This document shows, one piece after another, positions 1 to 64,000 of a stretch of 64,000 nucleotides of DNA. Origin of the DNA: Fodinibius halophilus (GTDB lineage: Bacteria; Bacteroidota; Rhodothermia; Balneolales; Balneolaceae); assembly GCF_011059105.1 (NCBI RefSeq), contig NZ_JAALLS010000001.1, positions 186,001 to 250,000 of the forward strand. Reading direction: 5' to 3'. A program made the position numbers and the translations under genes. The notes below the pieces were generated by a model that saw only the letters and a program-made list of their open reading frames with translations, was not told the origin of the DNA and did no database searches. Each line of letters begins with the position of its first letter. Position 1 is the stretch's first letter.

Positions 1-507
1 CGGTGGTATCCTAATAATTCGGGACAATGGGCACCGAGTAATGTGGAGCAGGTAACGACTAAAGGAATTGAAGCCCATCTTACCAATACTTTTTTATATG
101 AAGGACCATGGTTATTAACGATTGATCAGAAAGGAATAATGACAAGTACAGAGATTTCAGAAGCTCGTTTCCGGGGAGATCAAGGGGTAGGTAATCAAGT
201 CCGCCTGGTACCCAAATGGAAGTATAACGCATCGCTGACACTACAACGAGGCATTGCTACAGCGGTTCTAAAATACCGTTGGATAAGTAGAAGATATTTG
301 ACAGAAACCGAAGCTGTCAGCAATTCTCTAGATCCATATCAAGTGATAGATGCTCACCTGCAACTGAAGAAAACGTATCAAAATTTCAATCTAAAAGTAC
401 TGGCAGCAGCTAAAAACATACTTGGTGAGAACTATGAAATTATCAGCTGGTATCCCATGCCTAAACGGAACTACAACTTTTCAATAACTGCAACCTATAA
501 ATTCTAA
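1..507 (+). CDS. TonB-dependent outer-membrane receptor, C-terminal part (BtuB-like), cut by window edge
   Basis: The reading frame is open from base 1, so the gene begins outside the window; only about 168 C-terminal residues are visible. They alternate hydrophobic and polar residues as outer-membrane beta-strands do and end in a terminal phenylalanine (TYKF), the usual signal for barrel insertion. The next gene is a beta-propeller lipoprotein and the following block is cobalamin salvage, so I infer that this is a BtuB-type cobalamin receptor working with TonB. The plug domain and TonB box, which would help identify the substrate, are not in view. A different TonB-dependent substrate cannot be excluded from this fragment. 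Confidence 0.75.
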   Translation, partial: RWYPNNSGQWAPSNVEQVTTKGIEAHLTNTFLYEGPWLLTIDQKGIMTSTEISEARFRGDQGVGNQVRLVPKWKYNASLTLQRGIATAVLKYRWISRRYLTETEAVSNSLDPYQVIDAHLQLKKTYQNFNLKVLAAAKNILGENYEIISWYPMPKRNYNFSITATYKF

Positions 508-519
508 ATATATACTATA

Positions 520-1572
520 ATGAAACAACGATACTCAATACTTCTTTTATCATTGGTGCTTGTTATAGCATCATGTGGAAAAGATAATGGCAATAATACT
601 GATCCGTTAGAAGATGCCACAGTTTATGTGCTTAATGAAGGGAACTTTAGTTCTGCAAATGGATCTATTACAAGTTACAGTCCTGAATCGGGCAGTACCA
701 CCTTACAAGCTTTTGATAAGGCAAACGGTCGTCCCATGGCAGGTTATCTGCAAACTTCAAAAGTAATTGGTGATCGCCTGTATATTGTATCAAATAAAGC
801 CAATAAAATTGAAATTGTAGATAAAAATTCACTAAAAAGCGAAGGAACTATTGAATTTACTTATTCTCCTACTGCTATAGAGGTGGTGGACGAAACCGCG
901 TATGTAGGTCTTTATCAATACAATCAAAATAGTGAAGATATAAGAAGAATTATTGCTTATGATTTGGCTAACATGAAAAAAACGGATCAAAAAACAGATG
1001 TGAGTTCTATGGTCCGTGATATTGAGTTTGCGGGCGGCAAGTTATATGCCACAAATAATGGAGGGAATACGGTAACTGTTCTTGATCCTTCAGATATTTC
1101 TATTGAGAAAACAATTAATGTAGGATATGCACCAAATGAAATGTTACTCGATAATGAAGATCGAATTTGGATTGCTTGTAATGGATCGTCGTACACAGAT
1201 AAACCCGCTAGCCTTTATGTTCTAGACGCTCAAACAGCTACAAAGATTGATTCGATTGTTACAGGCGTTGAGGTCGGAACCACATCGTACCAAAAACGTA
1301 TGTCATTGAACGTTGAAAAAGCAGAAGCCTATTTGATCAATGATGGTATCTCTGTAATTGATATGAATACGTATTCAATAAAAGAACAGGCAATTGATAC
1401 TGAGTCTTTCTATTCAATTGGTTATTTCCCTTTGCAGGAGCGTATTTATACTGGCAAAAGTAAAGGCACCTCTCAAGCCGGTAAAGGGTATGTTTATGAT
1501 CTGAAAGGGACTGCTGTGGATTCTTTTAACGTAGGTATTATTCCCCACAAGTTTCATTTTACAAGCAACTGA
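520..1572 (+). CDS. BtuG-like YncE/DUF5074-type beta-propeller surface lipoprotein
   Basis: A 350-residue lipoprotein: residues 1-18 are a signal peptide ending in the lipobox IASC, so Cys19 would be lipidated. The rest has repeated blade-like units (for example VYVLNEGNFSS, LYIVSNKANKIEIVD, LYATNNGGNTVTVLD) typical of YncE-like seven-bladed propellers. In gut Bacteroides, BtuG is a surface lipoprotein of this fold and length that binds cobalamin tightly and hands it to BtuB. Here the gene starts 12 bases after a TonB receptor gene and lies in front of cobalamin salvage genes, which is the BtuB-BtuG arrangement. Binding of B12 is inferred from fold and context, not from identified ligand residues. 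A terminator follows at 1631-1672. Confidence 0.75.
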   Translation: MKQRYSILLLSLVLVIASCGKDNGNNTDPLEDATVYVLNEGNFSSANGSITSYSPESGSTTLQAFDKANGRPMAGYLQTSKVIGDRLYIVSNKANKIEIVDKNSLKSEGTIEFTYSPTAIEVVDETAYVGLYQYNQNSEDIRRIIAYDLANMKKTDQKTDVSSMVRDIEFAGGKLYATNNGGNTVTVLDPSDISIEKTINVGYAPNEMLLDNEDRIWIACNGSSYTDKPASLYVLDAQTATKIDSIVTGVEVGTTSYQKRMSLNVEKAEAYLINDGISVIDMNTYSIKEQAIDTESFYSIGYFPLQERIYTGKSKGTSQAGKGYVYDLKGTAVDSFNVGIIPHKFHFTSN

Positions 1573-1593
1573 TACCCCTAAAAGAGAGACCAA

Positions 1594-1672
1594 TAATCGG
1601 GCTTCTCTAAGGTCCGATTACTTGAGCCAATAAAATAATCCTGGATGGGTTCGCCCGTTCAGGATTATTTTA
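1594..1672. terminator. Hairpin plus strong bidirectional terminator after the btuG-like gene
   Basis: A first small hairpin pairs TAATCGG (1594-1600) with CCGATTA (1614-1620). A second, stronger one pairs TAAAATAATCCTG (1631-1643) with CAGGATTATTTTA (1660-1672), with a nested GGG-TTCG-CCC tip. The A-rich and T-rich arms let it end transcription in either direction. It separates the receptor/lipoprotein pair from cobU. Confidence 0.75.
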
Positions 1673-1735
1673 TACTCGGATGTACTTTCGGATGGAATAG
1701 TTTGAATAAGAATGCCATTTGTATTGAAAGGTTAA

Positions 1736-2257
1736 TTGAATAATGATGATATGATCCACTTAATAACCGGCGGACAGCGATCGGGCAAAAGCAGCAGGGC
1801 CCAGGAGCTTGCTCTATCATTAACCGACAGTCCGGTATACATTGCTACGGCACGCGTTTGGGATGAGGACTTTGAGCAGCGCGTGGAACGGCATAAAGAT
1901 GATCGTGACGAGCGGTGGACTAGCCTCGAAGTTGAAAAAGCGTTGGGAGATATTGAGGTCAAAGCAGAAGTTGTGGTTGTCGATTGTATTACACTTTGGC
2001 TTACCAACTTTTTTATGGATACCGACCAGGATATTGACCGGTCGATGGAGTTGGCGAAGAACGAACTTGAGAAATTATTTAAAAAGGACTGCACGCTTAT
2101 TTTAGTCACCAACGAAATTGGTATGGGCACGCACGCCCACACCGAAAGCGGCCGAAAATTTGCTGATATGCAGGGCTGGATGAATCAGTACATCGCGAAA
2201 CAGGCCGATAAAGTAACCCTTATGGTTTCCGGCATTCCCGTTGAAGTAAAAGGCTAG
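1736..2257 (+). CDS. cobU: Bifunctional adenosylcobinamide kinase / adenosylcobinamide-phosphate guanylyltransferase
   Basis: CobU phosphorylates adenosylcobinamide and then attaches GMP, giving the AdoCbi-GDP substrate of CobS. The N-terminus carries the P-loop GGQRSGKS at residues 12-19, and the later motifs VYIATA, ERHKDDRDERW, VVVDCITLWLTN and TNEIGMG follow in the family order. The length of about 170 residues is normal. The start is uncertain: TTG at 1736 has an AAAGG five bases upstream, while ATG at 1751 gives the N-terminus MIHLITGG that the family usually has. CobU is the first enzyme of the nucleotide-loop steps, and cobT, cobS and the phosphatase lie downstream after a 385-base gap containing a repeat. 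Confidence 0.93.
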   Translation: MNNDDMIHLITGGQRSGKSSRAQELALSLTDSPVYIATARVWDEDFEQRVERHKDDRDERWTSLEVEKALGDIEVKAEVVVVDCITLWLTNFFMDTDQDIDRSMELAKNELEKLFKKDCTLILVTNEIGMGTHAHTESGRKFADMQGWMNQYIAKQADKVTLMVSGIPVEVKG

Positions 2258-2642
2258 CTTTTGATTTCTTAGTTGAACTTTTTTGAGGCCTAATGATGAG
2301 ATGGACTGTTAAAATGTCCCCCTTGAAGGTCGCCGACGCATCAAAGTACAGCCTACGTAGCTGAAATCTACTTCGGCGCAGTAGGCCTTTAGCGACGTTG
2401 CGGGGATTAAGGGGGATGGCCTTTTACATTAAATTTATATTGAGCACAAATATAAATTGGGCCGGAAGTCTGACAGTTGGCAAACAAGTAAATAAGCACG
2501 AGCGGACGCTCGCGCTATGGTGTTTATACATTATATTTTCAATAGGAAGATCTCCATGTCATGTTGAACCATGGACTGAGTCCGGCAAAGTATTCACTTT
2601 CAGCATTTTCAATTATCACCATTGAGATAAAGTATTTATTAG
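2258..2642. other. 385-base gap between cobU and cobT holding repeat sequence
   Basis: There is no convincing gene here. Positions 2316-2417 form a structured repeat (separate entry). Around 2497-2520 lies a short self-complementary stretch, GAGCGGACGCTCGCGC, and around 2547-2585 a degenerate segment with AGATCTCC and ATGTCATG, reminiscent of the dispersed element at 16412-16542. I could not find the conserved boxes of a cobalamin riboswitch. The short open frame across the region has repeat-derived composition. Confidence 0.5.
2316..2417. repeat. Structured intergenic repeat, nested inverted repeats
   Basis: Three nested pairings can be read: GTCCCCCTT (2316-2324) with AAGGGGGAT (2409-2417, one G-T pair), GTCGC (2329-2333) with GCGAC (2392-2396), and GCCTAC (2351-2356) with GTAGGC (2381-2386); inside this GTAG pairs with CTAC. 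The whole would fold as one long hairpin of about 100 bases. It looks like an intergenic palindromic repeat (REP or MITE type) rather than a riboswitch. It interrupts the cob operon between cobU and cobT. Confidence 0.6.
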
Positions 2643-3689
2643 ATGAAAGAATTTGATATATCAGCAGTAGCAAAGGATTTGGAAGAGGCCCTACAGCATA
2701 AAATTGACAATAAAACCAAGCCGGTGGGGGCACTCGGCAGGCTGGAAGAGGTTGCTCTTAAAGTCGGGCTTATACAGCAGGAGTTAGAGCCCCAGCTGCA
2801 AATCCCGTTGTTGGCCGTTTTCGCCGGAGATCACGGTATTGCCGCCGAAGGAGTAGTGAATGCCTATCCCCAGGAAGTAACGGCACAGATGGTAATGAAT
2901 ATGGTAGGGGGAGGGGCCGCCGTAAATGTATTTTGTGAAACGCACGGTTTAGCAACAAAAATTATTGATGCCGGAGTAGCAGCAGAACTCCCACCCAATG
3001 AAATGCTGATCGACCGCAAAGTAGCAGAGGGTACTCAAAACTATACTGAGGTCCCGGCTATGACTGCCGCCCAGTGTAATAATGCCATTGAAGCAGGAGC
3101 AGCGCTTGTCAGCCAATGGTCTGATGAGGGAACGAATATCATCGGTTTTGGAGAGATGGGGATAGGCAATACCTCATCAGCAGCTATCATCACAAGTTTA
3201 ATTACCGGTAAGTCCATTGAAGAGTGCACGGGCAAAGGTACGGGACTGGATGATGAGGGCGTATCCCAAAAGGCCAAGGTACTTGCAAAGGCTATCGAAG
3301 CTCATGATATTGACGGCGATCCATTTTCTATTCTACAGACATTTGGGGGATATGAAATTGCCATGATAGTAGGAGCCGTATTGCAGGCAGCAGAGCAGCA
3401 GATGGTTATTCTAGTGGATGGGTTTATTGCCACTGCAGCTTTTATGGTTGCCTGCGAATGTTATCCCGATGCTCGGGAGTATGGAATTTTTGCCCATCAG
3501 TCGGATGAGCAGGGACATCGTATTCAGTTGAATTACCTGCAAGCTAACCCATTGCTGCAGCTGGGCATGCGATTAGGTGAAGGTACCGGGGCCGCTATGG
3601 CCTATCCCATTGTGGAATCAGCAGTTAACTTTTTAAATGAGATGGCATCGTTCCAAGATGCCGGCGTATCACAAGGTGATAAGGAATGA
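2643..3689 (+). CDS. cobT: Nicotinate-nucleotide--dimethylbenzimidazole phosphoribosyltransferase
   Basis: CobT makes alpha-ribazole 5'-phosphate from nicotinate mononucleotide and a lower-ligand base, activating the base for joining to cobinamide. The protein is 348 residues, the normal family length, with TKPVGALGRLE near residue 24, the AGDHGIAAEGV motif near 61, GFGEMGIGNTSSAA near 168 and the C-terminal GEGTGAAMA. Glu313 in GEGTG matches the catalytic glutamate of the family (Glu317 in Salmonella). The gene ends in an ATGA overlap with cobS, so the two are translationally coupled. Confidence 0.96.
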   Translation: MKEFDISAVAKDLEEALQHKIDNKTKPVGALGRLEEVALKVGLIQQELEPQLQIPLLAVFAGDHGIAAEGVVNAYPQEVTAQMVMNMVGGGAAVNVFCETHGLATKIIDAGVAAELPPNEMLIDRKVAEGTQNYTEVPAMTAAQCNNAIEAGAALVSQWSDEGTNIIGFGEMGIGNTSSAAIITSLITGKSIEECTGKGTGLDDEGVSQKAKVLAKAIEAHDIDGDPFSILQTFGGYEIAMIVGAVLQAAEQQMVILVDGFIATAAFMVACECYPDAREYGIFAHQSDEQGHRIQLNYLQANPLLQLGMRLGEGTGAAMAYPIVESAVNFLNEMASFQDAGVSQGDKE

Positions 3690-4444
3690 AACGAGAAATA
3701 CAGGTCTTTCTGACGGCGGTAATGTTTTTTACCAAAATTCCGTGTCCCAAGTGGGTAGATCATTCCCCGGAATTTCTAAATGAAAGTGCACGATACTTTT
3801 CCCTGATGGGGATTATTGTCGGCAGTGTAGGGGCAGGAGTTTTTTGGGGATTCAATCTCATCTTTCCACAACCAATTGCTATTTTATTGAGTATGCTGGC
3901 GACAATATGGTTGACCGGTGCTTTCCACGAAGACGGCCTGGCCGATATGTTTGATGGCTTTGGCGGCGGATGGACCAAAGAGAAAATCCTCAGTATCATG
4001 AAAGATTCCCGCATCGGTACCTTTGGGGTGGCCGGATTGGCAGGGATTCTTGCACTGAAGTTTGTAAGCCTCAATGAGCTTCCATCGGCTGCAATCCCTT
4101 TTTTGTTGATAGCGGGTCATGCTGTTAGTCGATTTTTAGCGACCACACTGATTATGACTCACGATTACGTACGTGGTGAACCCTCTAAAGCCAAGCCGGT
4201 AGCAAAAAAGATGTCTCCATTTTCTATTACAGTCAGTGCTGTTTTTGGTCTACTCCCGCTGCTCTTGGTTCCACATTATTGGATCTGGCTTAGCCTTATT
4301 CCTATGGTCGCCGTACTGGTATATTTGGGATATTTCTTTAATAAATGGATCGGCGGACATACCGGCGATTGTAGCGGAGCCACACAACAACTAACCGAAG
4401 TAACTTTTTACCTGTCAGCAGTAGTTATATGGACGTTTATTTAA
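3686..4444 (+). CDS. cobS: Adenosylcobinamide-GDP ribazoletransferase (cobalamin synthase)
   Basis: CobS is the integral membrane enzyme that joins AdoCbi-GDP with alpha-ribazole (phosphate), completing cobalamin. The 252-residue product is mostly hydrophobic, with about six membrane segments, and carries the family signature HEDGLADMFDGFGGG near residue 80 followed by KDSRIGTFG. The C-terminal GGHTGDCSGATQQ is also characteristic. It overlaps cobT by four bases at the start and the phosphatase gene by 16 bases at the end, so the three are one transcription unit. Confidence 0.95.
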   Translation: MKREIQVFLTAVMFFTKIPCPKWVDHSPEFLNESARYFSLMGIIVGSVGAGVFWGFNLIFPQPIAILLSMLATIWLTGAFHEDGLADMFDGFGGGWTKEKILSIMKDSRIGTFGVAGLAGILALKFVSLNELPSAAIPFLLIAGHAVSRFLATTLIMTHDYVRGEPSKAKPVAKKMSPFSITVSAVFGLLPLLLVPHYWIWLSLIPMVAVLVYLGYFFNKWIGGHTGDCSGATQQLTEVTFYLSAVVIWTFI

Positions 4445-4995
4445 TTCGACACACTACCCCCGATATCGACGAGGGGATTTGTTACGGACAAAAAGATATT
4501 GGATTAGCCGTTGACTATGCCAAAGAAGTGAATATCCTAAAGGGAAAGCTTCCCAAAGGCTTTCATAATCATACGGTCTATAGCAGTCCACTAAAACGTT
4601 GTCACAAGTTAGCTAATGATCTGGCCTCTGATGATGTAATTACCGACGAACGCCTGATGGAGCTAGATTTTGGCAACTGGGAAGGCCGGCGGTGGGATGA
4701 TATTCCCCAGGGAGAGTTAGGGCCATGGATGGAAAACTTCGTAGAAATTGAGTCTCCCGGCGGAGAATCGTATCAGCAATTAAATAACAGGGTGGTGGAC
4801 TGGTGGCAAGAGCTCATTAAGGAAGAACCGGAACATCTATTGGTGGCAACCCACGGGGGCGTTATCCGTTGCCTGATAAGCCAGGTATTAGGCATTCCCC
4901 TTGAGAACAGTTTTCGTTTGGCTGTTGATTACGGAAGCGTTTCAAAGATATCCCGCCAACATAATCGAAATTCAGTAGCCTATATCAACAGATGA
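4429..4995 (+). CDS. cobC: Alpha-ribazole phosphatase-like histidine phosphatase (CobC type)
   Basis: A 188-residue phosphoglycerate-mutase-superfamily phosphatase. The catalytic His8 sits in LIRHTTP (the usual RHG becomes RHT), and the second histidine, His142, lies in ATHGG. The segment CYGQKDIGL after the first motif is typical of alpha-ribazole phosphatases, and the acidic E-LDFGNWEG motif lies near residue 78. Position inside the cob operon supports dephosphorylation of alpha-ribazole phosphate or cobalamin phosphate. The gene starts inside cobS and ends four bases into the DUF71 gene. Another small phosphatase activity is possible on sequence alone. Confidence 0.85.
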   Translation: MDVYLIRHTTPDIDEGICYGQKDIGLAVDYAKEVNILKGKLPKGFHNHTVYSSPLKRCHKLANDLASDDVITDERLMELDFGNWEGRRWDDIPQGELGPWMENFVEIESPGGESYQQLNNRVVDWWQELIKEEPEHLLVATHGGVIRCLISQVLGIPLENSFRLAVDYGSVSKISRQHNRNSVAYINR

Positions 4996-5717
4996 AAAAA
5001 GCATTATTTAACTGGAGCGGGGGTAAAGACTCTTCATTCGCCTTATATCGTGTTTTGCAGGATGATGCCTATGAAATATCGGGTCTGTTGACGAGCTTTA
5101 ATAAATCGAACCAGAGAGTTTCAATGCATGGCATTCATCAGGGATTGATTGAAGAGCAAGCTCGGCAAATTGGTCTGCCGTTGCACAAACTGATGCTACC
5201 GGAAAATTTGGGGATGGAAGCCTATAACACCTATATGGAGCAGGAACTTTCAGAGCATAAAGAGAAAGGGATCTGTACAGGCATCTTTGGAGATATCTTT
5301 TTAGAGGATCTTAAAGAGTATCGCGAAGAGCAGTTAAAGAAAATCGGGCTGAATGCCGAATTTCCCTTGTGGAAAGAATCTACATCAGCACTGTCTAAAG
5401 CATTTATTGAGGTCGGATTTAAAGCAGTCGTAGTTTCAGTTAGTGGACAAAAATTGGGTGAAAGTTTTGTTGGGCGGCTCTACGATGAATCTTTTATAGA
5501 AGATTTGCCGCAGGGGGTAGATCCCTGTGGAGAAAATGGGGAATTTCATACCTTTGTGTTTGATGGACCGATCTTTGAAGCTCCTGTTTCTTTCAACATA
5601 GGGGAGACTGTAGAACGCACCTATGACCTGCCCGATAATGACGATTCTCATTCGTTTCGGGATGACTCAGACCAGCCAGCTCAATGTTTGTATTGGTTTC
5701 TTGACTTGGAAATATAA
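4992..5717 (+). CDS. DUF71/COG2102 ATP-pyrophosphatase (diphthine--ammonia-ligase-like) in the B12 operon
   Basis: A 241-residue PP-loop protein with the ATP-binding motif WSGGKDSS at residues 8-15 and the family motif GENGEFHTFVFDGP near residue 179. The eukaryotic and archaeal relatives amidate diphthine, but bacteria lack diphthamide, so that name should not be taken as function. A published comparative-genomics study of DUF71/COG2102 predicted that one bacterial subgroup acts in B12 salvage. This gene overlaps the cobC-like gene by four bases and is the last gene of the cob operon, which fits that group. The actual substrate, perhaps an amide or carboxylate of the corrinoid, is unknown. 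Confidence 0.85.
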   Translation: MKKALFNWSGGKDSSFALYRVLQDDAYEISGLLTSFNKSNQRVSMHGIHQGLIEEQARQIGLPLHKLMLPENLGMEAYNTYMEQELSEHKEKGICTGIFGDIFLEDLKEYREEQLKKIGLNAEFPLWKESTSALSKAFIEVGFKAVVVSVSGQKLGESFVGRLYDESFIEDLPQGVDPCGENGEFHTFVFDGPIFEAPVSFNIGETVERTYDLPDNDDSHSFRDDSDQPAQCLYWFLDLEI

Positions 5718-6212
5718 GTATCCGGAGTGGTCTGTTTTATTTCAATATTTCTATTTCTAAACCGCTTGAAAATCTCCCATTTTTATAATGTTAAGTATCC
5801 ATTTACTTCTGGTTTTCTACCATTTAGATTGTTGATTTTTAATCTGTCTTGAGATTTCTAGCACAGAGAGGTTTTTAGGCAAAAAGCCCCTTTTTATACA
5901 AATATTAAAAAATTTTAATCTTTTGAAATGGACTTGATTCAACTAGGCGTTCGTGAGACGGCATTTTGAGAGGTTGTCGGAAAGTTATCCACAGGTTGTG
6001 GATTTCTTGAGTCAAAATGGAAAGAAAAAGAGCGGGAGAAGTTGATTTCATTGTGGATAACTTTGCCCTTTTGTGGAAAAGTAATTAGTCAATTTACTTG
6101 CTCCACAGCGCCAGTCCTTTATATTTAACTGATGGGAGAGTGGCGATTTTTTTAGTGCATTTAAAGCCTTCCAAACTAGTCAAAATAATTTGTAAGTAAC
6201 CGGAGAATATTT
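5718..6212. other. 495-base regulatory gap in front of nrdJ
   Basis: No gene is seen. The stretch around 5895-5930 is very AT-rich. Between 5985 and 6080 lies a cluster of DnaA-box-like sites (separate entry). The nrdJ ribosome binding site GGAG is at 6202-6205, seven bases before the ATG. I found neither a recognisable NrdR box nor cobalamin riboswitch boxes. Confidence 0.5.
5985..6080. promoter_or_regulatory. Cluster of DnaA-box-like sites upstream of nrdJ
   Basis: TTATCCACA, a perfect consensus DnaA box, is at 5985-5993 on the plus strand. The same nine bases occur on the minus strand at 6052-6060 (TGTGGATAA). A third site, TTTTCCACA on the minus strand (6072-6080), fits the looser consensus TTWTNCACA. 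A weaker match (AAATCCACA, minus, 5997-6005) makes 5987-6003 an inverted repeat ATCCACA-GGT-TGTGGAT. DnaA is known to act at the E. coli nrdAB promoter, so a regulatory role for nrdJ is plausible. A replication origin or another repressor's operator are alternatives. Confidence 0.55.
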
Positions 6213-9200
6213 ATGAAATTTACACGCTTTTATACTCAGGAAGAGTGGGATAGCCCTTTTGGAGATATGAAGTTTGAGAGCCGTAAATCGGAGATCAAAA
6301 ATCCCGATGGCTCAATGGTCTTTTCAATGGATGAAGTAATTGTACCGGCGTCTTGGTCGCAGGTTTCAACAGATGTTATTGCGCAGAAGTATTTTAGAAA
6401 AGCCGGTGTTCCAAAGAAAACAAAAAAGGTCAAAGAAAAAGGAGTGCCTGAATGGCTTCAACGTTCTGAAGCCGATGAAAAGGCAATGAAAGATATTGAT
6501 GAAGAAGAACGCTATGGCGGAGAGTTTGACAGTCGCCAGGTGTTTCACCGTTTGGCCGGCTGCTGGACCTACTGGGGATGGAAACATGATTATTTTGACT
6601 CAGAAGAACAGGCGAAAGTATTTTATGATGAGCTTTGCTACATGTTAGCCAACCAGATGGCGGCACCTAATAGCCCCCAATGGTTTAACACCGGTTTGCA
6701 CTGGGCCTATGGAATTAATGGTCCATCGCAGGGACACTATTATGTTGATGGAAAGACCGGTGAACTGACCCGTTCGGATGATGCCTATTCCCATCCGCAA
6801 CCGCATGCCTGCTTTATCCAAAGTATTGATGACAATCTTGTAAATGAGGGCGGTATCATGGACCTATGGGTTCGTGAAGCCCGGCTCTTCAAATATGGAT
6901 CTGGAACGGGAAGTAACTTCTCCAAGGTTCGCGGCGAAGGAGAGCCCCTGAGTGGTGGCGGACGTTCTTCCGGATTAATGAGCTTCCTCAAGATTGGTGA
7001 TAAGGCAGCAGGTGCAATTAAGTCAGGCGGAACAACCCGTCGTGCAGCCAAGATGGTTACGCTTGATATGGACCATCCGGATATTGAAGAGTATATAAAC
7101 TGGAAGGTTCGAGAGGAACAGAAAGTTGCTTCTATGGTTGCCGGGTCTAAAATCCTGGAAAGCCATCTTAAAAAAATCATCAAGCTTTGTAACAAGCCGG
7201 TTGAAATTGACGGCCGTACCTTCAATGGTGCAGTTAGCCGTGATCCGGTGAAAAACAAAGAGCTTGGAAAAGCAATTAAAGAAGCCAAAGAAGACCAGGT
7301 TCCGCTGAACTATATTGAACGCGTTGTTCAATTAGCGGCACAGGGCTTTACTGATCTCGAGTTTGATACTTATGATACTGATTGGGATTCCGAAGCTTAT
7401 CGTACAGTAAGTGGACAGAATTCGAATAACTCTGTTCGCATCCCCAACAAATTTATGAAGGCCGTTAAGGATGACGATCAGTGGGATCTCTATTGGAGAA
7501 CCGAGAAGCGGAAGGCGGCTGAAGAAGGGCGGGAGCCTGAGCCTTGCAAGTCGATGCCGGCCCGTAAGCTATGGGACGATATCTCGCATGCTGCCTGGTC
7601 GTGCGCCGACCCGGGAGCCCAGTACCACGACACTATTAATGAGTGGCACACATGTCCTAACGATGGACCGATCAACGGGAGTAACCCTTGTTCGGAATAT
7701 ATGTTCCTCGACAACACAGCTTGTAACCTGGCGTCGTTGAACCTGATGAAGTATTTCAAAACGGACAAGTGTGATGAGTTTGATGTAGAAGCACTTCGCA
7801 ATGCTTCTCGACTGTGGACGGTGGTTCTGGAAATTTCTGTACTGATGGCTCAGTTCCCATCTAAAGAGATCGCCGAACTGTCTTATAAGTATCGTACACT
7901 CGGTTTAGGATTTGCAAACCTCGGTGCGGCCTTGATGGTTCAGGGTGTACCTTACGACAGTGATGAAGGATGCGCTATTGCCGGTGGATTGATGAGTATC
8001 ATCCACATGAATGCCTATGCTACCAGTGCCGAAATGGCGAAGGAGCTTGGCGCATTCGAGCGTTTTGAAGCTAATAAGGAGCCCATGCTCAAGGTGGTAC
8101 GAAACCACAAACGGGCCGCTTATAACGTGGATCCTGATGAGTACGAAGACCTGACGGTGAAACCGATGGGTATTGATGCTAATGAATGTCCGGATAATTT
8201 GCTCAAGGCAGCGCGCGAAGATTCGGATAAAGCAGTAGAGATGGGTAAAGAGCACGGATATCGCAATGCCCAGGTAACGGTAATTGCCCCTACGGGTACT
8301 ATCGGTCTGGTCATGGATTGCGATACGACAGGCATTGAGCCCGACTTTGCACTGGTGAAGTTCAAGAAGCTGGCCGGTGGCGGACACTTCAAGATTATTA
8401 ATCAATGTGTGCCTAAAGCGCTGCAAAACTTAGGATACAGTCCTAAAGAGCGACAGGAGATTATTGATTACGCCAAAGGTCACGGTACGCTGGATGGTTG
8501 TCCGCATATTAATGAGGAGGCCCTCCGCGAAAAAGGCTTTGGTGACAAGCAGCTGGATGCTATTGAAGAAGCACTGCCCAGCAGCTTTGAAATTAAATTT
8601 GCCTTTAACCAGTGGACACTGGGCGAAGACTTCTGTAAAGAAGAGCTTGGCCTGAGTGACGAACAGCTTGCGAATCCACAGTTTGATATTCTCAAGCATC
8701 TAGGATTTAACAAAGAGCAGATTCAGGAAGCCAACGATTATGTCTGTGGTACTATGACGGTAGAAGGTGCACCGCATCTAAAAGATGAACACCTGCCGGT
8801 CTTTGACTGTGCCAATCGTTGTGGACGAATCGGAACGCGATATATTGCGCCCGGCGGACATATTCGTATGATGGCAGCAGCACAGCCGTTTGTTTCCGGT
8901 GCTATTTCGAAAACAATTAACTTGCCTAACGAAGCAACGGTTGAAGACTTCAAAGATGCCTATATGGATTCTTGGGAGCTGATGTTGAAAGCAAATGCCT
9001 TGTATCGAGATGGTTCGAAGTTGAGTCAGCCGTTGAATAGCCTCAGTGATGTCTTCGAAGATCTGGATGAAGAAGATCTGGATGAAGAAACATCCGAAGC
9101 CCAGGATGAAGTGGTTAAAACCGCTGAGAAAATTATACACAAGTATGTGGCTGATCGCCAGCGTCTGCCGAACCGACGAAATGGTTATACGCAGAAAGTG

Positions 9201-9812
9201 AAGATTGGCGGACAAAGCGTGTACCTGAGAACGGGAGAATACAAAAACGGCCAGCTCGGTGAAATCTTTATCGATATGCACCGTGAAGGAGCGGCCTTCC
9301 GAAGTCTCACCAACTGTTTTGCCATTGCAATTTCTCTTGGATTACAGCATGGTGTACCGCTCGAAGAGTTCGTTGATGCTTTCACATTTACGAAGTTTGA
9401 ACCCAGTGGTACCGTCAGCGGAAGCCCGCATGTTAAGATGACGACTTCTGTTATTGATTACATCTTCCGTGAGCTTGCCGTAACGTACCTCGGTCGTGAT
9501 GACCTTGCGCATGTTCCTGCTGAAGACGTTATGTCGCGTAAAATGCGACCATCGGAAGAGGCTGAGCAGGCTCGTGAAAAAGCACGACGTGTAGATCCTA
9601 CCAAGAATGGGGGACAGGCCGATGCTGTAGCAGAGCCGGAACCGGCTACGCAATCTGCAGATAATGATGACGGCTACCAAAGTGATTATGAGAAGGCTAA
9701 AGAGCTCGGTTATACCGGTGACTCTTGCCCGGAATGCGGTAGTATGACGATGGTCCGTAACGGAACGTGTCAGAAGTGCATTACCTGTGGTTCAACCACC
9801 GGCTGCTCGTAA
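6213..9812 (+). CDS. nrdJ: Vitamin B12-dependent (class II) ribonucleotide reductase
   Basis: This 1199-residue enzyme reduces ribonucleotides to deoxyribonucleotides using adenosylcobalamin as radical source, with no need for oxygen or a small subunit. The active-site triad N491-P-C493-S-E495 is present, followed by CNLASLNL, and [15 protein letters not shown] lies near residue 693. The first redox cysteine is probably that in PHACFIQS near residue 200. The tail has paired cysteines ([13 protein letters not shown], ending GCS) that recycle the active-site disulfide, as in this long class II subgroup. An acidic low-complexity stretch lies near residues 948-965. GGAG at 6202-6205 fixes the start. 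It depends on the cofactor made by the genes just upstream. Confidence 0.97.
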
Positions 9813-9823
9813 AACGATTGTCT

Positions 9824-9857
9824 AAACATGGCAAGTCTCTGAGACTTGCCATGTTTT
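9824..9857 (+). terminator. Rho-independent terminator after nrdJ (first of two)
   Basis: A perfect 15-base stem, AAACATGGCAAGTCT (9824-9838) with AGACTTGCCATGTTT (9842-9856), closed by a three-base loop and ending in TTTT. Confidence 0.85.
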
Positions 9858-9870
9858 AAGAAGTAAACTT

Positions 9871-9908
9871 AACCCTGACAGAATGTTGAATTCTGTCAGG
9901 GTTTTTTA
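9871..9908 (+). terminator. Rho-independent terminator after nrdJ (second)
   Basis: AACCCTGACAGAAT (9871-9884) pairs with ATTCTGTCAGGGTT (9890-9903) and is followed by a run of T. Two tandem terminators isolate nrdJ from the BON gene. Confidence 0.85.
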
Positions 9909-10057
9909 TTGCTACATATAAGGCAAACAAGGTCAATTTTATTTTGAAGGACTAAAAAATTCTTTAATACCGTCTAGGAGCTAAAAATGAAACAATAGGT
10001 ATCTTAAAATTGTTTAGTAACCTAAAGGTAAAAGGGGAATAAAAGCTATTGATCATT

Positions 10058-10735
10058 ATGAGTGTACAAGTAGAAACACCTTCGGATGAAGACATTAAAC
10101 TGGATGTAATTAAACAAATGAAATGGGATGCCCGTATTGATGCATCCGATGTTAGCATTACCGTTAACAACGGAGAAGTATCAATTTCAGGCCAAGTACC
10201 TTCTCTTACCGCCAAGTCTGCAGCTACTAATGATGCATACTTGGTGGAAGGAGTATCAACGGTTAAAAATGAGTTAAATATTGAATTTCCCGATACTGAA
10301 ACGGTACCTACAGATAAGCAGATAGAAGATAATGTAGTTACGGCCTTAGCATTGGATGGGGATCTCAAATCCTATAAGATCGACGTGGATGTTAATCAGG
10401 GTTGGGTCACCTTAGAAGGTACCGTAGATGCATATTGGGAGAAGATACATGCCAAAAATGAGGTACTTGAACTGTCCGGTGTTATTGGCGTTACGAATAA
10501 CCTTGGCGTAGTACCAACCGGTGATTACATGGACGAATCGATCGCCAAAGACATTATCAATGCCCTTGAACGAAATGTTCATATCTTTGCCGATGATGTC
10601 AACGTCCGTGTTGAAGATGGTAATGTTACCTTAGAAGGTACTGTTGAGACATCCAAAGCCAAGAATGCTGCCTTTGATTCAGCCCTCTATACACCGGGCG
10701 TAGTAAGTGTTGATAATAAAATTATGGTTGTCTAA
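10058..10735 (+). CDS. BON-domain protein with three BON repeats
   Basis: About 225 residues made almost entirely of three BON units (about residues 10-72, 85-150 and 160-224). Each has the pattern of a helix followed by V.V..G.V.L.G.V and a final V..V.N.I/L. BON domains are found in periplasmic or envelope stress proteins and are thought to bind phospholipid or other BON proteins. No signal peptide is visible with the ATG at 10058; an in-frame TTG at 10049 would add three residues and sits better behind AAAGGGG (10031-10037). The gene is monocistronic between terminators. Function beyond the domain is unknown. Confidence 0.85.
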   Translation: MSVQVETPSDEDIKLDVIKQMKWDARIDASDVSITVNNGEVSISGQVPSLTAKSAATNDAYLVEGVSTVKNELNIEFPDTETVPTDKQIEDNVVTALALDGDLKSYKIDVDVNQGWVTLEGTVDAYWEKIHAKNEVLELSGVIGVTNNLGVVPTGDYMDESIAKDIINALERNVHIFADDVNVRVEDGNVTLEGTVETSKAKNAAFDSALYTPGVVSVDNKIMVV

Positions 10736-10761
10736 ATAACTACAACCATAGATGTAATTCC

Positions 10762-10795
10762 AAGGTCTGTCGAATGCGGCAGGCCTTTTTTATTT
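10762..10795 (+). terminator. Rho-independent terminator after the BON gene
   Basis: AAGGTCTG (about 10762-10769) pairs with CAGGCCTT (one G-T pair), followed by a T run and TATTT. Confidence 0.75.
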
Positions 10796-10797
10796 GT

Positions 10798-10842
10798 AGA
10801 GGGCTTTGCAAAACCTATTTGTCCTCGCGAATGGAATGCGGA
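10798..10842 (+). repeat. Half of a MITE-like element (single terminal repeat)
   Basis: AGAGGGCTTTGCAAAACC at 10798-10815 is identical over 18 bases to the reverse complement of the right end of the element at 16412-16542. The following bases (GTCCTCGCGAATGGAATG) resemble the interior of that element (GTCATCCTGAATGTAATG). No matching second end is found before the permease remnant begins, so this is a truncated copy. Confidence 0.6.
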
Positions 10843-11067
10843 GATTTCTTCGGGAGTTTTTTGGGGCTGATTATAGGAGCCTTGGTTGCGATGGCTGCAG
10901 TACCTGTTGTAAAACTTATCGTTGATGTACCTTTTGAGGCCGGTTTTTCGGCATCGACGATGGGTATTATTGCTATTCTTGCAGTTGTTATTGGTATCGT
11001 ATTTGGGACATACCCGGCGATGCGTGCAGCAAAACTAACGCCGGTGGAAGCTATAAGAAGAGAATAG
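10843..11067 (+). pseudogene. C-terminal remnant of an FtsX/MacB-type ABC transporter permease
   Basis: The frame ends in FGTYPAMRAAKLTPVEAIRRE (read as two overlapping motifs, GTYPAMRAAKL and TPVEAIRRE), the hallmark C-terminus of MacB/FtsX permeases, preceded by two hydrophobic segments. Only about 70 of the usual 400 or more residues remain. Upstream there is no permease sequence but a terminator and half a repeat element, and the nearest in-frame ATG (10774) lies inside the terminator. It is therefore a deletion remnant, not a working gene. Confidence 0.75.
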
Positions 11068-11175
11068 TTTTTGAAAGGATTAAAAAAGGTTTGTCCGACT
11101 ATGTATAAATATGTTATTTAGAAGTTAAGTATTAGTTTATTTGTAAACAGAGAACCTTAATTAAATAAAAAAAGT

Positions 11176-11373
11176 ATGATGGGATCATTTGGCGGAATGG
11201 AAATGATAATTATGTTGATTGTTGGATTGTTACCAACGCTTCTTGTAGTGGGCTATTTTTTATGGATGGGATCAAAAATAAACACAATTGCGAGAGATCA
11301 GGCAGAACAAACCCAAGAGATGAGGAAGCTTGTTAAGCTTTTAAAAGAGGAAGGGAATTCAGCAGATAATTGA
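11176..11373 (+). CDS. Small single-span membrane protein of unknown function
   Basis: A 65-residue protein with one hydrophobic span at about residues 9-31 (MIIMLIVGLLPTLLVVGYFL) and a charged C-terminal tail rich in E, K and Q that could form a short helix. There is no clear Shine-Dalgarno sequence, but the A-rich leader AATAAAAAAAGT fits translation starts in this group. I do not recognise the family. It is flanked by the permease remnant and, convergently, by menB. Confidence 0.55.
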   Translation: MMGSFGGMEMIIMLIVGLLPTLLVVGYFLWMGSKINTIARDQAEQTQEMRKLVKLLKEEGNSADN

Positions 11374-11390
11374 TATGGATTAAAGGTAAA

Positions 11391-11420
11391 ATCCCCGGCA
11401 GATTTAGGGTCTGCCAGGGA
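11391..11420. terminator. Hairpin between the small membrane protein and menB
   Basis: GGCAGA (11397-11402) pairs with TCTGCC (11410-11415), extended by CCC/GGG on the outside. The flanking genes converge on it, so it may end transcription from both. No long T run is present. Confidence 0.45.
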
Positions 11421-11433
11421 GGAAACCTATTCT

Positions 11434-12267
11434 TTATCCAATCCAGGGATAGTCGTCCCAGTTCGGTTTGCGCTTTTCGAGGAAGGCATCACGTCCTTCA
11501 GTGGCTTCATCGGTCATATAGGCCAAGCGGGTGGCTTCTCCTGAGAAAACCTGCTGACCCACCATGCCGTCGTCCACTAAATTAAAGGCATATTTGATCA
11601 TACGAATGGCGGTCGGACTTTTCTCCAGGATCTCCTGCGCCCACTGGTAAGCCGTTTCTTCCAGTTCATCATGGGGCACTACTTTATTAACCATCCCCAT
11701 CTCAAAAGCTTCCTGGGCTGAATAGTCGCGACCAAGGAAGAAAATTTCTCGTGCTTTCTTTTGTCCCACTTGACGTGCCAACAGGGCAGAGCCAAATCCA
11801 CCGTCAAAACTGGCAACATCGGCATCGGTTTGTTTGAATATTGCATGTTCTTTACTGGCAAGAGTAAGATCGCAGACCACATGCAGGCTGTGTCCGCCGC
11901 CTACGGCCCAACCCGGCACTACTGCGATAACGACCTTGCCCATGAAGCGGATCATGCGTTGCAGGTCCAATACATTGAGCCGAGGGGTTCCGGCATCATC
12001 CTTATAACCGGCCTTGCCGCGGACATTCTGGTCGCCGCCGGAGCAAAAGGCCCATTTCCCATCTTTGGGCGAAGGTCCTTCTCCGGTAAGCAACACAACG
12101 CCGATGTTAGAGTCTTCTCGTACATCAAGAAAAGCGTCCTGCAGTTCAAAGAGAGTTTTTGGGCGAAATGCATTACGGATTTCAGGTCGGTTAATAGCAA
12201 TACGTGCTACGCCATTAGACTTTTTAAAGGTAATATCTTCGTATTCGTTGACGGTTTTCCAGTTCAT
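11434..12267 (-). CDS. menB: 1,4-dihydroxy-2-naphthoyl-CoA synthase
   Basis: MenB closes the second ring of the menaquinone head group from o-succinylbenzoyl-CoA. The 277-residue protein is a crotonase-fold enzyme with the family motifs [11 protein letters not shown] (near 74), [20 protein letters not shown] (near 119) and [13 protein letters not shown] (near 153). The C-terminus NWDDYPWIG is typical. It is the last gene of the minus-strand unit menF-menD-menH-menB, 41 bases after menH. menC, menE and menA are not in the window. Confidence 0.96.
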
Positions 12268-12308
12268 AATAGGATATTCAGTGTTTGGTAGTAAATAGTT
12301 TATGTAGG

Positions 12309-13127
12309 CTAATTAAAGTTGGAGATAAATGGAGTGATCTCATTAAGAAGCATCAAAGGATTATCAAGATGTACTCGGTGTCCGGCTTCGATAGATGAAA
12401 AGGTAGCATTGGGAAATTGATCAACCAAATTGTTGTTGATCTGCTGGTATTTATCATCTGCTGTACCGGCCAACAGCAGTACCGGTTTATTCCATTTATG
12501 AAGGTCGGCACAAACCGGTGTCATTGAACCGGCACCAAATCCCTTCAAAGAAGCTGTCAGGGCAGAGGGGGTTTGTCTCGATTGGATCTGGTGATAGTTT
12601 TCTTGTAAATCCGTATCAACTGCTACGGGAGATTGAAAAAGATCTAGGTTAGACCAGTTTGCAAGAAAGGTCTGAAAATCTTGTTCAATCATTTTTGCAC
12701 GCTGCTTATCGACTTTCTTACGCTCTTTTCTTTTAGCTGCATCAGAAATGCCGCAATTTGTACTTTCAAGGATAAGACCGCTAAAGCTAGGGGGAGAGGT
12801 CAGAGCAGTTTTTAAAGCCAGGCGACCACCCATACTGTATCCATAGAGCAAAGGTGGAGCTATATTGAGCTGGTCTATAAATCTTAATAAGTCCTCAATT
12901 TGTTGGTCTTCGTTATATCGGGCGGATTGCTGAGGTTTACTACTTGCACCATGCCCCAGCAGGTCAATAGTAATAGGATTACAGTAGCTTCTCAGCTCAT
13001 CAATTAGGTGTTTAAAAACTTGTTGGCTGCCCATAAATCCGTGCAGCATAAGTAAATAAGGCAGATGCTTATTCTGCTGGTGCAGCTTGTAGGCATAGTT
13101 TACGTTATTGATTTCTACCTTTTGCAT
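12309..13127 (-). CDS. menH: 2-succinyl-6-hydroxy-2,4-cyclohexadiene-1-carboxylate synthase-like alpha/beta hydrolase
   Basis: A 272-residue alpha/beta hydrolase with the oxyanion segment LHGFMGS near 28, the nucleophile Ser98 in GYSMGG and the catalytic histidine His250 in AGHRVH. MenH removes pyruvate from the MenD product in menaquinone synthesis. The motif [11 protein letters not shown] near 55 is usual for MenH. It starts exactly at the last base of menD, which indicates translational coupling. The family assignment rests on both motif and operon; hydrolases of this fold are hard to tell apart by sequence alone. Confidence 0.9.
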
Positions 13128-14821
13128 CAGGAGTAATCCCAGAGCTTTTTTCTGAGTTTCATAGAAGCATCGGCATCTGTTTTACATTCTACCACAGAAA
13201 GCCCGCTGTTTATCTGCATCCATTCGGACAGATTAAAATCATGAAGTGATGATAGGCTGTCGATAGTATGGCAGGGGATATCATGTGCCGCTGCCAGTGT
13301 CTTGATATCAGCGTTTTGTGGGGTTTCAAAATAGTCTTCAAAATATTTTTCATGTCTTTCAACAGGCAGCATACGGAAGATGGATCCACCGGAATTATTG
13401 ATAACAACGATAACCAGGGGATGCTCTATTTTTTGCTGATTGAGCAAGGCGTTGCTGTCATGTAAAAAAGCAAGATCTCCCGTGAATAATACCCCGGCTT
13501 TATTTAATGACATAGAAATCCCCAGAGCGGTAGAGGTTAGTCCATCGATACCGCTGGCACCACGATTTAAAAACAGAGGTGCTGATGAAGGTTGTTTGCC
13601 AAATAGGTTGATATCACGAGCTGGAAAAGAGTTGGAAACAGTGATGAACTGCTCTGCTGTTATCTGCGGGCTAAGGTGATGGTAAATATGCCCATCAGTC
13701 AGAGTGTTCTCATTCGTAATATGGTCATCTACATACTCTTGGTACTTAGATGCAACTTCTTTCCACTTGTTGATCCATTGATCACTACGGTCTAGCTGGA
13801 ACGCAGCTGTTGAAATGGAACGACCATACCATGGAATATGGGTAGCCCCGGAAAAAGTTTCATCTTGCCAGCTGTCAGTACTGGAAAAGTGATAATGATT
13901 GTCCGGGCTCCAATGATTGAGACCTAACTCTATAGCCTTTGAAGTAGGCTGAAAGCCGAATCGAAGAATGAGGTCCGGCTCCAGGTTACTGATAAGATGT
14001 TCATTTCGAAGAAATCCCGAAAACCGCTTTATAACCTGAACACTGTCGATGGTGCTTTCAATGAGGACAGGACAATTTAATTGGGTAGCTAATTTTTTGA
14101 TGGAATGAGTGTCATCACCGGGAGCTAAAGGGCCTACAACAATGAGTGGTTTTTGAGCTTCCGATATTTTTTCAATTGCCTGATCGGGGAGGTGTTGCGT
14201 TTCTTTGTACAGAGCCTCATCTGAAGTAGCAGGCTCTCTGTTTTGGTCTTGTATCTTCTGAAGAAATTCAATGCCGGGCTCCAACGGTTTTCGGAAGGGA
14301 AAGTTTAGATGAACCGGTCCCCGTTTTGTCTTACTAAATTCAAAAGCCTGTTGGGCAACTATCTTAAGTCTGCTGATGTCTTCTTCGCTATCCCTAGGTT
14401 CCCCAACTTCGTGGAAAAAGACCGGGTAATCCCCAAAAATTTTAAGTTGGTCAATAGCCTGATTAGCCCCGGTAGCTCTTCGATTCGGTGGGCGGTCGGC
14501 GGTAGCTAAAATCATAGGGATCCCACTTTGGCAGGCTTCGATAACCGCAGGATAGTAGTTGGCCAAAGCAGTGCCGGAAGTACATATTAAGACTGCCGGT
14601 GTATCTGTTGCTTTGCCAATACCAAGGGCAGTAAAAGCAGCAGATCGTTCATCCAGGATCACATGTTTTTGGAAATGATCGTTAGCTGCAGCAGCAAGGG
14701 TAAGCGGAGTAGAGCGAGAGCCCGGTGATATAACAAGGTGTTGTACCCCAAGTTGTTGAAGTTTTCTAAAAAAAGTGGTGGTCCAGTTGAAGGCAAGGTT
14801 TCCGTGGTTGGGGCTAGTCAT
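13127..14821 (-). CDS. menD: 2-succinyl-5-enolpyruvyl-6-hydroxy-3-cyclohexene-1-carboxylate synthase
   Basis: MenD is the thiamine-diphosphate enzyme that condenses isochorismate with 2-oxoglutarate. The 564-residue protein has the N-terminal ThDP segment HLVISPGSRSTPLTLAA near 25 with DERSAAFTALG near 57, a central domain, and the C-terminal cofactor region GASGIDGLTSTALG near 425, LFTGDLAFLHDSNAL and NNSGGSIFRMLP. Length and order match the family. It overlaps menF by eight bases. Confidence 0.96.
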   Translation of the reverse strand: MTSPNHGNLAFNWTTTFFRKLQQLGVQHLVISPGSRSTPLTLAAAANDHFQKHVILDERSAAFTALGIGKATDTPAVLICTSGTALANYYPAVIEACQSGIPMILATADRPPNRRATGANQAIDQLKIFGDYPVFFHEVGEPRDSEEDISRLKIVAQQAFEFSKTKRGPVHLNFPFRKPLEPGIEFLQKIQDQNREPATSDEALYKETQHLPDQAIEKISEAQKPLIVVGPLAPGDDTHSIKKLATQLNCPVLIESTIDSVQVIKRFSGFLRNEHLISNLEPDLILRFGFQPTSKAIELGLNHWSPDNHYHFSSTDSWQDETFSGATHIPWYGRSISTAAFQLDRSDQWINKWKEVASKYQEYVDDHITNENTLTDGHIYHHLSPQITAEQFITVSNSFPARDINLFGKQPSSAPLFLNRGASGIDGLTSTALGISMSLNKAGVLFTGDLAFLHDSNALLNQQKIEHPLVIVVINNSGGSIFRMLPVERHEKYFEDYFETPQNADIKTLAAAHDIPCHTIDSLSSLHDFNLSEWMQINSGLSVVECKTDADASMKLRKKLWDYS

Positions 14822-16274
14822 AATGCAGGGCTGACAGCATAGGCTTCAATTTAAGATTTGTTTCTTCCCATTCGTGTGCGGGATTGGAATCTGCTACGAT
14901 ACCGCATCCCGCAAAAAAATGTGCTTCTTTTTGGGTTAGTAATCCACTGCGGATACCAACAGCAAATTCGCCCATTCCTTTACTGTTTATCCATCCGATA
15001 GGACTTGCATACCAACCGCGGTTAAAATTTTCGAGCTCATCAAGATAAGGTGCTGCATCTTTCCAGGGATATCCACCCACCGCGGGGGTAGGGTGTAACT
15101 GGCCAATAACATTCAGTACTTCGGCCTCTTCTTCTAGGTGTGCGCGAATGGGAGTATAGAGATGCTGAACATTGGTCAGCTTTTTAATCTCTGGTTTGGG
15201 GCTGCGATAGAAGTCAATGGCAAAAGGAATGAGCCGCTCTTCGATATCCTTGATCACAAAATTATGTTCACTTTGATCCTTTTTGCTTTTAGCAAGATGT
15301 TGGCCCAGTTGGGTATCCTCAGATTCAGTTTGCCCCCGGTGAATACTTCCGGCCAGTGCTTCTGTAAGAAAAAGACGACTTCGAAATGAACCAAGACGTT
15401 CGGGTGATGATCCTAAAAATGTACTACCTCCTTGATGTAACAGGAAACTGGAACAGTTTTGATATCGTTTTCTAAGGCTGTTTAATACCTGTGTAGGGGG
15501 CGTGTTATCTCGTCTGGGGATCGATATCTTTCGAGCTATTACAATCTTATCAAAGTTATTATCAGCAATTAAATCAGTGGCTTTTGTGACTGTGGAAGTC
15601 CACTGCTCGTATTCTCCATTTTTAATATCTGAAAGCGAGATATCCTGGGTAAAAGAGGGGGGCGTTTCTTGTCCATTAAGTTTTTTGTCCATGCGACAGC
15701 TTTTGCGAATAGCATCAAACCTGTCGATCAAATGCTGGTGCAGATCACGGGCAGTTTCAAACAACGAAAGTTCTACTGAAAACGTCACTAAATTAAATTT
15801 ACCGTCCTGTATGATAGTCCATTCGGGAATTGTAAAAGAAGCGGGATCAAAATCATTCCACACGCCATCAGAGATGTTATTAAAGAAAGAAAACCCACCT
15901 AAGAACATCATACCTGAATAGGGGTGGGGCACCGAGGAATATTCCCGGCTTAGTTGTTGGGTAGTTTGAATAGCTTTACTAACAGCATTGAACCTTCCGG
16001 AGCCCTCTGCAGAAAGATGTTTTACCGATCCCCCCGCTGCAATTGCTAATTCGTCAGTCGGTTTTTCCCAATAAAACTGAAACTGATCTTGATTCCAACA
16101 CATCTCAAGATAGGCCAGTGGATCTATGGCATCGAGAGTGAAGCTAAAAGAGGCATATTGTGCTTCAGAATCTTGGAACAATTGAGACAGAAAAGCACGA
16201 AGATTACCGGTTTGGGGATCCGGAGTATCGTGTTTGTGGTAGAAGTCTATATTAGATAATGGAACGTTAGCCAT
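14814..16274 (-). CDS. menF: Isochorismate synthase
   Basis: A 486-residue chorismate-utilising enzyme that converts chorismate to isochorismate, the first step of menaquinone synthesis. The conserved half is C-terminal: KIVIARKIS near 248, FLGSSPERL near 290, EALAGSIHRG near 308, LYTPIRAHL near 373, LHPTPAVGGYP near 395 and the final GMGEFAVGIRSGLL. The N-terminal 200 residues are variable, as usual. It is the first gene of the men unit; the promoter should lie in the repeat-containing gap upstream (16275 onward). Confidence 0.93.
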   Translation of the reverse strand: MANVPLSNIDFYHKHDTPDPQTGNLRAFLSQLFQDSEAQYASFSFTLDAIDPLAYLEMCWNQDQFQFYWEKPTDELAIAAGGSVKHLSAEGSGRFNAVSKAIQTTQQLSREYSSVPHPYSGMMFLGGFSFFNNISDGVWNDFDPASFTIPEWTIIQDGKFNLVTFSVELSLFETARDLHQHLIDRFDAIRKSCRMDKKLNGQETPPSFTQDISLSDIKNGEYEQWTSTVTKATDLIADNNFDKIVIARKISIPRRDNTPPTQVLNSLRKRYQNCSSFLLHQGGSTFLGSSPERLGSFRSRLFLTEALAGSIHRGQTESEDTQLGQHLAKSKKDQSEHNFVIKDIEERLIPFAIDFYRSPKPEIKKLTNVQHLYTPIRAHLEEEAEVLNVIGQLHPTPAVGGYPWKDAAPYLDELENFNRGWYASPIGWINSKGMGEFAVGIRSGLLTQKEAHFFAGCGIVADSNPAHEWEETNLKLKPMLSALHYD

Positions 16275-16411
16275 GAAATGGTATCATTCTTGCACAGTTG
16301 CTTTCATAACTTTCAATATAAATTGAAAATTCGTTTTTCCATAATATCGCCACATTATTTTTGTGTGATCTTTAGCCGGACGTTTACAAGGTATTTGTTA
16401 TTTCATTTATC

Positions 16412-16542
16412 AAGGACCTTTGCAAAACCAGGCAGTCATCCTGAATGTAATGAAGGATCTCCCTTTCAACGGCAGCAGATGGATACTGGAGATTCTTTGA
16501 CAGGCTCAGAATGACGAAATCAAAGGTTTTGCAAAGCCCTCT
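16412..16542. repeat. MITE-like element with terminal inverted repeats
   Basis: CTTTGCAAAACC (16418-16429) and its exact reverse complement GGTTTTGCAAAG (16525-16536) bound an interior of about 95 bases. The interior has GTCATCCTGAATG...GAAGGATCT and GAGATTCTTTGACAGGCTCAGAATGACG, itself an imperfect inverted repeat (GTCATCCTGA against TCAGAATGAC). It has no coding capacity. The right end is shared with the truncated copy at 10798-10815, showing that it is dispersed in this genome. Confidence 0.7.
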
Positions 16543-16833
16543 TATCAATAACTCTCATCAGAATTATTGAAGACTAATTACTTTTGTATCTGAAATGAGG
16601 CTTGGCAGGGAGTATTTCTAAAGCCGTAAAAGGGAACAATAAATTTCAGTGTATTAGAATTTTAATAGGGCACCGGGATTTTGCCGGCGAAAGATGAACG
16701 ATGTAAGCGCAGAAAATAATGACTGCCACTATTAGCTTTACTGTCTCCCAATCAAAAAGTGAAGAAAGAGGGGTTCCCCTTGAGAATATATTTTTAGCAA
16801 ATTACCACAACAAAAAAGGGTTTTGCTATTTTA

Positions 16834-16870
16834 AAGAAAGGAACCGGGCGCAACAGCTTGGTGTGCCCGG
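16834..16870 (-). terminator. Terminator after the DUF4290-like gene
   Basis: Read on the minus strand, CCGGGC (16870-16865) pairs with GCCCGG (16849-16844) and is followed by TTCCTTTCTTT. It lies just downstream of the minus-strand gene ending at 16884. Confidence 0.65.
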
Positions 16871-16883
16871 ATTTTAGCAATGA

Positions 16884-17138
16884 TTATTCCTCAAAAGGAT
16901 TGTAAATTCCATATTCATTTGGATCGTAGTCGGCCAGTTCAAAGAAATGTTCCCAGGCTTCAGGACTTTCATTATTTTCGTCAACCCAGTTTGGATGACT
17001 CTGTTTAATAAGACCGACGGCACGTTCGGCGTATTCAATGCGCTCATCTTCATCTTCAATACGAGGAAGAGAAGCGATCATTCGGTCCAGATTATATCCA
17101 CAGTCAAAATCTTTGGGCTTTACTTGTTCTACAAACAT
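16884..17138 (-). CDS. Small acidic protein resembling the N-terminal part of DUF4290
   Basis: An 84-residue soluble, acidic protein. Its pattern, a YN-x-DRMI helix followed by IEDEDERIEYAERAVGLI, SHPNW and then AWEHFFELADYD-x-x-E, resembles the Bacteroidota family DUF4290, whose members are longer and have GRN-x-QKMV, an EDRE-type segment, LNPHL and LWDHLF. The resemblance is from memory of the family, not a search. It stands alone between a terminator and the divergently transcribed cysteine-synthase-like gene. The function is unknown. Confidence 0.6.
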   Translation of the reverse strand: MFVEQVKPKDFDCGYNLDRMIASLPRIEDEDERIEYAERAVGLIKQSHPNWVDENNESPEAWEHFFELADYDPNEYGIYNPFEE

Positions 17139-17336
17139 GATATTAAATTGGCTTAAATTTATTTAAACAGAAGATAACAGAGTTGGTTGTTCCAATAAAG
17201 TGAATTTTAGAAAAAACTATCTCATAGCCATTTGAAAGCAAATCCAGATCTTTATTCGGGTAGATAGAACAAAATTCCTATATTTCGGGTCTGATAAAAT
17301 TTTAATGTTACCTCAAAAGCACGATAAAAGTCCTTA

Positions 17337-18332
17337 ATGTATTATAATTCAATTCTAGAAACCATCGGCAATACTCCACTGGTAAAGTTAAATAATATTG
17401 CCGATGATATTCCCGGTACTATTCTTGTAAAAGTAGAATATTTTAATCCCGGACAGAGTGTCAAAGATCGTATTGGGATTAAGATGATTGAAGACGCGGA
17501 GGAGAAAGGACTTATAGAGCCGGGAGGAACTATTATAGAAGGAACCTCCGGCAATACAGGGATGGGGTTAGCTCTTGCCGCTGTTATAAAAGGATATGAT
17601 TGCATTTTCACTACCACGGATAAGCAGAGTAAATCAAAAATTGACCTGCTTCGTGCTCTTGGAGCTGAGGTAAAGGTTTGTCCAACAGATGTGGAACCGG
17701 ACGATCCGAAAAGCTATTACTCAGTAGCTAAACGATTGAGTGAAGAGATTCCGAACTCATATTATCCCAACCAATATGATAACCCCAGTAACGCGCAGGC
17801 ACATTATGAGACTACAGGGCCTGAAATATGGGACCAAACGGAAGGCAAAATAACACACTATGTGGCTGGAATGGGGACGGGCGGAACTATTTCAGGGACT
17901 TCCCGATATCTGAAAGAGCAAAATGAAGATATAAAAACGGTAGGAGTTGATAGCGAAGGCTCGGTATATAAGAAGTATTTTGAGACCGGTGAGTTCGATA
18001 AAGACGAAATCCACTCCTATTTGACGGAAGGAATCGGGGAAGATATTATCCCTGAAAATATGGATTTCGATCAGCTGGATGATGTGATGCAGATTTCCGA
18101 TAAAGATGCTTTCTTAACGACCCGTGCTCTTGCCGAGGAAGAAGGACTTTTTGTAGGAGGCTCGTGCGGGGCGGCTGTTCATGGGGCGCTTGAATATGCC
18201 CGTAATAATGAATTTGGAGAAGATGATCTTATGGTTATTATTTTACCAGACAGTGGAACACGTTATGTTTCCAAAATTTTCAATGATGAATGGATGAAGG
18301 AACATGGATTTCTGGATTCTGATGCTGAATAA
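17337..18332 (+). CDS. PLP-dependent cysteine synthase / cystathionine beta-synthase-like enzyme
   Basis: A 331-residue fold-type II PLP enzyme. Lys43 in SVKDR binds PLP; GNTPLVKL is at 11-18, EGTSGNTG near 68 holds the substrate carboxylate, and GMGTGGTISG near 181 the phosphate. The segments KQSKSKIDLLRALGAEV and GLFVGGSCGAA resemble cystathionine beta-synthase more than CysK, but there are no C-terminal CBS domains. It could make cysteine from O-acetylserine or cystathionine from homocysteine and serine. It leads a plus-strand run; the next gene begins 34 bases downstream. Confidence 0.88.
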   Translation: MYYNSILETIGNTPLVKLNNIADDIPGTILVKVEYFNPGQSVKDRIGIKMIEDAEEKGLIEPGGTIIEGTSGNTGMGLALAAVIKGYDCIFTTTDKQSKSKIDLLRALGAEVKVCPTDVEPDDPKSYYSVAKRLSEEIPNSYYPNQYDNPSNAQAHYETTGPEIWDQTEGKITHYVAGMGTGGTISGTSRYLKEQNEDIKTVGVDSEGSVYKKYFETGEFDKDEIHSYLTEGIGEDIIPENMDFDQLDDVMQISDKDAFLTTRALAEEEGLFVGGSCGAAVHGALEYARNNEFGEDDLMVIILPDSGTRYVSKIFNDEWMKEHGFLDSDAE

Positions 18333-18366
18333 GTTTACACTAATTTGAAGGAAGAATAGTATTATT

Positions 18367-18687
18367 ATGTCAGATCAAACACAGGATCTACAACAAGGAC
18401 AAATTCAAATAGAACTGCCGGAAGAAGAGGCCAGCGGTACGTACTCTAATTTAGTGATGATTTCGCACTCGCCTTCGGAATTTATTTTGGATTTTATCTC
18501 TGTAATGCCGGGAGCCCCAAAGGCCAAGGTAGTTAAGCGGATGGTGTTGACCCCCGATCATGCTAAACGATTGGTAAATGCGCTTTCCGAAAATATTACT
18601 CGCTACGAAAAAGAAAATGGAACTATTTCTGAAGATGACGATATCGATGTGCCATTCAATTACCGGGGCCCTACTCCTGAAGCATAA
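18367..18687 (+). CDS. DUF3467 protein
   Basis: A 106-residue protein with the DUF3467 pattern: a central YSNLVMISHSPSEFILDF segment, then MPGAPKAKVVKRMVLTPDHAKRL and an amphipathic helix ALSENITRYE. These small proteins are common in Bacteroidota and elsewhere and have no known activity. There is no signal peptide or membrane span. It lies 17 bases before the M23 peptidase gene. Confidence 0.85.
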   Translation: MSDQTQDLQQGQIQIELPEEEASGTYSNLVMISHSPSEFILDFISVMPGAPKAKVVKRMVLTPDHAKRLVNALSENITRYEKENGTISEDDDIDVPFNYRGPTPEA

Positions 18688-18704
18688 TCCAGTAGTAATT
18701 TCGC

Positions 18705-19562
18705 ATGTTTGAATTCTTAAAGCGGCTTTTTAAAAATCAAGACAGGGACTTAACATTTGTCCTTTTTGATGATGATGAACCCGAGTCGTCAACATCCTAT
18801 CATTTTAAACCCTCGCACCTTTGGCAGCTTTTTTATGGAGCCTTAGTAGGGGTATGTATCATTACTTTACTGCTGGTGATGTTTACGCCCCTTAGTACCT
18901 TACTATATAATAGGGAAGATGCCCAGCTTCGGGAACGGGTTATAAAGGTGTCAAAAAAAGTGGAAGCCCTACAGGATTCATTGGATGCCCGTGATACCCA
19001 GTTGTCGGAGATGCAGCAGGTGATTGCCGGTGGGGTGGATACTTCTTTTTCTGTTTCGCAGGATTATAATGCTGTTGGGGGGCAGGTAAAATCAGAAAGT
19101 TGGGAACCTGAATCCTTTTCTGATGTATCAATAGATGGAATGTTATCGCAGGACGATATCATTTTCTCAAAAATTTTTGATAGCATGCCCGAATTTCCCA
19201 CTGGTTATCCCATTGATGGAACGTCTACTCGGGGATATAATCCGAAAAGTGGTCATTATGGTATAGATATAGCTACCAAAAAAGGTACGGAGTTTAAAGC
19301 CATTGCCGATGGGGCTATTGTAAACCAAGACTGGACGGTGAATTATGGATTCGTATTACACCTCCAACATAGCAATGGTATAATTACAGTCTATAAGCAT
19401 GCTGCAAGTGTATCAAAATCTATTGGTGATATCGTCAAGAAAGGCGATATTTTGGGTACGGCCGGGGATGTAGGAGTACTGAGTTCAGGTCCCCATTTAC
19501 ATATTGAAATTTGGAAAAACGGCGTACCTCAAAATCCTAACGCATATTTAATCAAGTCATAA
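18705..19562 (+). CDS. Membrane-anchored M23 (LytM-type) peptidoglycan endopeptidase
   Basis: A 285-residue protein with a cytoplasmic N-terminus, one membrane span at about residues 40-62, a short coiled-coil segment at 70-105 and a C-terminal M23 domain (about 180-280). The zinc site is complete: His184 and Asp188 in SGHYGIDIA, and His264-x-His266 in GPHLHIEIW, with His232 in YKHA. It should cut peptide cross-links in the periplasm. It lies eight bases upstream of a bactofilin gene, a known pairing in which bactofilin positions the hydrolase for cell shape. Confidence 0.92.
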   Translation: MFEFLKRLFKNQDRDLTFVLFDDDEPESSTSYHFKPSHLWQLFYGALVGVCIITLLLVMFTPLSTLLYNREDAQLRERVIKVSKKVEALQDSLDARDTQLSEMQQVIAGGVDTSFSVSQDYNAVGGQVKSESWEPESFSDVSIDGMLSQDDIIFSKIFDSMPEFPTGYPIDGTSTRGYNPKSGHYGIDIATKKGTEFKAIADGAIVNQDWTVNYGFVLHLQHSNGIITVYKHAASVSKSIGDIVKKGDILGTAGDVGVLSSGPHLHIEIWKNGVPQNPNAYLIKS

Positions 19563-19569
19563 TCATTTT

Positions 19570-20085
19570 ATGTTTAATAATAACAATAAAAAAAAGTCGG
19601 AATCTATGAACTCGAACAAGTCCGGTAAGAACTTACCTTCTGTTAACATGATCAGTGAAGGTACTCGTTTAGAAGGAACTCTGGATACGAAGAACGATAT
19701 CCGAATAGCAGGTACATTAGATGGGGAAGCAAAGGCAAAAGGAAAAGTTATTGTTTCATCTTCAGGTAAAGTTGAAGGAAATATTGGTGCCGCGGATGCT
19801 GATATCGCGGGTAGGGTAGATGGAGAAGTGCGCGTATCAAATAAATTGATTTTACGTGAATCAGCTATAATTGAAGGGGATATCTATACAAAGACAATGC
19901 TGGCCGAAGAAGGAGCCCAGATTAATGGTTCTTTCCACATGGGTGAAAATATCGATACAGAGCTTAAAAGCAGTTCCACTAACTCTATCGAAAATGGATT
20001 ATCCTCTCCAAAGAAAACGCCTGAGAAGATTAAAAAAGATGAAAAACCCAATACCAGTTCCAAAAAAGACAAAAAGATAGGTTAA
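19570..20085 (+). CDS. Bactofilin
   Basis: A 171-residue polymer-forming cytoskeletal protein. The core, about residues 25-125, is a run of short beta-helix turns with regular G at turns (LEGTLDTKNDIRIAGTLDGE, KGKVIVSSSGKVEGNI, DIAGRVDGEVRV), as in the DUF583 family. The tails are disordered, and the C-terminus is lysine-rich. Placed directly after an M23 peptidase with a membrane anchor, it most likely scaffolds that enzyme at a defined cell site. Confidence 0.93.
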   Translation: MFNNNNKKKSESMNSNKSGKNLPSVNMISEGTRLEGTLDTKNDIRIAGTLDGEAKAKGKVIVSSSGKVEGNIGAADADIAGRVDGEVRVSNKLILRESAIIEGDIYTKTMLAEEGAQINGSFHMGENIDTELKSSSTNSIENGLSSPKKTPEKIKKDEKPNTSSKKDKKIG

Positions 20086-20092
20086 GTACATA

Positions 20093-20299
20093 TTGAATAA
20101 CAAAGATAAGCCAGGCAACTATTTGGAATACCTCTCGCTGGGGGGAGAGATTGCAGCAGCACTGGCTGTACCTATTTTTTTGGGTTATTGGCTGGATAGT
20201 TATTTCGGCTATAGCCCATGGTTACTTTTGGTAGGTTGCCTGGTCGGGATTGTAAATATTTTCATTCTTATCTTTAAGCTTAACGATCGATTAAATTAG
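20093..20299 (+). CDS. atpZ: AtpZ/AtpI-type ATP synthase accessory membrane protein
   Basis: A 68-residue protein with two membrane helices, GGEIAAALAVPIFLGYWLD and LLLVGCLVGIVNIFILIF, joined by a short loop containing GYS. This is the AtpZ pattern found at the head of many atp operons; AtpZ/AtpI are thought to help assemble the c-ring or supply Mg/Ca. The start is TTG at 20093, seven bases after the bactofilin stop, with no clear Shine-Dalgarno sequence. Confidence 0.8.
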   Translation: MNNKDKPGNYLEYLSLGGEIAAALAVPIFLGYWLDSYFGYSPWLLLVGCLVGIVNIFILIFKLNDRLN

Positions 20300-20306
20300 G
20301 AATAGG

Positions 20307-20690
20307 GTGGCACGTACATTTCGGGGTATACTCTACAGGTTTTTATCGCTCTCAGCAATGGCTTTCTTCTTTGTGATGGTCGCTGGTTATATGCTCGCAA
20401 AAGAAGCCTTGGCTCTGGTAATTATTGCAAATTTGGTTAGCTTTATTTTTGTCGGCAGCAATTATTATGTAGTCAAAAAGATACGGCAAGATAGCGCCGA
20501 CAGCTTTTATCGCAAGTTTTACCTCACTTTTGGACTTAGATTTTTGCTCGTAATAGCGGCTTTAGTAGTCGTTTTGAAAGCAATAAAAATTCATCAAATT
20601 CATTTTACAGTTAGCTTCATATTTTCTTATATTTTCCATTCTGTAATTGAGATTATTTCTATTAACAAAATACTAGAAACTGATAATTAG
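20307..20690 (+). CDS. Putative ATP synthase subunit I-like membrane protein
   Basis: A 127-residue protein with four predicted membrane helices and a basic loop (VVKKIRQDSADSFYRKF) between the second and third. Size, topology and position just before atpB fit an AtpI-like assembly protein, but I see no diagnostic motif. The start is GTG at 20307, seven bases after the atpZ stop, and the gene ends six bases before atpB. Confidence 0.65.
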   Translation: MARTFRGILYRFLSLSAMAFFFVMVAGYMLAKEALALVIIANLVSFIFVGSNYYVVKKIRQDSADSFYRKFYLTFGLRFLLVIAALVVVLKAIKIHQIHFTVSFIFSYIFHSVIEIISINKILETDN

Positions 20691-20696
20691 AATTAG

Positions 20697-21734
20697 ATGC
20701 TAAGGGCCTGTCGCCGACTTTTCGTAACTTTTTTATTGATTCTCTTTTTTAATCCGTTAGCTCATGCTTCGGAAAAATCCGCACAAGATTCTAAGGGTGC
20801 TCCCATTGATGTAATGGGTAAGGTTGTAGATCATAATAAGGTCTCAACGCCGTTTGGGTATGTTCATTTGCCGCGTATTCTGTTGGTTGATGGCGGCTTG
20901 TATGCTTATAGTAGCACAAAAGCTGCTGTAAACTCCGGCGATTTTGTAAAAAAGGATGGGGCGCTTGTTGCTGCGAGTGGAGCTCCGGTTACTTTGGATC
21001 TTTCGATTACTTCTCATCTTGTTTACGTATGGTTGGGGCTGATTTTAACGCTGTTGATCACAGTGTCGATGGCTCAAAGGTACAAGAAGGGCGTTGGGCG
21101 CAAAACTGAACCAGAAGGTTGGTTTCAGAATCTGTTTGAAATTACTTTTGTATTTGTTCGGGATGATATTGCAAAGCAGAATATACCCGATGACAAGTAC
21201 GAAAAGTTTGTTCCCTATCTCTTTGCTGTTTTTGTCTCGATCGCTTTTATGAATCTTTTTGGCTTGCTGCCATGGGGGGCGACGGCCACTGCAGATATTA
21301 CAGTAACTGCTATCCTTGCTTTTATTACATTTGTAATTACTCAGTGGAACGGCTCTAAGGATCATTGGGAACACGTTTTTTGGTTCCCGGGTGTGCCTCC
21401 ATTAATGCGTATTATTTTAACACCTATCGAAATTATTGGACTCTTTACTAAGCCTTTTGCGCTTGCCGTCCGTTTGTTTGCGAACATGTTGTCAGGAAAG
21501 ATTATGATCATCTGTATTCTCGGACTCATATTTATCTTTGCTGATATCTTTGGTTCGATTGCGGGCATCGGAGTTAGTTTCTTTTCAGTACCCCTCACAG
21601 CTGTCCTGTATATATTGAAGGCTTTTGTGGGTCTGTTACAAGCTTATATTTTCGCGCTGCTTTCTGCGGTATTTATTGGGATGGCAGCCGAAGAGCACGA
21701 GCATCATGAAGAAGGTATTGAGGCTCATGCTTAA
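20697..21734 (+). CDS. atpB: F0F1 ATP synthase subunit a
   Basis: Subunit a forms the proton half-channels next to the c-ring. The 345-residue protein starts with a signal-like segment and a soluble extension of about 100 residues, as in Bacteroidota, followed by the membrane core. The essential arginine lies in LAVRLFANMLSGK near residue 262, and the C-terminal helix AYIFALLSAVFIGMA is conserved. It ends in a histidine- and glutamate-rich tail. Confidence 0.95.
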   Translation: MLRACRRLFVTFLLILFFNPLAHASEKSAQDSKGAPIDVMGKVVDHNKVSTPFGYVHLPRILLVDGGLYAYSSTKAAVNSGDFVKKDGALVAASGAPVTLDLSITSHLVYVWLGLILTLLITVSMAQRYKKGVGRKTEPEGWFQNLFEITFVFVRDDIAKQNIPDDKYEKFVPYLFAVFVSIAFMNLFGLLPWGATATADITVTAILAFITFVITQWNGSKDHWEHVFWFPGVPPLMRIILTPIEIIGLFTKPFALAVRLFANMLSGKIMIICILGLIFIFADIFGSIAGIGVSFFSVPLTAVLYILKAFVGLLQAYIFALLSAVFIGMAAEEHEHHEEGIEAHA

Positions 21735-21791
21735 TTCATTTTTACTTCTACTACTTACTTAATCTAAACAACAACTAAACACAACAGGTAA

Positions 21792-22019
<228 letters not shown>

Positions 22020-22056
22020 GTCGATATTTCATAAATAATAAGACACAAAACACACC

Positions 22057-22572
22057 ATGATGCTATTTTTAGCAGGCGGAGGAGGACTCCTCTCATTTAA
22101 CAGCGGTTTCGCAATATGGGTTCTTATAAGTATGGTGATTTTCCTTGCAGTTATGGGGAAGTACGCTGTGCCACTCATTATGGATTCACTGCAGGAGCGC
22201 GAGAGTCGTATCAAAGATTCATTAGAATCTGCAGAAAAGGCTCTAAAGCGTGCAGAGCAGGTCTCCAAAGATAATGAAAAGGCATTGCGCGAAGCTGAGA
22301 AGAAAGCTCAGCAGATACGTAAGGAAGCCATTGAAGAAGCTGAGATGCTCCGTGCAGAACGCATTGAGAAATCCAAGGAAGAAGCTGAGCAAATGATCGA
22401 AAATGCTCGTAAAAGTATTGAGCAGGAAAAGAAGCGTGCCATGATGGAACTTCGAGACGAAGTTGCTCGATTGGCTGTGGAATCTGCATCAAAAATTATT
22501 GATTCTGAATTGGACGAACAGAAAAATAATAAGCTGGTAAATAGCTTTATTAACGACCTCTCTAAAAACTAA
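22057..22572 (+). CDS. atpF: F0F1 ATP synthase subunit b
   Basis: A 171-residue peripheral-stalk protein: one membrane helix at about residues 15-38, then a long, highly charged coiled coil (for example ESAEKALKRAEQVSKDNEKA) running to a C-terminal delta-binding region. The length is typical. It is followed six bases later by the delta subunit gene. Confidence 0.94.
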   Translation: MMLFLAGGGGLLSFNSGFAIWVLISMVIFLAVMGKYAVPLIMDSLQERESRIKDSLESAEKALKRAEQVSKDNEKALREAEKKAQQIRKEAIEEAEMLRAERIEKSKEEAEQMIENARKSIEQEKKRAMMELRDEVARLAVESASKIIDSELDEQKNNKLVNSFINDLSKN

Positions 22573-22577
22573 GGTAG

Positions 22578-23123
22578 ATGCCTACAACAAAAGCAGCACG
22601 ACGATATGCTACAGCTCTGCTAGAACTCGCTGAAGAGCGAGATGAGGTACAGCAGATCCTGGAGGATATTCAATTTGTTCACAACACCCTCGAGGGATCT
22701 CGAGAACTGGTAGTATTTTTAAAGAGTCCCGTCATCAATTTTGATGATAAGATTGGGGCACTCGAGAAACTCTTTTTTGAGGATCTTACAGATCCAACAA
22801 AGCTTTTTATGAAGCTGTTGGCAAAAAAAGATCGGATAAACTTGTTGGATCAAATTGCAGTGGCTTTTATAGAGAAATATAAAGAGTTTGCCGGCATTAT
22901 TACTGTAGATGTGTTTGTTGCAAGAAGTTTGACTGATGATCAAAAGTCAAATCTTCACAATGAGCTTGAAGACAAAACACAAAAAACAGTTGAAATGGAT
23001 GTCATCGTAGATGAGGATCTAAAAGGTGGTATGGCCATCAGGATTGACGATACTGTCATAGATGGTACGGTTAAACATCAGCTCGAAGAGCTAGAAGAGT
23101 CGTTATTAACAACTGTTGAATAG
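22578..23123 (+). CDS. atpH: F0F1 ATP synthase subunit delta
   Basis: A 181-residue OSCP/delta protein linking the b stalk to F1. It begins with the usual RRYATALLELA motif, is helical in its first 110 residues, and has the conserved C-terminal segment GGMAIRIDDTVIDGTVKHQL. The order b-delta-alpha-gamma matches the classical operon. Confidence 0.94.
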   Translation: MPTTKAARRYATALLELAEERDEVQQILEDIQFVHNTLEGSRELVVFLKSPVINFDDKIGALEKLFFEDLTDPTKLFMKLLAKKDRINLLDQIAVAFIEKYKEFAGIITVDVFVARSLTDDQKSNLHNELEDKTQKTVEMDVIVDEDLKGGMAIRIDDTVIDGTVKHQLEELEESLLTTVE

Positions 23124-23158
23124 CAAATTAATACGTTTTTTAAATCACATTTGAACCA

Positions 23159-24781
23159 ATGAGTCAAGTTAGACCAGACGAAGTTTCAGCAATATTACGA
23201 AAACAACTTTCCGGCTTCGATAACGAGGCAGATACCTATGATGTGGGAACAGTCCTTGAGGTAGGGGACGGTATTGCCCGCGTATATGGGTTGTCTAAAG
23301 TACAGGCCGGTGAGCTTGTTGACCTTCCTGATTCAAAAGATGAAGAAGGGAAATCTGTTCGTGGAATGGTATTAAACCTTGAAGAAGACAACGTTGGGGT
23401 GGTGCTTTTTGGTCCTACCAGTGCTGTTGAGGAAGGTGATACTGTTCGTAGAACCAAAGATATTGCCTCTATCAATGTAGGGGACGGATTGTTGGGTCGT
23501 GTAATTGATCCACTCGGCCGCCCTCTCGATGGTAAAGGGCCGATTTCAGGTGATACCATCCGAATTCCCCTGGAAAGAAAAGCACCCGGGGTAATTTTTC
23601 GTGAGCCGGTTAAGGAACCGCTTCAAACAGGGATTAAGGCTATTGACTCTCTTATCCCTATCGGCCGAGGTCAGCGTGAGTTGATTATCGGTGACCGTCA
23701 AACCGGTAAAACTTCTGTTGCTGTTGATACTATTATCAACCAGAAAGAAACGCAGGATACTGAAAAGCCGGTACATTGTATCTATGTTGCTGTGGGTCAA
23801 AAGGGATCTACTGTAGCAGGTATTGCTAAGGCGCTTGAGGAAAACGATGCAATTGATTATTCAACTATCGTTTCGGCACCTGCAAGTGCTACGGCGCCAA
23901 TGCGATTTATCGCTCCTTTTGCCGGGGCAGCTATTGGTGAGTACTTCCGTGATACTGGTCGACATGCACTCGTGATTTTTGATGACCTTTCTAAGCAGGC
24001 TGTTGCGTATCGTGAGCTTTCACTGCTACTGAAGCGACCTCCTGGGCGTGAAGCATATCCTGGTGACGTCTTCTATCTACACAGCCGTCTGCTGGAACGT
24101 GCTGCTAAAATTATTGATGACGATGAGATTGCACAGCAGATGAATAACGTGCCCGAGCAGCTGAAACCGATGGTTAAGGGTGGAGGGTCATTAACGGCAC
24201 TTCCTATTATTGAAACACAGGCCGGTGATGTTTCTGCTTATATTCCAACAAACGTTATTTCAATTACCGACGGTCAAATTTTCCTTGATACCGACCTGTT
24301 TAATTCTGGTGTTCGACCTGCTATTGATGTAGGGACTTCGGTATCGCGTGTTGGTGGTTCGGCACAGGTTAAGTCAATGAACAAATTGTCGGGTACTATG
24401 AAGCTTGACTTAGCACAGTACCGTGAACTTGAAGCTTTTGCTAAGTTTGGTTCTGACTTGGATCCTGCCACTCAGCGTCAGCTGAAGCGTGGTGAGCGTA
24501 CGGTGGAACTCCTAAAACAGGATATTTACCAACCGAGACCTGTTGAAGACCAAATTGCACTGCTCAAAACCAATAGTGAAGGATTACTTGATGAGCTAAA
24601 AGTTGATCAGGTCCAAGAGTTTGAGCAGGAGTATCTTGAAACAATCCATGCTAAGTTCGACAAAGAACTTTCTGAATTGGGTGACTCCGGAGAACTCGGC
24701 GATGACTTCGGTGAAAAACTGCTTAAAGTCGCAAGTACGATAATTGAACAGATGAACGCTACAGAAGAAGAGGAAGCGTAA
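23159..24781 (+). CDS. atpA: F0F1 ATP synthase subunit alpha
   Basis: A 540-residue F1 subunit with the Walker A motif [10 protein letters not shown] near residue 176 and the alpha signature [20 protein letters not shown] near 300, followed by SALPIIETQ-type sequence (here [20 protein letters not shown]). It carries the non-catalytic nucleotide site and binds the stator. The gene ends three bases before atpG. Confidence 0.97.
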
Positions 24782-24784
24782 TCC

Positions 24785-25675
24785 ATGGCGAATCTTCGTG
24801 ACATACGAACCCGTATTGAATCCATTAAAAATACGCAGCAGATTACGCGTGCCATGAAAATGGTAGCGGCTGCCAAATTGCGTAAGGCACAAGATCGCAT
24901 TATTGAAACCCGTCCCTATGCTTCCAAAATGAAGGAAGTAGTAGGGCGAATGGTTGAAAATTCCAATGATGATAATGTGCTGTTAGATCAACCCGATTCA
25001 ACTGATAATGTACTGTTTATTATTGTTGGTTCGGATCGTGGACTTTGTGGTGGGTTTAATAACAACTTGTTTAAAGTTGCCGAAGCGGAAATAAAAGAGA
25101 ACTACAGTGAATATCAAAAGTCAGGAAACCTGTCTTTGATATGCATTGGGCGACAGGCAACAAAATATTTTGGTAAACGTGATTACAAAGTTAAATTCGA
25201 ATATCCGGGCTTTTGGGATAATATTGAATTTCCAAAAGCAACCAAGATAATGAAATCTGTTATTAGCGATTTCAAATCTGGAACTTTTGATGAGGTTAAT
25301 CTGGTTTTTAACGAATTTAAGTCTGTAATTGCCCAGAATAGATTGGTTGAAACATTATTGCCAATTCAGCCTGATACGTTAGTAGAAGATACCGAGGACA
25401 GTCAGCAAGAAACCGAATATATCTTCGAACCCAGTGCTGATAAAATTCTTAAAAAATTATTGCCTTTGCACTTGAATTTGCAACTGTGGAAGGCTATCCT
25501 TGAGTCGAACGCTGCAGAGCAAGGTGCTCGTATGACAGCGATGGATAATGCCACTGAGAATGCTCAGGAGATGAAAGAAGATCTACAGCTCGAGTACAAC
25601 CGTGCACGACAAAGTGCAATTACTACTGAGATCTCAGAGATTATTTCTGGAGCCCAGGCGCTAGAAGAAGCATAG
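24785..25675 (+). CDS. atpG: F0F1 ATP synthase subunit gamma
   Basis: A 296-residue central-shaft protein. Both terminal helices are conserved: the N-terminal RIESIKNTQQITRAMKMVAA and the C-terminal ARMTAMDNATENA followed by YNRARQSAITTEISEI. SDRGLCGGFN lies near residue 83. It is the last atp gene here; the beta and epsilon genes (atpD, atpC) do not follow and must be elsewhere. Confidence 0.96.
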   Translation: MANLRDIRTRIESIKNTQQITRAMKMVAAAKLRKAQDRIIETRPYASKMKEVVGRMVENSNDDNVLLDQPDSTDNVLFIIVGSDRGLCGGFNNNLFKVAEAEIKENYSEYQKSGNLSLICIGRQATKYFGKRDYKVKFEYPGFWDNIEFPKATKIMKSVISDFKSGTFDEVNLVFNEFKSVIAQNRLVETLLPIQPDTLVEDTEDSQQETEYIFEPSADKILKKLLPLHLNLQLWKAILESNAAEQGARMTAMDNATENAQEMKEDLQLEYNRARQSAITTEISEIISGAQALEEA

Positions 25676-25693
25676 TTTAATTATTGACTTATT

Positions 25694-25780
25694 GGAGGGA
25701 TGGCAGAGCGGTTGAATGCACCGGTCTTGAAAACCGGCAGGCCCTTTTGGGTCTCGGGGGTTCGAATCCCTCTCCCTCCG
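25694..25780 (+). tRNA. tRNA-Ser (anticodon UGA)
   Basis: A class II tRNA of 87 bases. The acceptor arms GGAGGGA (25694-25700) and TCCCTCC (25773-25779) pair. The anticodon stem is CCGGT/ACCGG around the loop CTTGAAA, so the anticodon is TGA (25728-25730). A long variable arm (GGCCC...GGGTC) and the T loop TTCGAAT follow. The long variable arm and UGA anticodon identify serine. Confidence 0.97.
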
Positions 25781-25793
25781 CATTGATAAATAT

Positions 25794-25827
25794 GGCCCCT
25801 TCTCAAACAGAAGGGGCTATTTTTTTA
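25794..25827 (+). terminator. Rho-independent terminator after tRNA-Ser
   Basis: GCCCCTTCT (25795-25803) pairs with AGAAGGGGC (25809-25817) and is followed by a run of eight T. It could end both the tRNA and the atp operon transcript. Confidence 0.85.
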
Positions 25828-25887
25828 ATATATATTATCTCTTTGCGTTGATAGTATTTCACCTGTTTTTATAAGATGATTTAAATC

Positions 25888-27276
25888 ATGAAAACCTCAC
25901 TGCTCGCTTTTTTAGCATTATTGCTTTGCTTGCCAATTATTGGGTATAGCCAAAAGGATACGGTACAGGTATCTATAAAGAACTTCATCGAACGAGGCAT
26001 TAAAAATTCCGGAGAGCTGGATTACGAACATCAAAAAGTGAAGCTCGCAGACAACCGTATCGATCAGGCGAAATCGAATCGTTATCTCCCTAGATTTGAG
26101 CTTAACACACAGCATGGGGTTGTTCCGGGGGTAAAGAGTAATGATCCCAATCTTTCAGAAAATGAGTACTACCTTGATCCTAACCTGGAGAACGACTGGG
26201 AAAATTGGGCGGTCTTTACCCGTGCTGAAGTTAAAGCCATACAACCGCTATTTTCGTGGGGCGCCCTTAAAAATACTGTTAAAGCAGCACAGTCTGCAGC
26301 TGTAGCAGCGCGAGAACAATTTAATAAGAAAGAGTCAGATCTACGCCTTAAGCTCTTTGAACTGTATCAGAGTTATCTGTTAACCAGTGAGATATTGTAT
26401 TTACTGGAAGAAGCAGAAAAAAAGATCGAAAAAATTGATAAACAGATAAAAGATAAAGAGAAACAAGAAGACTCAGAGATTGATGAGTCTGATGTATTTA
26501 AATTCGAAGTTTATAAAGAGGAATTTAAAATTCGGGCGGCCGAAGTGCGTGAAGAAGCTGCTATGACGCAACGCATCTGGAACTATGTGTTGCAAGCTGA
26601 TGAGAATACGGTATATATACCTGATACTTACTTTTTAGATCCTGTTCCAAGAGGACTTAAAGAGATAGGGTATTACCGTTCAAATGCGCTTTCGGAAAGG
26701 GCAGAGGTTGAAGCCATAGATGCTGGTATAGAGGCCGCAAAATTTGGGGTAAAAGCCTTGAAACAGAAAAACTACCCATCTTTATTCTTGGGCTTAACCG
26801 GAAGTTTTGCAAATACACCAAATCGCCCACGGCAGAGCAATCCTTTTATTATTAACAATTCAAATTATGCTTCGGCTTCCTTTGGAATAGGTATTCGGCA
26901 GAATCTTGATTTCTTTAGTATGAAAACAGATCTGGAGAAAGGGAAAATAAAACAACGTCAAGCAAAATTTTTGAAAGATGCAGCCGTTGATGGTATAGTT
27001 CTTGAAATAAATCAGGCTTATAAAAATGCCTCACTTTCAAAAATGAAGGTTGAACGAACAGACAATGCTTTTGTGACCAGTAAAAAGTGGTTACGGCAGG
27101 AACAATTAGATTATGATATGGATATGGGAGATACCAAAGACTTGGTTGATGCCATGAAAAAGGAACTGGAGCTTCGGGTAAAATTGAAGCGTGAGATTTT
27201 TGAATTCAACAAAAATATGGCAGCATTGTACCGAAAGTCCGGTCTCCCGATAATGGAAATAATAAATAATAAGTAA
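25888..27276 (+). CDS. TolC-family outer-membrane efflux protein
   Basis: A 462-residue protein with a signal peptide (about residues 1-21, ending GYSQ) and two repeated helical halves with the periodic heptads of the TolC/OEP family, for example QIKDKEKQEDSEIDESDVFK in the first half and NAFVTSKKWLRQEQLDYDMD in the second. Trimers form an outer-membrane channel with a periplasmic tunnel. It lies two bases before an MlaC-like gene rather than next to a membrane-fusion protein, so the inner-membrane partner is not evident. The MMPL transporter at 37860 is one possibility. Confidence 0.87.
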   Translation: MKTSLLAFLALLLCLPIIGYSQKDTVQVSIKNFIERGIKNSGELDYEHQKVKLADNRIDQAKSNRYLPRFELNTQHGVVPGVKSNDPNLSENEYYLDPNLENDWENWAVFTRAEVKAIQPLFSWGALKNTVKAAQSAAVAAREQFNKKESDLRLKLFELYQSYLLTSEILYLLEEAEKKIEKIDKQIKDKEKQEDSEIDESDVFKFEVYKEEFKIRAAEVREEAAMTQRIWNYVLQADENTVYIPDTYFLDPVPRGLKEIGYYRSNALSERAEVEAIDAGIEAAKFGVKALKQKNYPSLFLGLTGSFANTPNRPRQSNPFIINNSNYASASFGIGIRQNLDFFSMKTDLEKGKIKQRQAKFLKDAAVDGIVLEINQAYKNASLSKMKVERTDNAFVTSKKWLRQEQLDYDMDMGDTKDLVDAMKKELELRVKLKREIFEFNKNMAALYRKSGLPIMEIINNK

Positions 27277-27278
27277 CA

Positions 27279-27893
27279 ATGCGTATGAAATTTGTAAAGT
27301 ATAGCTTTGTTCTGGTTGCTTTTATTATAGGAGCACAAATAGTTCAACCGGTAAATGGATTTGCTCAAAAGAATAGTTCAACAATTAAAGAACTTTTAGA
27401 AAAGCGTAATACACAAGTGAAAAAACTTGTGGGGCCAAAGGGCACAGAGTACACGCAAAAACAGCGTGATGAATTAAAAGATATTATTAATGGCATTATA
27501 GACTACCATGCAATGGCTCGGTATGCCTTGCAGGACACGTATAATGATCTTTCAAAAGAAGAAAAGGATGAATTTGTAGATCTTTTTTCTACCGTTATAC
27601 GCGATCATTCGTTGAAGAATTTAGACATCTATCGGGCGGATGTTAAATATGAACAGATTGAGGTTGAGGGTGATTCGGCGGTGGTAGAAACTCTTGCCCA
27701 GCTCAAACGAGTACGAACTCCTGTAACGTATAAAATGGCATATGACAAAACTTCTAAAGAATGGGTCGTTACTGATATTATTATAGATGATGTATCAACG
27801 GCCGGTTCGTATCGACGCCAGTTCCAGAATATAATTAAGAAGAAGGGATACGCTCATCTGCTGAAAACGCTTCGTAAAAAGGTATCAGCCTAG
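27279..27893 (+). CDS. MlaC/Ttg2D-like periplasmic phospholipid-binding protein
   Basis: A 204-residue secreted protein (signal peptide about 1-29, ending GFAQ) with the MlaC fold pattern: YHAMARYALQDTYNDLS-type helix near 69, EKDEFVDLFSTVIRDH, and a C-terminal beta-sheet with VTYKMAYD, WVVTDIIIDDVS and SYRRQF. MlaC carries lipids between the outer membrane and an MlaFEDB transporter, and HpnM does the same for hopanoids. No mlaFED genes are present nearby. It is cotranscribed with tolC-like and glycosyltransferase genes, which suggests lipid or glycolipid traffic. Confidence 0.85.
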   Translation: MRMKFVKYSFVLVAFIIGAQIVQPVNGFAQKNSSTIKELLEKRNTQVKKLVGPKGTEYTQKQRDELKDIINGIIDYHAMARYALQDTYNDLSKEEKDEFVDLFSTVIRDHSLKNLDIYRADVKYEQIEVEGDSAVVETLAQLKRVRTPVTYKMAYDKTSKEWVVTDIIIDDVSTAGSYRRQFQNIIKKKGYAHLLKTLRKKVSA

Positions 27894-27904
27894 ATTTTAT
27901 TCTA

Positions 27905-28843
27905 ATGAGTCCACGGGTTTCAGTTGTTGTACGATCTATTAACAGAGCGGAAGCCCTTTCCGAGTTACTGGAAGTCTTACTGGAACAGAAGCATGACAGC
28001 TATGAAATAGTTGTTGTAGAACAATCTCCGGACCCTTCAGGACCGTATTGGGATAAAGTACTTACGCTCTGTAATAATGAGTGTATTAATCTTATTAAAA
28101 GAAAGCCTCTAGGTGGTCCAAAAGCTCGGAATGTGGGTGTTAGTGCGGCAGAAGGGGAGATCATTATTCTTATTGATGATGATGACCTGCCACTATCTAA
28201 AACGTGGATACGGCAACATGAGAACGCCTATGAAGATCCCCAATTAGCAGGGTTTACAGGACGTCATGTGAGGGCCGGGGGAGAAGAGAATCCATATATC
28301 TTGCCCGATTGGTTTATTGCAAAACGGTGTATGTCATACTCTTTTCTGAATACCCCTTATACCTATGCCAGGTATGACCAAGATGTAGACAATGTAGATT
28401 GGCTACACGGGACAAATGCTTCTCTCAGAAGATCTGTGTTGAAGAGAGTAGAAGGGCTTTGGGATACTCGGGTTAAATCCCAAGATGAACATTCTTTTGC
28501 TTTTAAGTTAAAAGATGTTCTCAAAGAGGATGAATATATCGCCTTCAAAACACAACCTATAGTTAAAAGAGGAGTAGAGATCCAGGGAGGGATGAATAAA
28601 AGGAATCATTCGCTGGAATCAGAACTTCGCAACCATTTTGATTATATATTTAAAATTCTGGCAACATATCGCCCAAAAAAGTTTAACAGTTATTACTACC
28701 TGTATCTACTGTGGATCTACTTTAAAGTTGTAGGTTGGATCTGGAGCCCTTCTGTTAATATATCCTTTTCTAAACGCTTGAAGTATTTTTTGCAACTTCC
28801 ATTTGTATCTTGGAGTTACCAAAAAAAGTATTTGGAAAACTGA
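27905..28843 (+). CDS. Family 2 glycosyltransferase
   Basis: A 312-residue GT-A glycosyltransferase: the N-terminal nucleotide-sugar fold starts at SVVVRSINRAEAL, with GGPKARNVGVSAAEG near 76 and the metal-binding DDDD near 95-98. An acceptor motif WLHGTNASLRRSV lies near 162. The C-terminal 70 residues are aromatic and basic, with a hydrophobic stretch near 259-275 that may touch the membrane. It is the third gene of the tolC unit and ends 13 bases from the convergent flippase gene. The sugar is unknown. Confidence 0.87.
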   Translation: MSPRVSVVVRSINRAEALSELLEVLLEQKHDSYEIVVVEQSPDPSGPYWDKVLTLCNNECINLIKRKPLGGPKARNVGVSAAEGEIIILIDDDDLPLSKTWIRQHENAYEDPQLAGFTGRHVRAGGEENPYILPDWFIAKRCMSYSFLNTPYTYARYDQDVDNVDWLHGTNASLRRSVLKRVEGLWDTRVKSQDEHSFAFKLKDVLKEDEYIAFKTQPIVKRGVEIQGGMNKRNHSLESELRNHFDYIFKILATYRPKKFNSYYYLYLLWIYFKVVGWIWSPSVNISFSKRLKYFLQLPFVSWSYQKKYLEN

Positions 28844-28856
28844 ACGGTACTTTAGA

Positions 28857-30347
28857 TTAATTGCTCAGTTGCTTTTTCATGTTAGAAAAGTTAAATCTAA
28901 AACCGAATAATAAGACTCCGTAGATTAAAAGCACTATACCGTATTGTAGAAGGTGGTTAAAGAATGCTTTTTCAAAAAACTCTGTCAGCGGAATGAAAGC
29001 TACCAGAAGCAGACTTACAGCAAGTCCGGAAAGATGAGGCTTATATATCTGTTTTATGTATAATTTAGCTCCCACAAAATAGCGGGCTTCGGCTAACTCC
29101 AACAATGTAAGGGTGAAGGTAGCCAATGCTGATGCGAGTGCTGCTCCTTCCATTCCCCAAAGTGGTATTAACCAAAGGTTAAGAAGAAAGTTTGAGATTG
29201 AAACTACTACCGAATTGAACAGAGTTAGCTTCGAATGGCCGGTCATTGTCACAATATTGCCTGCTAAGCTGTAAGAGCAGTACATATAGGGGATGGGCAA
29301 GAGCAGGAGCATGAAGAAGGCACTCTGCCCAAATTCGGGGTGTACAATTCGCAGTAAATCTTCTCTGAATATTGCCACGCCTATAATGATTGGGATTGTA
29401 ATAGAGGCAATCCACTTCGCAGTCATTGAGAAATTTTTTGATAACCCTTCGAGGTCATCCCGTTCGTAGAAGCGAACAATATGTGGAGCAAAAGCACTGG
29501 AGAAAATGAGTTTTACATTACGTATTTCCCGAACGATCATGGAACCGGCTCCATAGAAACCAACCATCGAGGCTGAAGCCCCAAAAATAGGGAGCATCAA
29601 AACGTCTAAACCGGTAATGAATTTATTTAATGTCATATTCAGATTTTGTGGCAGGGCAAAGTCAAGTAGTTCCTTGTCAAATTTGAACGATCTAAAGGCT
29701 TTAAATAAGCCTGCCCACGAAAGCTCTTTTTGATATATAACAGTTGCTACTATAGCAACTGTTACTTGCGTGCTGATATATCCTAATGTAAGACCGGTGA
29801 GTGAGGGCCAGATATACCAAAAGCCAATAGAATAAAGCAACAAGAATACAGGCCGGATACCCCCATTAACCATGGCATCGTACTTCATGATTTTAAGTCC
29901 CTGGGTTGCTGCAGTGACAATCCGGTCAAATGCCATTAAGGGGAGCACAAGCCCCATAGTAAGCAGCATGAACTGCAGCTGATCTCCAAAATTATCGCTG
30001 TATAGCATGTCAAATACCATCGGCCCTACCAAGTAACTAAGCACAATTAAAAGCAGAGATAAGCCCATGCTTAGTGCCAGCGCATTGGATAGCGAGCGAT
30101 ACAGGTGATGGTGTTGCTCTTTATCATCTGCATGACGAGCCACAAAAATAAGGGCTCCGTCTTTAAAGCCGGAGGTAAGGAAGGCCAGTGCTATTTCTAT
30201 GGCAAGGTTAGCTGTAATAAATATTCCAAAGAGGTCCGGTCCGTAGTATCGAGTGACCAACACCAGAAAAGAGGGACCTGCAATTTTACCAAGGATACCC
30301 AGGAAATTAACAAACGCACCTTTTTTTAGTTCTTCTTTAATGCTCAT
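28857..30347 (-). CDS. Wzx-type polysaccharide flippase (MATE/MOP superfamily)
   Basis: A 496-residue membrane protein with about 12-14 hydrophobic helices, starting with the family pattern KGAFVNFLGILGKIAGPSFL and ending in a basic tail. Such proteins flip lipid-linked oligosaccharide repeat units across the inner membrane. Its start codon overlaps the stop of the upstream glycosyltransferase gene by four bases (ATGA). No Wzy polymerase or Wzz is seen in the window, so the polymer pathway is incomplete here. Confidence 0.85.
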   Translation of the reverse strand: MSIKEELKKGAFVNFLGILGKIAGPSFLVLVTRYYGPDLFGIFITANLAIEIALAFLTSGFKDGALIFVARHADDKEQHHHLYRSLSNALALSMGLSLLLIVLSYLVGPMVFDMLYSDNFGDQLQFMLLTMGLVLPLMAFDRIVTAATQGLKIMKYDAMVNGGIRPVFLLLYSIGFWYIWPSLTGLTLGYISTQVTVAIVATVIYQKELSWAGLFKAFRSFKFDKELLDFALPQNLNMTLNKFITGLDVLMLPIFGASASMVGFYGAGSMIVREIRNVKLIFSSAFAPHIVRFYERDDLEGLSKNFSMTAKWIASITIPIIIGVAIFREDLLRIVHPEFGQSAFFMLLLLPIPYMYCSYSLAGNIVTMTGHSKLTLFNSVVVSISNFLLNLWLIPLWGMEGAALASALATFTLTLLELAEARYFVGAKLYIKQIYKPHLSGLAVSLLLVAFIPLTEFFEKAFFNHLLQYGIVLLIYGVLLFGFRFNFSNMKKQLSN

Positions 30348-31486
30348 TTATTATCAGCTACTCGATCATATAACGATTCCAGTTTCTGTACCTGTGTTTT
30401 AATATTATAGTCCCTTTTTATTTTTTCTCGTGCAGCAAGGCCAAATTCTTTCCTTTTTTGTGGATGCTCTATTAAATCAATCATACGATCTGCGAGTGCT
30501 TCGGTATTCCGCTCGGGCACCAAAAAGCCAGTTTTACCATCATCAATAATTTCGGGGATTCCGCCGTGGTAGGTACCAATAGCCGGAATAGCCGTGGCAT
30601 TTGCCTCTTTAATAACTACCGGGCCGCCTTCTCTGTCATGATCTTTACCAACAATACTGGGTGCTATTAAAAAGTCAGATTTTTTAAGCATGTCAGAAAT
30701 TTCTGATGACTCTAGTATACCGTGAAAACTGACCTTCGATTTGAGATTATGTTCTGCCACATATGCGCGGCATTTTTCTATTAATCCCCCCTCACCCACA
30801 AAGTTAAGATGTGCCCCGTTGGTTTTATTAACAGCTTTTTTAAAAGCTTTCAGGGCATAAATATGGCCTTTCTTTTCCGTAAAACGGCCGATCATTGTAA
30901 TTTGGCACTGGTCATTTTTAGGGCGTTCTTCATAATCTACCGGATCAAAAGTATCAAGATTAACCCCAATATGGAAAACTTCTACTGCTTCGGGACGACC
31001 GCTTATTTCTCCTAGTATTTCAGCCATTTCGTTGCTAACGGCCAAAATCAGGTCTGCTTTTTGGAGTATCTTTTTAGAGTACAGGATATATCTCCAATAT
31101 TTGGGTTTGTATTTGCCCGTTCCCATAAGGGCTGCAACATCATGTCCGTGGAAAGTTACAACAAAAGGAATGTCGTGTCGTAATTTGTAGGGTAGAGCAT
31201 ACACGGCTCCGGTACCGAAATGAGCATGGATCAGATCGTAGTTTGTGTTCCCGATACGTCGATTAAAAGAAGGCCAATAGGCCGTGTTTTCATAGATAAA
31301 TTCCGAAACTTTTCCATTCGGTTTGTAATATGAATCATATGGAAATCGCTCTTCATTCAACCGTTCTTTGCAAAATACATCTACATCATAACGTTCATGG
31401 GCCTTTAATTCTTCATGGATAAATGTTTGAGAGTACGGTAAAAAAGAGGTTGAAAATAGGGCAATTCTATGACTCTGATCTGACAT
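30344..31486 (-). CDS. Family 4 glycosyltransferase
   Basis: A 380-residue GT-B enzyme. The N-terminal acceptor domain has FLPYSQTFIHEEL near 16 and HAHFGTGAVYALP near 90. The C-terminal GT4 donor domain has MIGRFTEKKGHIYALKAF near 203 and the donor-binding EGGPVVIKEANA near 286. The WcaL-like group that works on exopolysaccharides has this layout. It is the first gene of a two-gene minus-strand unit with the flippase; the promoter is shared with the divergent wzi-like gene. Confidence 0.87.
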   Translation of the reverse strand: MSDQSHRIALFSTSFLPYSQTFIHEELKAHERYDVDVFCKERLNEERFPYDSYYKPNGKVSEFIYENTAYWPSFNRRIGNTNYDLIHAHFGTGAVYALPYKLRHDIPFVVTFHGHDVAALMGTGKYKPKYWRYILYSKKILQKADLILAVSNEMAEILGEISGRPEAVEVFHIGVNLDTFDPVDYEERPKNDQCQITMIGRFTEKKGHIYALKAFKKAVNKTNGAHLNFVGEGGLIEKCRAYVAEHNLKSKVSFHGILESSEISDMLKKSDFLIAPSIVGKDHDREGGPVVIKEANATAIPAIGTYHGGIPEIIDDGKTGFLVPERNTEALADRMIDLIEHPQKRKEFGLAAREKIKRDYNIKTQVQKLESLYDRVADNK

Positions 31487-31641
31487 TTGAAATACCGAAA
31501 TGGGTAAAATTAATATAATCTGAATGTGTAATTCTTTGGAGCAAAGGTAAGAGTACTGGCGCTTATATTAAAGACTTGTTCCTAAATAGGAATATGCTTA
31601 TTTACGGTCTGATCAAAAACTATTTTAAAAAGCTGTTTACA

Positions 31642-33237
31642 ATGAATATCAACAGAGTTCTTGTTTTTATTTTTGCAATATGGATTGCCTCCTTATCAAA
31701 TTGTTTTGCCCAAAGTAAGGTATTGATAAAATCTCAGCATTGGGCATACGAGTATATTGAGCGTTTACAAAACAGGGGACATTTGCGGACCTTAAATCCT
31801 ACCGCTATTCCTTATAACAGAGGGGAGGTGTGGGAAGCCGTTCAGGATATGGATCGTGAAGCGTTGTCTCCGTTATCGCAACAATGGCTAAAAAAGGTTG
31901 AAAACCATGTAAAACCTGCAAAAGAAAAAGCAAGTGACAATTTTATATACGGTGGAGAGCTTACCGGTCGCGCGACAAGAATTAATTCCGGGCGTACGAA
32001 TGTGCTTCGACCCACTGGAGGGGGAGAGTCTGTCTATCCGCATTCGAAGGTTACATTCTATGGTGAGTGGAAGAATACTATTGTACAAACAGGGCTTATG
32101 CTGGACCGATACTATGTTGTTGACCCTGATGGTCATAGAACGGCGGCACGTCCCTGGTTACGCGTCGAAGATTCCTATATCGGTTATGATAAAGGACATT
32201 TTTCAGCTTACTTGGGACGCTTTCGTCATCACTGGGGGCTTAACAGTAATAGTGCAGGGCTGTTGTCTAAGAACCCAGTACCGTTTGACAATTTTTATTT
32301 GCGTTTTGGGAAAGGAAAGATTCAGTTTCGTACAATATTGGGAGAGTTAGATAGCGTTACAGGGGGGCAGTTTGACCGTAGAATTAATTCAAATACGATA
32401 AAACGCTATTTCTTTGGGCATCGCTTAGATTGGATACCGAGTAAACATTTTGCGGTTTCGTTACTGGAGGGAGAAATTGTTTCAGGAGAGCATCTGAATA
32501 TTCCTTTCAGGCATTTAAATCCCCTGAACTTTTTATTCATAGATTCTGGTACCAAGCCAAAGCAGTATGAGTCATCGAATATTATGCTTGCTTTGGCTGT
32601 TGATGCCTATTGGAAAAAAATACATTTAAATACGCAGTTCTTTTTAGATGACTTTGTAGTTAGAGACAGAGATGAACTGGGTAAGAGCGGGGAGCTTAAA
32701 CCTATGGCATATACCTTTCTCAACTCCATAAACTTTGCTACTACAGAACCATACTTTGATATAGGAGCCCGCTATGATATGGTGAGTTCAATGTCTTACC
32801 GTGGTTCTTCCTCTATCGCAGAAGATAGATGGATGTATGCGGGACGCGGACTGGCAACAAATTTTAGTGATTATACGAAGCTTCAGCTGTATACGCATTG
32901 GTATGCTGATAATGTTTTACCAGGCCTGAAACTGGGCCCTTCTTACACACTGTTAAGTCAGGGAGAGCTAGGTTTCAGACAGCCGTTTGACTATACTATT
33001 CTTGATGACAGTATTCTTCATGGCACTATTGAAAATACACATCGAATTGCATTACAGCTTGAATATCAGCCTGTACAACTAGTTCGTATGATTCCTCAAT
33101 GGGAATGGTTTGATGTAAGTTTTCGATTCCAGGCAGATATTGGGTATAACCATGTAGTAAATAGTAATCATATTACCAATAAAACGGAGAGCGAGATTAT
33201 CGGGTTATTTAAATTAGATGGCCGCTGGAGCTTCTAA
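31642..33237 (+). CDS. Wzi-type capsule-assembly outer-membrane beta-barrel
   Basis: With the ATG at 31642 the protein has 531 residues and a good signal peptide (about 1-25, ending CFAQS); an upstream in-frame TTG at 31576 would add 22 residues in front of it and is less likely. The mature part starts with a helical region (HWAYEYIERLQNRG) and continues as amphipathic strands to a C-terminal aromatic WSF. Wzi proteins bind surface polysaccharide and organise capsule at the outer membrane. It is transcribed away from the GT4/flippase pair. Confidence 0.82.
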   Translation: MNINRVLVFIFAIWIASLSNCFAQSKVLIKSQHWAYEYIERLQNRGHLRTLNPTAIPYNRGEVWEAVQDMDREALSPLSQQWLKKVENHVKPAKEKASDNFIYGGELTGRATRINSGRTNVLRPTGGGESVYPHSKVTFYGEWKNTIVQTGLMLDRYYVVDPDGHRTAARPWLRVEDSYIGYDKGHFSAYLGRFRHHWGLNSNSAGLLSKNPVPFDNFYLRFGKGKIQFRTILGELDSVTGGQFDRRINSNTIKRYFFGHRLDWIPSKHFAVSLLEGEIVSGEHLNIPFRHLNPLNFLFIDSGTKPKQYESSNIMLALAVDAYWKKIHLNTQFFLDDFVVRDRDELGKSGELKPMAYTFLNSINFATTEPYFDIGARYDMVSSMSYRGSSSIAEDRWMYAGRGLATNFSDYTKLQLYTHWYADNVLPGLKLGPSYTLLSQGELGFRQPFDYTILDDSILHGTIENTHRIALQLEYQPVQLVRMIPQWEWFDVSFRFQADIGYNHVVNSNHITNKTESEIIGLFKLDGRWSF

Positions 33238-33366
33238 GAAGTGGGAGGCCCCAGATCATATTTTAAGTTGCTGGTGGTTTTTCGTAGTTTCCCAGTTTTA
33301 ATGTTCTAGTAACATTAAGTGTTAGGATCAATATTTGGGGCGTAAGTCGATAAAAAAAGACAAAGG

Positions 33367-34584
33367 ATGAAAGTACTTATATATGCCACTACATTTGGGG
33401 CAGACCTGTGGGCGTTTACACATTATCTGGATCAAAAACCGGAAGTCGAAGTTCGGGTATTGCTAGATGACCCGGAACTATTTAAAAGTGAGGGTGTGGC
33501 TGAGCTTTTTGAACTTGATGCTGAACTTATTGAACGTAAGTGGTATCATTCCTTATTTGGATTGAGGGGTTTTGATCCTGATGTAACAATAATGGATAAT
33601 CGAGTACCCTTGTTTGCACCGTCTCCCAAAGGAATGATCTTGTGGCACGGCTTTGGATGGAAGGGCCCCAATGATGAGCGTGAATTCCGGTGGTTGCACT
33701 TTTCGCTTAAAAATTGCTGGGGAAGTGCAAAGGTACCCAATTCTGATTTTATCTGGCAATGTTTTGGTCCCTGGGATTTTGACCATCGGACCAAGGTAAG
33801 TGGTTTCGCCCCCGAAAATTGCCGTATATTGGGAGCAGCAAGTCATGATTATTTACGCCAATCCTTTGATACCGAAAAAGCGCAACCGTATTATCCTTTC
33901 GATGTGGTAAACAAACCTACAGTATTGATTGCACCTACCTGGCATTACGGTGATGTGTTTTCTCACTGGGGAGAAGACAAAGTGATATTCCCAAAGCTTA
34001 TAGAACAGATTTCTGAGTTGGGGGCTAACATTATTTTGCGTTTGCATGACTCTTTCAGGTTTGATGAAGAGTACCGGACCTTTTTAGAAGAGTTAGCCGA
34101 TGACCATGATAATGTATTCTTAAAATACAAGAATAAAAATCCGGATAATTTATTAGATCTGCAGGTTTCAGATCTGTTGATTACCAATTACAGCAGTATT
34201 GCCAACCTCTTTTATGCTACCGGGAAACCTACCATTCATGTATACCCTGTTAAAGATGCCGATGAAGAGTTCTTATGGCGGAGTCAAACGGTGGCCGGGG
34301 TATATAAAAGAAAGGTTAATTCAGCCCGATTTATTTGGAAGTTGCCGCCGGAGGAAAATGGTGGATTAATGGCATACAATTTAGAAGAACTACAAGAGAA
34401 AATTGAGTATACCATTAAAAACCCAAAATGCTGCGAAGAGTCAACCCAAGAGTTTTTGGATGAGTATATGTTGGGAGCTGATGGCAAGAACTGTGAACGA
34501 ATTTGGAAGACTTTGCAAAAGTTTGTTTATGGCAAGCAGTTTGAGTCGGATAAAGAGCCAGTATTGGTTGAAAGCAATAGATAA
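33367..34584 (+). CDS. CDP-glycerol glycerophosphotransferase-like protein (TagB/TagF family)
   Basis: A 405-residue GT-B-like enzyme. The C-terminal half has the family features LIAPTWHYGDVF near 189, RLHDSFRFDEEY near 228 and the donor-site segment TNYSSIANLFYATGKPTIHV near 277. Relatives transfer polyol phosphate from a CDP-polyol onto teichoic acids or onto surface glycans. Because a myo-inositol-phosphate synthase and a nucleotidyltransferase follow directly, CDP-inositol or CDP-glycerol may be the donor; this is inference. It has no signal peptide and should act in the cytoplasm. Confidence 0.82.
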   Translation: MKVLIYATTFGADLWAFTHYLDQKPEVEVRVLLDDPELFKSEGVAELFELDAELIERKWYHSLFGLRGFDPDVTIMDNRVPLFAPSPKGMILWHGFGWKGPNDEREFRWLHFSLKNCWGSAKVPNSDFIWQCFGPWDFDHRTKVSGFAPENCRILGAASHDYLRQSFDTEKAQPYYPFDVVNKPTVLIAPTWHYGDVFSHWGEDKVIFPKLIEQISELGANIILRLHDSFRFDEEYRTFLEELADDHDNVFLKYKNKNPDNLLDLQVSDLLITNYSSIANLFYATGKPTIHVYPVKDADEEFLWRSQTVAGVYKRKVNSARFIWKLPPEENGGLMAYNLEELQEKIEYTIKNPKCCEESTQEFLDEYMLGADGKNCERIWKTLQKFVYGKQFESDKEPVLVESNR

Positions 34585-34750
34585 TATTTTTGATCAACCC
34601 GCCTATTTTAATTAACTTCACATGCTTTTAATAAACTCGTAATAACGCCTTAAACATCCATTTTTGTCGAACGGTTACACTTCGAAAGTGATCAGATAAT
34701 ATAAGGATTTGGAAACTGTTTTGGGCTCCAGAAATAATTAACTCAGATAT

Positions 34751-36070
34751 ATGCCTTCAGAAAATACGCAGACCTCCAGGGATGGGAAACTACTAGTTTT
34801 AACTCCTGGTTTAGGGGCTGTAGCTACTACTTTCATTGCCGGTGTTGAATCTATGCGCCAAGGACTAACAAAGCCTATTGGTTCATTAACCCAAATGCAG
34901 ACCATTCGCTTGGGAATGCGATCAGAGGGGCGAAATCCTTTAATTAAAGACTTCGTAGACCTTGCTCCTTTATCAGATATTGAATTTGGAGGCTGGGATG
35001 TATTTGAAGACAATGCTTATGAAGCTGCAAAGCGAGCTGAAGTTCTAAATAACGAAGACCTGGAGCCAGTAGCAGATCGGTTAAAAACAGTGGAACCGAT
35101 GCCTGCAGTCTTTAATCAAGACTATGTAAAACGACTGGATGGTCCCAACGTAAAGGAAGAGACCAATAAAATGGAATTGGCTGAAGCCCTGCGCGATGAT
35201 ATTAGGCGCCGCATGAAAGAGACCGGGGCCAGTCGGGCGGTAATGATTTGGTGTGGATCTACTGAAGTTTATCAGCATCCCACGGATTGTCATCAGTCGA
35301 TAGAAGCTTTCGAAGAAGGATTGCGTAATAACGATGAATCGATTGCCCCTTCCCAGATATATGCCTATGCAGCTATCAAAGAAGGAGTACCATATGCTAA
35401 TGGAGCTCCTAACTTATCTGCCGACTTTCCGGCATTAGAGGAACTGGCTGTTGAAAATGGTGTGCCTATTGCCGGTAAGGATTTTAAAACAGGACAAACA
35501 TTAATGAAAACGATGTTGGCTCCTGGATTTAAAACACGAATGCTGGGAGTAGAGGGATGGTTCTCGACAAACATTCTTGGAAACAGGGATGGCGAAATTC
35601 TAGATGATCCGGAAAGCTTTAAAACGAAAGAAGTGAGTAAGAAAGGGGTGCTTGATACCATCCTGCAACCAGATTTATACCCCGATCTGTATGACGATTT
35701 ATACCACAAGGTTCGTATCAATTACTATCCACCACGAGGTGATGAAAAAGAAGGTTGGGATAATATTGATATTAAAGGCTGGATGGGATATCCCATGCAG
35801 ATAAAGGTTGATTTTCTTTGCCGGGATTCAATCTTGGCTGCTCCCATTGTTTTGGATCTGGCGCTTTTCTTGGATCTGGCTAAACGATCAGACCGAAAAG
35901 GTATTCAGGAATGGTTGTCATTTTATTTTAAAAGTCCACAGATTGTAGAGGGCCATATTCAGGAGCATGATATTTTTATTCAGCATTTCCGCCTAAAAAA
36001 TACACTGCGGGTCCTCGGTGGAGAAGAGCCACTTACGCATCTCTCTGAAAATTTTGACGGTAATTACTAA
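34751..36070 (+). CDS. ino1: Myo-inositol-1-phosphate synthase (inositol-3-phosphate synthase)
   Basis: A 439-residue NAD-dependent isomerase turning glucose 6-phosphate into inositol phosphate. The dinucleotide-binding segment TPGLGAVATTFIAG is at about 17-30. The family's later motifs follow: SRAVMIWCGSTEV near 165, GKDFKTGQTLMKT near 240, LGVEGWFSTNILGNRDG near 262 and the metal/phosphate region IDIKGWMGYPMQIKVDFLCRDS near 339. The next gene starts one base after the stop, so the product probably feeds directly into nucleotidyl activation. Confidence 0.94.
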   Translation: MPSENTQTSRDGKLLVLTPGLGAVATTFIAGVESMRQGLTKPIGSLTQMQTIRLGMRSEGRNPLIKDFVDLAPLSDIEFGGWDVFEDNAYEAAKRAEVLNNEDLEPVADRLKTVEPMPAVFNQDYVKRLDGPNVKEETNKMELAEALRDDIRRRMKETGASRAVMIWCGSTEVYQHPTDCHQSIEAFEEGLRNNDESIAPSQIYAYAAIKEGVPYANGAPNLSADFPALEELAVENGVPIAGKDFKTGQTLMKTMLAPGFKTRMLGVEGWFSTNILGNRDGEILDDPESFKTKEVSKKGVLDTILQPDLYPDLYDDLYHKVRINYYPPRGDEKEGWDNIDIKGWMGYPMQIKVDFLCRDSILAAPIVLDLALFLDLAKRSDRKGIQEWLSFYFKSPQIVEGHIQEHDIFIQHFRLKNTLRVLGGEEPLTHLSENFDGNY

Positions 36071-36071
36071 A

Positions 36072-36824
36072 ATGTCTACCAGACAATCGAACAATCGAAC
36101 CGGCATCGTACTGGCCGCGGGGTTTGGATCCCGGTTAAATGGATCGGTTAAAGAGACCAATCTAAAACCGTTGACTCCTGTGGCCGGAGTTCCTCTTATC
36201 TTTCGTGTGATTGAAAGTCTCAACATAGCGGGCTGCAATCGCGTAGTCATTGTTTTGGGGCATGGATACGAAGAGATAAAGCAGCGTATCCAACAGCAGT
36301 ATGATGGGCCTATAGAGCTTATATATGCTTATAACGATAAATACGATTTACAAAATGGGGTGTCGGTACTTTCGGCAGCTGATTATGTAGAGGATGAATT
36401 TGTCCTAACAATGGCAGACCATATCCTGGAAGAGTCACTAATGCAAAAAGCACGAAAGCATGTTCCACCCACAGATGGTGCAACGCTATTGGTTGATTAT
36501 AAGATAGATACCATCTTTGATATGGATGATGCGACCAAAGTCTTGGCAGAAGAAGAGAAATTGAAATCAATTGGGAAGCAGATTCAGGACTATAATTGCA
36601 TTGATACGGGGGTCTTTCTCGGGACTCAGGGCTTGCTTAACGCATTAAAAGACCGGTATCAAGAGACGGGCGATGTTTCTTTGAGCGATGGGGTTCAGGA
36701 GTTGGCTCGCCGTGGTAAAATGGAAGTATTGGATATAGGCAACAGCTTTTGGCAAGATGTGGATACCCCGGAAATGATGGCTTATGCTGAAGAACAGTTG
36801 GCTAAAGATTCAATTTCTGTCTGA
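36072..36824 (+). CDS. Inositol-phosphate cytidylyltransferase-like nucleotidyltransferase
   Basis: With the ATG at 36072, one base after the ino1 stop, the protein has 250 residues. The N-terminal signature VLAAGFGSRLNGSVKETNLKP has GxGxR and a lysine for NTP binding, MADHILEES near 118 provides the metal aspartate, and FWQDVDTPEM closes the core. This resembles the CTP:inositol-1-phosphate cytidylyltransferase part of IPCT-DIPPS enzymes and other sugar nucleotidyltransferases. Tight coupling to ino1 supports CDP-inositol as product. No CDP-alcohol phosphatidyltransferase (DIPPS or PI synthase) is fused or adjacent. Confidence 0.82.
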   Translation: MSTRQSNNRTGIVLAAGFGSRLNGSVKETNLKPLTPVAGVPLIFRVIESLNIAGCNRVVIVLGHGYEEIKQRIQQQYDGPIELIYAYNDKYDLQNGVSVLSAADYVEDEFVLTMADHILEESLMQKARKHVPPTDGATLLVDYKIDTIFDMDDATKVLAEEEKLKSIGKQIQDYNCIDTGVFLGTQGLLNALKDRYQETGDVSLSDGVQELARRGKMEVLDIGNSFWQDVDTPEMMAYAEEQLAKDSISV

Positions 36825-37013
36825 CTGTTTTGTACAGTTTAAAATAACTTAAATACTGCTTCCATTTCCTTTGATTATTCATCAGAGAAATGCTGGATTG
36901 ATCTCGACTGATATAATGTAATAATGATGCGTACTATCTTTATAAAAATTACGTTTATAAGATGTTGAATTAAATCAGATATCATTTCATAAATTATTTG
37001 GCTACTCCTTGGT

Positions 37014-37769
37014 ATGAAACAGTTTATTTCGTTTATTCTCTTTTTATTCATCATAAGCTCTTCTATTGTTGCTCAGAATTTTGATCGAGAAGCATTATTC
37101 CAACCCCAAAAAATGGGAAATGGAAATATTTTGATTGAAGATTTTGAAGATGACTCTGTGGGGACTCTCCCCAAACGGTGGTATAACCGAGATGCTGATT
37201 TTCGTGTTGTTGCCTCATCAAAGCAGGAGCAGAGCTTATACAAATATGAAATACGTCAAGAAGAGGGAAATAAGTATCTACACTACAATGGCATGAAGGT
37301 ACGGCATCTCACTTATCCGCTAAAGAACAAGGATGGAATAAATATTTATGACACGTCTATATTAAGCTGGAAATGGCGGGTTCATAAATTGCCTAAAGGG
37401 GCCAATGAAGATATCAATGGCAAAAATGATACGGCTGCCAGTTTATACGTGGTATTTGAAATGGGGCGTATTGCTCTGTTTAAAAAAGTGCCAAAGTCAA
37501 TTAGATATACATGGAGCTCTACCTTAGAACCGGGCACGAATACGTCAAAATTATTTGGCAATCAGCAGATTTTAGTACTTGAATCAGGCGATAATGAGAT
37601 GGGCAAATGGAAAACGTTTGAGCGAAATATCGTAGAAGATTATCGACGCTTGTTTGGGGATGATCCTCCAGCAAAGCCCTTAGCTATTTTACTAATGAGT
37701 GATGGTGACAGTATGAAAGATAATGCTATAGCAGATTACGATGACATTATTCTAAAAACCAAAGAATAG
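37014..37769 (+). CDS. Secreted DUF3047 protein
   Basis: A 251-residue protein with a signal peptide (about 1-20, ending SIVAQ). It starts with ILIEDFEDDSVGTLPKRWYNR, and LSWKWRVHKLP lies near 120; the rest is a beta-sandwich-like pattern ending in IADYDDIIL. These features match DUF3047, a family of exported proteins of unknown role. It lies 90 bases before an MMPL-type transporter gene on the same strand, so the two may act together in the periplasm. Confidence 0.82.
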   Translation: MKQFISFILFLFIISSSIVAQNFDREALFQPQKMGNGNILIEDFEDDSVGTLPKRWYNRDADFRVVASSKQEQSLYKYEIRQEEGNKYLHYNGMKVRHLTYPLKNKDGINIYDTSILSWKWRVHKLPKGANEDINGKNDTAASLYVVFEMGRIALFKKVPKSIRYTWSSTLEPGTNTSKLFGNQQILVLESGDNEMGKWKTFERNIVEDYRRLFGDDPPAKPLAILLMSDGDSMKDNAIADYDDIILKTKE

Positions 37770-37859
37770 TTCTTGGCAGGCTTTGGAAGAGGACTAAATA
37801 ATTTCATCGAAAATGGTTAAGTTCTGCGCTGATCTACTGAACTTTTACATGGCGTTCAA

Positions 37860-40382
37860 ATGAAAAAGATTTTACAATTATTTCGTCCTCTTGTTGGATT
37901 AAACTATTCTAAACCCTACTGGGTTTTAGGAGGCACTATTTTGCTAGCCGTTATATTGGGAAATTTTGCGGTTCAGCTTAAAATTGATACTGATCTTGCA
38001 AATCTTCTTCCCGAGAAAAACCCCCACGTAAAAGCACTTGATGAACTTCAGGCAACAGTGGGTGGTGAGACTACTATGGAAGTAGTTATTAAATCTCCAA
38101 GTTTTGAGGATAACAAAACCTTTGCCCGTGACCTTATTCAAAAGAGTTTAAAACTCTATGATGATAAGAAAGATGCTTATTTCTTAGAACGTGCAGAATT
38201 TCGGAAGAATACTGAATTTCTGCAAGACAATGCCCTCTATTTTGCGACCTCCGATGAACTTTCTGATATAAAAGAATATCTGCGAAAAGAGATTAAGAGT
38301 GCCAAAGAGGAGGCAAATCCGTTTTTAGTCAGTTTTGATGAGGAGGAAGAGGACTCTGCTGATAATGATGAAATGGCAGATTTTGAAGAAAGTTATGATG
38401 CACTTATTCCTTCCGAATATCCGATAAGCCCGGATAGTACCGTAATGAAGGTTACCTTCTATCCTACCGGTTCCAAGAGTGACTTAAGCTATTTGCGAAG
38501 AATGTTCAGTTCCTACGATTCGTTGCTAGCTGAGATGGATCCTGCCTCTTATAACAAGGAGATGGAAGTGCAGTATGGCGGACGGTTGAAGCGGCATATG
38601 GCTGAAATAAACTCCATTATGGGAGATGTATTCAGCAGTTTTGCAACCGGTATTTCAAGTGTCATTATTTTGGTAATGGTTTATTTCTCATTTAAGAAAT
38701 ATCTCAATTACCGGAGGGGGAACAGCAAGGGGAAAGATCATGGAGTTTGGGAGCATCTGCTTAGATTACCGGTACCGGCGCTGGTGATTGGTATACCGTT
38801 GTTGATCAGTCTCTGTTGGACTTTTGGCGTAACCTATTTTATTCTTGGTTCCCTCAATACTATGACATCGGTGCTTTTTGTTATCCTTTTTGGGATGGGG
38901 ATCGATTACGGTATCCACTTTTATGCCCGTTATATCGAGTTTCGAGTCGAAGATACTCCCATTCTTGAGGCGCTTCACAAAACCTATGACAATACGGGTT
39001 CTGCCATTGTGGTAAGTGGATTAACAACCGCTTTTTCGCTTTTTGTACTAATACTAGCCCAGTTTAGAGGGTTTTCTGAGTTTGGTTTTATTGCCGGTTC
39101 TGGTATCATTCTGGCCCTTGCCTGTATGCTATTTGTGATGCCTGCATTACTGGTGATTTTTGAACGGTATAATTGGATTGTATTCAATGAACGTATAGTG
39201 GATGAAAGTACCGCCGAGCAAAAGGAATCATTATTTACACGATTCCCGATGTCGCGTTCTATTGTTGTAATGGGACTATTGATTTCTGTAATAGTTGGCA
39301 TGAATTTTCAACAGCTGGGCTTTCAGTACGATTTTGGAGAGCTGGAACCCGAATTCCCTGAATATGAAGAGTATAAAAAAGTTGCGGGACAAGTTTCTTC
39401 ATCCGACAAAAGAAACCCTGCTTATATTCTTGCAGATAATCAAAAGCAGGTACTGCAAATCATGGAGAAACTGCGTCATAAGATGAAGAGTGATACCACA
39501 AGTCCAACAATTTTAGATGTGGAAGCACTGCCGGAACGTTTTCCACCTACAGATAAAAACGCTCGGGAAAAGCTCAAAGAGATTGCAACAGTTAGAGAGC
39601 TTCTTGATGATCCTTTTCTTAGGGACCAAGAGGATGCACAGTTGGATAAATTGCGTAGAGCAGCCCAAACAACGCAACAGCTTAAAATCAGTCAGATGCC
39701 CGATTACTTTAAGAGTCGTTTTTTAACTAAGCAGGGTGATATTGGTAATTTTGTGATTGCCTATCCGAGTGTAGGGTTGGCAGACGGAGAGCAGTCCATT
39801 GCTTTTAAAAATGATGTAGGTAAGGTCACCCTCGATAGTGGTGAAACCTTTTATGCAGCAAGTACATCGATCATCGCGGCTGAGATGCTTGAGCTAATGC
39901 GTAAGGAAAGCCCATGGATGGTAGGGGCAACATTCTTTATGGTTTTTATATTAATGTATTTTGCTTTCCGGTCTTTACGATGGACACTTATTGCCATGCT
40001 ACCTCTTACGGTTGGACTGCTATGGCTGTTTGGAATTATGATGCTTACCGGGATGATGTTCAACTTTTATAATTTGGTAGTACTACCAGCCATATTGGGG
40101 ATTGGTGAAGATAACGGGGTCCACTTGGCGCATCGCTATAGAGAAGAAGGAAAAAGCAGTATGTGGGATGTCCTTTCAAGCACAGGTCAACATGTCACTA
40201 TTGGTTCTATCACTACCATGTTAGGTTTTGCCGGGCTATTGTTAACAAATCATCCGGGATTACAATCGATAGGAACAATAGCTGTTATTGGTATTGGCAT
40301 GACACTGGTTACTGCCCTTACCTTTTTACCGGCACTGATTCAGTGGCTCGAAGACCGAAATTGGATACGGTTTAGTGAGTAG
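37860..40382 (+). CDS. MMPL/RND-superfamily membrane transporter
   Basis: An 840-residue protein with the duplicated RND layout: a first helix at about 22-42, a periplasmic domain to about 255, helices 2-6 near 258-430, then a second half with a helix near 470, a periplasmic domain and helices near 690-835. Paired motifs GMGIDYGIHFYARY and GIGEDNGVHLAHRY mark helix 4 of each half and carry the proton-relay acids. Relatives export lipids (HpnN, MmpL). An acidic insert EEEEDSADNDE lies near 160. The substrate is unknown; DUF3047 is the nearest neighbour. Confidence 0.87.
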   Translation: MKKILQLFRPLVGLNYSKPYWVLGGTILLAVILGNFAVQLKIDTDLANLLPEKNPHVKALDELQATVGGETTMEVVIKSPSFEDNKTFARDLIQKSLKLYDDKKDAYFLERAEFRKNTEFLQDNALYFATSDELSDIKEYLRKEIKSAKEEANPFLVSFDEEEEDSADNDEMADFEESYDALIPSEYPISPDSTVMKVTFYPTGSKSDLSYLRRMFSSYDSLLAEMDPASYNKEMEVQYGGRLKRHMAEINSIMGDVFSSFATGISSVIILVMVYFSFKKYLNYRRGNSKGKDHGVWEHLLRLPVPALVIGIPLLISLCWTFGVTYFILGSLNTMTSVLFVILFGMGIDYGIHFYARYIEFRVEDTPILEALHKTYDNTGSAIVVSGLTTAFSLFVLILAQFRGFSEFGFIAGSGIILALACMLFVMPALLVIFERYNWIVFNERIVDESTAEQKESLFTRFPMSRSIVVMGLLISVIVGMNFQQLGFQYDFGELEPEFPEYEEYKKVAGQVSSSDKRNPAYILADNQKQVLQIMEKLRHKMKSDTTSPTILDVEALPERFPPTDKNAREKLKEIATVRELLDDPFLRDQEDAQLDKLRRAAQTTQQLKISQMPDYFKSRFLTKQGDIGNFVIAYPSVGLADGEQSIAFKNDVGKVTLDSGETFYAASTSIIAAEMLELMRKESPWMVGATFFMVFILMYFAFRSLRWTLIAMLPLTVGLLWLFGIMMLTGMMFNFYNLVVLPAILGIGEDNGVHLAHRYREEGKSSMWDVLSSTGQHVTIGSITTMLGFAGLLLTNHPGLQSIGTIAVIGIGMTLVTALTFLPALIQWLEDRNWIRFSE

Positions 40383-40646
40383 TAAGAAACAATCTGAGTA
40401 TTGGAACGTAGATTTTAGGCATCGGAATCAGGCCTTACAGTTAGCGGTATTCGGTGATTCATTCATTATAAGAAGGATCAGAAGCCATTTACCGATAGAG
40501 GGGATGTTACTGTTTCTTGTTGTGCTTAATCCTTATCTCCTTGCAATGCGTTACAGGCAATATAGTGTCTTATAGCAAAGTACTGCAATTCAGCAGGAAG
40601 AATGCTAACTCCGGTTCTCAGTATCCAATATCCTGCATCCTTAGAC

Positions 40647-42161
40647 CTACTGCTTCCAGAAAGTAGGAGTGAAGATTAGGAGCACAGTAAATATTTCAAG
40701 TCGCCCAATCATCATAAATAAAATAAGCACCCATTTACCGATGTAGGGTATCTGGGCATAATTATCCGTTGGTCCAAACTCTCCCCAACCGGGACCGATA
40801 TTGCCCAGGCAGGCGATACTTGCCCCAATGGCTGATTGCATATCATATCCCATTACAGACATGATGAGAGCACCTACTCCAAATACCATTAGGTAGAGTA
40901 CAAAAAAGCTGAGCACTGTTCGTTGGATATCCGAATCTACTGTTTTGTCTCCAATGCGAATAGGGAGAATTGCTTTAGGATGAACAATCTGTTTAATTTC
41001 GCGAAATGAGTTACGAATGATAATCATCCAGCGAATCATTTTAACACCACCACCGGTTGAGCCTGCACAACCTCCTGTAAAAAAGAGAAGGAACAGGAAG
41101 AACGCCCCCAGCGTATGCCAGACCTCATAATTATCTGTACCAAAACCTGTAGTAGTAACAATGGATACCACCTGGAATGAACCATACCTGATGGCACTGC
41201 CAATAGAATATTGGTTAAAAAGCCAGAGTGAGGTGCTAACTACGATGACACTTATGAAGGTAATGAGTGCGTAAAAGCGCATTTCTCGGTTATCAAAAAA
41301 GGATTTTACATCTCCTTTCAACAATCGAAAGTGCATGGCAAAGTTGATGCCCGCAATAAACATGAAAATGGTTATAATGGTATCTATATAGACAGAGTCA
41401 AAGGCCTCAATACTGGCATTTTTGGTAGAAAATCCTCCGGTAGCCATTGTTGCAAAAGCATGGTTTATAGCGTCAAACCAGTCCATGCTGGGGTGCACCC
41501 AGAGCAGTAAGAACTCGACCCCTGTGAAGGCCACATATACGCCCCACAGCAGTTTGGCAGTTTCCTGGACCCGCGGAGTGAGTTTGTCCGTAGTGGGGCC
41601 GGGTGATTCAGCCTGGAACAGCTGCATACCACCGACTCCTAAAAGTGGAAGGATGGCCAGGGTCAATACAATAATTCCCATACCGCCGAGCCAGTGTGCA
41701 AGCGAACGCCAGAACAGAATACTATAGGGCAGGCTTTCTATTTGTGGATTGACAAAACCATCGCTAGTCGTGCCGTTAAAAATAGTAGCTCCGGTTGTGG
41801 TGAGACCACTCATTGTTTCAAAGACGGCATCGGTATAACTAGGAAGAATTCCGGAAATAACAAAGGGAAGGGCACCTACAAGAGAAAGAAACAGCCAGGT
41901 AAGGCTTACAACCAGGAAACCTTCCCGAACCCGGAGTTCATGTTCAGGTTTAAAGGAGTAGTACAGCGCACCACCCACAACAAATGCAATGGATGCTGAG
42001 TATAGAAAGGTATGCCAAACATCCTCACCGTAAATAAAGGCGATGAGCATGGGTATAAGCAGTGCAAATCCCAGGAAAAAAATAAAGGAACCCAATATGC
42101 CAAAAACAGTGCCTAAATTGAATTGGGCTCGATTGGCACTGTGAAGAACTGATTTCCGCAT
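40647..42161 (-). CDS. trkH: Trk-type potassium uptake channel TrkH
   Basis: A 504-residue membrane protein with four M1-P-M2 repeats. Selectivity-filter-like segments include SGLTTTGATIF near 121, MATGGFSTKN near 238, VTTTGFGTDNYE near 340 and the terminal CLGNIGPGWGEFG. The loop GGCAGSTGGGVKMIRW is a TrkH hallmark. It imports K+ with the cytoplasmic regulator TrkA. Its start overlaps the trkA stop by one base (TAATG). Confidence 0.94.
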   Translation of the reverse strand: MRKSVLHSANRAQFNLGTVFGILGSFIFFLGFALLIPMLIAFIYGEDVWHTFLYSASIAFVVGGALYYSFKPEHELRVREGFLVVSLTWLFLSLVGALPFVISGILPSYTDAVFETMSGLTTTGATIFNGTTSDGFVNPQIESLPYSILFWRSLAHWLGGMGIIVLTLAILPLLGVGGMQLFQAESPGPTTDKLTPRVQETAKLLWGVYVAFTGVEFLLLWVHPSMDWFDAINHAFATMATGGFSTKNASIEAFDSVYIDTIITIFMFIAGINFAMHFRLLKGDVKSFFDNREMRFYALITFISVIVVSTSLWLFNQYSIGSAIRYGSFQVVSIVTTTGFGTDNYEVWHTLGAFFLFLLFFTGGCAGSTGGGVKMIRWMIIIRNSFREIKQIVHPKAILPIRIGDKTVDSDIQRTVLSFFVLYLMVFGVGALIMSVMGYDMQSAIGASIACLGNIGPGWGEFGPTDNYAQIPYIGKWVLILFMMIGRLEIFTVLLIFTPTFWKQ

Positions 42162-43510
42162 TATTTAAATAATGAAGTTACTTTTTCAATGGCATTTGGA
42201 AGACAAAAAATAATAACACGATCTTCAGCTTGTATTTGGGATTGGCCGGTAGCAATATCTGTGGATCCATCGCTGAGTATTCCTCCAACAACACAACCTT
42301 CCGGGAATTTTATCTTACGGATAGGTTTTTTAGTGATTTTTGAGCCTGGAGCAGCTTGTAGTTCAATAACCTCGGCCTTGGTCCCTTGTAACGCTGTTAC
42401 CGAAATAACACGTCCGCCCCGTACATGACGGTGAATTTCATTAGAAGCTGCAGACTTTTTATTGATAGCTGCATCGAGTCCGATCGTTTGACTTAGCGGG
42501 ATATAATCCGATTTGGATACCAGAGCCACAGTTTTTTGTACTTCCAGGTGTTTGGCCATCAGACAGGAGATAATATTTGACTCCTCATCATCGGTTACCG
42601 AAATAAAGGCATCCGTATCTGTGATACCCTCTGTGGCAAGCAGGTCGGGATCCGTCGGGTTCCCATTTAATACCAACACATCTTTTAGCTCATGGGCCAA
42701 ATCAACAGCCTTGTCATGATCGGGTTCAATAAGTTTGATATTCCAGTTTTTCTCTTCACGGCATAGAATGCGGGCAATCATAGATCCAATGGGAGTGCCC
42801 CCGGCGATCATAATGCGATTGATTTCTACATTGGGTTTGCCTGATGTTTTTACGACATCCGGAATCTCTTCAGTTTTGGCCAGTACAAATATTTGATCTA
42901 AGGCCCGTATTTGCACAGAACCACTGGGTATGATCGTAAGTCCTCTACGAGAAATAGCTACCACGCGAAAGGTAATTTCCGGGTATTCCTCGGCATATTT
43001 AATAAGAGATTTTCCGACAAGGGGAGAGTCCTTGCCAATGCGAAGACCAATCATCTGCATCTTTCCGTCTGCCAGATTGATAAGGTCGCTGGCGGATGCC
43101 CGCTTAACAAGTCGTACAATTTCTTGGGCAGCACTTTGTTCGGGATGGATAAGAACATCAATACCCAGGTCTGTAGACTTTAGAGGGGCGTTGGGACGTG
43201 ATAATTCGTCGCTGCGAATGCGGGCGATAACCATCTTAGCCCCAAGGCGCTTGCTCATCATGGAAGCAATCATATTCACTTCATCGATGCTGGTAACAGC
43301 AATCATGATGTCGGCATCTTTAACCCCGGTGTCTACAAGATCTTTTGCAGAAGTAGCATTTCCTTCATGACATAAGACATCCAGGTTTTCTGAAACTTTA
43401 TCTAAGCAATCTTTATCGCGGTCGAGCACAATGACGTCATGTTTCTCCTGTGAAAGTACACTGGCCAAGTCATAACCAATTTCGCCCGCCCCAATTATAA
43501 CTATTTTCAA
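42161..43510 (-). CDS. trkA: Trk potassium-uptake regulatory protein TrkA
   Basis: A 449-residue cytoplasmic protein with two RCK halves, each an NAD(H)-binding Rossmann domain plus a TrkA-C domain. The first dinucleotide site is IIGAGEIGYDLA at 4-15; the second starts at IMIAGGTPIGSMIAR near 234 and is shifted from the ideal GxGxxG. It forms the gating ring of TrkH. It is the first gene of the trkA-trkH pair and is divergent from mgtE. Confidence 0.94.
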   Translation of the reverse strand: MKIVIIGAGEIGYDLASVLSQEKHDVIVLDRDKDCLDKVSENLDVLCHEGNATSAKDLVDTGVKDADIMIAVTSIDEVNMIASMMSKRLGAKMVIARIRSDELSRPNAPLKSTDLGIDVLIHPEQSAAQEIVRLVKRASASDLINLADGKMQMIGLRIGKDSPLVGKSLIKYAEEYPEITFRVVAISRRGLTIIPSGSVQIRALDQIFVLAKTEEIPDVVKTSGKPNVEINRIMIAGGTPIGSMIARILCREEKNWNIKLIEPDHDKAVDLAHELKDVLVLNGNPTDPDLLATEGITDTDAFISVTDDEESNIISCLMAKHLEVQKTVALVSKSDYIPLSQTIGLDAAINKKSAASNEIHRHVRGGRVISVTALQGTKAEVIELQAAPGSKITKKPIRKIKFPEGCVVGGILSDGSTDIATGQSQIQAEDRVIIFCLPNAIEKVTSLFK

Positions 43511-43822
43511 ATCTGAAATCTTATTTTGTTGAAAAGTATGCTAAAAGTCCCAAAGTGAGACGAAAATCGCAACACTCGTGGCATAATATGATCAGAATTA
43601 CTGATAATAGAAGTAATCGTAAAGTATACTCTTTTTTAGGCTAACACCAATGGGATTATAATGCGTATTTCTGTTTTTAAGCAGACTGTTAATTTGCTAT
43701 TATCATTACATTCAACATTGGTCTTTTTTTGTGATATTCTGCCAGCTCTTTGTACATTCCGAACGATAAATGACAGAGTTTAAACTATTTGCTAATACAT
43801 TAATCGGTAAGGCATCATTCCA
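43511..43822. other. Divergent promoter region between trkA and mgtE
   Basis: 312 bases with no gene. It must carry the outward promoters of both ion-transport units. I see AT-rich stretches and T runs (around 43630 and 43724) but no M-box riboswitch or other motif I can name. Confidence 0.4.
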
Positions 43823-45205
43823 ATGATTGTGCACCTGCTAAAACCTGAATTTGAGGAGCTGATAGAAGAAAAGGACTGGGTGGCCCTCAAAGACATACTC
43901 AACGATGTTCCGGCAGTTGATGTGGCCGAATTGTTAGAGGAGTTTGATGCGGAGATATCGATCGTCATCTTTCGTTTGCTTAAGAAACAGAAAGCTGCTG
44001 ATGTATTTACATACCTGAGTTCGGGTAAAGGGCTGGAGCTGATGAATATGTTTACGGCTCAGCAGCTCAGCGAAGTGATGTCGAACTTGGAGCCTGATGA
44101 GCGAGTAGCGCTGATGGAAGAACTGCCGGGTCACCTAACCCAGCGGGTGATGAACTCGATGAAGGCCGACGATCGTAAACTGGTGCAGCAGCTGTTGGGA
44201 TATCCCGATGAAAGTGTGGGCCGCTTGATGACCCCCCGATATGTAAAGGTGAAAAAGCACTGGACCATCCAAAAAGCGATGGAACATATCCGAAATTTTG
44301 GCCACAGTGTAGAAACAGTAAACGTTATCTATGTAGTGGATGCAAATGAACACCTTATTGATGATCTTCGCTTGAATCAACTTATTTTGGCCGATACCGA
44401 AGCCCGTATCGAAACGCTGATGGATGAAAGCTTTGAGGCCTTAAGTGCATTTGATGATCAGGAAGATGCCGTAAAAATGTTGAGTAAGTACGATCGCGTA
44501 GCCATGCCGGTTGTAGATTCTGATGGCATTTTGGTTGGGATCGTAACCGTCGATGATGTCATCGATGTTGCCGAAGAGGAAACGACCGAGGATATGCAGC
44601 TAATGGCCGGAATGGATGCTCTGGATAATTACTATTCGCAGACTACGATTTTTGAAATGGTCAAAAAGCGTATTGGCTGGCTGGCTTTTTTATTTATCGG
44701 TCAGCTTTTTACGACAACGGCAATGGGGGCATATGAAAGTGTTATCGCCAATGCTGTAATATTATCGCTGTTTGTACCGATGATTATATCTACCGGGGGT
44801 AATTCAGGATCACAGGCGGCCACTTTGATTATCCGCGCTATTTCTACCGATGATATTGATATGAATGAATGGCTTAAAGTATTGGGTCGCGAACTGTTAT
44901 CCGGATTGATGCTCGGGGGAATTATGGCCATAATCGGTTTCTTTGTGATACTGAGTTGGGGATATTTTGCGAGTGATGCTGCAACGCAAGAATTAGTACT
45001 TACAGCACTGGTTGTGGGGCTTAGCCTTATTGGAGTTGTACTATGGGGAAATCTAAGCGGCTCTATGTTACCTTTTGTATTGTCAAAAATGGGATTGGAT
45101 CCCGCCGTAACATCAGCCCCTTTTGTATCTACACTTAGTGATGTTACTGGAATAATTATTTATTTTTCGATTGCGATTGCCTTACTTGAAGGCGTGGTAC
45201 TTTAA
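43823..45205 (+). CDS. mgtE: MgtE-type magnesium transporter
   Basis: A 460-residue protein in the MgtE order: an N-terminal helical repeat domain (about 1-135, with LEPDERVALMEELP), a CBS-domain pair (about 140-265, VGRLMTPRYVKV and YDRVAMPVVDSDG), a plug helix, and five membrane helices (about 290-460). STGGNSGSQAATLIIRA near 323 and the acidic pore residue region in the last helices are conserved. The CBS pair senses cytosolic Mg2+ and closes the pore. Confidence 0.95.
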   Translation: MIVHLLKPEFEELIEEKDWVALKDILNDVPAVDVAELLEEFDAEISIVIFRLLKKQKAADVFTYLSSGKGLELMNMFTAQQLSEVMSNLEPDERVALMEELPGHLTQRVMNSMKADDRKLVQQLLGYPDESVGRLMTPRYVKVKKHWTIQKAMEHIRNFGHSVETVNVIYVVDANEHLIDDLRLNQLILADTEARIETLMDESFEALSAFDDQEDAVKMLSKYDRVAMPVVDSDGILVGIVTVDDVIDVAEEETTEDMQLMAGMDALDNYYSQTTIFEMVKKRIGWLAFLFIGQLFTTTAMGAYESVIANAVILSLFVPMIISTGGNSGSQAATLIIRAISTDDIDMNEWLKVLGRELLSGLMLGGIMAIIGFFVILSWGYFASDAATQELVLTALVVGLSLIGVVLWGNLSGSMLPFVLSKMGLDPAVTSAPFVSTLSDVTGIIIYFSIAIALLEGVVL

Positions 45206-45235
45206 AAAAAAGATAAAACGTTAGAGCGCATACTC

Positions 45236-46084
45236 ATGAAACAGTATCTGGATTTAGTAAGTAACGTATTAGAACATGGAACGAGGAAAGAAAATCGGAC
45301 GGGTGTTGATACGATTTCGAAGTTCTCGGAATTCTACAAAGTAGATCTTTCCGAAGGATTTCCATTGTTGACCACCAAGAAGGTGTATTTTCGATCGGTT
45401 ATTCTTGAGATGTTGTGGTACTTAAGGGGAGAAGATCATATCCGATGGTTACGAGATGAAAACGATTGTCATATTTGGGATGACTGGGCCAATGACGATG
45501 GGCATGTAGGCCCGATCTACCCAGTGCTGTGGCGACGGTTTCCTTATTACGAAGAAGAGGAGATCCGATTCGAAGGAGATGCTTCTCACATCTGCAAAAC
45601 CATGTGTGTAAAGAAAGAGTTTGACCAGGTGGAGCGAGCTATCAAGATGCTCAAAGAAAATCCAAACAGCCGACGTATTGTGGTGAGTGCTTGGCATCCG
45701 GGCTTACTAAAACAGATGGCACTGCCGCCTTGCCATATTATGTATGTCTTTAATGTTACTGATGGGAAGTTAAACTGCCATCTGACACAGCGATCGGGTG
45801 ATATTGCTTTGGGAGTACCATTTAACCTGGCTTGTTATTCTGCACTTACAATGGCCATTGCCAACGAGGTTGGGTTGGAATATGGTGAATTTGCCCATAC
45901 TATTGTTGATGCTCATATCTATGAAAACCATGTGGATGGGTTAAAGGAACAGCTGAAACGAGAGCCGCGTCCACTGCCTACTTTGGAAATTGCCGACAAG
46001 CCGGTAGATGAGCTCGAATTTGAAGACTTCACCCTAAAGGGATATGACCCGCATCCGGTAATAAAATTTGAGGTAGCAGTATGA
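45236..46084 (+). CDS. thyA: Thymidylate synthase
   Basis: ThyA methylates dUMP using methylene-tetrahydrofolate. The 282-residue protein has NRTGVDTISKF near 20, the nucleophile Cys166 in PPCHIMYVF, QRSGDIALGVPFNLACYSAL near 182 and DAHIYENH near 221. The length is normal. Its last four bases overlap folA, which regenerates tetrahydrofolate after the reaction, so the two activities are made together. Confidence 0.96.
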   Translation: MKQYLDLVSNVLEHGTRKENRTGVDTISKFSEFYKVDLSEGFPLLTTKKVYFRSVILEMLWYLRGEDHIRWLRDENDCHIWDDWANDDGHVGPIYPVLWRRFPYYEEEEIRFEGDASHICKTMCVKKEFDQVERAIKMLKENPNSRRIVVSAWHPGLLKQMALPPCHIMYVFNVTDGKLNCHLTQRSGDIALGVPFNLACYSALTMAIANEVGLEYGEFAHTIVDAHIYENHVDGLKEQLKREPRPLPTLEIADKPVDELEFEDFTLKGYDPHPVIKFEVAV

Positions 46085-46554
46085 CACTGGCGGCAATAGT
46101 TGCACATGATCCAAACTTAGTGATCGGAAAAGATGGCGATCTTCCGTGGCATTATTCCGAGGATCTCCAATATTTTAAACGCATCACCATGGGGCATCCT
46201 ATGATTATGGGGCGGGTAGTGTTTGAAGAGCTCGATGAGAAACCGCTGCCCGGTCGCGAAAATATTGTATTGAGTCGGTCAAAAGATTATGAGCATGTGC
46301 CTACCTTTTCTTCGATTGATGAGGCAATGGAATATGTTAAGAATCAAGAAATTGTTTTTGTAATCGGTGGTGGAAAGGTCTATCGGCAGTTTATGGATGG
46401 TATTGATAAGCTGTTTGTTACCGAAATAAAGGAATCCTTTGAAGGGGATACTTATTTCCCGGAGTATCGGGATGAGATCGGCACTACATGGAAAGAGGTG
46501 AAGCGCGAGGATAAGCAAGAGCTCGCTTTTGTGGTGTATGAGCGTATGGAATAG
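46081..46554 (+). CDS. folA: Dihydrofolate reductase
   Basis: A 157-residue enzyme with the family motifs in order: VIGKDGDLPWH near 14, the acidic active-site residue in SEDLQYFKRIT (about 25-35), MGHPMIMGR near 36, NIVLSRS near 60 and the NADPH segment VFVIGGGKVYRQF near 94. It is coupled to thyA by an ATGA overlap, the classical arrangement. Confidence 0.96.
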   Translation: MTLAAIVAHDPNLVIGKDGDLPWHYSEDLQYFKRITMGHPMIMGRVVFEELDEKPLPGRENIVLSRSKDYEHVPTFSSIDEAMEYVKNQEIVFVIGGGKVYRQFMDGIDKLFVTEIKESFEGDTYFPEYRDEIGTTWKEVKREDKQELAFVVYERME

Positions 46555-46585
46555 CTGTAGTGAAAATTTTAGAGATATAATTAGA

Positions 46586-46607
46586 CCTGAACTATCGTGA
46601 GTTCAGG
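46586..46607. terminator. Small hairpin between the convergent folA and HD gene
   Basis: CCTGAACT (46586-46593) pairs with AGTTCAGG (46600-46607). There is no strong T run, so termination activity is a guess from its position between converging genes. Confidence 0.35.
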
Positions 46608-46733
46608 CGACTCTGCAGAATAGATGAATATATTTTTTTCTTCCAAGGCAGAATATAAGGTGGAGAATTATATTCTGGGTTCTGATTTCTGGATTCCCCA
46701 GCCTTTTATAATTAAAAATTAACTGCCGTTCTG

Positions 46734-47996
46734 CTATCCTTCCACATCGATACTCTTTAGATGCACCACATATGGCTTGACGACCGGCTGGGTAAGGGCG
46801 ATGATATTCTGCGTATCAGCTGCTTTTGAAAATTCTACTGCCTTATCTTTCTCTTCCAGTATCCATATACCTTCGTTTTCGTAGCGGTAGGCCTCGCTGT
46901 AGCTTTCATCAAAGCAAAAGTAATACGATGACGATTCATCATCATAGGGTAGGCCTTTTTCTTTGAGCGTCTTCTGCGTTTTTGCTTTTACCTGTTTGAC
47001 CAGCTTTTTGGTTGGTTTTTTGTTTAAAAAGGTAGTTCGGAATAAAGAACGCGCCTGAAAGCGTTTGCACAAATTTGCCAGAATTAGATCATCAGAGTGT
47101 TGCCAGTACTTAATGCTCTGAAAAACATCGTTATCATCCAGCTGCAGGTATTGTTCCAGAACTTTTGTTGACACTCCTTTTTTTGCACTGGGCTGGTTTT
47201 CCAAGAAAAACTGCAGGGCAGGGGAGGCGTGGTACAGTTTTTCACCTTCAGCAATAAGCTCACGGACCCGCCTGAAAATATTCCGTATCAGGATATCGGC
47301 ACTTAGTACTGTCTTGTGCAGGTAAACCTGCATATACATTAACCTACGCGCTAAAATATAGTTTTCAATAGCATAAATTCCCTTTTTTTCGATGACAATA
47401 TTTCCCTTATGTACCCGCATCGTTTTAAGGATTCGCTCAATTCCCACAGAGCCTTCATAAACCGAGGTAAACGCACTATCTCTTTTTAAATAGTCGAGGC
47501 GATCGATATCAAGTTGTGAAGAAATAAGTTGGTTCAGGAAAGGCTTTTTTGCATACTGGTCGGTAAAAATCTTGATGGTCAGATCCAGGGCCCCGTTCAT
47601 CTCTTTGTTGAGATACTTCATCACTGCAAGCGTCATCTTTTCGTGATGAAAATCCGTAATAAGATTAAATTCGAGCGTGTGAGACAGGGGGCCGTGCCCT
47701 ACATCATGAAGCAATACAGCAATGAGGGTTGCTTCATATTCAGCCGGACTAATAGTGGTATCTTTTTCGCGCAGGTTGTTTAAGGTGCGTTGTGCCAGCT
47801 CCATGGCTCCCAGTGCGTGAGAAAACCGGGAATGCTCAGCAGCAGGAAATACCAAGTAACCAAGCCCCATCTGTTTAATTCTGCGAAGACGTTGTACATA
47901 TGGATGATCAATAAGGTCAAGAATAATCCCTTTGGGTACGGTTATAAAACCGTGGATGGGATCGTTGAATATTTTGTACTGTGTGCTTTTATCCAT
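46734..47996 (-). CDS. HD-domain phosphohydrolase (dGTPase/SAMHD1-like superfamily)
   Basis: With ATG at 47996 the protein has 420 residues; a GTG at 48008 would add four. The HD site is seen as HSRFSH (55-60) and LLHDVGHGPLSH with His97-Asp98, plus a later DIDRLDYLKRDS near 168 that supplies the last metal aspartate. The start KIFNDPIHGFITVP is typical of the YdhJ/SAMHD1-like group. Members hydrolyse dNTPs or related nucleotides; the substrate here is not known. Part of its 5' end is copied at 48476-48518. Confidence 0.88.
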   Translation of the reverse strand: MDKSTQYKIFNDPIHGFITVPKGIILDLIDHPYVQRLRRIKQMGLGYLVFPAAEHSRFSHALGAMELAQRTLNNLREKDTTISPAEYEATLIAVLLHDVGHGPLSHTLEFNLITDFHHEKMTLAVMKYLNKEMNGALDLTIKIFTDQYAKKPFLNQLISSQLDIDRLDYLKRDSAFTSVYEGSVGIERILKTMRVHKGNIVIEKKGIYAIENYILARRLMYMQVYLHKTVLSADILIRNIFRRVRELIAEGEKLYHASPALQFFLENQPSAKKGVSTKVLEQYLQLDDNDVFQSIKYWQHSDDLILANLCKRFQARSLFRTTFLNKKPTKKLVKQVKAKTQKTLKEKGLPYDDESSSYYFCFDESYSEAYRYENEGIWILEEKDKAVEFSKAADTQNIIALTQPVVKPYVVHLKSIDVEG

Positions 47997-48136
47997 GTGT
48001 TTACCCACCCCAACCCCTCCCTACAAATAGGGAGGGGCATCCGGTGCTTAGTTTAAATGGTGAAGAATTTTAGTTCTTACTGCTTTTAAGTTACTTAGTT
48101 CGTTGTTATTCAAGCGCAGGACGGTTAATCCTTTTT
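47959..48136. repeat. Direct repeat copy 1 (HD 5' end, palindrome, DUF559 3' end)
   Basis: These about 178 bases recur at 48476-48653 without gaps and with about nine mismatches counted by eye. The copy includes the first 14 codons of the HD gene, the palindrome at 48014-48037 and the last 30 or so codons of the DUF559 gene. This copy is the one with both genes intact. Confidence 0.85.
48014..48037. repeat. Palindrome on the left of the DUF559 gene
   Basis: CCCCTCCCTA (48014-48023), loop CAAA, TAGGGAGGGG (48028-48037): a perfect 10-base stem with C-rich flanks (ACCCACCCCAA on one side, GCATCCGG on the other). It could double as a terminator for the DUF559 gene, but similar palindromes on the other side suggest a repeat family. 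Confidence 0.75.
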
Positions 48137-48413
48137 TCTGTAAAATTAAATCTCGTTGTTCGTCATAATTCCTCTGGAAATCATGAATCTTGCCATCCAG
48201 CTCGATGACCAACTTCTTTTCTGCGCAATAGAAGTCGGCGATAAAAAAGTAAATGTTATCCTGTTTTTGTTTGTAAGTAATCGGATGTTGTCGCAGGAAT
48301 TTACAGCCATTCAGTCTGCGTTTACGTAACACCTCCCACAGTTTGCGTTCAGAATCCGTTGGGTTTTTACGCAGTTTTCGTGCTAACTCTTTAATGGACT
48401 TAAAAGTGTTCAT
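48048..48413 (-). CDS. DUF559 (Vsr/PD-(D/E)XK-like) endonuclease-domain protein
   Basis: A 121-residue protein with the DUF559 pattern: N-terminal LRKNPTDSERKLWEVLRKRR, then RQHPI, FIADFYCAEKKLVIELDG with the presumed metal ligands Asp and Glu, and the C-terminal RDLILQKKGLTVLRLNNNEL. The family belongs to the restriction-endonuclease-like fold related to Vsr. It stands alone, bounded on both sides by CCCTCCCTA palindromes, and a fragment of it is repeated upstream. The biological role of these short stand-alone nucleases is not established. Confidence 0.88.
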   Translation of the reverse strand: MNTFKSIKELARKLRKNPTDSERKLWEVLRKRRLNGCKFLRQHPITYKQKQDNIYFFIADFYCAEKKLVIELDGKIHDFQRNYDEQRDLILQKKGLTVLRLNNNELSNLKAVRTKILHHLN

Positions 48414-48431
48414 GGGTCCGTGCTTCAGTCC

Positions 48432-48455
48432 CCCTCCCTAAAGCATTAGGGAGGG
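48432..48455. repeat. Palindrome on the right of the DUF559 gene
   Basis: CCCTCCCTAA (48432-48441), loop AGCA, TTAGGGAGGG (48446-48455), with C- and G-rich flanks (CAGTCCC, CCGGGGAGGG). It shares the CCCTCCCTA core with the palindrome at 48014-48037, so the nuclease gene is bracketed by two related hairpins. Confidence 0.75.
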
Positions 48456-48475
48456 CCGGGGAGGGTTTGGAAATC

Positions 48476-48653
48476 GGATCATTGAAGATCTTGTACTGTG
48501 TGCTTTTATCCATCTGTTTACCCACCCCAACCCCTTCCTACAAATAGGGAGGGGCATCCGGGGCTTAGTTTAAGTGGTGAAGAATTTTAGTTCTTACTGC
48601 TTTTAAGTTACTTAGTTCGTTGTTATGCAAGCGTAGGACGGTTAATCCTTTTT
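48476..48653. repeat. Direct repeat copy 2, with broken HD and DUF559 fragments
   Basis: This copy, 517 bases from copy 1, holds 14 codons of the HD gene start (complement of 48518-48477, reading MDKSTQYKIFNDPI and then diverging), a palindrome CCCCTTCCTA/TAGGGAGGGG at 48531-48554 with one mismatch, and a 3' piece of the DUF559 gene (see next entry). Beyond 48653 the similarity stops abruptly. Confidence 0.8.
48565..48653 (-). pseudogene. 3' fragment of a second DUF559 nuclease gene
   Basis: About 29 codons equal to the end of the DUF559 gene at 48048, including the terminal LHHLN and stop, with a few base changes. The upstream part is missing, so it cannot be expressed as a nuclease. Confidence 0.75.
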
Positions 48654-48688
48654 CCGCGCTATTGCCTCAAAGGTAACCAGCAGCTTCC

Positions 48689-49135
48689 TCATTCAAAAAG
48701 GCTTTCTGGAAGTATATACTTTTCCCGGTTTGGTATTTCAGGCAGACGAGTGGGACGCTGATTGTTGAGATCAAACCAGACACCATGGGCAGTTGCAGTA
48801 GAAGCAAGCCTTTTTTTATCAGCAATATAAATGGCCTGGAAACTGGTGATGCTGGAATTACCTAACGTTTTTATTCCGGATCCAATGACAATATCAGCAG
48901 GATATTCCACCGGATTAATGAAATTGATTTCGATGTTGGCTAACACAAAGCTATACCCATTTTTTAGCTGGTCGGCCAGTCTGTTCACATCCTGTATGAA
49001 ACTGATGCGGGCTTCTTCGTAATAGGTACTAAAAATAGCATTATTGACATGATTTAGAGGATCTAAATCTCTAAAACGAATAGTAATAGTCGTCCAGTGG
49101 GGAAAAGTATCTTTATTAAATTCAGGTCGCTTCAT
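48689..49135 (-). CDS. Acyl-CoA thioesterase, hotdog fold (4HBT/YbgC-like)
   Basis: A 148-residue single hotdog domain. TIRFRDLDPLNHVNNAIFSTYYEEAR (residues about 18-43, quoted in part as RFRDLDPLNHVNN) contains the catalytic aspartate and the HVNN helix of the 4-hydroxybenzoyl-CoA thioesterase family, and the C-terminal strand ends in TATAHGVWFDL. It should hydrolyse an acyl-CoA, of unknown chain. It is alone on the minus strand, upstream of the duplicated nuclease fragment. Confidence 0.87.
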   Translation of the reverse strand: MKRPEFNKDTFPHWTTITIRFRDLDPLNHVNNAIFSTYYEEARISFIQDVNRLADQLKNGYSFVLANIEINFINPVEYPADIVIGSGIKTLGNSSITSFQAIYIADKKRLASTATAHGVWFDLNNQRPTRLPEIPNREKYILPESLFE

Positions 49136-49352
49136 AGCAAATGGTTACTTAGAAAAATCATTAATAAAATAAAAAAGCTGTTACATATGAACAGATTTTG
49201 ATGGCGAGTTGGCCATTATTTAAAAACTTTTAAGATGTGATCTTATATGGGTAATTCAAAAATTGAGAAGCGGGAAATTACATTTAAATGAACAATGTTG
49301 AATACTTATATTCCCAAACGTTAATAACGGAACCTAACAAAATACGACCCCT

Positions 49353-50432
49353 ATGTTTGATCCTGCTGAAAAAGATTTTTTAGAAGAACTACTAATTACT
49401 CCAAGCCCCACCGGCTTTGAATCTGCCGGACAGAAAGTGTGGAAAGGTTATGTAGAGCAATTTGCTGATGAAGTTCAAGCTGATGCCTATGGATCCGCAA
49501 TGGCAAAATTGAATACCAGTTTTGATGTTATTACCGTGATGATTGAAGCACACTGCGATGAGATCGGAATGATTGTGCAGCATATTACTGACAAAGGCTT
49601 TATCTATATAAATAAGTTAGGAGGCAGCGACTCTACCATTGCACGCGCCAAAAAGGTTAACATTCATACCAAAGACGGTATTGTTTCCGGCGTAACCGGA
49701 AATACCGCGATTCACCTGCAGGACAAAAAGAACGGCGGGGGCAAAGAGCCCGCCTGGAAAGATATTTATGTTGATATAGGTGCTTCAAGTAAAGAAGAAG
49801 CCTTGAAAATGGTACAGGTGGGAGACCCGATTACTTATGCTGATGAGCATGATTACCTTTCCGAAAATATTTTAACAGGAAGAGCTTTGGACAATCGTAT
49901 TGGCGGTTTTATCATTGCTCAAGTGCTAAAAAAACTAAACGAGCAACGCAAAGATCTCGCTGTAAATGTAGTTGCACTTAACTCGGTACAGGAAGAAGTG
50001 GGCGGTTATGGCGCACGGATGATGAGTTACCGGCTAGATCCGGATATGGCATTAGTAACCGATGTCACCCATGCGACTGATACTCCGGGTATTAATAATA
50101 AAGAACACGGTTTGGTAAAGTTGGGAGAGGGGCCGGCGATACAGCACGGAGGTGCTAACCATCCCAAAATTGTAGAGTTTGTTGAAAAAGTTGCTGAAGA
50201 AAAAGAGATCGATATTCAGCATGAAGCTACGAGTGTGCGTACAGGCACCGATACTGACAGTATCTTTTATCAAAAGACCGGTATACCGAGTGCTCTTATT
50301 TCACTGCCTCTGCGATATATGCATTCGCCTGTTGAGACAGCCTCTGTCAACGATGTCGAATCTCTGATTACGCTAATGACGGATGCTATTCTATCATTAG
50401 AACCCGATCAGACTTTCCATGTTTTAAAATGA
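49353..50432 (+). CDS. M42-family metallo-aminopeptidase
   Basis: A 359-residue cocatalytic metallopeptidase. Metal ligands and catalytic residues fit M42: EAHCDEIGMIV near 66 (first His), RALDNRIGGF near 178 (Asp), SVQEEVGGYGARM near 213 (Glu pair), VTDVTHATDTPG near 236 and the final RYMHSPVETAS with the last His. A regulatory PDZ-like lobe lies at about 75-165. Such enzymes form dodecamers that degrade short peptides in the cytoplasm; some act as glucanases. Confidence 0.93.
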   Translation: MFDPAEKDFLEELLITPSPTGFESAGQKVWKGYVEQFADEVQADAYGSAMAKLNTSFDVITVMIEAHCDEIGMIVQHITDKGFIYINKLGGSDSTIARAKKVNIHTKDGIVSGVTGNTAIHLQDKKNGGGKEPAWKDIYVDIGASSKEEALKMVQVGDPITYADEHDYLSENILTGRALDNRIGGFIIAQVLKKLNEQRKDLAVNVVALNSVQEEVGGYGARMMSYRLDPDMALVTDVTHATDTPGINNKEHGLVKLGEGPAIQHGGANHPKIVEFVEKVAEEKEIDIQHEATSVRTGTDTDSIFYQKTGIPSALISLPLRYMHSPVETASVNDVESLITLMTDAILSLEPDQTFHVLK

Positions 50433-50523
50433 TGTAATACTGGTGTTATAGTGGTTCTTAAATTACTATAATCCAACCCAATCCAATTTTCTTCAATTAT
50501 TAATTAGACAACAAATAAGTATT

Positions 50524-52473
50524 ATGAACTACAGATATGTGCTAACATTGCTGTTGGCTGTTTTTATAACTCCCACTCTTTATGGTCAGCAAAGCAATAC
50601 TGTACAAGAGGCTTTTTTGCCCTTTGAGACTGGCGGCAGTACGGAATACCGAACAGCAGGGGGAGCCCCCGGTGATCAGTATTGGCAAAATTCATCAGAT
50701 TACGAAATTGATGCCCAGTTGAATCCCGAAGAACATCAGGTTAAAACCAGCATCAAAATTCAATACACGAATAATAGTCCTGATAATTTAGAATTCGTTT
50801 GGCTCAAGCTGGACCAAAATTTATTTGACGATGATTCTTGGGGAGCCAAATTAACTCCTTATCGGGGGTCACGCTTTGGTAATAAGACCTTTGATGGGGG
50901 GATCAACTTGCAGAATGTATCAGTTTCGCAAGGTGAATCAACCTATGAACCGGAAACCCATGCTGTTGATACCAATCTCAAATTAAATTTAAAAGAAGCT
51001 ATTGCAGCAAATGGCGGTCAGCTTACGATTGCGATCGATTATACATTTACCATTCCTGAGTATGGTTCTGATCGATTAGGTAGATTGAATACTGAGAATG
51101 GTATCATTTACCAGGTTGCCCAATGGTATCCGCGAGTAGCTGTTTATGATGATGTAAAAGGTTGGAATACCTTGCCCTATTTGGGAGCCGGCGAGTTCTA
51201 TACGGATTACGGTACTTTTGACTACTCCATTACCGCCCCATCGGAGTATGTGGTTGTGGCTTCGGGTAAACTTGATAACCCCGCAGATGTACTTACTAAA
51301 GAACAACAAAAACGCTGGAAGAAAGCCGAAAATAGTGATGAGCGGGTATATATTATTAATAAGGATGAAGTGGGGAGCAAAGAATCGCGTCCGAATGGCA
51401 GAGATAAGCTTACCTGGAACTTTACCATGGAAAATGCCCGCGATATAGCTTGGGCTGCTTCTAAGTCGTTTATATGGGATGCCGCACGCATCAACCTGCC
51501 CGACGGTGATCAATCGTTGGCGATGTCGGTTTATCCCAAAGAAAGTGCCGGGGATACCGCCTGGGGCCGGTCTACAGAATATGTAAAAGGCAGTATAGAG
51601 TTTTACTCTAACTATCTTAAGAAGTATCCATATCCTACAGCTGTTAATGTAGCCGGTACGGTAGGCGGTATGGAATATCCGGGTATCGTTTTTTGTAGCT
51701 GGAAAGCTACCGAGGGTGGTCTGTGGGGTGTTACGGACCATGAGTTTGGACATATTTGGTTCCCGATGATTGTAGGATCAAACGAACGGGAATACGCCTG
51801 GATGGATGAAGGTTTCAATACGTTTATCAACAATTTGAGTACCAAGAATTTTAACGATGGAGAGTACTATAGTAAACGCGATATGCGGGGACTGAATAAT
51901 TGGCTCACCGGCAAAAATTCTGAGCCGATTTTAACAGCACCTGATCAGGTGCAACCGGGAAATTTAGGTATTGTAGCCTACTATAAGCCGGCCATGGGGC
52001 TTCAGATATTGCGACAATCTATTATTGGTCCTGAATTGTTTGATGAAGCTTTTACAGCGTATGTAGATCGCTGGGCATACAAGCACCCTACGCCCGATGA
52101 TTTCTTCAATACAATAGAAGATGTTAGTGGTCGTGAATTAGACTGGTTCTGGCGGGGATGGTTTGAGAAAACATGGACGATGGACCAAGCAGTAGATTCC
52201 GTAAATTACATTGAAGATAAACCTTCGAATGGAGCCTTAATCAGTATCAGCAATAATAATAAGCTGGTTATGCCGGTAAAAATGGAGATTACCCAAGCCA
52301 ATGGTACTACCGAAACCGTTCGGTTACCTGTACAGGTGTGGCACCGGGGCAATGAATGGACCATGAAATATGAGTCTACGTCTGAGATTACAAAGGTTGT
52401 TATTGATCCTCAAAAGGAGTTTCCGGATGTAAAACCTGCGAATAATATATGGACGACTTCTTCGGAGAAATAA
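50524..52473 (+). CDS. Secreted M1-family metallopeptidase
   Basis: A 649-residue protein with a signal peptide (about 1-21, ending LYGQQ). The M1 exopeptidase motif GGMEYPGIV lies near 379 and the zinc site HEFGH (406-410) with Glu429 in WMDEGFN follows exactly 18 residues later. The N-terminal 240 residues form the beta-saddle domain, and the C-terminal 100 are beta-rich. It likely trims peptides in the periplasm or outside the cell. A terminator follows at 52511. Confidence 0.93.
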   Translation: MNYRYVLTLLLAVFITPTLYGQQSNTVQEAFLPFETGGSTEYRTAGGAPGDQYWQNSSDYEIDAQLNPEEHQVKTSIKIQYTNNSPDNLEFVWLKLDQNLFDDDSWGAKLTPYRGSRFGNKTFDGGINLQNVSVSQGESTYEPETHAVDTNLKLNLKEAIAANGGQLTIAIDYTFTIPEYGSDRLGRLNTENGIIYQVAQWYPRVAVYDDVKGWNTLPYLGAGEFYTDYGTFDYSITAPSEYVVVASGKLDNPADVLTKEQQKRWKKAENSDERVYIINKDEVGSKESRPNGRDKLTWNFTMENARDIAWAASKSFIWDAARINLPDGDQSLAMSVYPKESAGDTAWGRSTEYVKGSIEFYSNYLKKYPYPTAVNVAGTVGGMEYPGIVFCSWKATEGGLWGVTDHEFGHIWFPMIVGSNEREYAWMDEGFNTFINNLSTKNFNDGEYYSKRDMRGLNNWLTGKNSEPILTAPDQVQPGNLGIVAYYKPAMGLQILRQSIIGPELFDEAFTAYVDRWAYKHPTPDDFFNTIEDVSGRELDWFWRGWFEKTWTMDQAVDSVNYIEDKPSNGALISISNNNKLVMPVKMEITQANGTTETVRLPVQVWHRGNEWTMKYESTSEITKVVIDPQKEFPDVKPANNIWTTSSEK

Positions 52474-52510
52474 AGAATCTCTTGAGAATATTAGGTTAAT
52501 ATTCGCTGTT

Positions 52511-52543
52511 AAAAGGCCTGTTCTTGCTGAACAGGCCTTTTTA
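52511..52543 (+). terminator. Rho-independent terminator after the M1 peptidase
   Basis: AAAAGGCCTGTTC (52511-52523) pairs with GAACAGGCCTTTT and runs into T-rich TATT. Confidence 0.85.
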
Positions 52544-52620
52544 TTACAGTCATTTTTTTAAAAACAGAATTATTGGGGAACTGTGAATGCAAAATACTAT
52601 TGGCAGGATTCACACGAAGA

Positions 52621-52648
52621 AAAACCCGTCCGGTTAAAGACGGGTTTT
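52621..52648. terminator. Hairpin with A and T flanks between convergent genes
   Basis: AAAACCCGTC (52621-52630) pairs with GACGGGTTTT (52639-52648). The A- and T-rich ends let it work in both directions; on the minus strand it may end the fecI-fecR-receptor transcript. Confidence 0.65.
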
Positions 52649-52927
52649 GCACTCAAGGATTAGCTAGGTTCTCTTGATATGGTAGGTGTTTAGGGCTATA
52701 TAATGAAATACGCGTTGATTAAAGCTGTACCCAATTCAGTATTATCCATGGCTTATAACTGATATAGCAATTCCATGGTGTATGTTATTGTGTAACAGTA
52801 TGAGCTTTGGGATCCCCATTGTGCCTATTATGTTGTCCGATGCTAAAAAGGCAGTTGTCTGCCCGTGTACATACTATAATCCCTGCCTTAGAGGTTGTTA
52901 CACGAAAAAAGAAATGAGTAACTAGTG

Positions 52928-55705
52928 TTAGAACGAAAAAATAATATTTGCAGAAGGCCTGAAGCCGGGAAGTGTTCTCTTCTTAAGTTTGTAATAACCG
53001 GTTTTATTTTCACCCTGTGTAGGAGCTAACCACCAGTTTATCACATTTTTACTGTCTAACAGATTAAAAAGGTGTAAGCTCATCTTTAAATCTGCGTTGT
53101 TGAGTGCAATCTTATACGTGGCCCCAATATTGAGTTGATGAAGGGGAGATAGCTTATCATTTGAGGGAGTATCAAAGGAATATTCTTGTACATATTGACT
53201 GCTTGTTGATGCTAAATAGTCGTAATATGCTTTTGTAAATCCCCAGCTTCGTCCCCATATATTTTGCAGCTGTAGTATTAGCATCAACTTAGAAGTGGCT
53301 TGCCACTCTGCAGCAATAGCCGTTTGATGTGGTTTATTAGACGGGGTGGATACATACTTGCTATTAAAGCGGCCAGGAATTTTTTGTTTAGCTAAGCTGA
53401 ACTGATATTTTCCTTTAATATGTAGAGGTAAAGAGGGAAGCACTTTTTCTATCACAACCCCCGTACCAAAGGAATATCTTTGGGATGTAGAAGTATATTG
53501 CCCCTGCAACGAATAGTTTTTTGATATCCCGTTAATACTACTTTGTAATTTATTATAAGTCAAAGAAAGAGTCTGGGGCACCCATTTATAATAGGTTTCA
53601 CTTCTAATATCCCAGTTTTCTCCGGGTTGCCATATTAAGTTCGTAGATAGGTGATACGATTTTGGTACTTCGGTTGAATAATCTATTGGGACCCAAAAAC
53701 GAATAGAGGGGACTAGCGCAGATGGTCCAATATTACTGATATCAAACTGGTTGATAAATTGTCGATATATTCCCCCGGATAAACGAAACGAAAGGTACCC
53801 CACAGAGGTGTTCGGTTCATCGTGTTGAAAGGCAATGCGTGGTTCTATAAAAATGAGATCACGGCTGGGAATAAAGGTTAACCGACTGCCTGCCGAAATC
53901 GCGGTTTTATGAGATAATTGCACTTTGTTTTGTAAATAGCCGGATAGTAAAAAGCTTGTGGACTTTGAAGTTGCCGAATTAAGGTAAAATTCAGATAGCT
54001 GAAAACGATAGTTAAGGCGTTTTGCTTTTATTCCCGTTTTTAACTGGTAGTTTTTGGTAATACTGTAATCAAAATTTGTCTGGATAGCAGATTCCGTTAT
54101 CCCGTTTTTATCACCGGTGTCCATATTTTGGATGGCCCCATGGCGCAACTGGTCTGAGATGGATCGCCCCCCGGAATAATTGATGGCGGTATTTGATTCG
54201 TTGCCTATCGCATAATGGTGATTTAGTGTATGTTTAGTAATATAACCGCTGATGCTAAAATCTAACCGGGGAGATAAAAGCAGGTCGTGTTGTATCTTAC
54301 CCATCATGTTTGTCCAATCATACCGATCTAATGTAGACATATAACTGGGGGCCTCCGAAATCGCAATAACATTTTGCGAAAATAAATCGGTTTCCAGATA
54401 ATTTTTTCCACGATAGGCTGTAATACGGGTTTTTTGAAAGTCACTGTGATTTATTTCAGCAGCAAGATGAAGATCTGAATAGTGAATATCAGATTTGTGT
54501 TCTTTTTGATAGTAGTTCATATCCGTATCACTGATATTCAACAACTGATTAGTTAATAAAGGGTCTATTTGATCCCATTCCCGGAATGTCTGTTTAAGAC
54601 TTCTTTTTTTATACCAGTGCCAAATATTTGTTCTGCCGGCAAGCATTACGTTGATCTGGGGACCACCTTGAATATGGAATTGATGATCAAAACGGGCATT
54701 CAGATTAAGCTGATCGACCTGCAATAAGAGTGATTTATTTTCGGAAGTGGCAAGGTCATGATTTAAATTAACCACCCCTGAAAGTTGACTGCCAACAGGA
54801 GAAGCATACCCGGCCTTGTAAACTTCAATTTTTCCGAGCGCATAGGGGTTAAAAGCACCAATTAAGCGCCCCATGCTTACGGGGTCATAAATAGGGGCAC
54901 CATCAAGACGCAGCTGGCTGCCTCCCATATGTCCACCCTGAATATTATAATCTGCCATACCCAGGTTAAAATTGATTCCCATCACGGAATTAAGACTTCT
55001 AACAGCATCAACTGTGCCTAGTAGTTGATGGGTTGGTTGTTCCGATGAATTTGTTAGGTATTGGGTAGATGGCAACCTTTTTCGTGTATCACTAACTACT
55101 ATTGGCTTCACCCAAACCGGTTTTGTATGAAGCGAAAAAGTATGTTGGATAGGTTCTGCTTCGGGTACCCAAACAGTATCTCGTACAGCTTGATAACCCA
55201 CATATGTAACTGTCACTTCATGCTGGCCAGGCTTTAATTTGGCGATATTAAAATGGCCTGAACTATTTGTTGAAGTTCCGGTAGAAGCATCAGCTAACAT
55301 AATATTGGCTCCGGCAAGAGGTTGCCCGGTAACTTCGTCTACAACTTTACCTGCGAGCATTCCGTAGGTGGTTTCTTGTCGGCTGTCTTTGACAAGTACA
55401 TAGGTACCCGAAGAAAGCTGAATAAAATCCAAGCCACTGTCTTTTAAAATAAGCCGCAATATCTCTTCCGAAGAAGTAAAATCTCCTGCAACATAAACGG
55501 TATGTTCATTTATTAACTGAGGGTCGTAAATAAGATCGATATTGGTTTTTTCAACTAACCGGCGGATTGCTTGTTCCAGGCTAAGACCTCTGGAGAGATA
55601 GGTATACTTCTGCGGCTGTTGACTCTCTTGGGCTGTTGCAATAGCAGGAAGAAATAATGCTATCAGCAAACAGCAAGATAAAAAATAGCGGTTGGTCGAC
55701 CTCAT
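52928..55705 (-). CDS. FecA-like TonB-dependent receptor with N-terminal signalling (STN) domain
   Basis: A 925-residue outer-membrane receptor. After the signal peptide (about 1-25) come an STN domain (about 40-105, LEQAIRRLVEKTNIDLIYDP), a carboxypeptidase-regulatory-like domain (about 115-200, GKVVDEVTGQPLAGANI), a plug (about 220-330) and a barrel ending in FSF. The STN domain is the part that signals to a FecR protein when ligand binds. fecR and fecI lie directly upstream in the same direction. The ligand (siderophore, heme, glycan or other) cannot be read from the sequence; no SusD partner is present. Confidence 0.92.
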   Translation of the reverse strand: MRSTNRYFLSCCLLIALFLPAIATAQESQQPQKYTYLSRGLSLEQAIRRLVEKTNIDLIYDPQLINEHTVYVAGDFTSSEEILRLILKDSGLDFIQLSSGTYVLVKDSRQETTYGMLAGKVVDEVTGQPLAGANIMLADASTGTSTNSSGHFNIAKLKPGQHEVTVTYVGYQAVRDTVWVPEAEPIQHTFSLHTKPVWVKPIVVSDTRKRLPSTQYLTNSSEQPTHQLLGTVDAVRSLNSVMGINFNLGMADYNIQGGHMGGSQLRLDGAPIYDPVSMGRLIGAFNPYALGKIEVYKAGYASPVGSQLSGVVNLNHDLATSENKSLLLQVDQLNLNARFDHQFHIQGGPQINVMLAGRTNIWHWYKKRSLKQTFREWDQIDPLLTNQLLNISDTDMNYYQKEHKSDIHYSDLHLAAEINHSDFQKTRITAYRGKNYLETDLFSQNVIAISEAPSYMSTLDRYDWTNMMGKIQHDLLLSPRLDFSISGYITKHTLNHHYAIGNESNTAINYSGGRSISDQLRHGAIQNMDTGDKNGITESAIQTNFDYSITKNYQLKTGIKAKRLNYRFQLSEFYLNSATSKSTSFLLSGYLQNKVQLSHKTAISAGSRLTFIPSRDLIFIEPRIAFQHDEPNTSVGYLSFRLSGGIYRQFINQFDISNIGPSALVPSIRFWVPIDYSTEVPKSYHLSTNLIWQPGENWDIRSETYYKWVPQTLSLTYNKLQSSINGISKNYSLQGQYTSTSQRYSFGTGVVIEKVLPSLPLHIKGKYQFSLAKQKIPGRFNSKYVSTPSNKPHQTAIAAEWQATSKLMLILQLQNIWGRSWGFTKAYYDYLASTSSQYVQEYSFDTPSNDKLSPLHQLNIGATYKIALNNADLKMSLHLFNLLDSKNVINWWLAPTQGENKTGYYKLKKRTLPGFRPSANIIFSF

Positions 55706-55718
55706 TATAAATGAATTG

Positions 55719-56645
55719 TCAGTTTCTGTATATCAAAAAACTGTCATTTTTTTTCTTATAGATCAAACCTTTCGCTCGACATATATCTTTAATTGCCATT
55801 TCAGCTGTCTCGATGTCAGAGAGATAGATCGTGATTTTGTCATTTGAAATATTTGGATGATAGTTAATCTTCACATCAAAACGCCGTTGAATTTCTTTGA
55901 ATATTGATGACAAATGTTGATTCTCAAATGCAAAACTGTCTTGTTGCCATGCCAGCGCTTTTGTTGGATCAACCGGGCGTGGAGCAACAGGAGAGGGATG
56001 ATTATTGGAAATCCAGCTTTGTTTTCCGGGGTGCAATGTTACCGAATTATTGGTTCCCGTTGCTTGTAGCAGAACTTTGCCTTCTGATAAAAAAACCGAA
56101 GTCATATTATCCTTTTCGTTGGGCCAGTACCGGACATTAAATTTTGTGCCCAGCACTTCGACCGAGGCATTCCCTGTTACAACTCGAAAGGGATGTTCAC
56201 TTGATTTTATTTCAAAAAACGCTTCTCCTTTAAGGCGTACATTTCTACTCCACCAGTTAAAGAGGTGCGAGTAACTAAGTACAGAGCCGCTATTAAGATG
56301 AATGGTGCTGTTATCTGACATCTGTATCGTTTTTGTTTCGCCTGCAGGTACCTGAACCTTAACCGGCATCAACAGATATGCAATTCCTGTAGCGACCATT
56401 AAAAAAACGGCAGCAGCGGCATATGTGATAAAAGAGAACTGTGAGGCAGTACTTTCTTCAGATGCTATTTCTACCTTCACGTTCTTGTATGCCTTAGCGA
56501 GTTCAGTATCAGTGCATTGCACATGATGTGCAATATCTGCATTTTCCATGTCTGCCCAGAGTTGTGAGATATCTTCTCTCGTTTCTTCTTCGAACTCCTC
56601 CAGCGGACATCTAAATGTGGATGAAATCTCTCTATTCTTCTTCAT
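55719..56645 (-). CDS. FecR-family anti-sigma / signal-transfer protein
   Basis: With ATG at 56645 the protein has 308 residues and overlaps the sigma-factor gene by 14 bases; an earlier in-frame start at 56714 would add 23 residues inside that gene. It has an N-terminal cytoplasmic part, one membrane span (about 71-93) and a periplasmic FecR domain with IQMSDNSTIHLNSGSVLSYS near 108, followed by a C-terminal STN-like region (YLSDIETAEMAIKDICRAKG). It should hold the ECF sigma factor inactive until the receptor signals. Confidence 0.9.
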   Translation of the reverse strand: MKKNREISSTFRCPLEEFEEETREDISQLWADMENADIAHHVQCTDTELAKAYKNVKVEIASEESTASQFSFITYAAAAVFLMVATGIAYLLMPVKVQVPAGETKTIQMSDNSTIHLNSGSVLSYSHLFNWWSRNVRLKGEAFFEIKSSEHPFRVVTGNASVEVLGTKFNVRYWPNEKDNMTSVFLSEGKVLLQATGTNNSVTLHPGKQSWISNNHPSPVAPRPVDPTKALAWQQDSFAFENQHLSSIFKEIQRRFDVKINYHPNISNDKITIYLSDIETAEMAIKDICRAKGLIYKKKNDSFLIYRN

Positions 56646-57222
56646 AACGACTACCCTTTTTATTTTTTTTGTATAAATCCCATTTTTTGCGCAACGTTTT
56701 AAGGGCCGTAACAATATGATTATTTACGGTGCGTGGCGAAATATCCATAATTTCAGATATTTCTTCATGATCAAACCCCTCAAAACGGCTTAGTTGTATA
56801 GCTTCGCGCTGCCTACCAGGAAGTTGTTCAATAAATTTGATCATCTTTTTATTATAGTCTTCGGGTTCTGCAATTTTTGACAAAGTCTTACTTTCAACCT
56901 TTAACCGATTGTGATTTATATTTTCAATCGGGGTATGGTTATTGGTATCTCGAATATGATTTAATGCTCTGCTGCGTACTATTTGGTACAAATAAGATTT
57001 TAATGATTGTTGAGGATCGATATTGGTTCGAATTTCCCACAGTTTTACCATCGATTTTTGGACGACATCATGAGCGGCAGATTTCTTTTTGGTATATCGC
57101 CAGGCAAATTTTAGTAATTGTGGGTATACCTCATGGAAAAGCTCAGAAAAAGCTTCTTCATCAGAGGCACGAATCTGTTGGGCCCAGTCTTGAAATTTCT
57201 GATCAGTATTTTTAGATCCCAT
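56632..57222 (-). CDS. ECF-type RNA polymerase sigma factor (FecI-like)
   Basis: A 196-residue sigma-70 family factor with region 2 (about 20-90, SELFHEVYPQLLKFAWRYTK and the helix ending LYQIVRSRALNHIRD) and region 4 (about 130-185, LPGRQREAIQLSRFEG and the helix-turn-helix EISEIMDISPRTVNNHI). It is the first gene of a three-gene unit with fecR and the receptor, the usual trans-envelope signalling arrangement. The likely target promoter is its own. Confidence 0.93.
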   Translation of the reverse strand: MGSKNTDQKFQDWAQQIRASDEEAFSELFHEVYPQLLKFAWRYTKKKSAAHDVVQKSMVKLWEIRTNIDPQQSLKSYLYQIVRSRALNHIRDTNNHTPIENINHNRLKVESKTLSKIAEPEDYNKKMIKFIEQLPGRQREAIQLSRFEGFDHEEISEIMDISPRTVNNHIVTALKTLRKKWDLYKKNKKGSRYEEE

Positions 57223-57439
57223 TGATAACTCTTTTCCAGGTTCTGTTTATTATACACGTGCAAAGGGGAAGTATGACTATTTCTTGACCGGTTTTTGTTC
57301 TGAGTAATGCAAATAGCTCTTCTTTCTCTGTAGTGCAGAGAACTATTTCAACCGTTGCCGAAGTAGTGAATTTTGATAAACTCAGTCTATTCTAATTCCA
57401 ATCTATGAAACAGGGCAGTGAATTATGATAAGAAAAAAG

Positions 57440-58366
57440 CTAGCTAACAGCTTTAGAGATCCTATTCTGAAGTGCCCGGACTAATGGTTTTTGAAGCTGT
57501 TCAGCAGAAAAAGGTTCTATCAGAACTGTATGGAACCCATGAAAGTCGGCCTGTCGGAATCGGTCAAACAGTTCATGGGCCATCTCTCTAAAGTTGCCCT
57601 TGTAGTGCACAATATTTTCAGCTTTTAGGTTATCATATTGTGTATGCAACAAGTAGAGTGTTTCTTGGCTATCGAGGTCATCTTTTAGCCATTGAACAGT
57701 AGCATCAGGAGAATAATGGGTGTATTTGGTACCGGGACTGCGTGCCTCAGTATTAGCAGAAGGTTGGGAAGCCCGTTCCACTTTTTTTCCGGCTACCTTA
57801 GATATCTGTTCGGCACTAATTGCGCCGGGCCTGTAAATGCGAAAAGGTTCGGAAGAAACATCCAACACCGTTGATTCAAGACCGATATCTGTTTCGCCGG
57901 CAGCAATAACGGGGAATTTTTTGCCAAAATCTTCTTTGACGTGTTTAGGTTTGGTTGGGCTTGGCTTGCCCGAGGAGTTGGCGCTTGGGGCAACTAATGC
58001 ACCGGCCTGAGCAATAAGTTCTTGCGATAGCGGATGCCTGGGCCAGCGTATCGCTACGGTATCGAGTCCCCCGGTAAGGATATCAAGTACCTCTGGCTTT
58101 TTGTCAAAAATGAGGGTAAGCGGGCCGGGCCAAAAATGGGTCATTAGTTTTTCAGCTGCCGGCGGAACGGTTTGGGCAAAAGAATCTACCATAGTTCTGT
58201 TTGAGATATGTACAATCAGGGGATTGTCGGCCGGACGTCCTTTTTGCTCAAATACTTTTTGGATGGCCGAGGGATTCCAGGCATCGGCACCCAGCCCATA
58301 TACTGTTTCTGTTGGGAATGCTACAAGCTCTCCTCTTTCCAAGAGTTTCACATATCGACTAAGCAA
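57440..58366 (-). CDS. L-threonylcarbamoyladenylate synthase (Sua5/YwlC type)
   Basis: Makes the TC-AMP needed for t6A at position 37 of ANN-reading tRNAs. The YrdC domain (first about 190 residues) has LVAFPTETVYGLGADA, KGRPADNPL, VAIRWPRHPLS and APSANSSGKPSPT; a C-terminal Sua5 domain follows a linker with PGTKYTHYSPDA. The start is uncertain: GTG at 58402 would overlap mfd by 44 bases, while TTG at 58366 has AGAGG six bases upstream and overlaps by eight. I prefer the latter. Confidence 0.9.
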   Translation of the reverse strand: MLSRYVKLLERGELVAFPTETVYGLGADAWNPSAIQKVFEQKGRPADNPLIVHISNRTMVDSFAQTVPPAAEKLMTHFWPGPLTLIFDKKPEVLDILTGGLDTVAIRWPRHPLSQELIAQAGALVAPSANSSGKPSPTKPKHVKEDFGKKFPVIAAGETDIGLESTVLDVSSEPFRIYRPGAISAEQISKVAGKKVERASQPSANTEARSPGTKYTHYSPDATVQWLKDDLDSQETLYLLHTQYDNLKAENIVHYKGNFREMAHELFDRFRQADFHGFHTVLIEPFSAEQLQKPLVRALQNRISKAVS

Positions 58367-61300
58367 AACTGACCTCTTGTATTTCTGAAGCTGAAAGTTC
58401 ACTTAAAAATTCGGCAGCTGCCTCAAGATCCGGAATGTCATGAATGACAAAACGGACCCGATCATCTTTCTGGATGACTTTAAATCGTCCTTCTGCCTTT
58501 TTTTGTAATCTCTTTAACAATGCTTGGAAACGGTCTCCGTAAAACTCTTCTCCGAGGTCAGACTCGTGCTTGGGACAGCTCAACCACATACGATTCGAAC
58601 GAATGCGAACCTTTGTCATAAGTAGTTGAGAAGCATACAGTTTGATTACGGTAGAGGTGATAAGATTTTGAGCCGCTTCTGTAATAGGACCAAAGCGGTC
58701 TTTGACCTCCTCTTTCCAGTCTTTAATCTCTTCAAGCGACTCTGCTCCCGAGAGCTTTCTATACAGATTTAGACGTTCAACATTATCAGAGACATAATCT
58801 TTATCAAGCAGGGCAGGGCGGTCAAATTCGATCTGTGTCTCAGGAAGCTCCATTTCTACTTCTACATCATCAAACACATCGCTAAACTCCTGTTCTTTGA
58901 GCTCCCGCACCGCATCGTTGAGTATCTTTTGATATAAATCGAAGCCCAGATCATTAATGTAGCCACTCTGTTCGGCCCCCAATATATCGCCGGCGCCGCG
59001 AATATCCAGATCACGCATAGCAATATTAAATCCGGATCCAAGATCTGAAAACTCCTCAAGTGCCAATAATCGCTTTCGTGCCTCATCGGTCAACGACTTG
59101 ATATCCGGGGTAATCAGGTAGCAAAATGCTTTTCGGTTTGATCGGCCAACACGTCCTCTCAGCTGATGGAGCTCTGCCAAACCAAAACGGTCAGCACGAT
59201 TGATAATCATCGTATTTGCATTGGATATGTCGATGCCATTTTCAACAATATTTGTAGATAGGAGTACGTCGAACTTATGATCGTAGAAGTCCTCGATAAT
59301 ATTTTCGAGCTTACTGGAACTCATCTGTCCATGCGCGTATCGTACTCGAATATCGGGTACCAGCTTACGAACCATATTAGCTACCGCTTCAATATTTTTC
59401 ACTCTATTATGGATGAAAAACACCTGGCCGCCCCGAGAAACTTCCTGCATCAGAGCATCGCGTATCAGATCTTCGTCAAAGCTGTGAATTTCTGTTTGTA
59501 CGGGTTGGCGATTGGGAGGAGGGGTATTGATAATACTAAGGTCACGGGCTCCCATCAGCGAAAACTGTAGTGTTCGCGGAATGGGTGTAGCCGTGAGGGT
59601 AAGGACATCAACAGTAGCTCTGTACTCTTTGAGTTTCTCTTTGGTCTTAACGCCAAAGCGCTGTTCCTCATCAACAATAAGGAGGCCCAGATCATCGAAG
59701 TGAACATCTTTGGAGGTAAGGCGATGTGTGCCTACCAAGATATCGACCTTGCCTTCTTTGAGGCGTTTAAGTGTTTCTTTTTGCTCTTTTCGGCTTCGGA
59801 ATCGTGATATTACATCAACCGTAACGGGAAAGTCCTTCATTCGCTTGGCAAATGTTTTGTAGTGCTGGTCGGCCAATATCGTGGTGGGCACCAATACCGC
59901 AACTTGCTTATGGTCCATTACTGCTTTAAATGCGGCCCGCACAGCTACCTCTGTTTTACCGAACCCTACATCTCCGCATACCAATCGATCCATGGGGGTG
60001 TTGGCTTGCATATCGTTTTTAACTGCTTCAATGGTATCACGCTGATCAGGAGTTTCTTCAAATTCAAACCGGGCTTCCATCTCGGTTTGCCACGAATTAT
60101 CAGCTGAAAACTCAAAAGCGTCTTGCGACTTACGTTTGGCATAGAGCTTAATCAGGTCGCGGGCAATATCTTTAACTTTCTTTTTGGTCTCGGCCTTTTT
60201 CCGAGCCCAACGGCCGGATCCCAATTTGTCTATACGGGGTTTTGTTCCTTCTTTACCGGAATACTTCTGTATTTTATGAAGGTTAGAGACATTAACATAA
60301 AGCGTTGAGTTTTCTTTGTATCGCAACACTACCGATTCTTGCTCTACGCCCCGGACTTCGATTTTTTTGAAGCCGGCGAAAGTCCCGATGCCATAGTCTA
60401 CATGAACGACAAAGTCACCTACATTAAGATCTCGCAATTCTTTGACGGATAAACTGCTTTTGGCGCGTTTTTTCCTCGTTTTAGGACGATGGTAGCGGTT
60501 AAATATCTGATGGTCGGTATATACGGCCAATCCCTGTTCATTAAGGATAAATCCTTCATGGATGGTTTCAACCGAAAGATGGTACCGTAATTTTTCAGAG
60601 GGTTCCCCGAGTAGCTCTTCAAAGCGATCACGCTGTCCTTCATTGTCGCAAAGAATATAGGTATCAAAACTTTGCTTGCTTAAGCTTTGGATGTCTTCAC
60701 GTAAAAGTTTAATGCTCCCGTTAAAATCAGGTTGGGGACTGGCATCCAGGCGGTATTCCCAATCAACAGCTTCTTCTTCAGAAAAACCACCCAGAAAAAT
60801 TCGGGCATGACCTTTTATATGCTCTTGTAACTTCTCAGTGTTTACATACAGTTGTTCCGGGGGAAGATCGTTTCCAGTGGCCTTTTCACTATAAGCTTCT
60901 TCTGCTTTTTCGTACCGGTCTTCAATTTCACCCTCTACCAGAGATTGGTTTGCCAAAACAATAATGGCATCTTCATCGAAGTAGGAGAGTAAACTATGTT
61001 TATCATCTTGACTAAGGCCGGAGGCATCGGGTACAAAGCGGGCGGTATCTAAAAATGAAACAGACCGCTGCGAGTCGGGATCAAATTCGCGAATAGAGTC
61101 TACTTCATCCCCGAAGAATTCAAGCCGGATGGGATAATCACCGGAATAGGGATAGATATCGAGAATACCTCCGCGATGCGCAAATTCACCCGGATGATCT
61201 ACAAAGCTGACGGGGTCATAATCTTGATCGACCAGCTCTTCTTTTAGCTTTTGCAGGTCAACATCATCCCCGTTTTTAATGGTGATTGAGGCCTTGGAGA

Positions 61301-61703
61301 AATTATCGGGAGACACAATTTTTTCGAAAATGGCCGGTGCCGATGTTACTACAACAGATTTGTCATGGGTATTGATACTCTCTAATACCTCAGATCGCTG
61401 TACAACCGGCGTACTATCGGTAATCTGTTGTGCATCATATGGGTGATGCCCGGTAGGCGGAAAGTAACTAGCTTGTTCTAGCCCGATGGTATCCAAGTCG
61501 CCTTTCATGAATTCTGCTGATTCGGTGTCCGGATAAATAACAACCAGCTTGTCGTATTTCTGTGCCAGTTTAGCTACCAGAAGAGAAGGGGTAGAACCAA
61601 CAAAATGATTTAGAAATATTGCATTCTGTTTATCAATATTGTCGTATAGATCACGCCAGGGGAGCTGGGCAGAAAATGTTTTAAGAACAGACTGTAACGC
61701 CAT
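58359..61703 (-). CDS. mfd: Transcription-repair coupling factor
   Basis: A 1114-residue protein that removes stalled RNA polymerase and recruits UvrA. Domains in order: a UvrB-like N-terminal region (to about 350), the RNA-polymerase-interacting CarD-like domain (about 420-520, VGDFVVHVDYGIGTFAGF), the helicase motor with Walker A GDVGFGKTEVAVRA near 580 and DEEQRFGVKTKE, then the TRG motif region and the C-terminal TRCF domain (about 960-1080). It is slightly shorter than E. coli Mfd. The start is ATG at 61703. Confidence 0.96.
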   Translation of the reverse strand: MALQSVLKTFSAQLPWRDLYDNIDKQNAIFLNHFVGSTPSLLVAKLAQKYDKLVVIYPDTESAEFMKGDLDTIGLEQASYFPPTGHHPYDAQQITDSTPVVQRSEVLESINTHDKSVVVTSAPAIFEKIVSPDNFSKASITIKNGDDVDLQKLKEELVDQDYDPVSFVDHPGEFAHRGGILDIYPYSGDYPIRLEFFGDEVDSIREFDPDSQRSVSFLDTARFVPDASGLSQDDKHSLLSYFDEDAIIVLANQSLVEGEIEDRYEKAEEAYSEKATGNDLPPEQLYVNTEKLQEHIKGHARIFLGGFSEEEAVDWEYRLDASPQPDFNGSIKLLREDIQSLSKQSFDTYILCDNEGQRDRFEELLGEPSEKLRYHLSVETIHEGFILNEQGLAVYTDHQIFNRYHRPKTRKKRAKSSLSVKELRDLNVGDFVVHVDYGIGTFAGFKKIEVRGVEQESVVLRYKENSTLYVNVSNLHKIQKYSGKEGTKPRIDKLGSGRWARKKAETKKKVKDIARDLIKLYAKRKSQDAFEFSADNSWQTEMEARFEFEETPDQRDTIEAVKNDMQANTPMDRLVCGDVGFGKTEVAVRAAFKAVMDHKQVAVLVPTTILADQHYKTFAKRMKDFPVTVDVISRFRSRKEQKETLKRLKEGKVDILVGTHRLTSKDVHFDDLGLLIVDEEQRFGVKTKEKLKEYRATVDVLTLTATPIPRTLQFSLMGARDLSIINTPPPNRQPVQTEIHSFDEDLIRDALMQEVSRGGQVFFIHNRVKNIEAVANMVRKLVPDIRVRYAHGQMSSSKLENIIEDFYDHKFDVLLSTNIVENGIDISNANTMIINRADRFGLAELHQLRGRVGRSNRKAFCYLITPDIKSLTDEARKRLLALEEFSDLGSGFNIAMRDLDIRGAGDILGAEQSGYINDLGFDLYQKILNDAVRELKEQEFSDVFDDVEVEMELPETQIEFDRPALLDKDYVSDNVERLNLYRKLSGAESLEEIKDWKEEVKDRFGPITEAAQNLITSTVIKLYASQLLMTKVRIRSNRMWLSCPKHESDLGEEFYGDRFQALLKRLQKKAEGRFKVIQKDDRVRFVIHDIPDLEAAAEFLSELSASEIQEVSFA

Positions 61704-61761
61704 GAAAAAGAAGGAGGTTAAATTTGGAACTCATCAGAAATGCACATAACAAAAATAAGCA

Positions 61762-61792
61762 TTTAAACCGTTCTTTTATAGAACGGTTTAAA
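61762..61792 (-). terminator. Terminator after the BatA-like gene
   Basis: A perfect 13-base stem TTTAAACCGTTCT (61762-61774) and AGAACGGTTTAAA (61780-61792), read on the minus strand with a U-rich tail (TTATTTTTG). Confidence 0.8.
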
Positions 61793-61803
61793 CTCGCTTG
61801 TAA

Positions 61804-62796
61804 CTATTCTACAGCTTTTCGGAACAGGAACTGTTCTGAAACCATAGCAAGTATCAGCAACAGGATACCGGGCAGTAAAAATCGCGGATACAGATCTTGA
61901 TAATCGGTATAGATAATCTCTTCGATCTCCGATTTTTCCAGTTTATCAATTTTGGAGTAGATCTCTTCTAGTTTTTCAGTATCGGTAGCCCGGAAGTAAG
62001 CTCCACCGGTCATATTGGCGATTTTCTTGAGCATCTCTTCATCAATATTGACTTCAACATTCTGATAGCGATTGCCAAAAATGGGGTCATTTACCGGATA
62101 GGGGGCGGTACCGCGGGTACCTGCTCCAATGGTGTATACTTTTATGTCATAGGAGAGGGCAAGGTCTGCAGCGGTTACAGGATCTATTTCACCGGAGTTA
62201 TTTTGTCCGTCGGTAAGTAAGATAATGATTTTACTCTTAGCTTCACTTTTTTTTAGACGATTAACAGCGGTAGCAATACCCATTCCAATAGCAGTACCAT
62301 CTTCTACCACTCCCATCTCAACATCCCCAAGCAAACGCTTCAGTAAATCATAGTCGAGGGTAGGAGGGACCGTCGTAAAACTTTTACGGGCAAAAAGGAC
62401 GAGACCAATACGGTCAGAAATTCGCTGATTTATAAAATCTTCTGCAACATCTTTAGCCGCTTCAAGCCGGTTAGGTTTGAGGTCTTCGGCTTTCATAGAG
62501 GTCGAGATATCGAGTGTGAGTACAATATCAATACCTTCAGCGTTCTGCTCTACCGTGGTATTTTCATACTGTGGTCGGGCAATAGCAATTACAACAAGGG
62601 CAAAAGCGATCCATTGCAAGATAGGAGATATCCATACCCCGTATGAACGCCAATTACCCGAAAGGTTTTGCAAGCCCGAGGTGTCAGAGAAGGTTAAACT
62701 GGGCGTTTTTTGGGTCCATATTTTCCAAACATGGTAGGCAATAATGGGTATCAGAAGAAGTAGTAACCAAAGCCACTGTGGGTTATCCCAACTCAT
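61804..62796 (-). CDS. BatA-like von Willebrand factor type A membrane protein
   Basis: A 330-residue protein with a helix at 8-24, a second hydrophobic segment near 55-74, a vWA domain (about 88-270) and a final membrane helix near 307-326. The metal site is complete: DISTS (96-100), the threonine in VVEDGTAIG and TDGQNNSG near 190. Bat proteins of Bacteroidota are linked to aerotolerance and stress and work together with BatD-type partners. It overlaps the upstream BatD-like gene by four bases. Confidence 0.9.
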   Translation of the reverse strand: MSWDNPQWLWLLLLLIPIIAYHVWKIWTQKTPSLTFSDTSGLQNLSGNWRSYGVWISPILQWIAFALVVIAIARPQYENTTVEQNAEGIDIVLTLDISTSMKAEDLKPNRLEAAKDVAEDFINQRISDRIGLVLFARKSFTTVPPTLDYDLLKRLLGDVEMGVVEDGTAIGMGIATAVNRLKKSEAKSKIIILLTDGQNNSGEIDPVTAADLALSYDIKVYTIGAGTRGTAPYPVNDPIFGNRYQNVEVNIDEEMLKKIANMTGGAYFRATDTEKLEEIYSKIDKLEKSEIEEIIYTDYQDLYPRFLLPGILLLILAMVSEQFLFRKAVE

Positions 62797-63848
62797 GCTT
62801 TAACCTCCTTATGGTTTTGTTCTTCGTAAAACTGTTTTCGTTCAGTTTCTACCTGGGATTTATGCTTTCTGCGCATTTGCTCAATGCGAGGGCCATCAAC
62901 ATCTTGGGCACGTTCTAAGAAATTGTGTGCTTTCCGAAGTGCCCTCTTTGCCTGCTCGTTAGTAGGCTGAAATTTGGCAAACTTAACCATATCTGCTTCT
63001 TGGAGTACTGCACGGGTATCGGCAAGAAGGTCGTCATCTACCACACGTTTATGAAGGGCCCGTAACAGTTCACCGCTTGTAGATTCAAGGGCCGGAATCC
63101 GATACAGATCTTCATAATAGCGTCGAATGGCATCCCCAAGCCTGATGTAGAACGCTTTAAAGTCTTCATGTGAATCCAGCTTACTTTGTTCGAGTTCTTT
63201 TATCGCTTTTTCAAGCTGGATTAGAGGATTGACAAAGGTTTCTGGGCTAAATGTTTTAGGTTCTTTGGGCTCTTCAGTTTTACGTTTTTTCCAGTAATAG
63301 TGATAAAAGAGATATCCGGCTGCAATTAAAATAAGCAGTGCTAGAATATAGGGCCACCATGCTTCGGCAAAATCGAAAATAGGTTTAAGGGGGCGAAACT
63401 CCTGTTCGTCTTTTGCTAATACACTGTGGAAAGGTATCCGCACAGGATTGGTATAAAGGACCGTTGTATCTTGTTGTTGTATCAGGGTTACCGGTAAGGC
63501 AGGGATGGTGGTGTCAGCAGTGGCAAAAAATTGCAGTTTGTAAGAAACGCTATCCTTATAAGTAGTTATCTGATAATGCCGGCGTGATCGTATTTCAAAA
63601 CTGTCACCGAAATGGGATGAATCCGGAAATGCCAGTTGATCGTACTCCTTACTTCGATTGAGCGTCACAGAATAGTTGAAGGTGTCCCCAACCTGCAATG
63701 AATCAATTTTAACGAATTCACTTACCGTTTGCCCTCTGCCGTTATTGAAAACAAGAAGTAATAATAGCAGGGCCGGCAGAAAAAAGAATGTTTTAAACTT
63801 GGTTCTTATCACAGCTTGTTTGTAATGATTAGTCAGATACCTGAACAA
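62793..63848 (-). CDS. BatD-like / DUF4381-type membrane protein
   Basis: A protein of about 339-351 residues with a signal peptide (ending NNGRGQ), a beta-rich periplasmic part (about 40-160) and one membrane span (WWPYILALLILIAAGYLFYHYYW). A cytoplasmic helical part follows with RLGDAIRRYYEDLY and a repeated-helix C-terminus. It is a shorter relative of BatD or DUF4381 proteins found next to BatA. The start is uncertain: TTG at 63848, or GTG at 63812 that would place the signal peptide at the N-terminus. Its start-codon overlap with batA supports joint function. Confidence 0.75.
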   Translation of the reverse strand: MFRYLTNHYKQAVIRTKFKTFFFLPALLLLLLVFNNGRGQTVSEFVKIDSLQVGDTFNYSVTLNRSKEYDQLAFPDSSHFGDSFEIRSRRHYQITTYKDSVSYKLQFFATADTTIPALPVTLIQQQDTTVLYTNPVRIPFHSVLAKDEQEFRPLKPIFDFAEAWWPYILALLILIAAGYLFYHYYWKKRKTEEPKEPKTFSPETFVNPLIQLEKAIKELEQSKLDSHEDFKAFYIRLGDAIRRYYEDLYRIPALESTSGELLRALHKRVVDDDLLADTRAVLQEADMVKFAKFQPTNEQAKRALRKAHNFLERAQDVDGPRIEQMRRKHKSQVETERKQFYEEQNHKEVKA

Positions 63849-63974
63849 TAATTTTCGACTTTTATTGTGTTGGTCGTTTGTACCGGCGCTAAAAATAGAA
63901 AAAATCTTCCCATTCAGAAACAGTAACTCATAGCAATTTCACAAAGCGTATAATTTTAGATGTGCATTAATTTT

Positions 63975-64000
63975 ATGAAAATAGTATGTTGGGCGAGTAT
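63975..64000 (+). CDS. Possible start of a gene running off the right edge
   Basis: ATG at 63975 opens a frame (MKIVCWAS...) to the window end. It lies divergent from the BatD-like gene. Only eight codons are visible, so reality and function cannot be judged. Confidence 0.25.

Follow-up and report, generated by a model that had tools for sequence, protein, structure and literature searches.

Locus organization

The locus analyzed here raises the question of whether a short nuclease gene enclosed by two related palindromes is a copy of an element that carries its own palindromic ends to new places. It lies in a 64-kb stretch of Fodinibius halophilus DNA (the window, in whose positions the coordinates of this locus are given). 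An earlier note on this DNA had described a complete short Vsr-like nuclease gene bracketed by two hairpins that share CCCTCCCTA, and had suggested a nuclease-repeat cassette with a REP-like layout. The association of gene and palindromes and the presence or absence of the insertion in related genomes, both reported below, support such a cassette, and we consider it probable (about three chances in four) that it is a copy of a widespread mobile palindromic element, made up of a stand-alone Vsr-like nuclease (DUF559/YcjD) between two inverted triplex motifs. The features of the locus are as follows:

48048–48413, minus strand: DUF559 (Vsr-like PD-(D/E)XK) nuclease gene, 121 aa (Pfam PF04480, E = 6e-31)
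48003–48037, minus strand: triplex motif 1, with the tag (third strand) at 48003–48011, a 2-nt loop TT and the hairpin at 48014–48037 (hairpin search and third-strand rule)
48432–48470, plus strand: triplex motif 2, inverted relative to motif 1, with the hairpin at 48432–48455, the loop CCG and the third strand at 48459–48467 (hairpin search and third-strand rule)
48520–48554, minus strand: triplex motif 3, inside the duplicated stretch, with the tag at 48520–48528, the loop TT and the hairpin at 48531–48554, which has one arm mismatch (sequence reading, repeat search and third-strand rule)
48473–48653, no strand: partial second copy of 47956–48136, 94% identical (repeat search)
48472–48513, minus strand: 14-codon 5′ fragment of the HD-domain gene, ending beside the outer end of triplex motif 2 (sequence reading and repeat)
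48565–48653, minus strand: 3′ end of a second, truncated DUF559 copy (sequence reading and repeat search)
46734–47996, minus strand: host gene for an HD-domain protein (all 12 genomes of the genus have an orthologue)
48689–49135, minus strand: host gene for a thioesterase (in the 11 other genomes of the genus it comes after the HD gene with no cassette in between, by eye)

The nuclease ORF is complete (106.9 bits with the PF04480 profile, the cut-off being 20.6) and is enclosed by the hairpins of motifs 1 and 2, both of which have perfect arms of 10 nt each. The hairpin arms of the window are CCCCTCCCTA and CCCTCCCTAA. The sequence CCCTCCCTA occurs five times in the 64 kb, always within 48015–48553; the mean in 100 shuffled sequences was 0.37 and none of them reached five. 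As a palindrome these letters hold for this locus but not in general: what is general is a pyrimidine-first arm together with a third strand. It is because of these third strands, or tags, which the earlier note did not include, that the hairpins of the window are triplex motifs. The hairpin is flanked on one side by a G-rich tag that reads as a mirror image of the purine arm, in which G faces G, and A faces T or A, the pattern of a purine-motif intrastrand triplex. All three motifs of the window comprise a pyrimidine arm, a purine arm and a mirroring third strand; the latter fits the rule at every scored position, and a triplex is predicted from the sequence. The limits proposed earlier, 48003–48470, coincide with the outer ends of the tags or lie at most 3 bases from them.

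The earlier note did not mention a 181-bp partial tandem duplication, which contains the 14-codon HD fragment, the third triplex motif and the 3′ end of the second DUF559 copy. Read along the minus strand, the order is DUF559 3′ end, triplex motif, 14 HD codons, complete cassette and complete HD gene, and the junction between the outer edge of motif 2 and the HD fragment lies inside the HD reading frame. This arrangement may reflect a second cassette that arrived together with the neighboring start of the HD gene. ATG 47996 is our own reading of that start, the listed ORF starting at GTG 48008. An Rfam search of positions 46500–50000 matched no family.

Association of the motifs with DUF559 genes in the Balneolaceae

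A DUF559 match was found in 43 of the 58 genomes of the family set. We analyzed 36 loci, namely the seven of the own genome and the best-scoring locus of each of 29 other genomes, with a detector that accepts arms of at least 6, a loop of 0–9 and outer six bases that are all pyrimidines, at least four of them G/C. Thirty of the 36 loci have such a pyrimidine-first hairpin within 400 bp (16 on both sides, 14 on one side; six have none). In the same 58 genomes, it accompanies one of 30 ParE toxin loci and none of 30 Y1_Tnp (RAYT-type) loci, although 20 of the latter have other GC hairpins. The palindrome class therefore differs between the two enzyme families of the same genomes. By eye, C-rich hairpins are present near all seven DUF559 matches of the own genome.

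Genome-wide counts of palindromes and of DUF559 genes are correlated over the 58 genomes (Spearman 0.48, p = 1.6e-4), and palindrome counts compared by presence or absence of DUF559 gave a one-sided p of 0.011; one DUF559-free genome (G014) has 16 palindromes vs. 17 for the control pattern. In the own genome, contigs that have no DUF559 match carry two copies of a CCCCTCC motif (loci L016 and L017, around 1480–1620). By eye, these copies share sequence well beyond the hairpin, like non-autonomous copies. At two other loci (L021 and L028), motif pairs are repeated in tandem with periods close to 154 and 180 bp, over a stretch from approximately 480 bp ahead of the match start to 820 bp past it, and one spacer holds the nuclease gene.

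Association across phyla

Gene and motif are associated across phyla. A scan of species genomes gave at least 557 confirmed DUF559 stretches, of which the best 80 were kept. As this selection favors close relatives of the query, the family set described above, a Pfam-profile set and a viral-contig set were added. Within the best 80 of at least 557 loci, the 73 with a hairpin label cover 18 named phyla, Bacteroidota being the largest (35), and four loci of the 73 have no phylum.

In the flanks of these best 80 of at least 557 loci, pyrimidine-first hairpins number 192 in 45.7 kb (4.2/kb) within 300 bp and 27 in 616 kb (0.04/kb) at 1–6 kb; the purine-first mirror control gave none within 500 bp and three in all, and other hairpins show a flat density of about 3/kb. 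At least 400 bp are available on each side in 64 of the best 80 of at least 557 loci: 42 have the motif on both sides, 16 on one and six on none. When 16,062 random placements were made in the same loci, 2.9% had any hairpin and none had hairpins on both sides. The co-occurrence of nuclease and palindrome that the earlier note had in mind is thus borne out both within the family and beyond it.

The detector used at first (arms of at least 7, loop of 3–8) left 22 of the 64 loci without motif, and was widened to arms of 6 and a loop of 0–9 because some of these 22 loci, and others, turned out on reading to have shorter arms or loops. This change came after the data had been seen, and the random control was re-run with the widened detector; the six loci still without motif were retained in the count. 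The first detector had already given 4.05/kb at 0–100 bp vs. 13 hairpins in 616 kb at 1–6 kb, with no purine-first hairpin within 300 bp.

Thirty Pfam-profile loci from 16 genomes across phyla, a set that partly overlaps the 80 loci because its genomes were reached through them, have the motif on both sides in 18 cases, on one side in nine and on none in three. The corresponding figures for 30 viral-contig loci are 15, five and 10. Another arm type, mostly CCTCCCCC or TCCCCC, was seen on both sides at 14 of 25 viral-contig loci (L053–L077), and phage records gave three matches. Loci from the plasmid collection (E. coli, N. gonorrhoeae, Synechocystis and Azospirillum) each have one hairpin, on one side.

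Covariation of motif type with nuclease lineage

The hairpin type tracks the nuclease tree. A tree of 80 proteins was built by a quick method (the best 80 of at least 557), and a seven-letter arm type was assigned to 73 loci. The arm type changes 17 times on this tree vs. a mean of 37.6 for shuffled labels (minimum of 300 shuffles, 32). When labels were shuffled within phyla, the mean was 32.1 and the minimum 25, and none of 300 shuffles was as low as 17. When each protein is compared with its closest relative from a different phylum, the arm types agree in 31 of 69 cases vs. 18.3 expected, and six of 2,000 shuffles were as high as 31. DUF559 copies of one genome can differ in their arms, as in G062, G064, G070 and G072.

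The third-strand rule

The third strand is fully matched in 61% of the 199 flank hairpins of the best 80 of at least 557 loci vs. 1.5% with shuffled flanks. In the 68% of the 199 hairpins that score 0.75 or more, the letter opposite A is T in 196 cases, A in 70, G in 6 and C in 1, and the letter opposite G is G in 706 of 713. The preference for T is not built in, since T and A score alike, within a set that is conditioned on a good score. The rule is kept with arms as different as CCCCTCC/GGGGTGG, CCCCTCT/GGGGTGT, CCCCCTT/GGGGGTT and TCCCTCC/AGGGAGG, and the relation that it describes is given by neither direct nor inverted repetition. Its conservation in different phyla and with differing arms suggests selection for the triple-stranded form as such.

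Both nearest tags were resolved at 33 loci. They both face the gene at 24 of them, both point outward at two and are mixed at seven; being inverted to each other at 26 of the 33, they form inverted ends like those of a TIR transposon. The tags of the window both point outward, an arrangement found at only two of the 33 resolved loci. Its loops TT and CCG recall the pairs of type A (TTA) and type B (CCG) of E. coli.

Occupied and empty sites in related genomes

The cassette is an insertion that is present or absent at given sites of sister species. The HD gene is present in 12 of 12 genomes of the genus, followed in each by the thioesterase gene (by eye), and the site between both is occupied only in the own genome. 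Upstream, the 11 empty alleles lack a DUF559 signature over 1500 bp and a pyrimidine-first hairpin over 700 bp. As there is one occupied genome among twelve, gain is the simpler reading for the window site. By the same test of signature and hairpin, the hemF site is occupied in four genomes and empty in eight. At the meaB site, two of 12 genomes are occupied and 10 have neither gene nor hairpin; this site was not counted as a clean comparison because the next upstream gene of the own genome differs. The occupied and empty sites expected of a spreading cassette in the earlier note are therefore found at the window and hemF sites.

Pooling the three sites, the hairpin is present in 0 of 29 alleles without DUF559 (700 bp upstream) and in six of seven occupied alleles, while the seventh (L258) has a short contig flank, which put its reading out of register. 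Flanks at the compared sites are too diverged or too altered by deletions for exact ends, and no clear target duplication was found in them. Other palindromes were seen in two empty alleles: one resembling TGCTGAAC...GTTTCAGCA in the HD-thioesterase gap of L080, one of the 11, and another palindromic repeat, resembling CACAGATTAACA..., in the hemE-hemF gap of L264.

The E. coli repeats BoxC/PIT/TM and ycjD

In E. coli, BoxC, PIT and TMECO are names of the same intrastrand triplex motifs, with 23 copies in MG1655 according to PMC4666352. The same text reports that the TMECO triplex is stable in vitro and that in vivo footprinting in E. coli gave no triplex signal, and its authors state that mobility activities were never found around the motif sites. 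The words "ycjD," "nuclease" and "DUF" do not occur in its main text.

The E. coli gene ycjD, located between sapF and fabI, is a DUF559 gene. TMECO no. 9, which Table 1 of PMC4666352 places at 1,351,204–239, falls in the interval from fabI to ycjD of the MG1655 annotation. The K-12-type strain EPI300 has the sequence of no. 9 on the 3′ side of ycjD, and nos. 16, 19 and 22 have the same letters. In our reading, the stop codon of ycjD lies within the first motif-like stretch. The ycjD locus fits the TMECO consensus CCCTCNCCCN3-6GGGNGAGGGN3GGGNGAGGG; this exact consensus represents the E. coli type, and the motifs of the window depart from it. A 2005 study (PMC1189080) detected Vsr with YcjD as a PD-(D/E)XK query.

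At least 80% of the ycjD region is present in 3,362 of 5,426 E. coli genomes. Two genomes without it have efflux genes at that place, named eefRABCD in PMC12817139. The 12-nt difference in ycjD length given in that source fits, in our reading, a 12-nt motif-tag gap in the alignment. E. coli genomes without the ycjD context still have motifs; among 40 E. coli records, more BoxC places accompany the ycjD context, a difference that is confounded by phylogroup. Upon reading eight regions, the BoxC loci hrpB-mrcB, alx-sstT and lldD-trmL were found to vary among E. coli, and this variation includes arm-to-arm deletions and larger replacements, not only clean presence or absence. No clear target duplication was seen at these three loci. 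At lldD-trmL of BL21 (L186), an inverted repeat, which we take to resemble a Tn5/IS50 end, stands in place of the interior of the BoxC pair.

The motifs described here share with BoxC/PIT/TM the pyrimidine-first hairpin, the short second loop (TTA or CCG types), the G-rich third strand, the inverted pairs and the dispersal between genes. They differ from the published repeats in their arm sequences and in bracketing a nuclease gene across many phyla. No link between DUF559, YcjD or other Vsr-like nucleases and these repeats was found in titles and abstracts of the open-licence literature. In the preferred explanation, each motif consists of a pyrimidine-first hairpin and a one-sided G-rich third strand, and the repeats known as BoxC, PIT or TM are copies of the motifs without the gene. 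The same nuclease-palindrome pairing across many phyla, E. coli included, suggests that the nuclease is the missing partner that spreads orphan triplex repeats. On balance, we incline to regard the element as a second, RAYT-independent class of palindromic mobile elements, with a Vsr-like nuclease and intrastrand-triplex ends, as the origin of the orphan BoxC/PIT/TM repeats of E. coli and of other bacteria, and to take the covariation of the third strand as evolutionary evidence that triplexes form and matter in living cells. The link to one nuclease family provides a candidate enzyme for the repeats and a model gene in E. coli K-12, ycjD. If true, the widespread DUF559 family, whose function is unknown, would gain a role, and the strain-to-strain instability at these repeats would be easier to explain.

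The nuclease and its possible mode of action

The AlphaFold model of the window protein has a mean pLDDT of 87. Its nearest solved folds according to Foldseek are NGO0050 (3hrl, the only one with E < 0.001), PvuRts1I, I-Bth0305I (3r3p, rank 3) and AbaSI. A sequence profile search pointed to NGO0050, to the homing endonuclease I-Bth0305I (3r3p, E = 1.2e-5) and, weakly, to PvuRts1I. Residues E22, D60, E71 and D73, presumably catalytic, are invariant in 30 DUF559 sequences. Profile matches of the window protein are limited to DUF559 and a sub-threshold DUF2726, with no HUH/Y1 (PF01797) match. The YcjD, DUF559 and Vsr-like nucleases, among them NGO0050 (3hrl) and VsrA, belong to the same protein family as the window nuclease.

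RAYT enzymes are flanked by their own palindromes, which form inverted pairs, occur also as gene-less copies and follow the enzyme lineage in type. All four features of these REP/REPIN systems with RAYT (TnpA-REP) recur here: an enzyme flanked by its own palindromes, inverted pairs, gene-less copies and a lineage-linked palindrome type. The differences are that the enzyme is a PD-(D/E)XK nuclease and not HUH/Y1, that a triplex third strand replaces the GTAG- or CGTC-type tag, and that the RAYT-type genes of the same family lack these palindromes. The element is best explained as a REP/RAYT-like selfish element with a nuclease unrelated to RAYT and with triplex-forming ends. Counting against this explanation, hairpins are lacking in 10 of the 30 viral-contig loci and in six of the 36 family loci. 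The same is true of several results given above: the outward tags of the window, the negative footprinting in E. coli, the motifs in E. coli genomes that lack the ycjD context, the deletions and replacements at the three BoxC loci, the lack of a clear target duplication, and the altered gene order at meaB.

A nuclease of the Vsr-like kind can nick or break DNA and is not known to join it; we therefore propose that it acts at its own folded motif, the copying being left to host repair. The nuclease would recognize the motif when the motif strand is single, during replication or repair, and folded as hairpin plus third strand, and would nick or break DNA at the folded motif. Host repair might then place copies of the gene, or of just the motif pair, elsewhere. 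Such a process would be analogous to that of RAYT on REPs, with a nuclease-plus-repair chemistry in place of the HUH transposase. We infer both that the nuclease cuts the motif and how insertion proceeds chemically.

Alternative explanations

A possible but distinctly less probable explanation, which overlaps with the preferred one, is that of a homing-endonuclease-like element, in which a double-strand break at the target is repaired from the cassette and the motifs are homology arms or recombination-prone ends. The fold and profile matches to I-Bth0305I, which is likewise a small nuclease gene with a Vsr-like catalytic fold, agree with it, as does the duplication in the window, which in our reading looks like a one-ended invasion with its illegitimate end at the outer edge of motif 2. 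However, the 11 of 11 empty HD sites have no pyrimidine-first hairpin, so the motif of the cassette was apparently not the target there; the tracking of motif type with nuclease lineage and the dispersed gene-less motifs would be left unexplained, and, unlike homing endonuclease genes, the cassette has palindromic ends of its own and lies outside any intron or intein.

We consider it unlikely that a domesticated DUF559 serves in defense or repair, resolving triplexes or hairpins at stalled forks, with the clustering of motifs nearby as autoregulation. The Vsr-like fold would suit this role, and so would the finding that methylase-less cells of Caulobacter depend on VsrA, a protein with a DUF559 domain, for their DNA damage response (PMC12907096). 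The PADLOC matches are weak only (E from 1.4e-4 to 1.3e-3). The patchy occurrence, the several copies per genome with different motif types and the occupied and empty sites argue for a selfish element and against such a function.

It is very improbable that the motifs terminate or attenuate transcription of the DUF559 gene, or that they are GC hairpins of a generic kind close to the ends of genes. Hairpins do lie near both gene ends, and E. coli ycjD ends inside one. The purine-first mirror control speaks against this reading, as in the best 80 of at least 557 loci only pyrimidine-first arms occur within 500 bp, an arm-order bias that is not expected of RNA hairpins; in addition, such hairpins are lacking in 29 of 30 ParE loci of the family, and PIT elements showed no terminator or promoter activity in earlier tests cited in PMC4666352. 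Finally, that the palindromes are REPs of resident RAYT transposases beside which DUF559 merely inserted can practically be dismissed, Y1_Tnp genes being present in 40 of the 58 family genomes but never with this palindrome class (0 of 30 loci).

Motifs within reading frames

At the occupied hemF loci (4 of 12), the DUF559 frame continues into HemF through a linker encoded by the motif, in frames of 452–496 aa (loci L010, 1514–2998, L261, L267, L270 and L271; the Pfam check of the fusion was made on the own copy only). HemF in this frame is coproporphyrinogen oxidase. Rickettsia palindromic elements are palindromes inserted in frame into genes, and the motifs resemble them in encoding linkers such as HPPAPPSKGD; we know of no nuclease gene for those elements. 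The window protein has a sub-threshold, 13-residue match to NCBIfam RPE5 (Rickettsia palindromic element, E = 0.007). DUF559 and palindrome-encoded linkers were also seen in frame inside an Eco57I-type restriction-modification protein (DUF7149/DUF7814/Eco57I; whole loci L024 and L037, minus strand), apparently at the same place of the protein in two genera.
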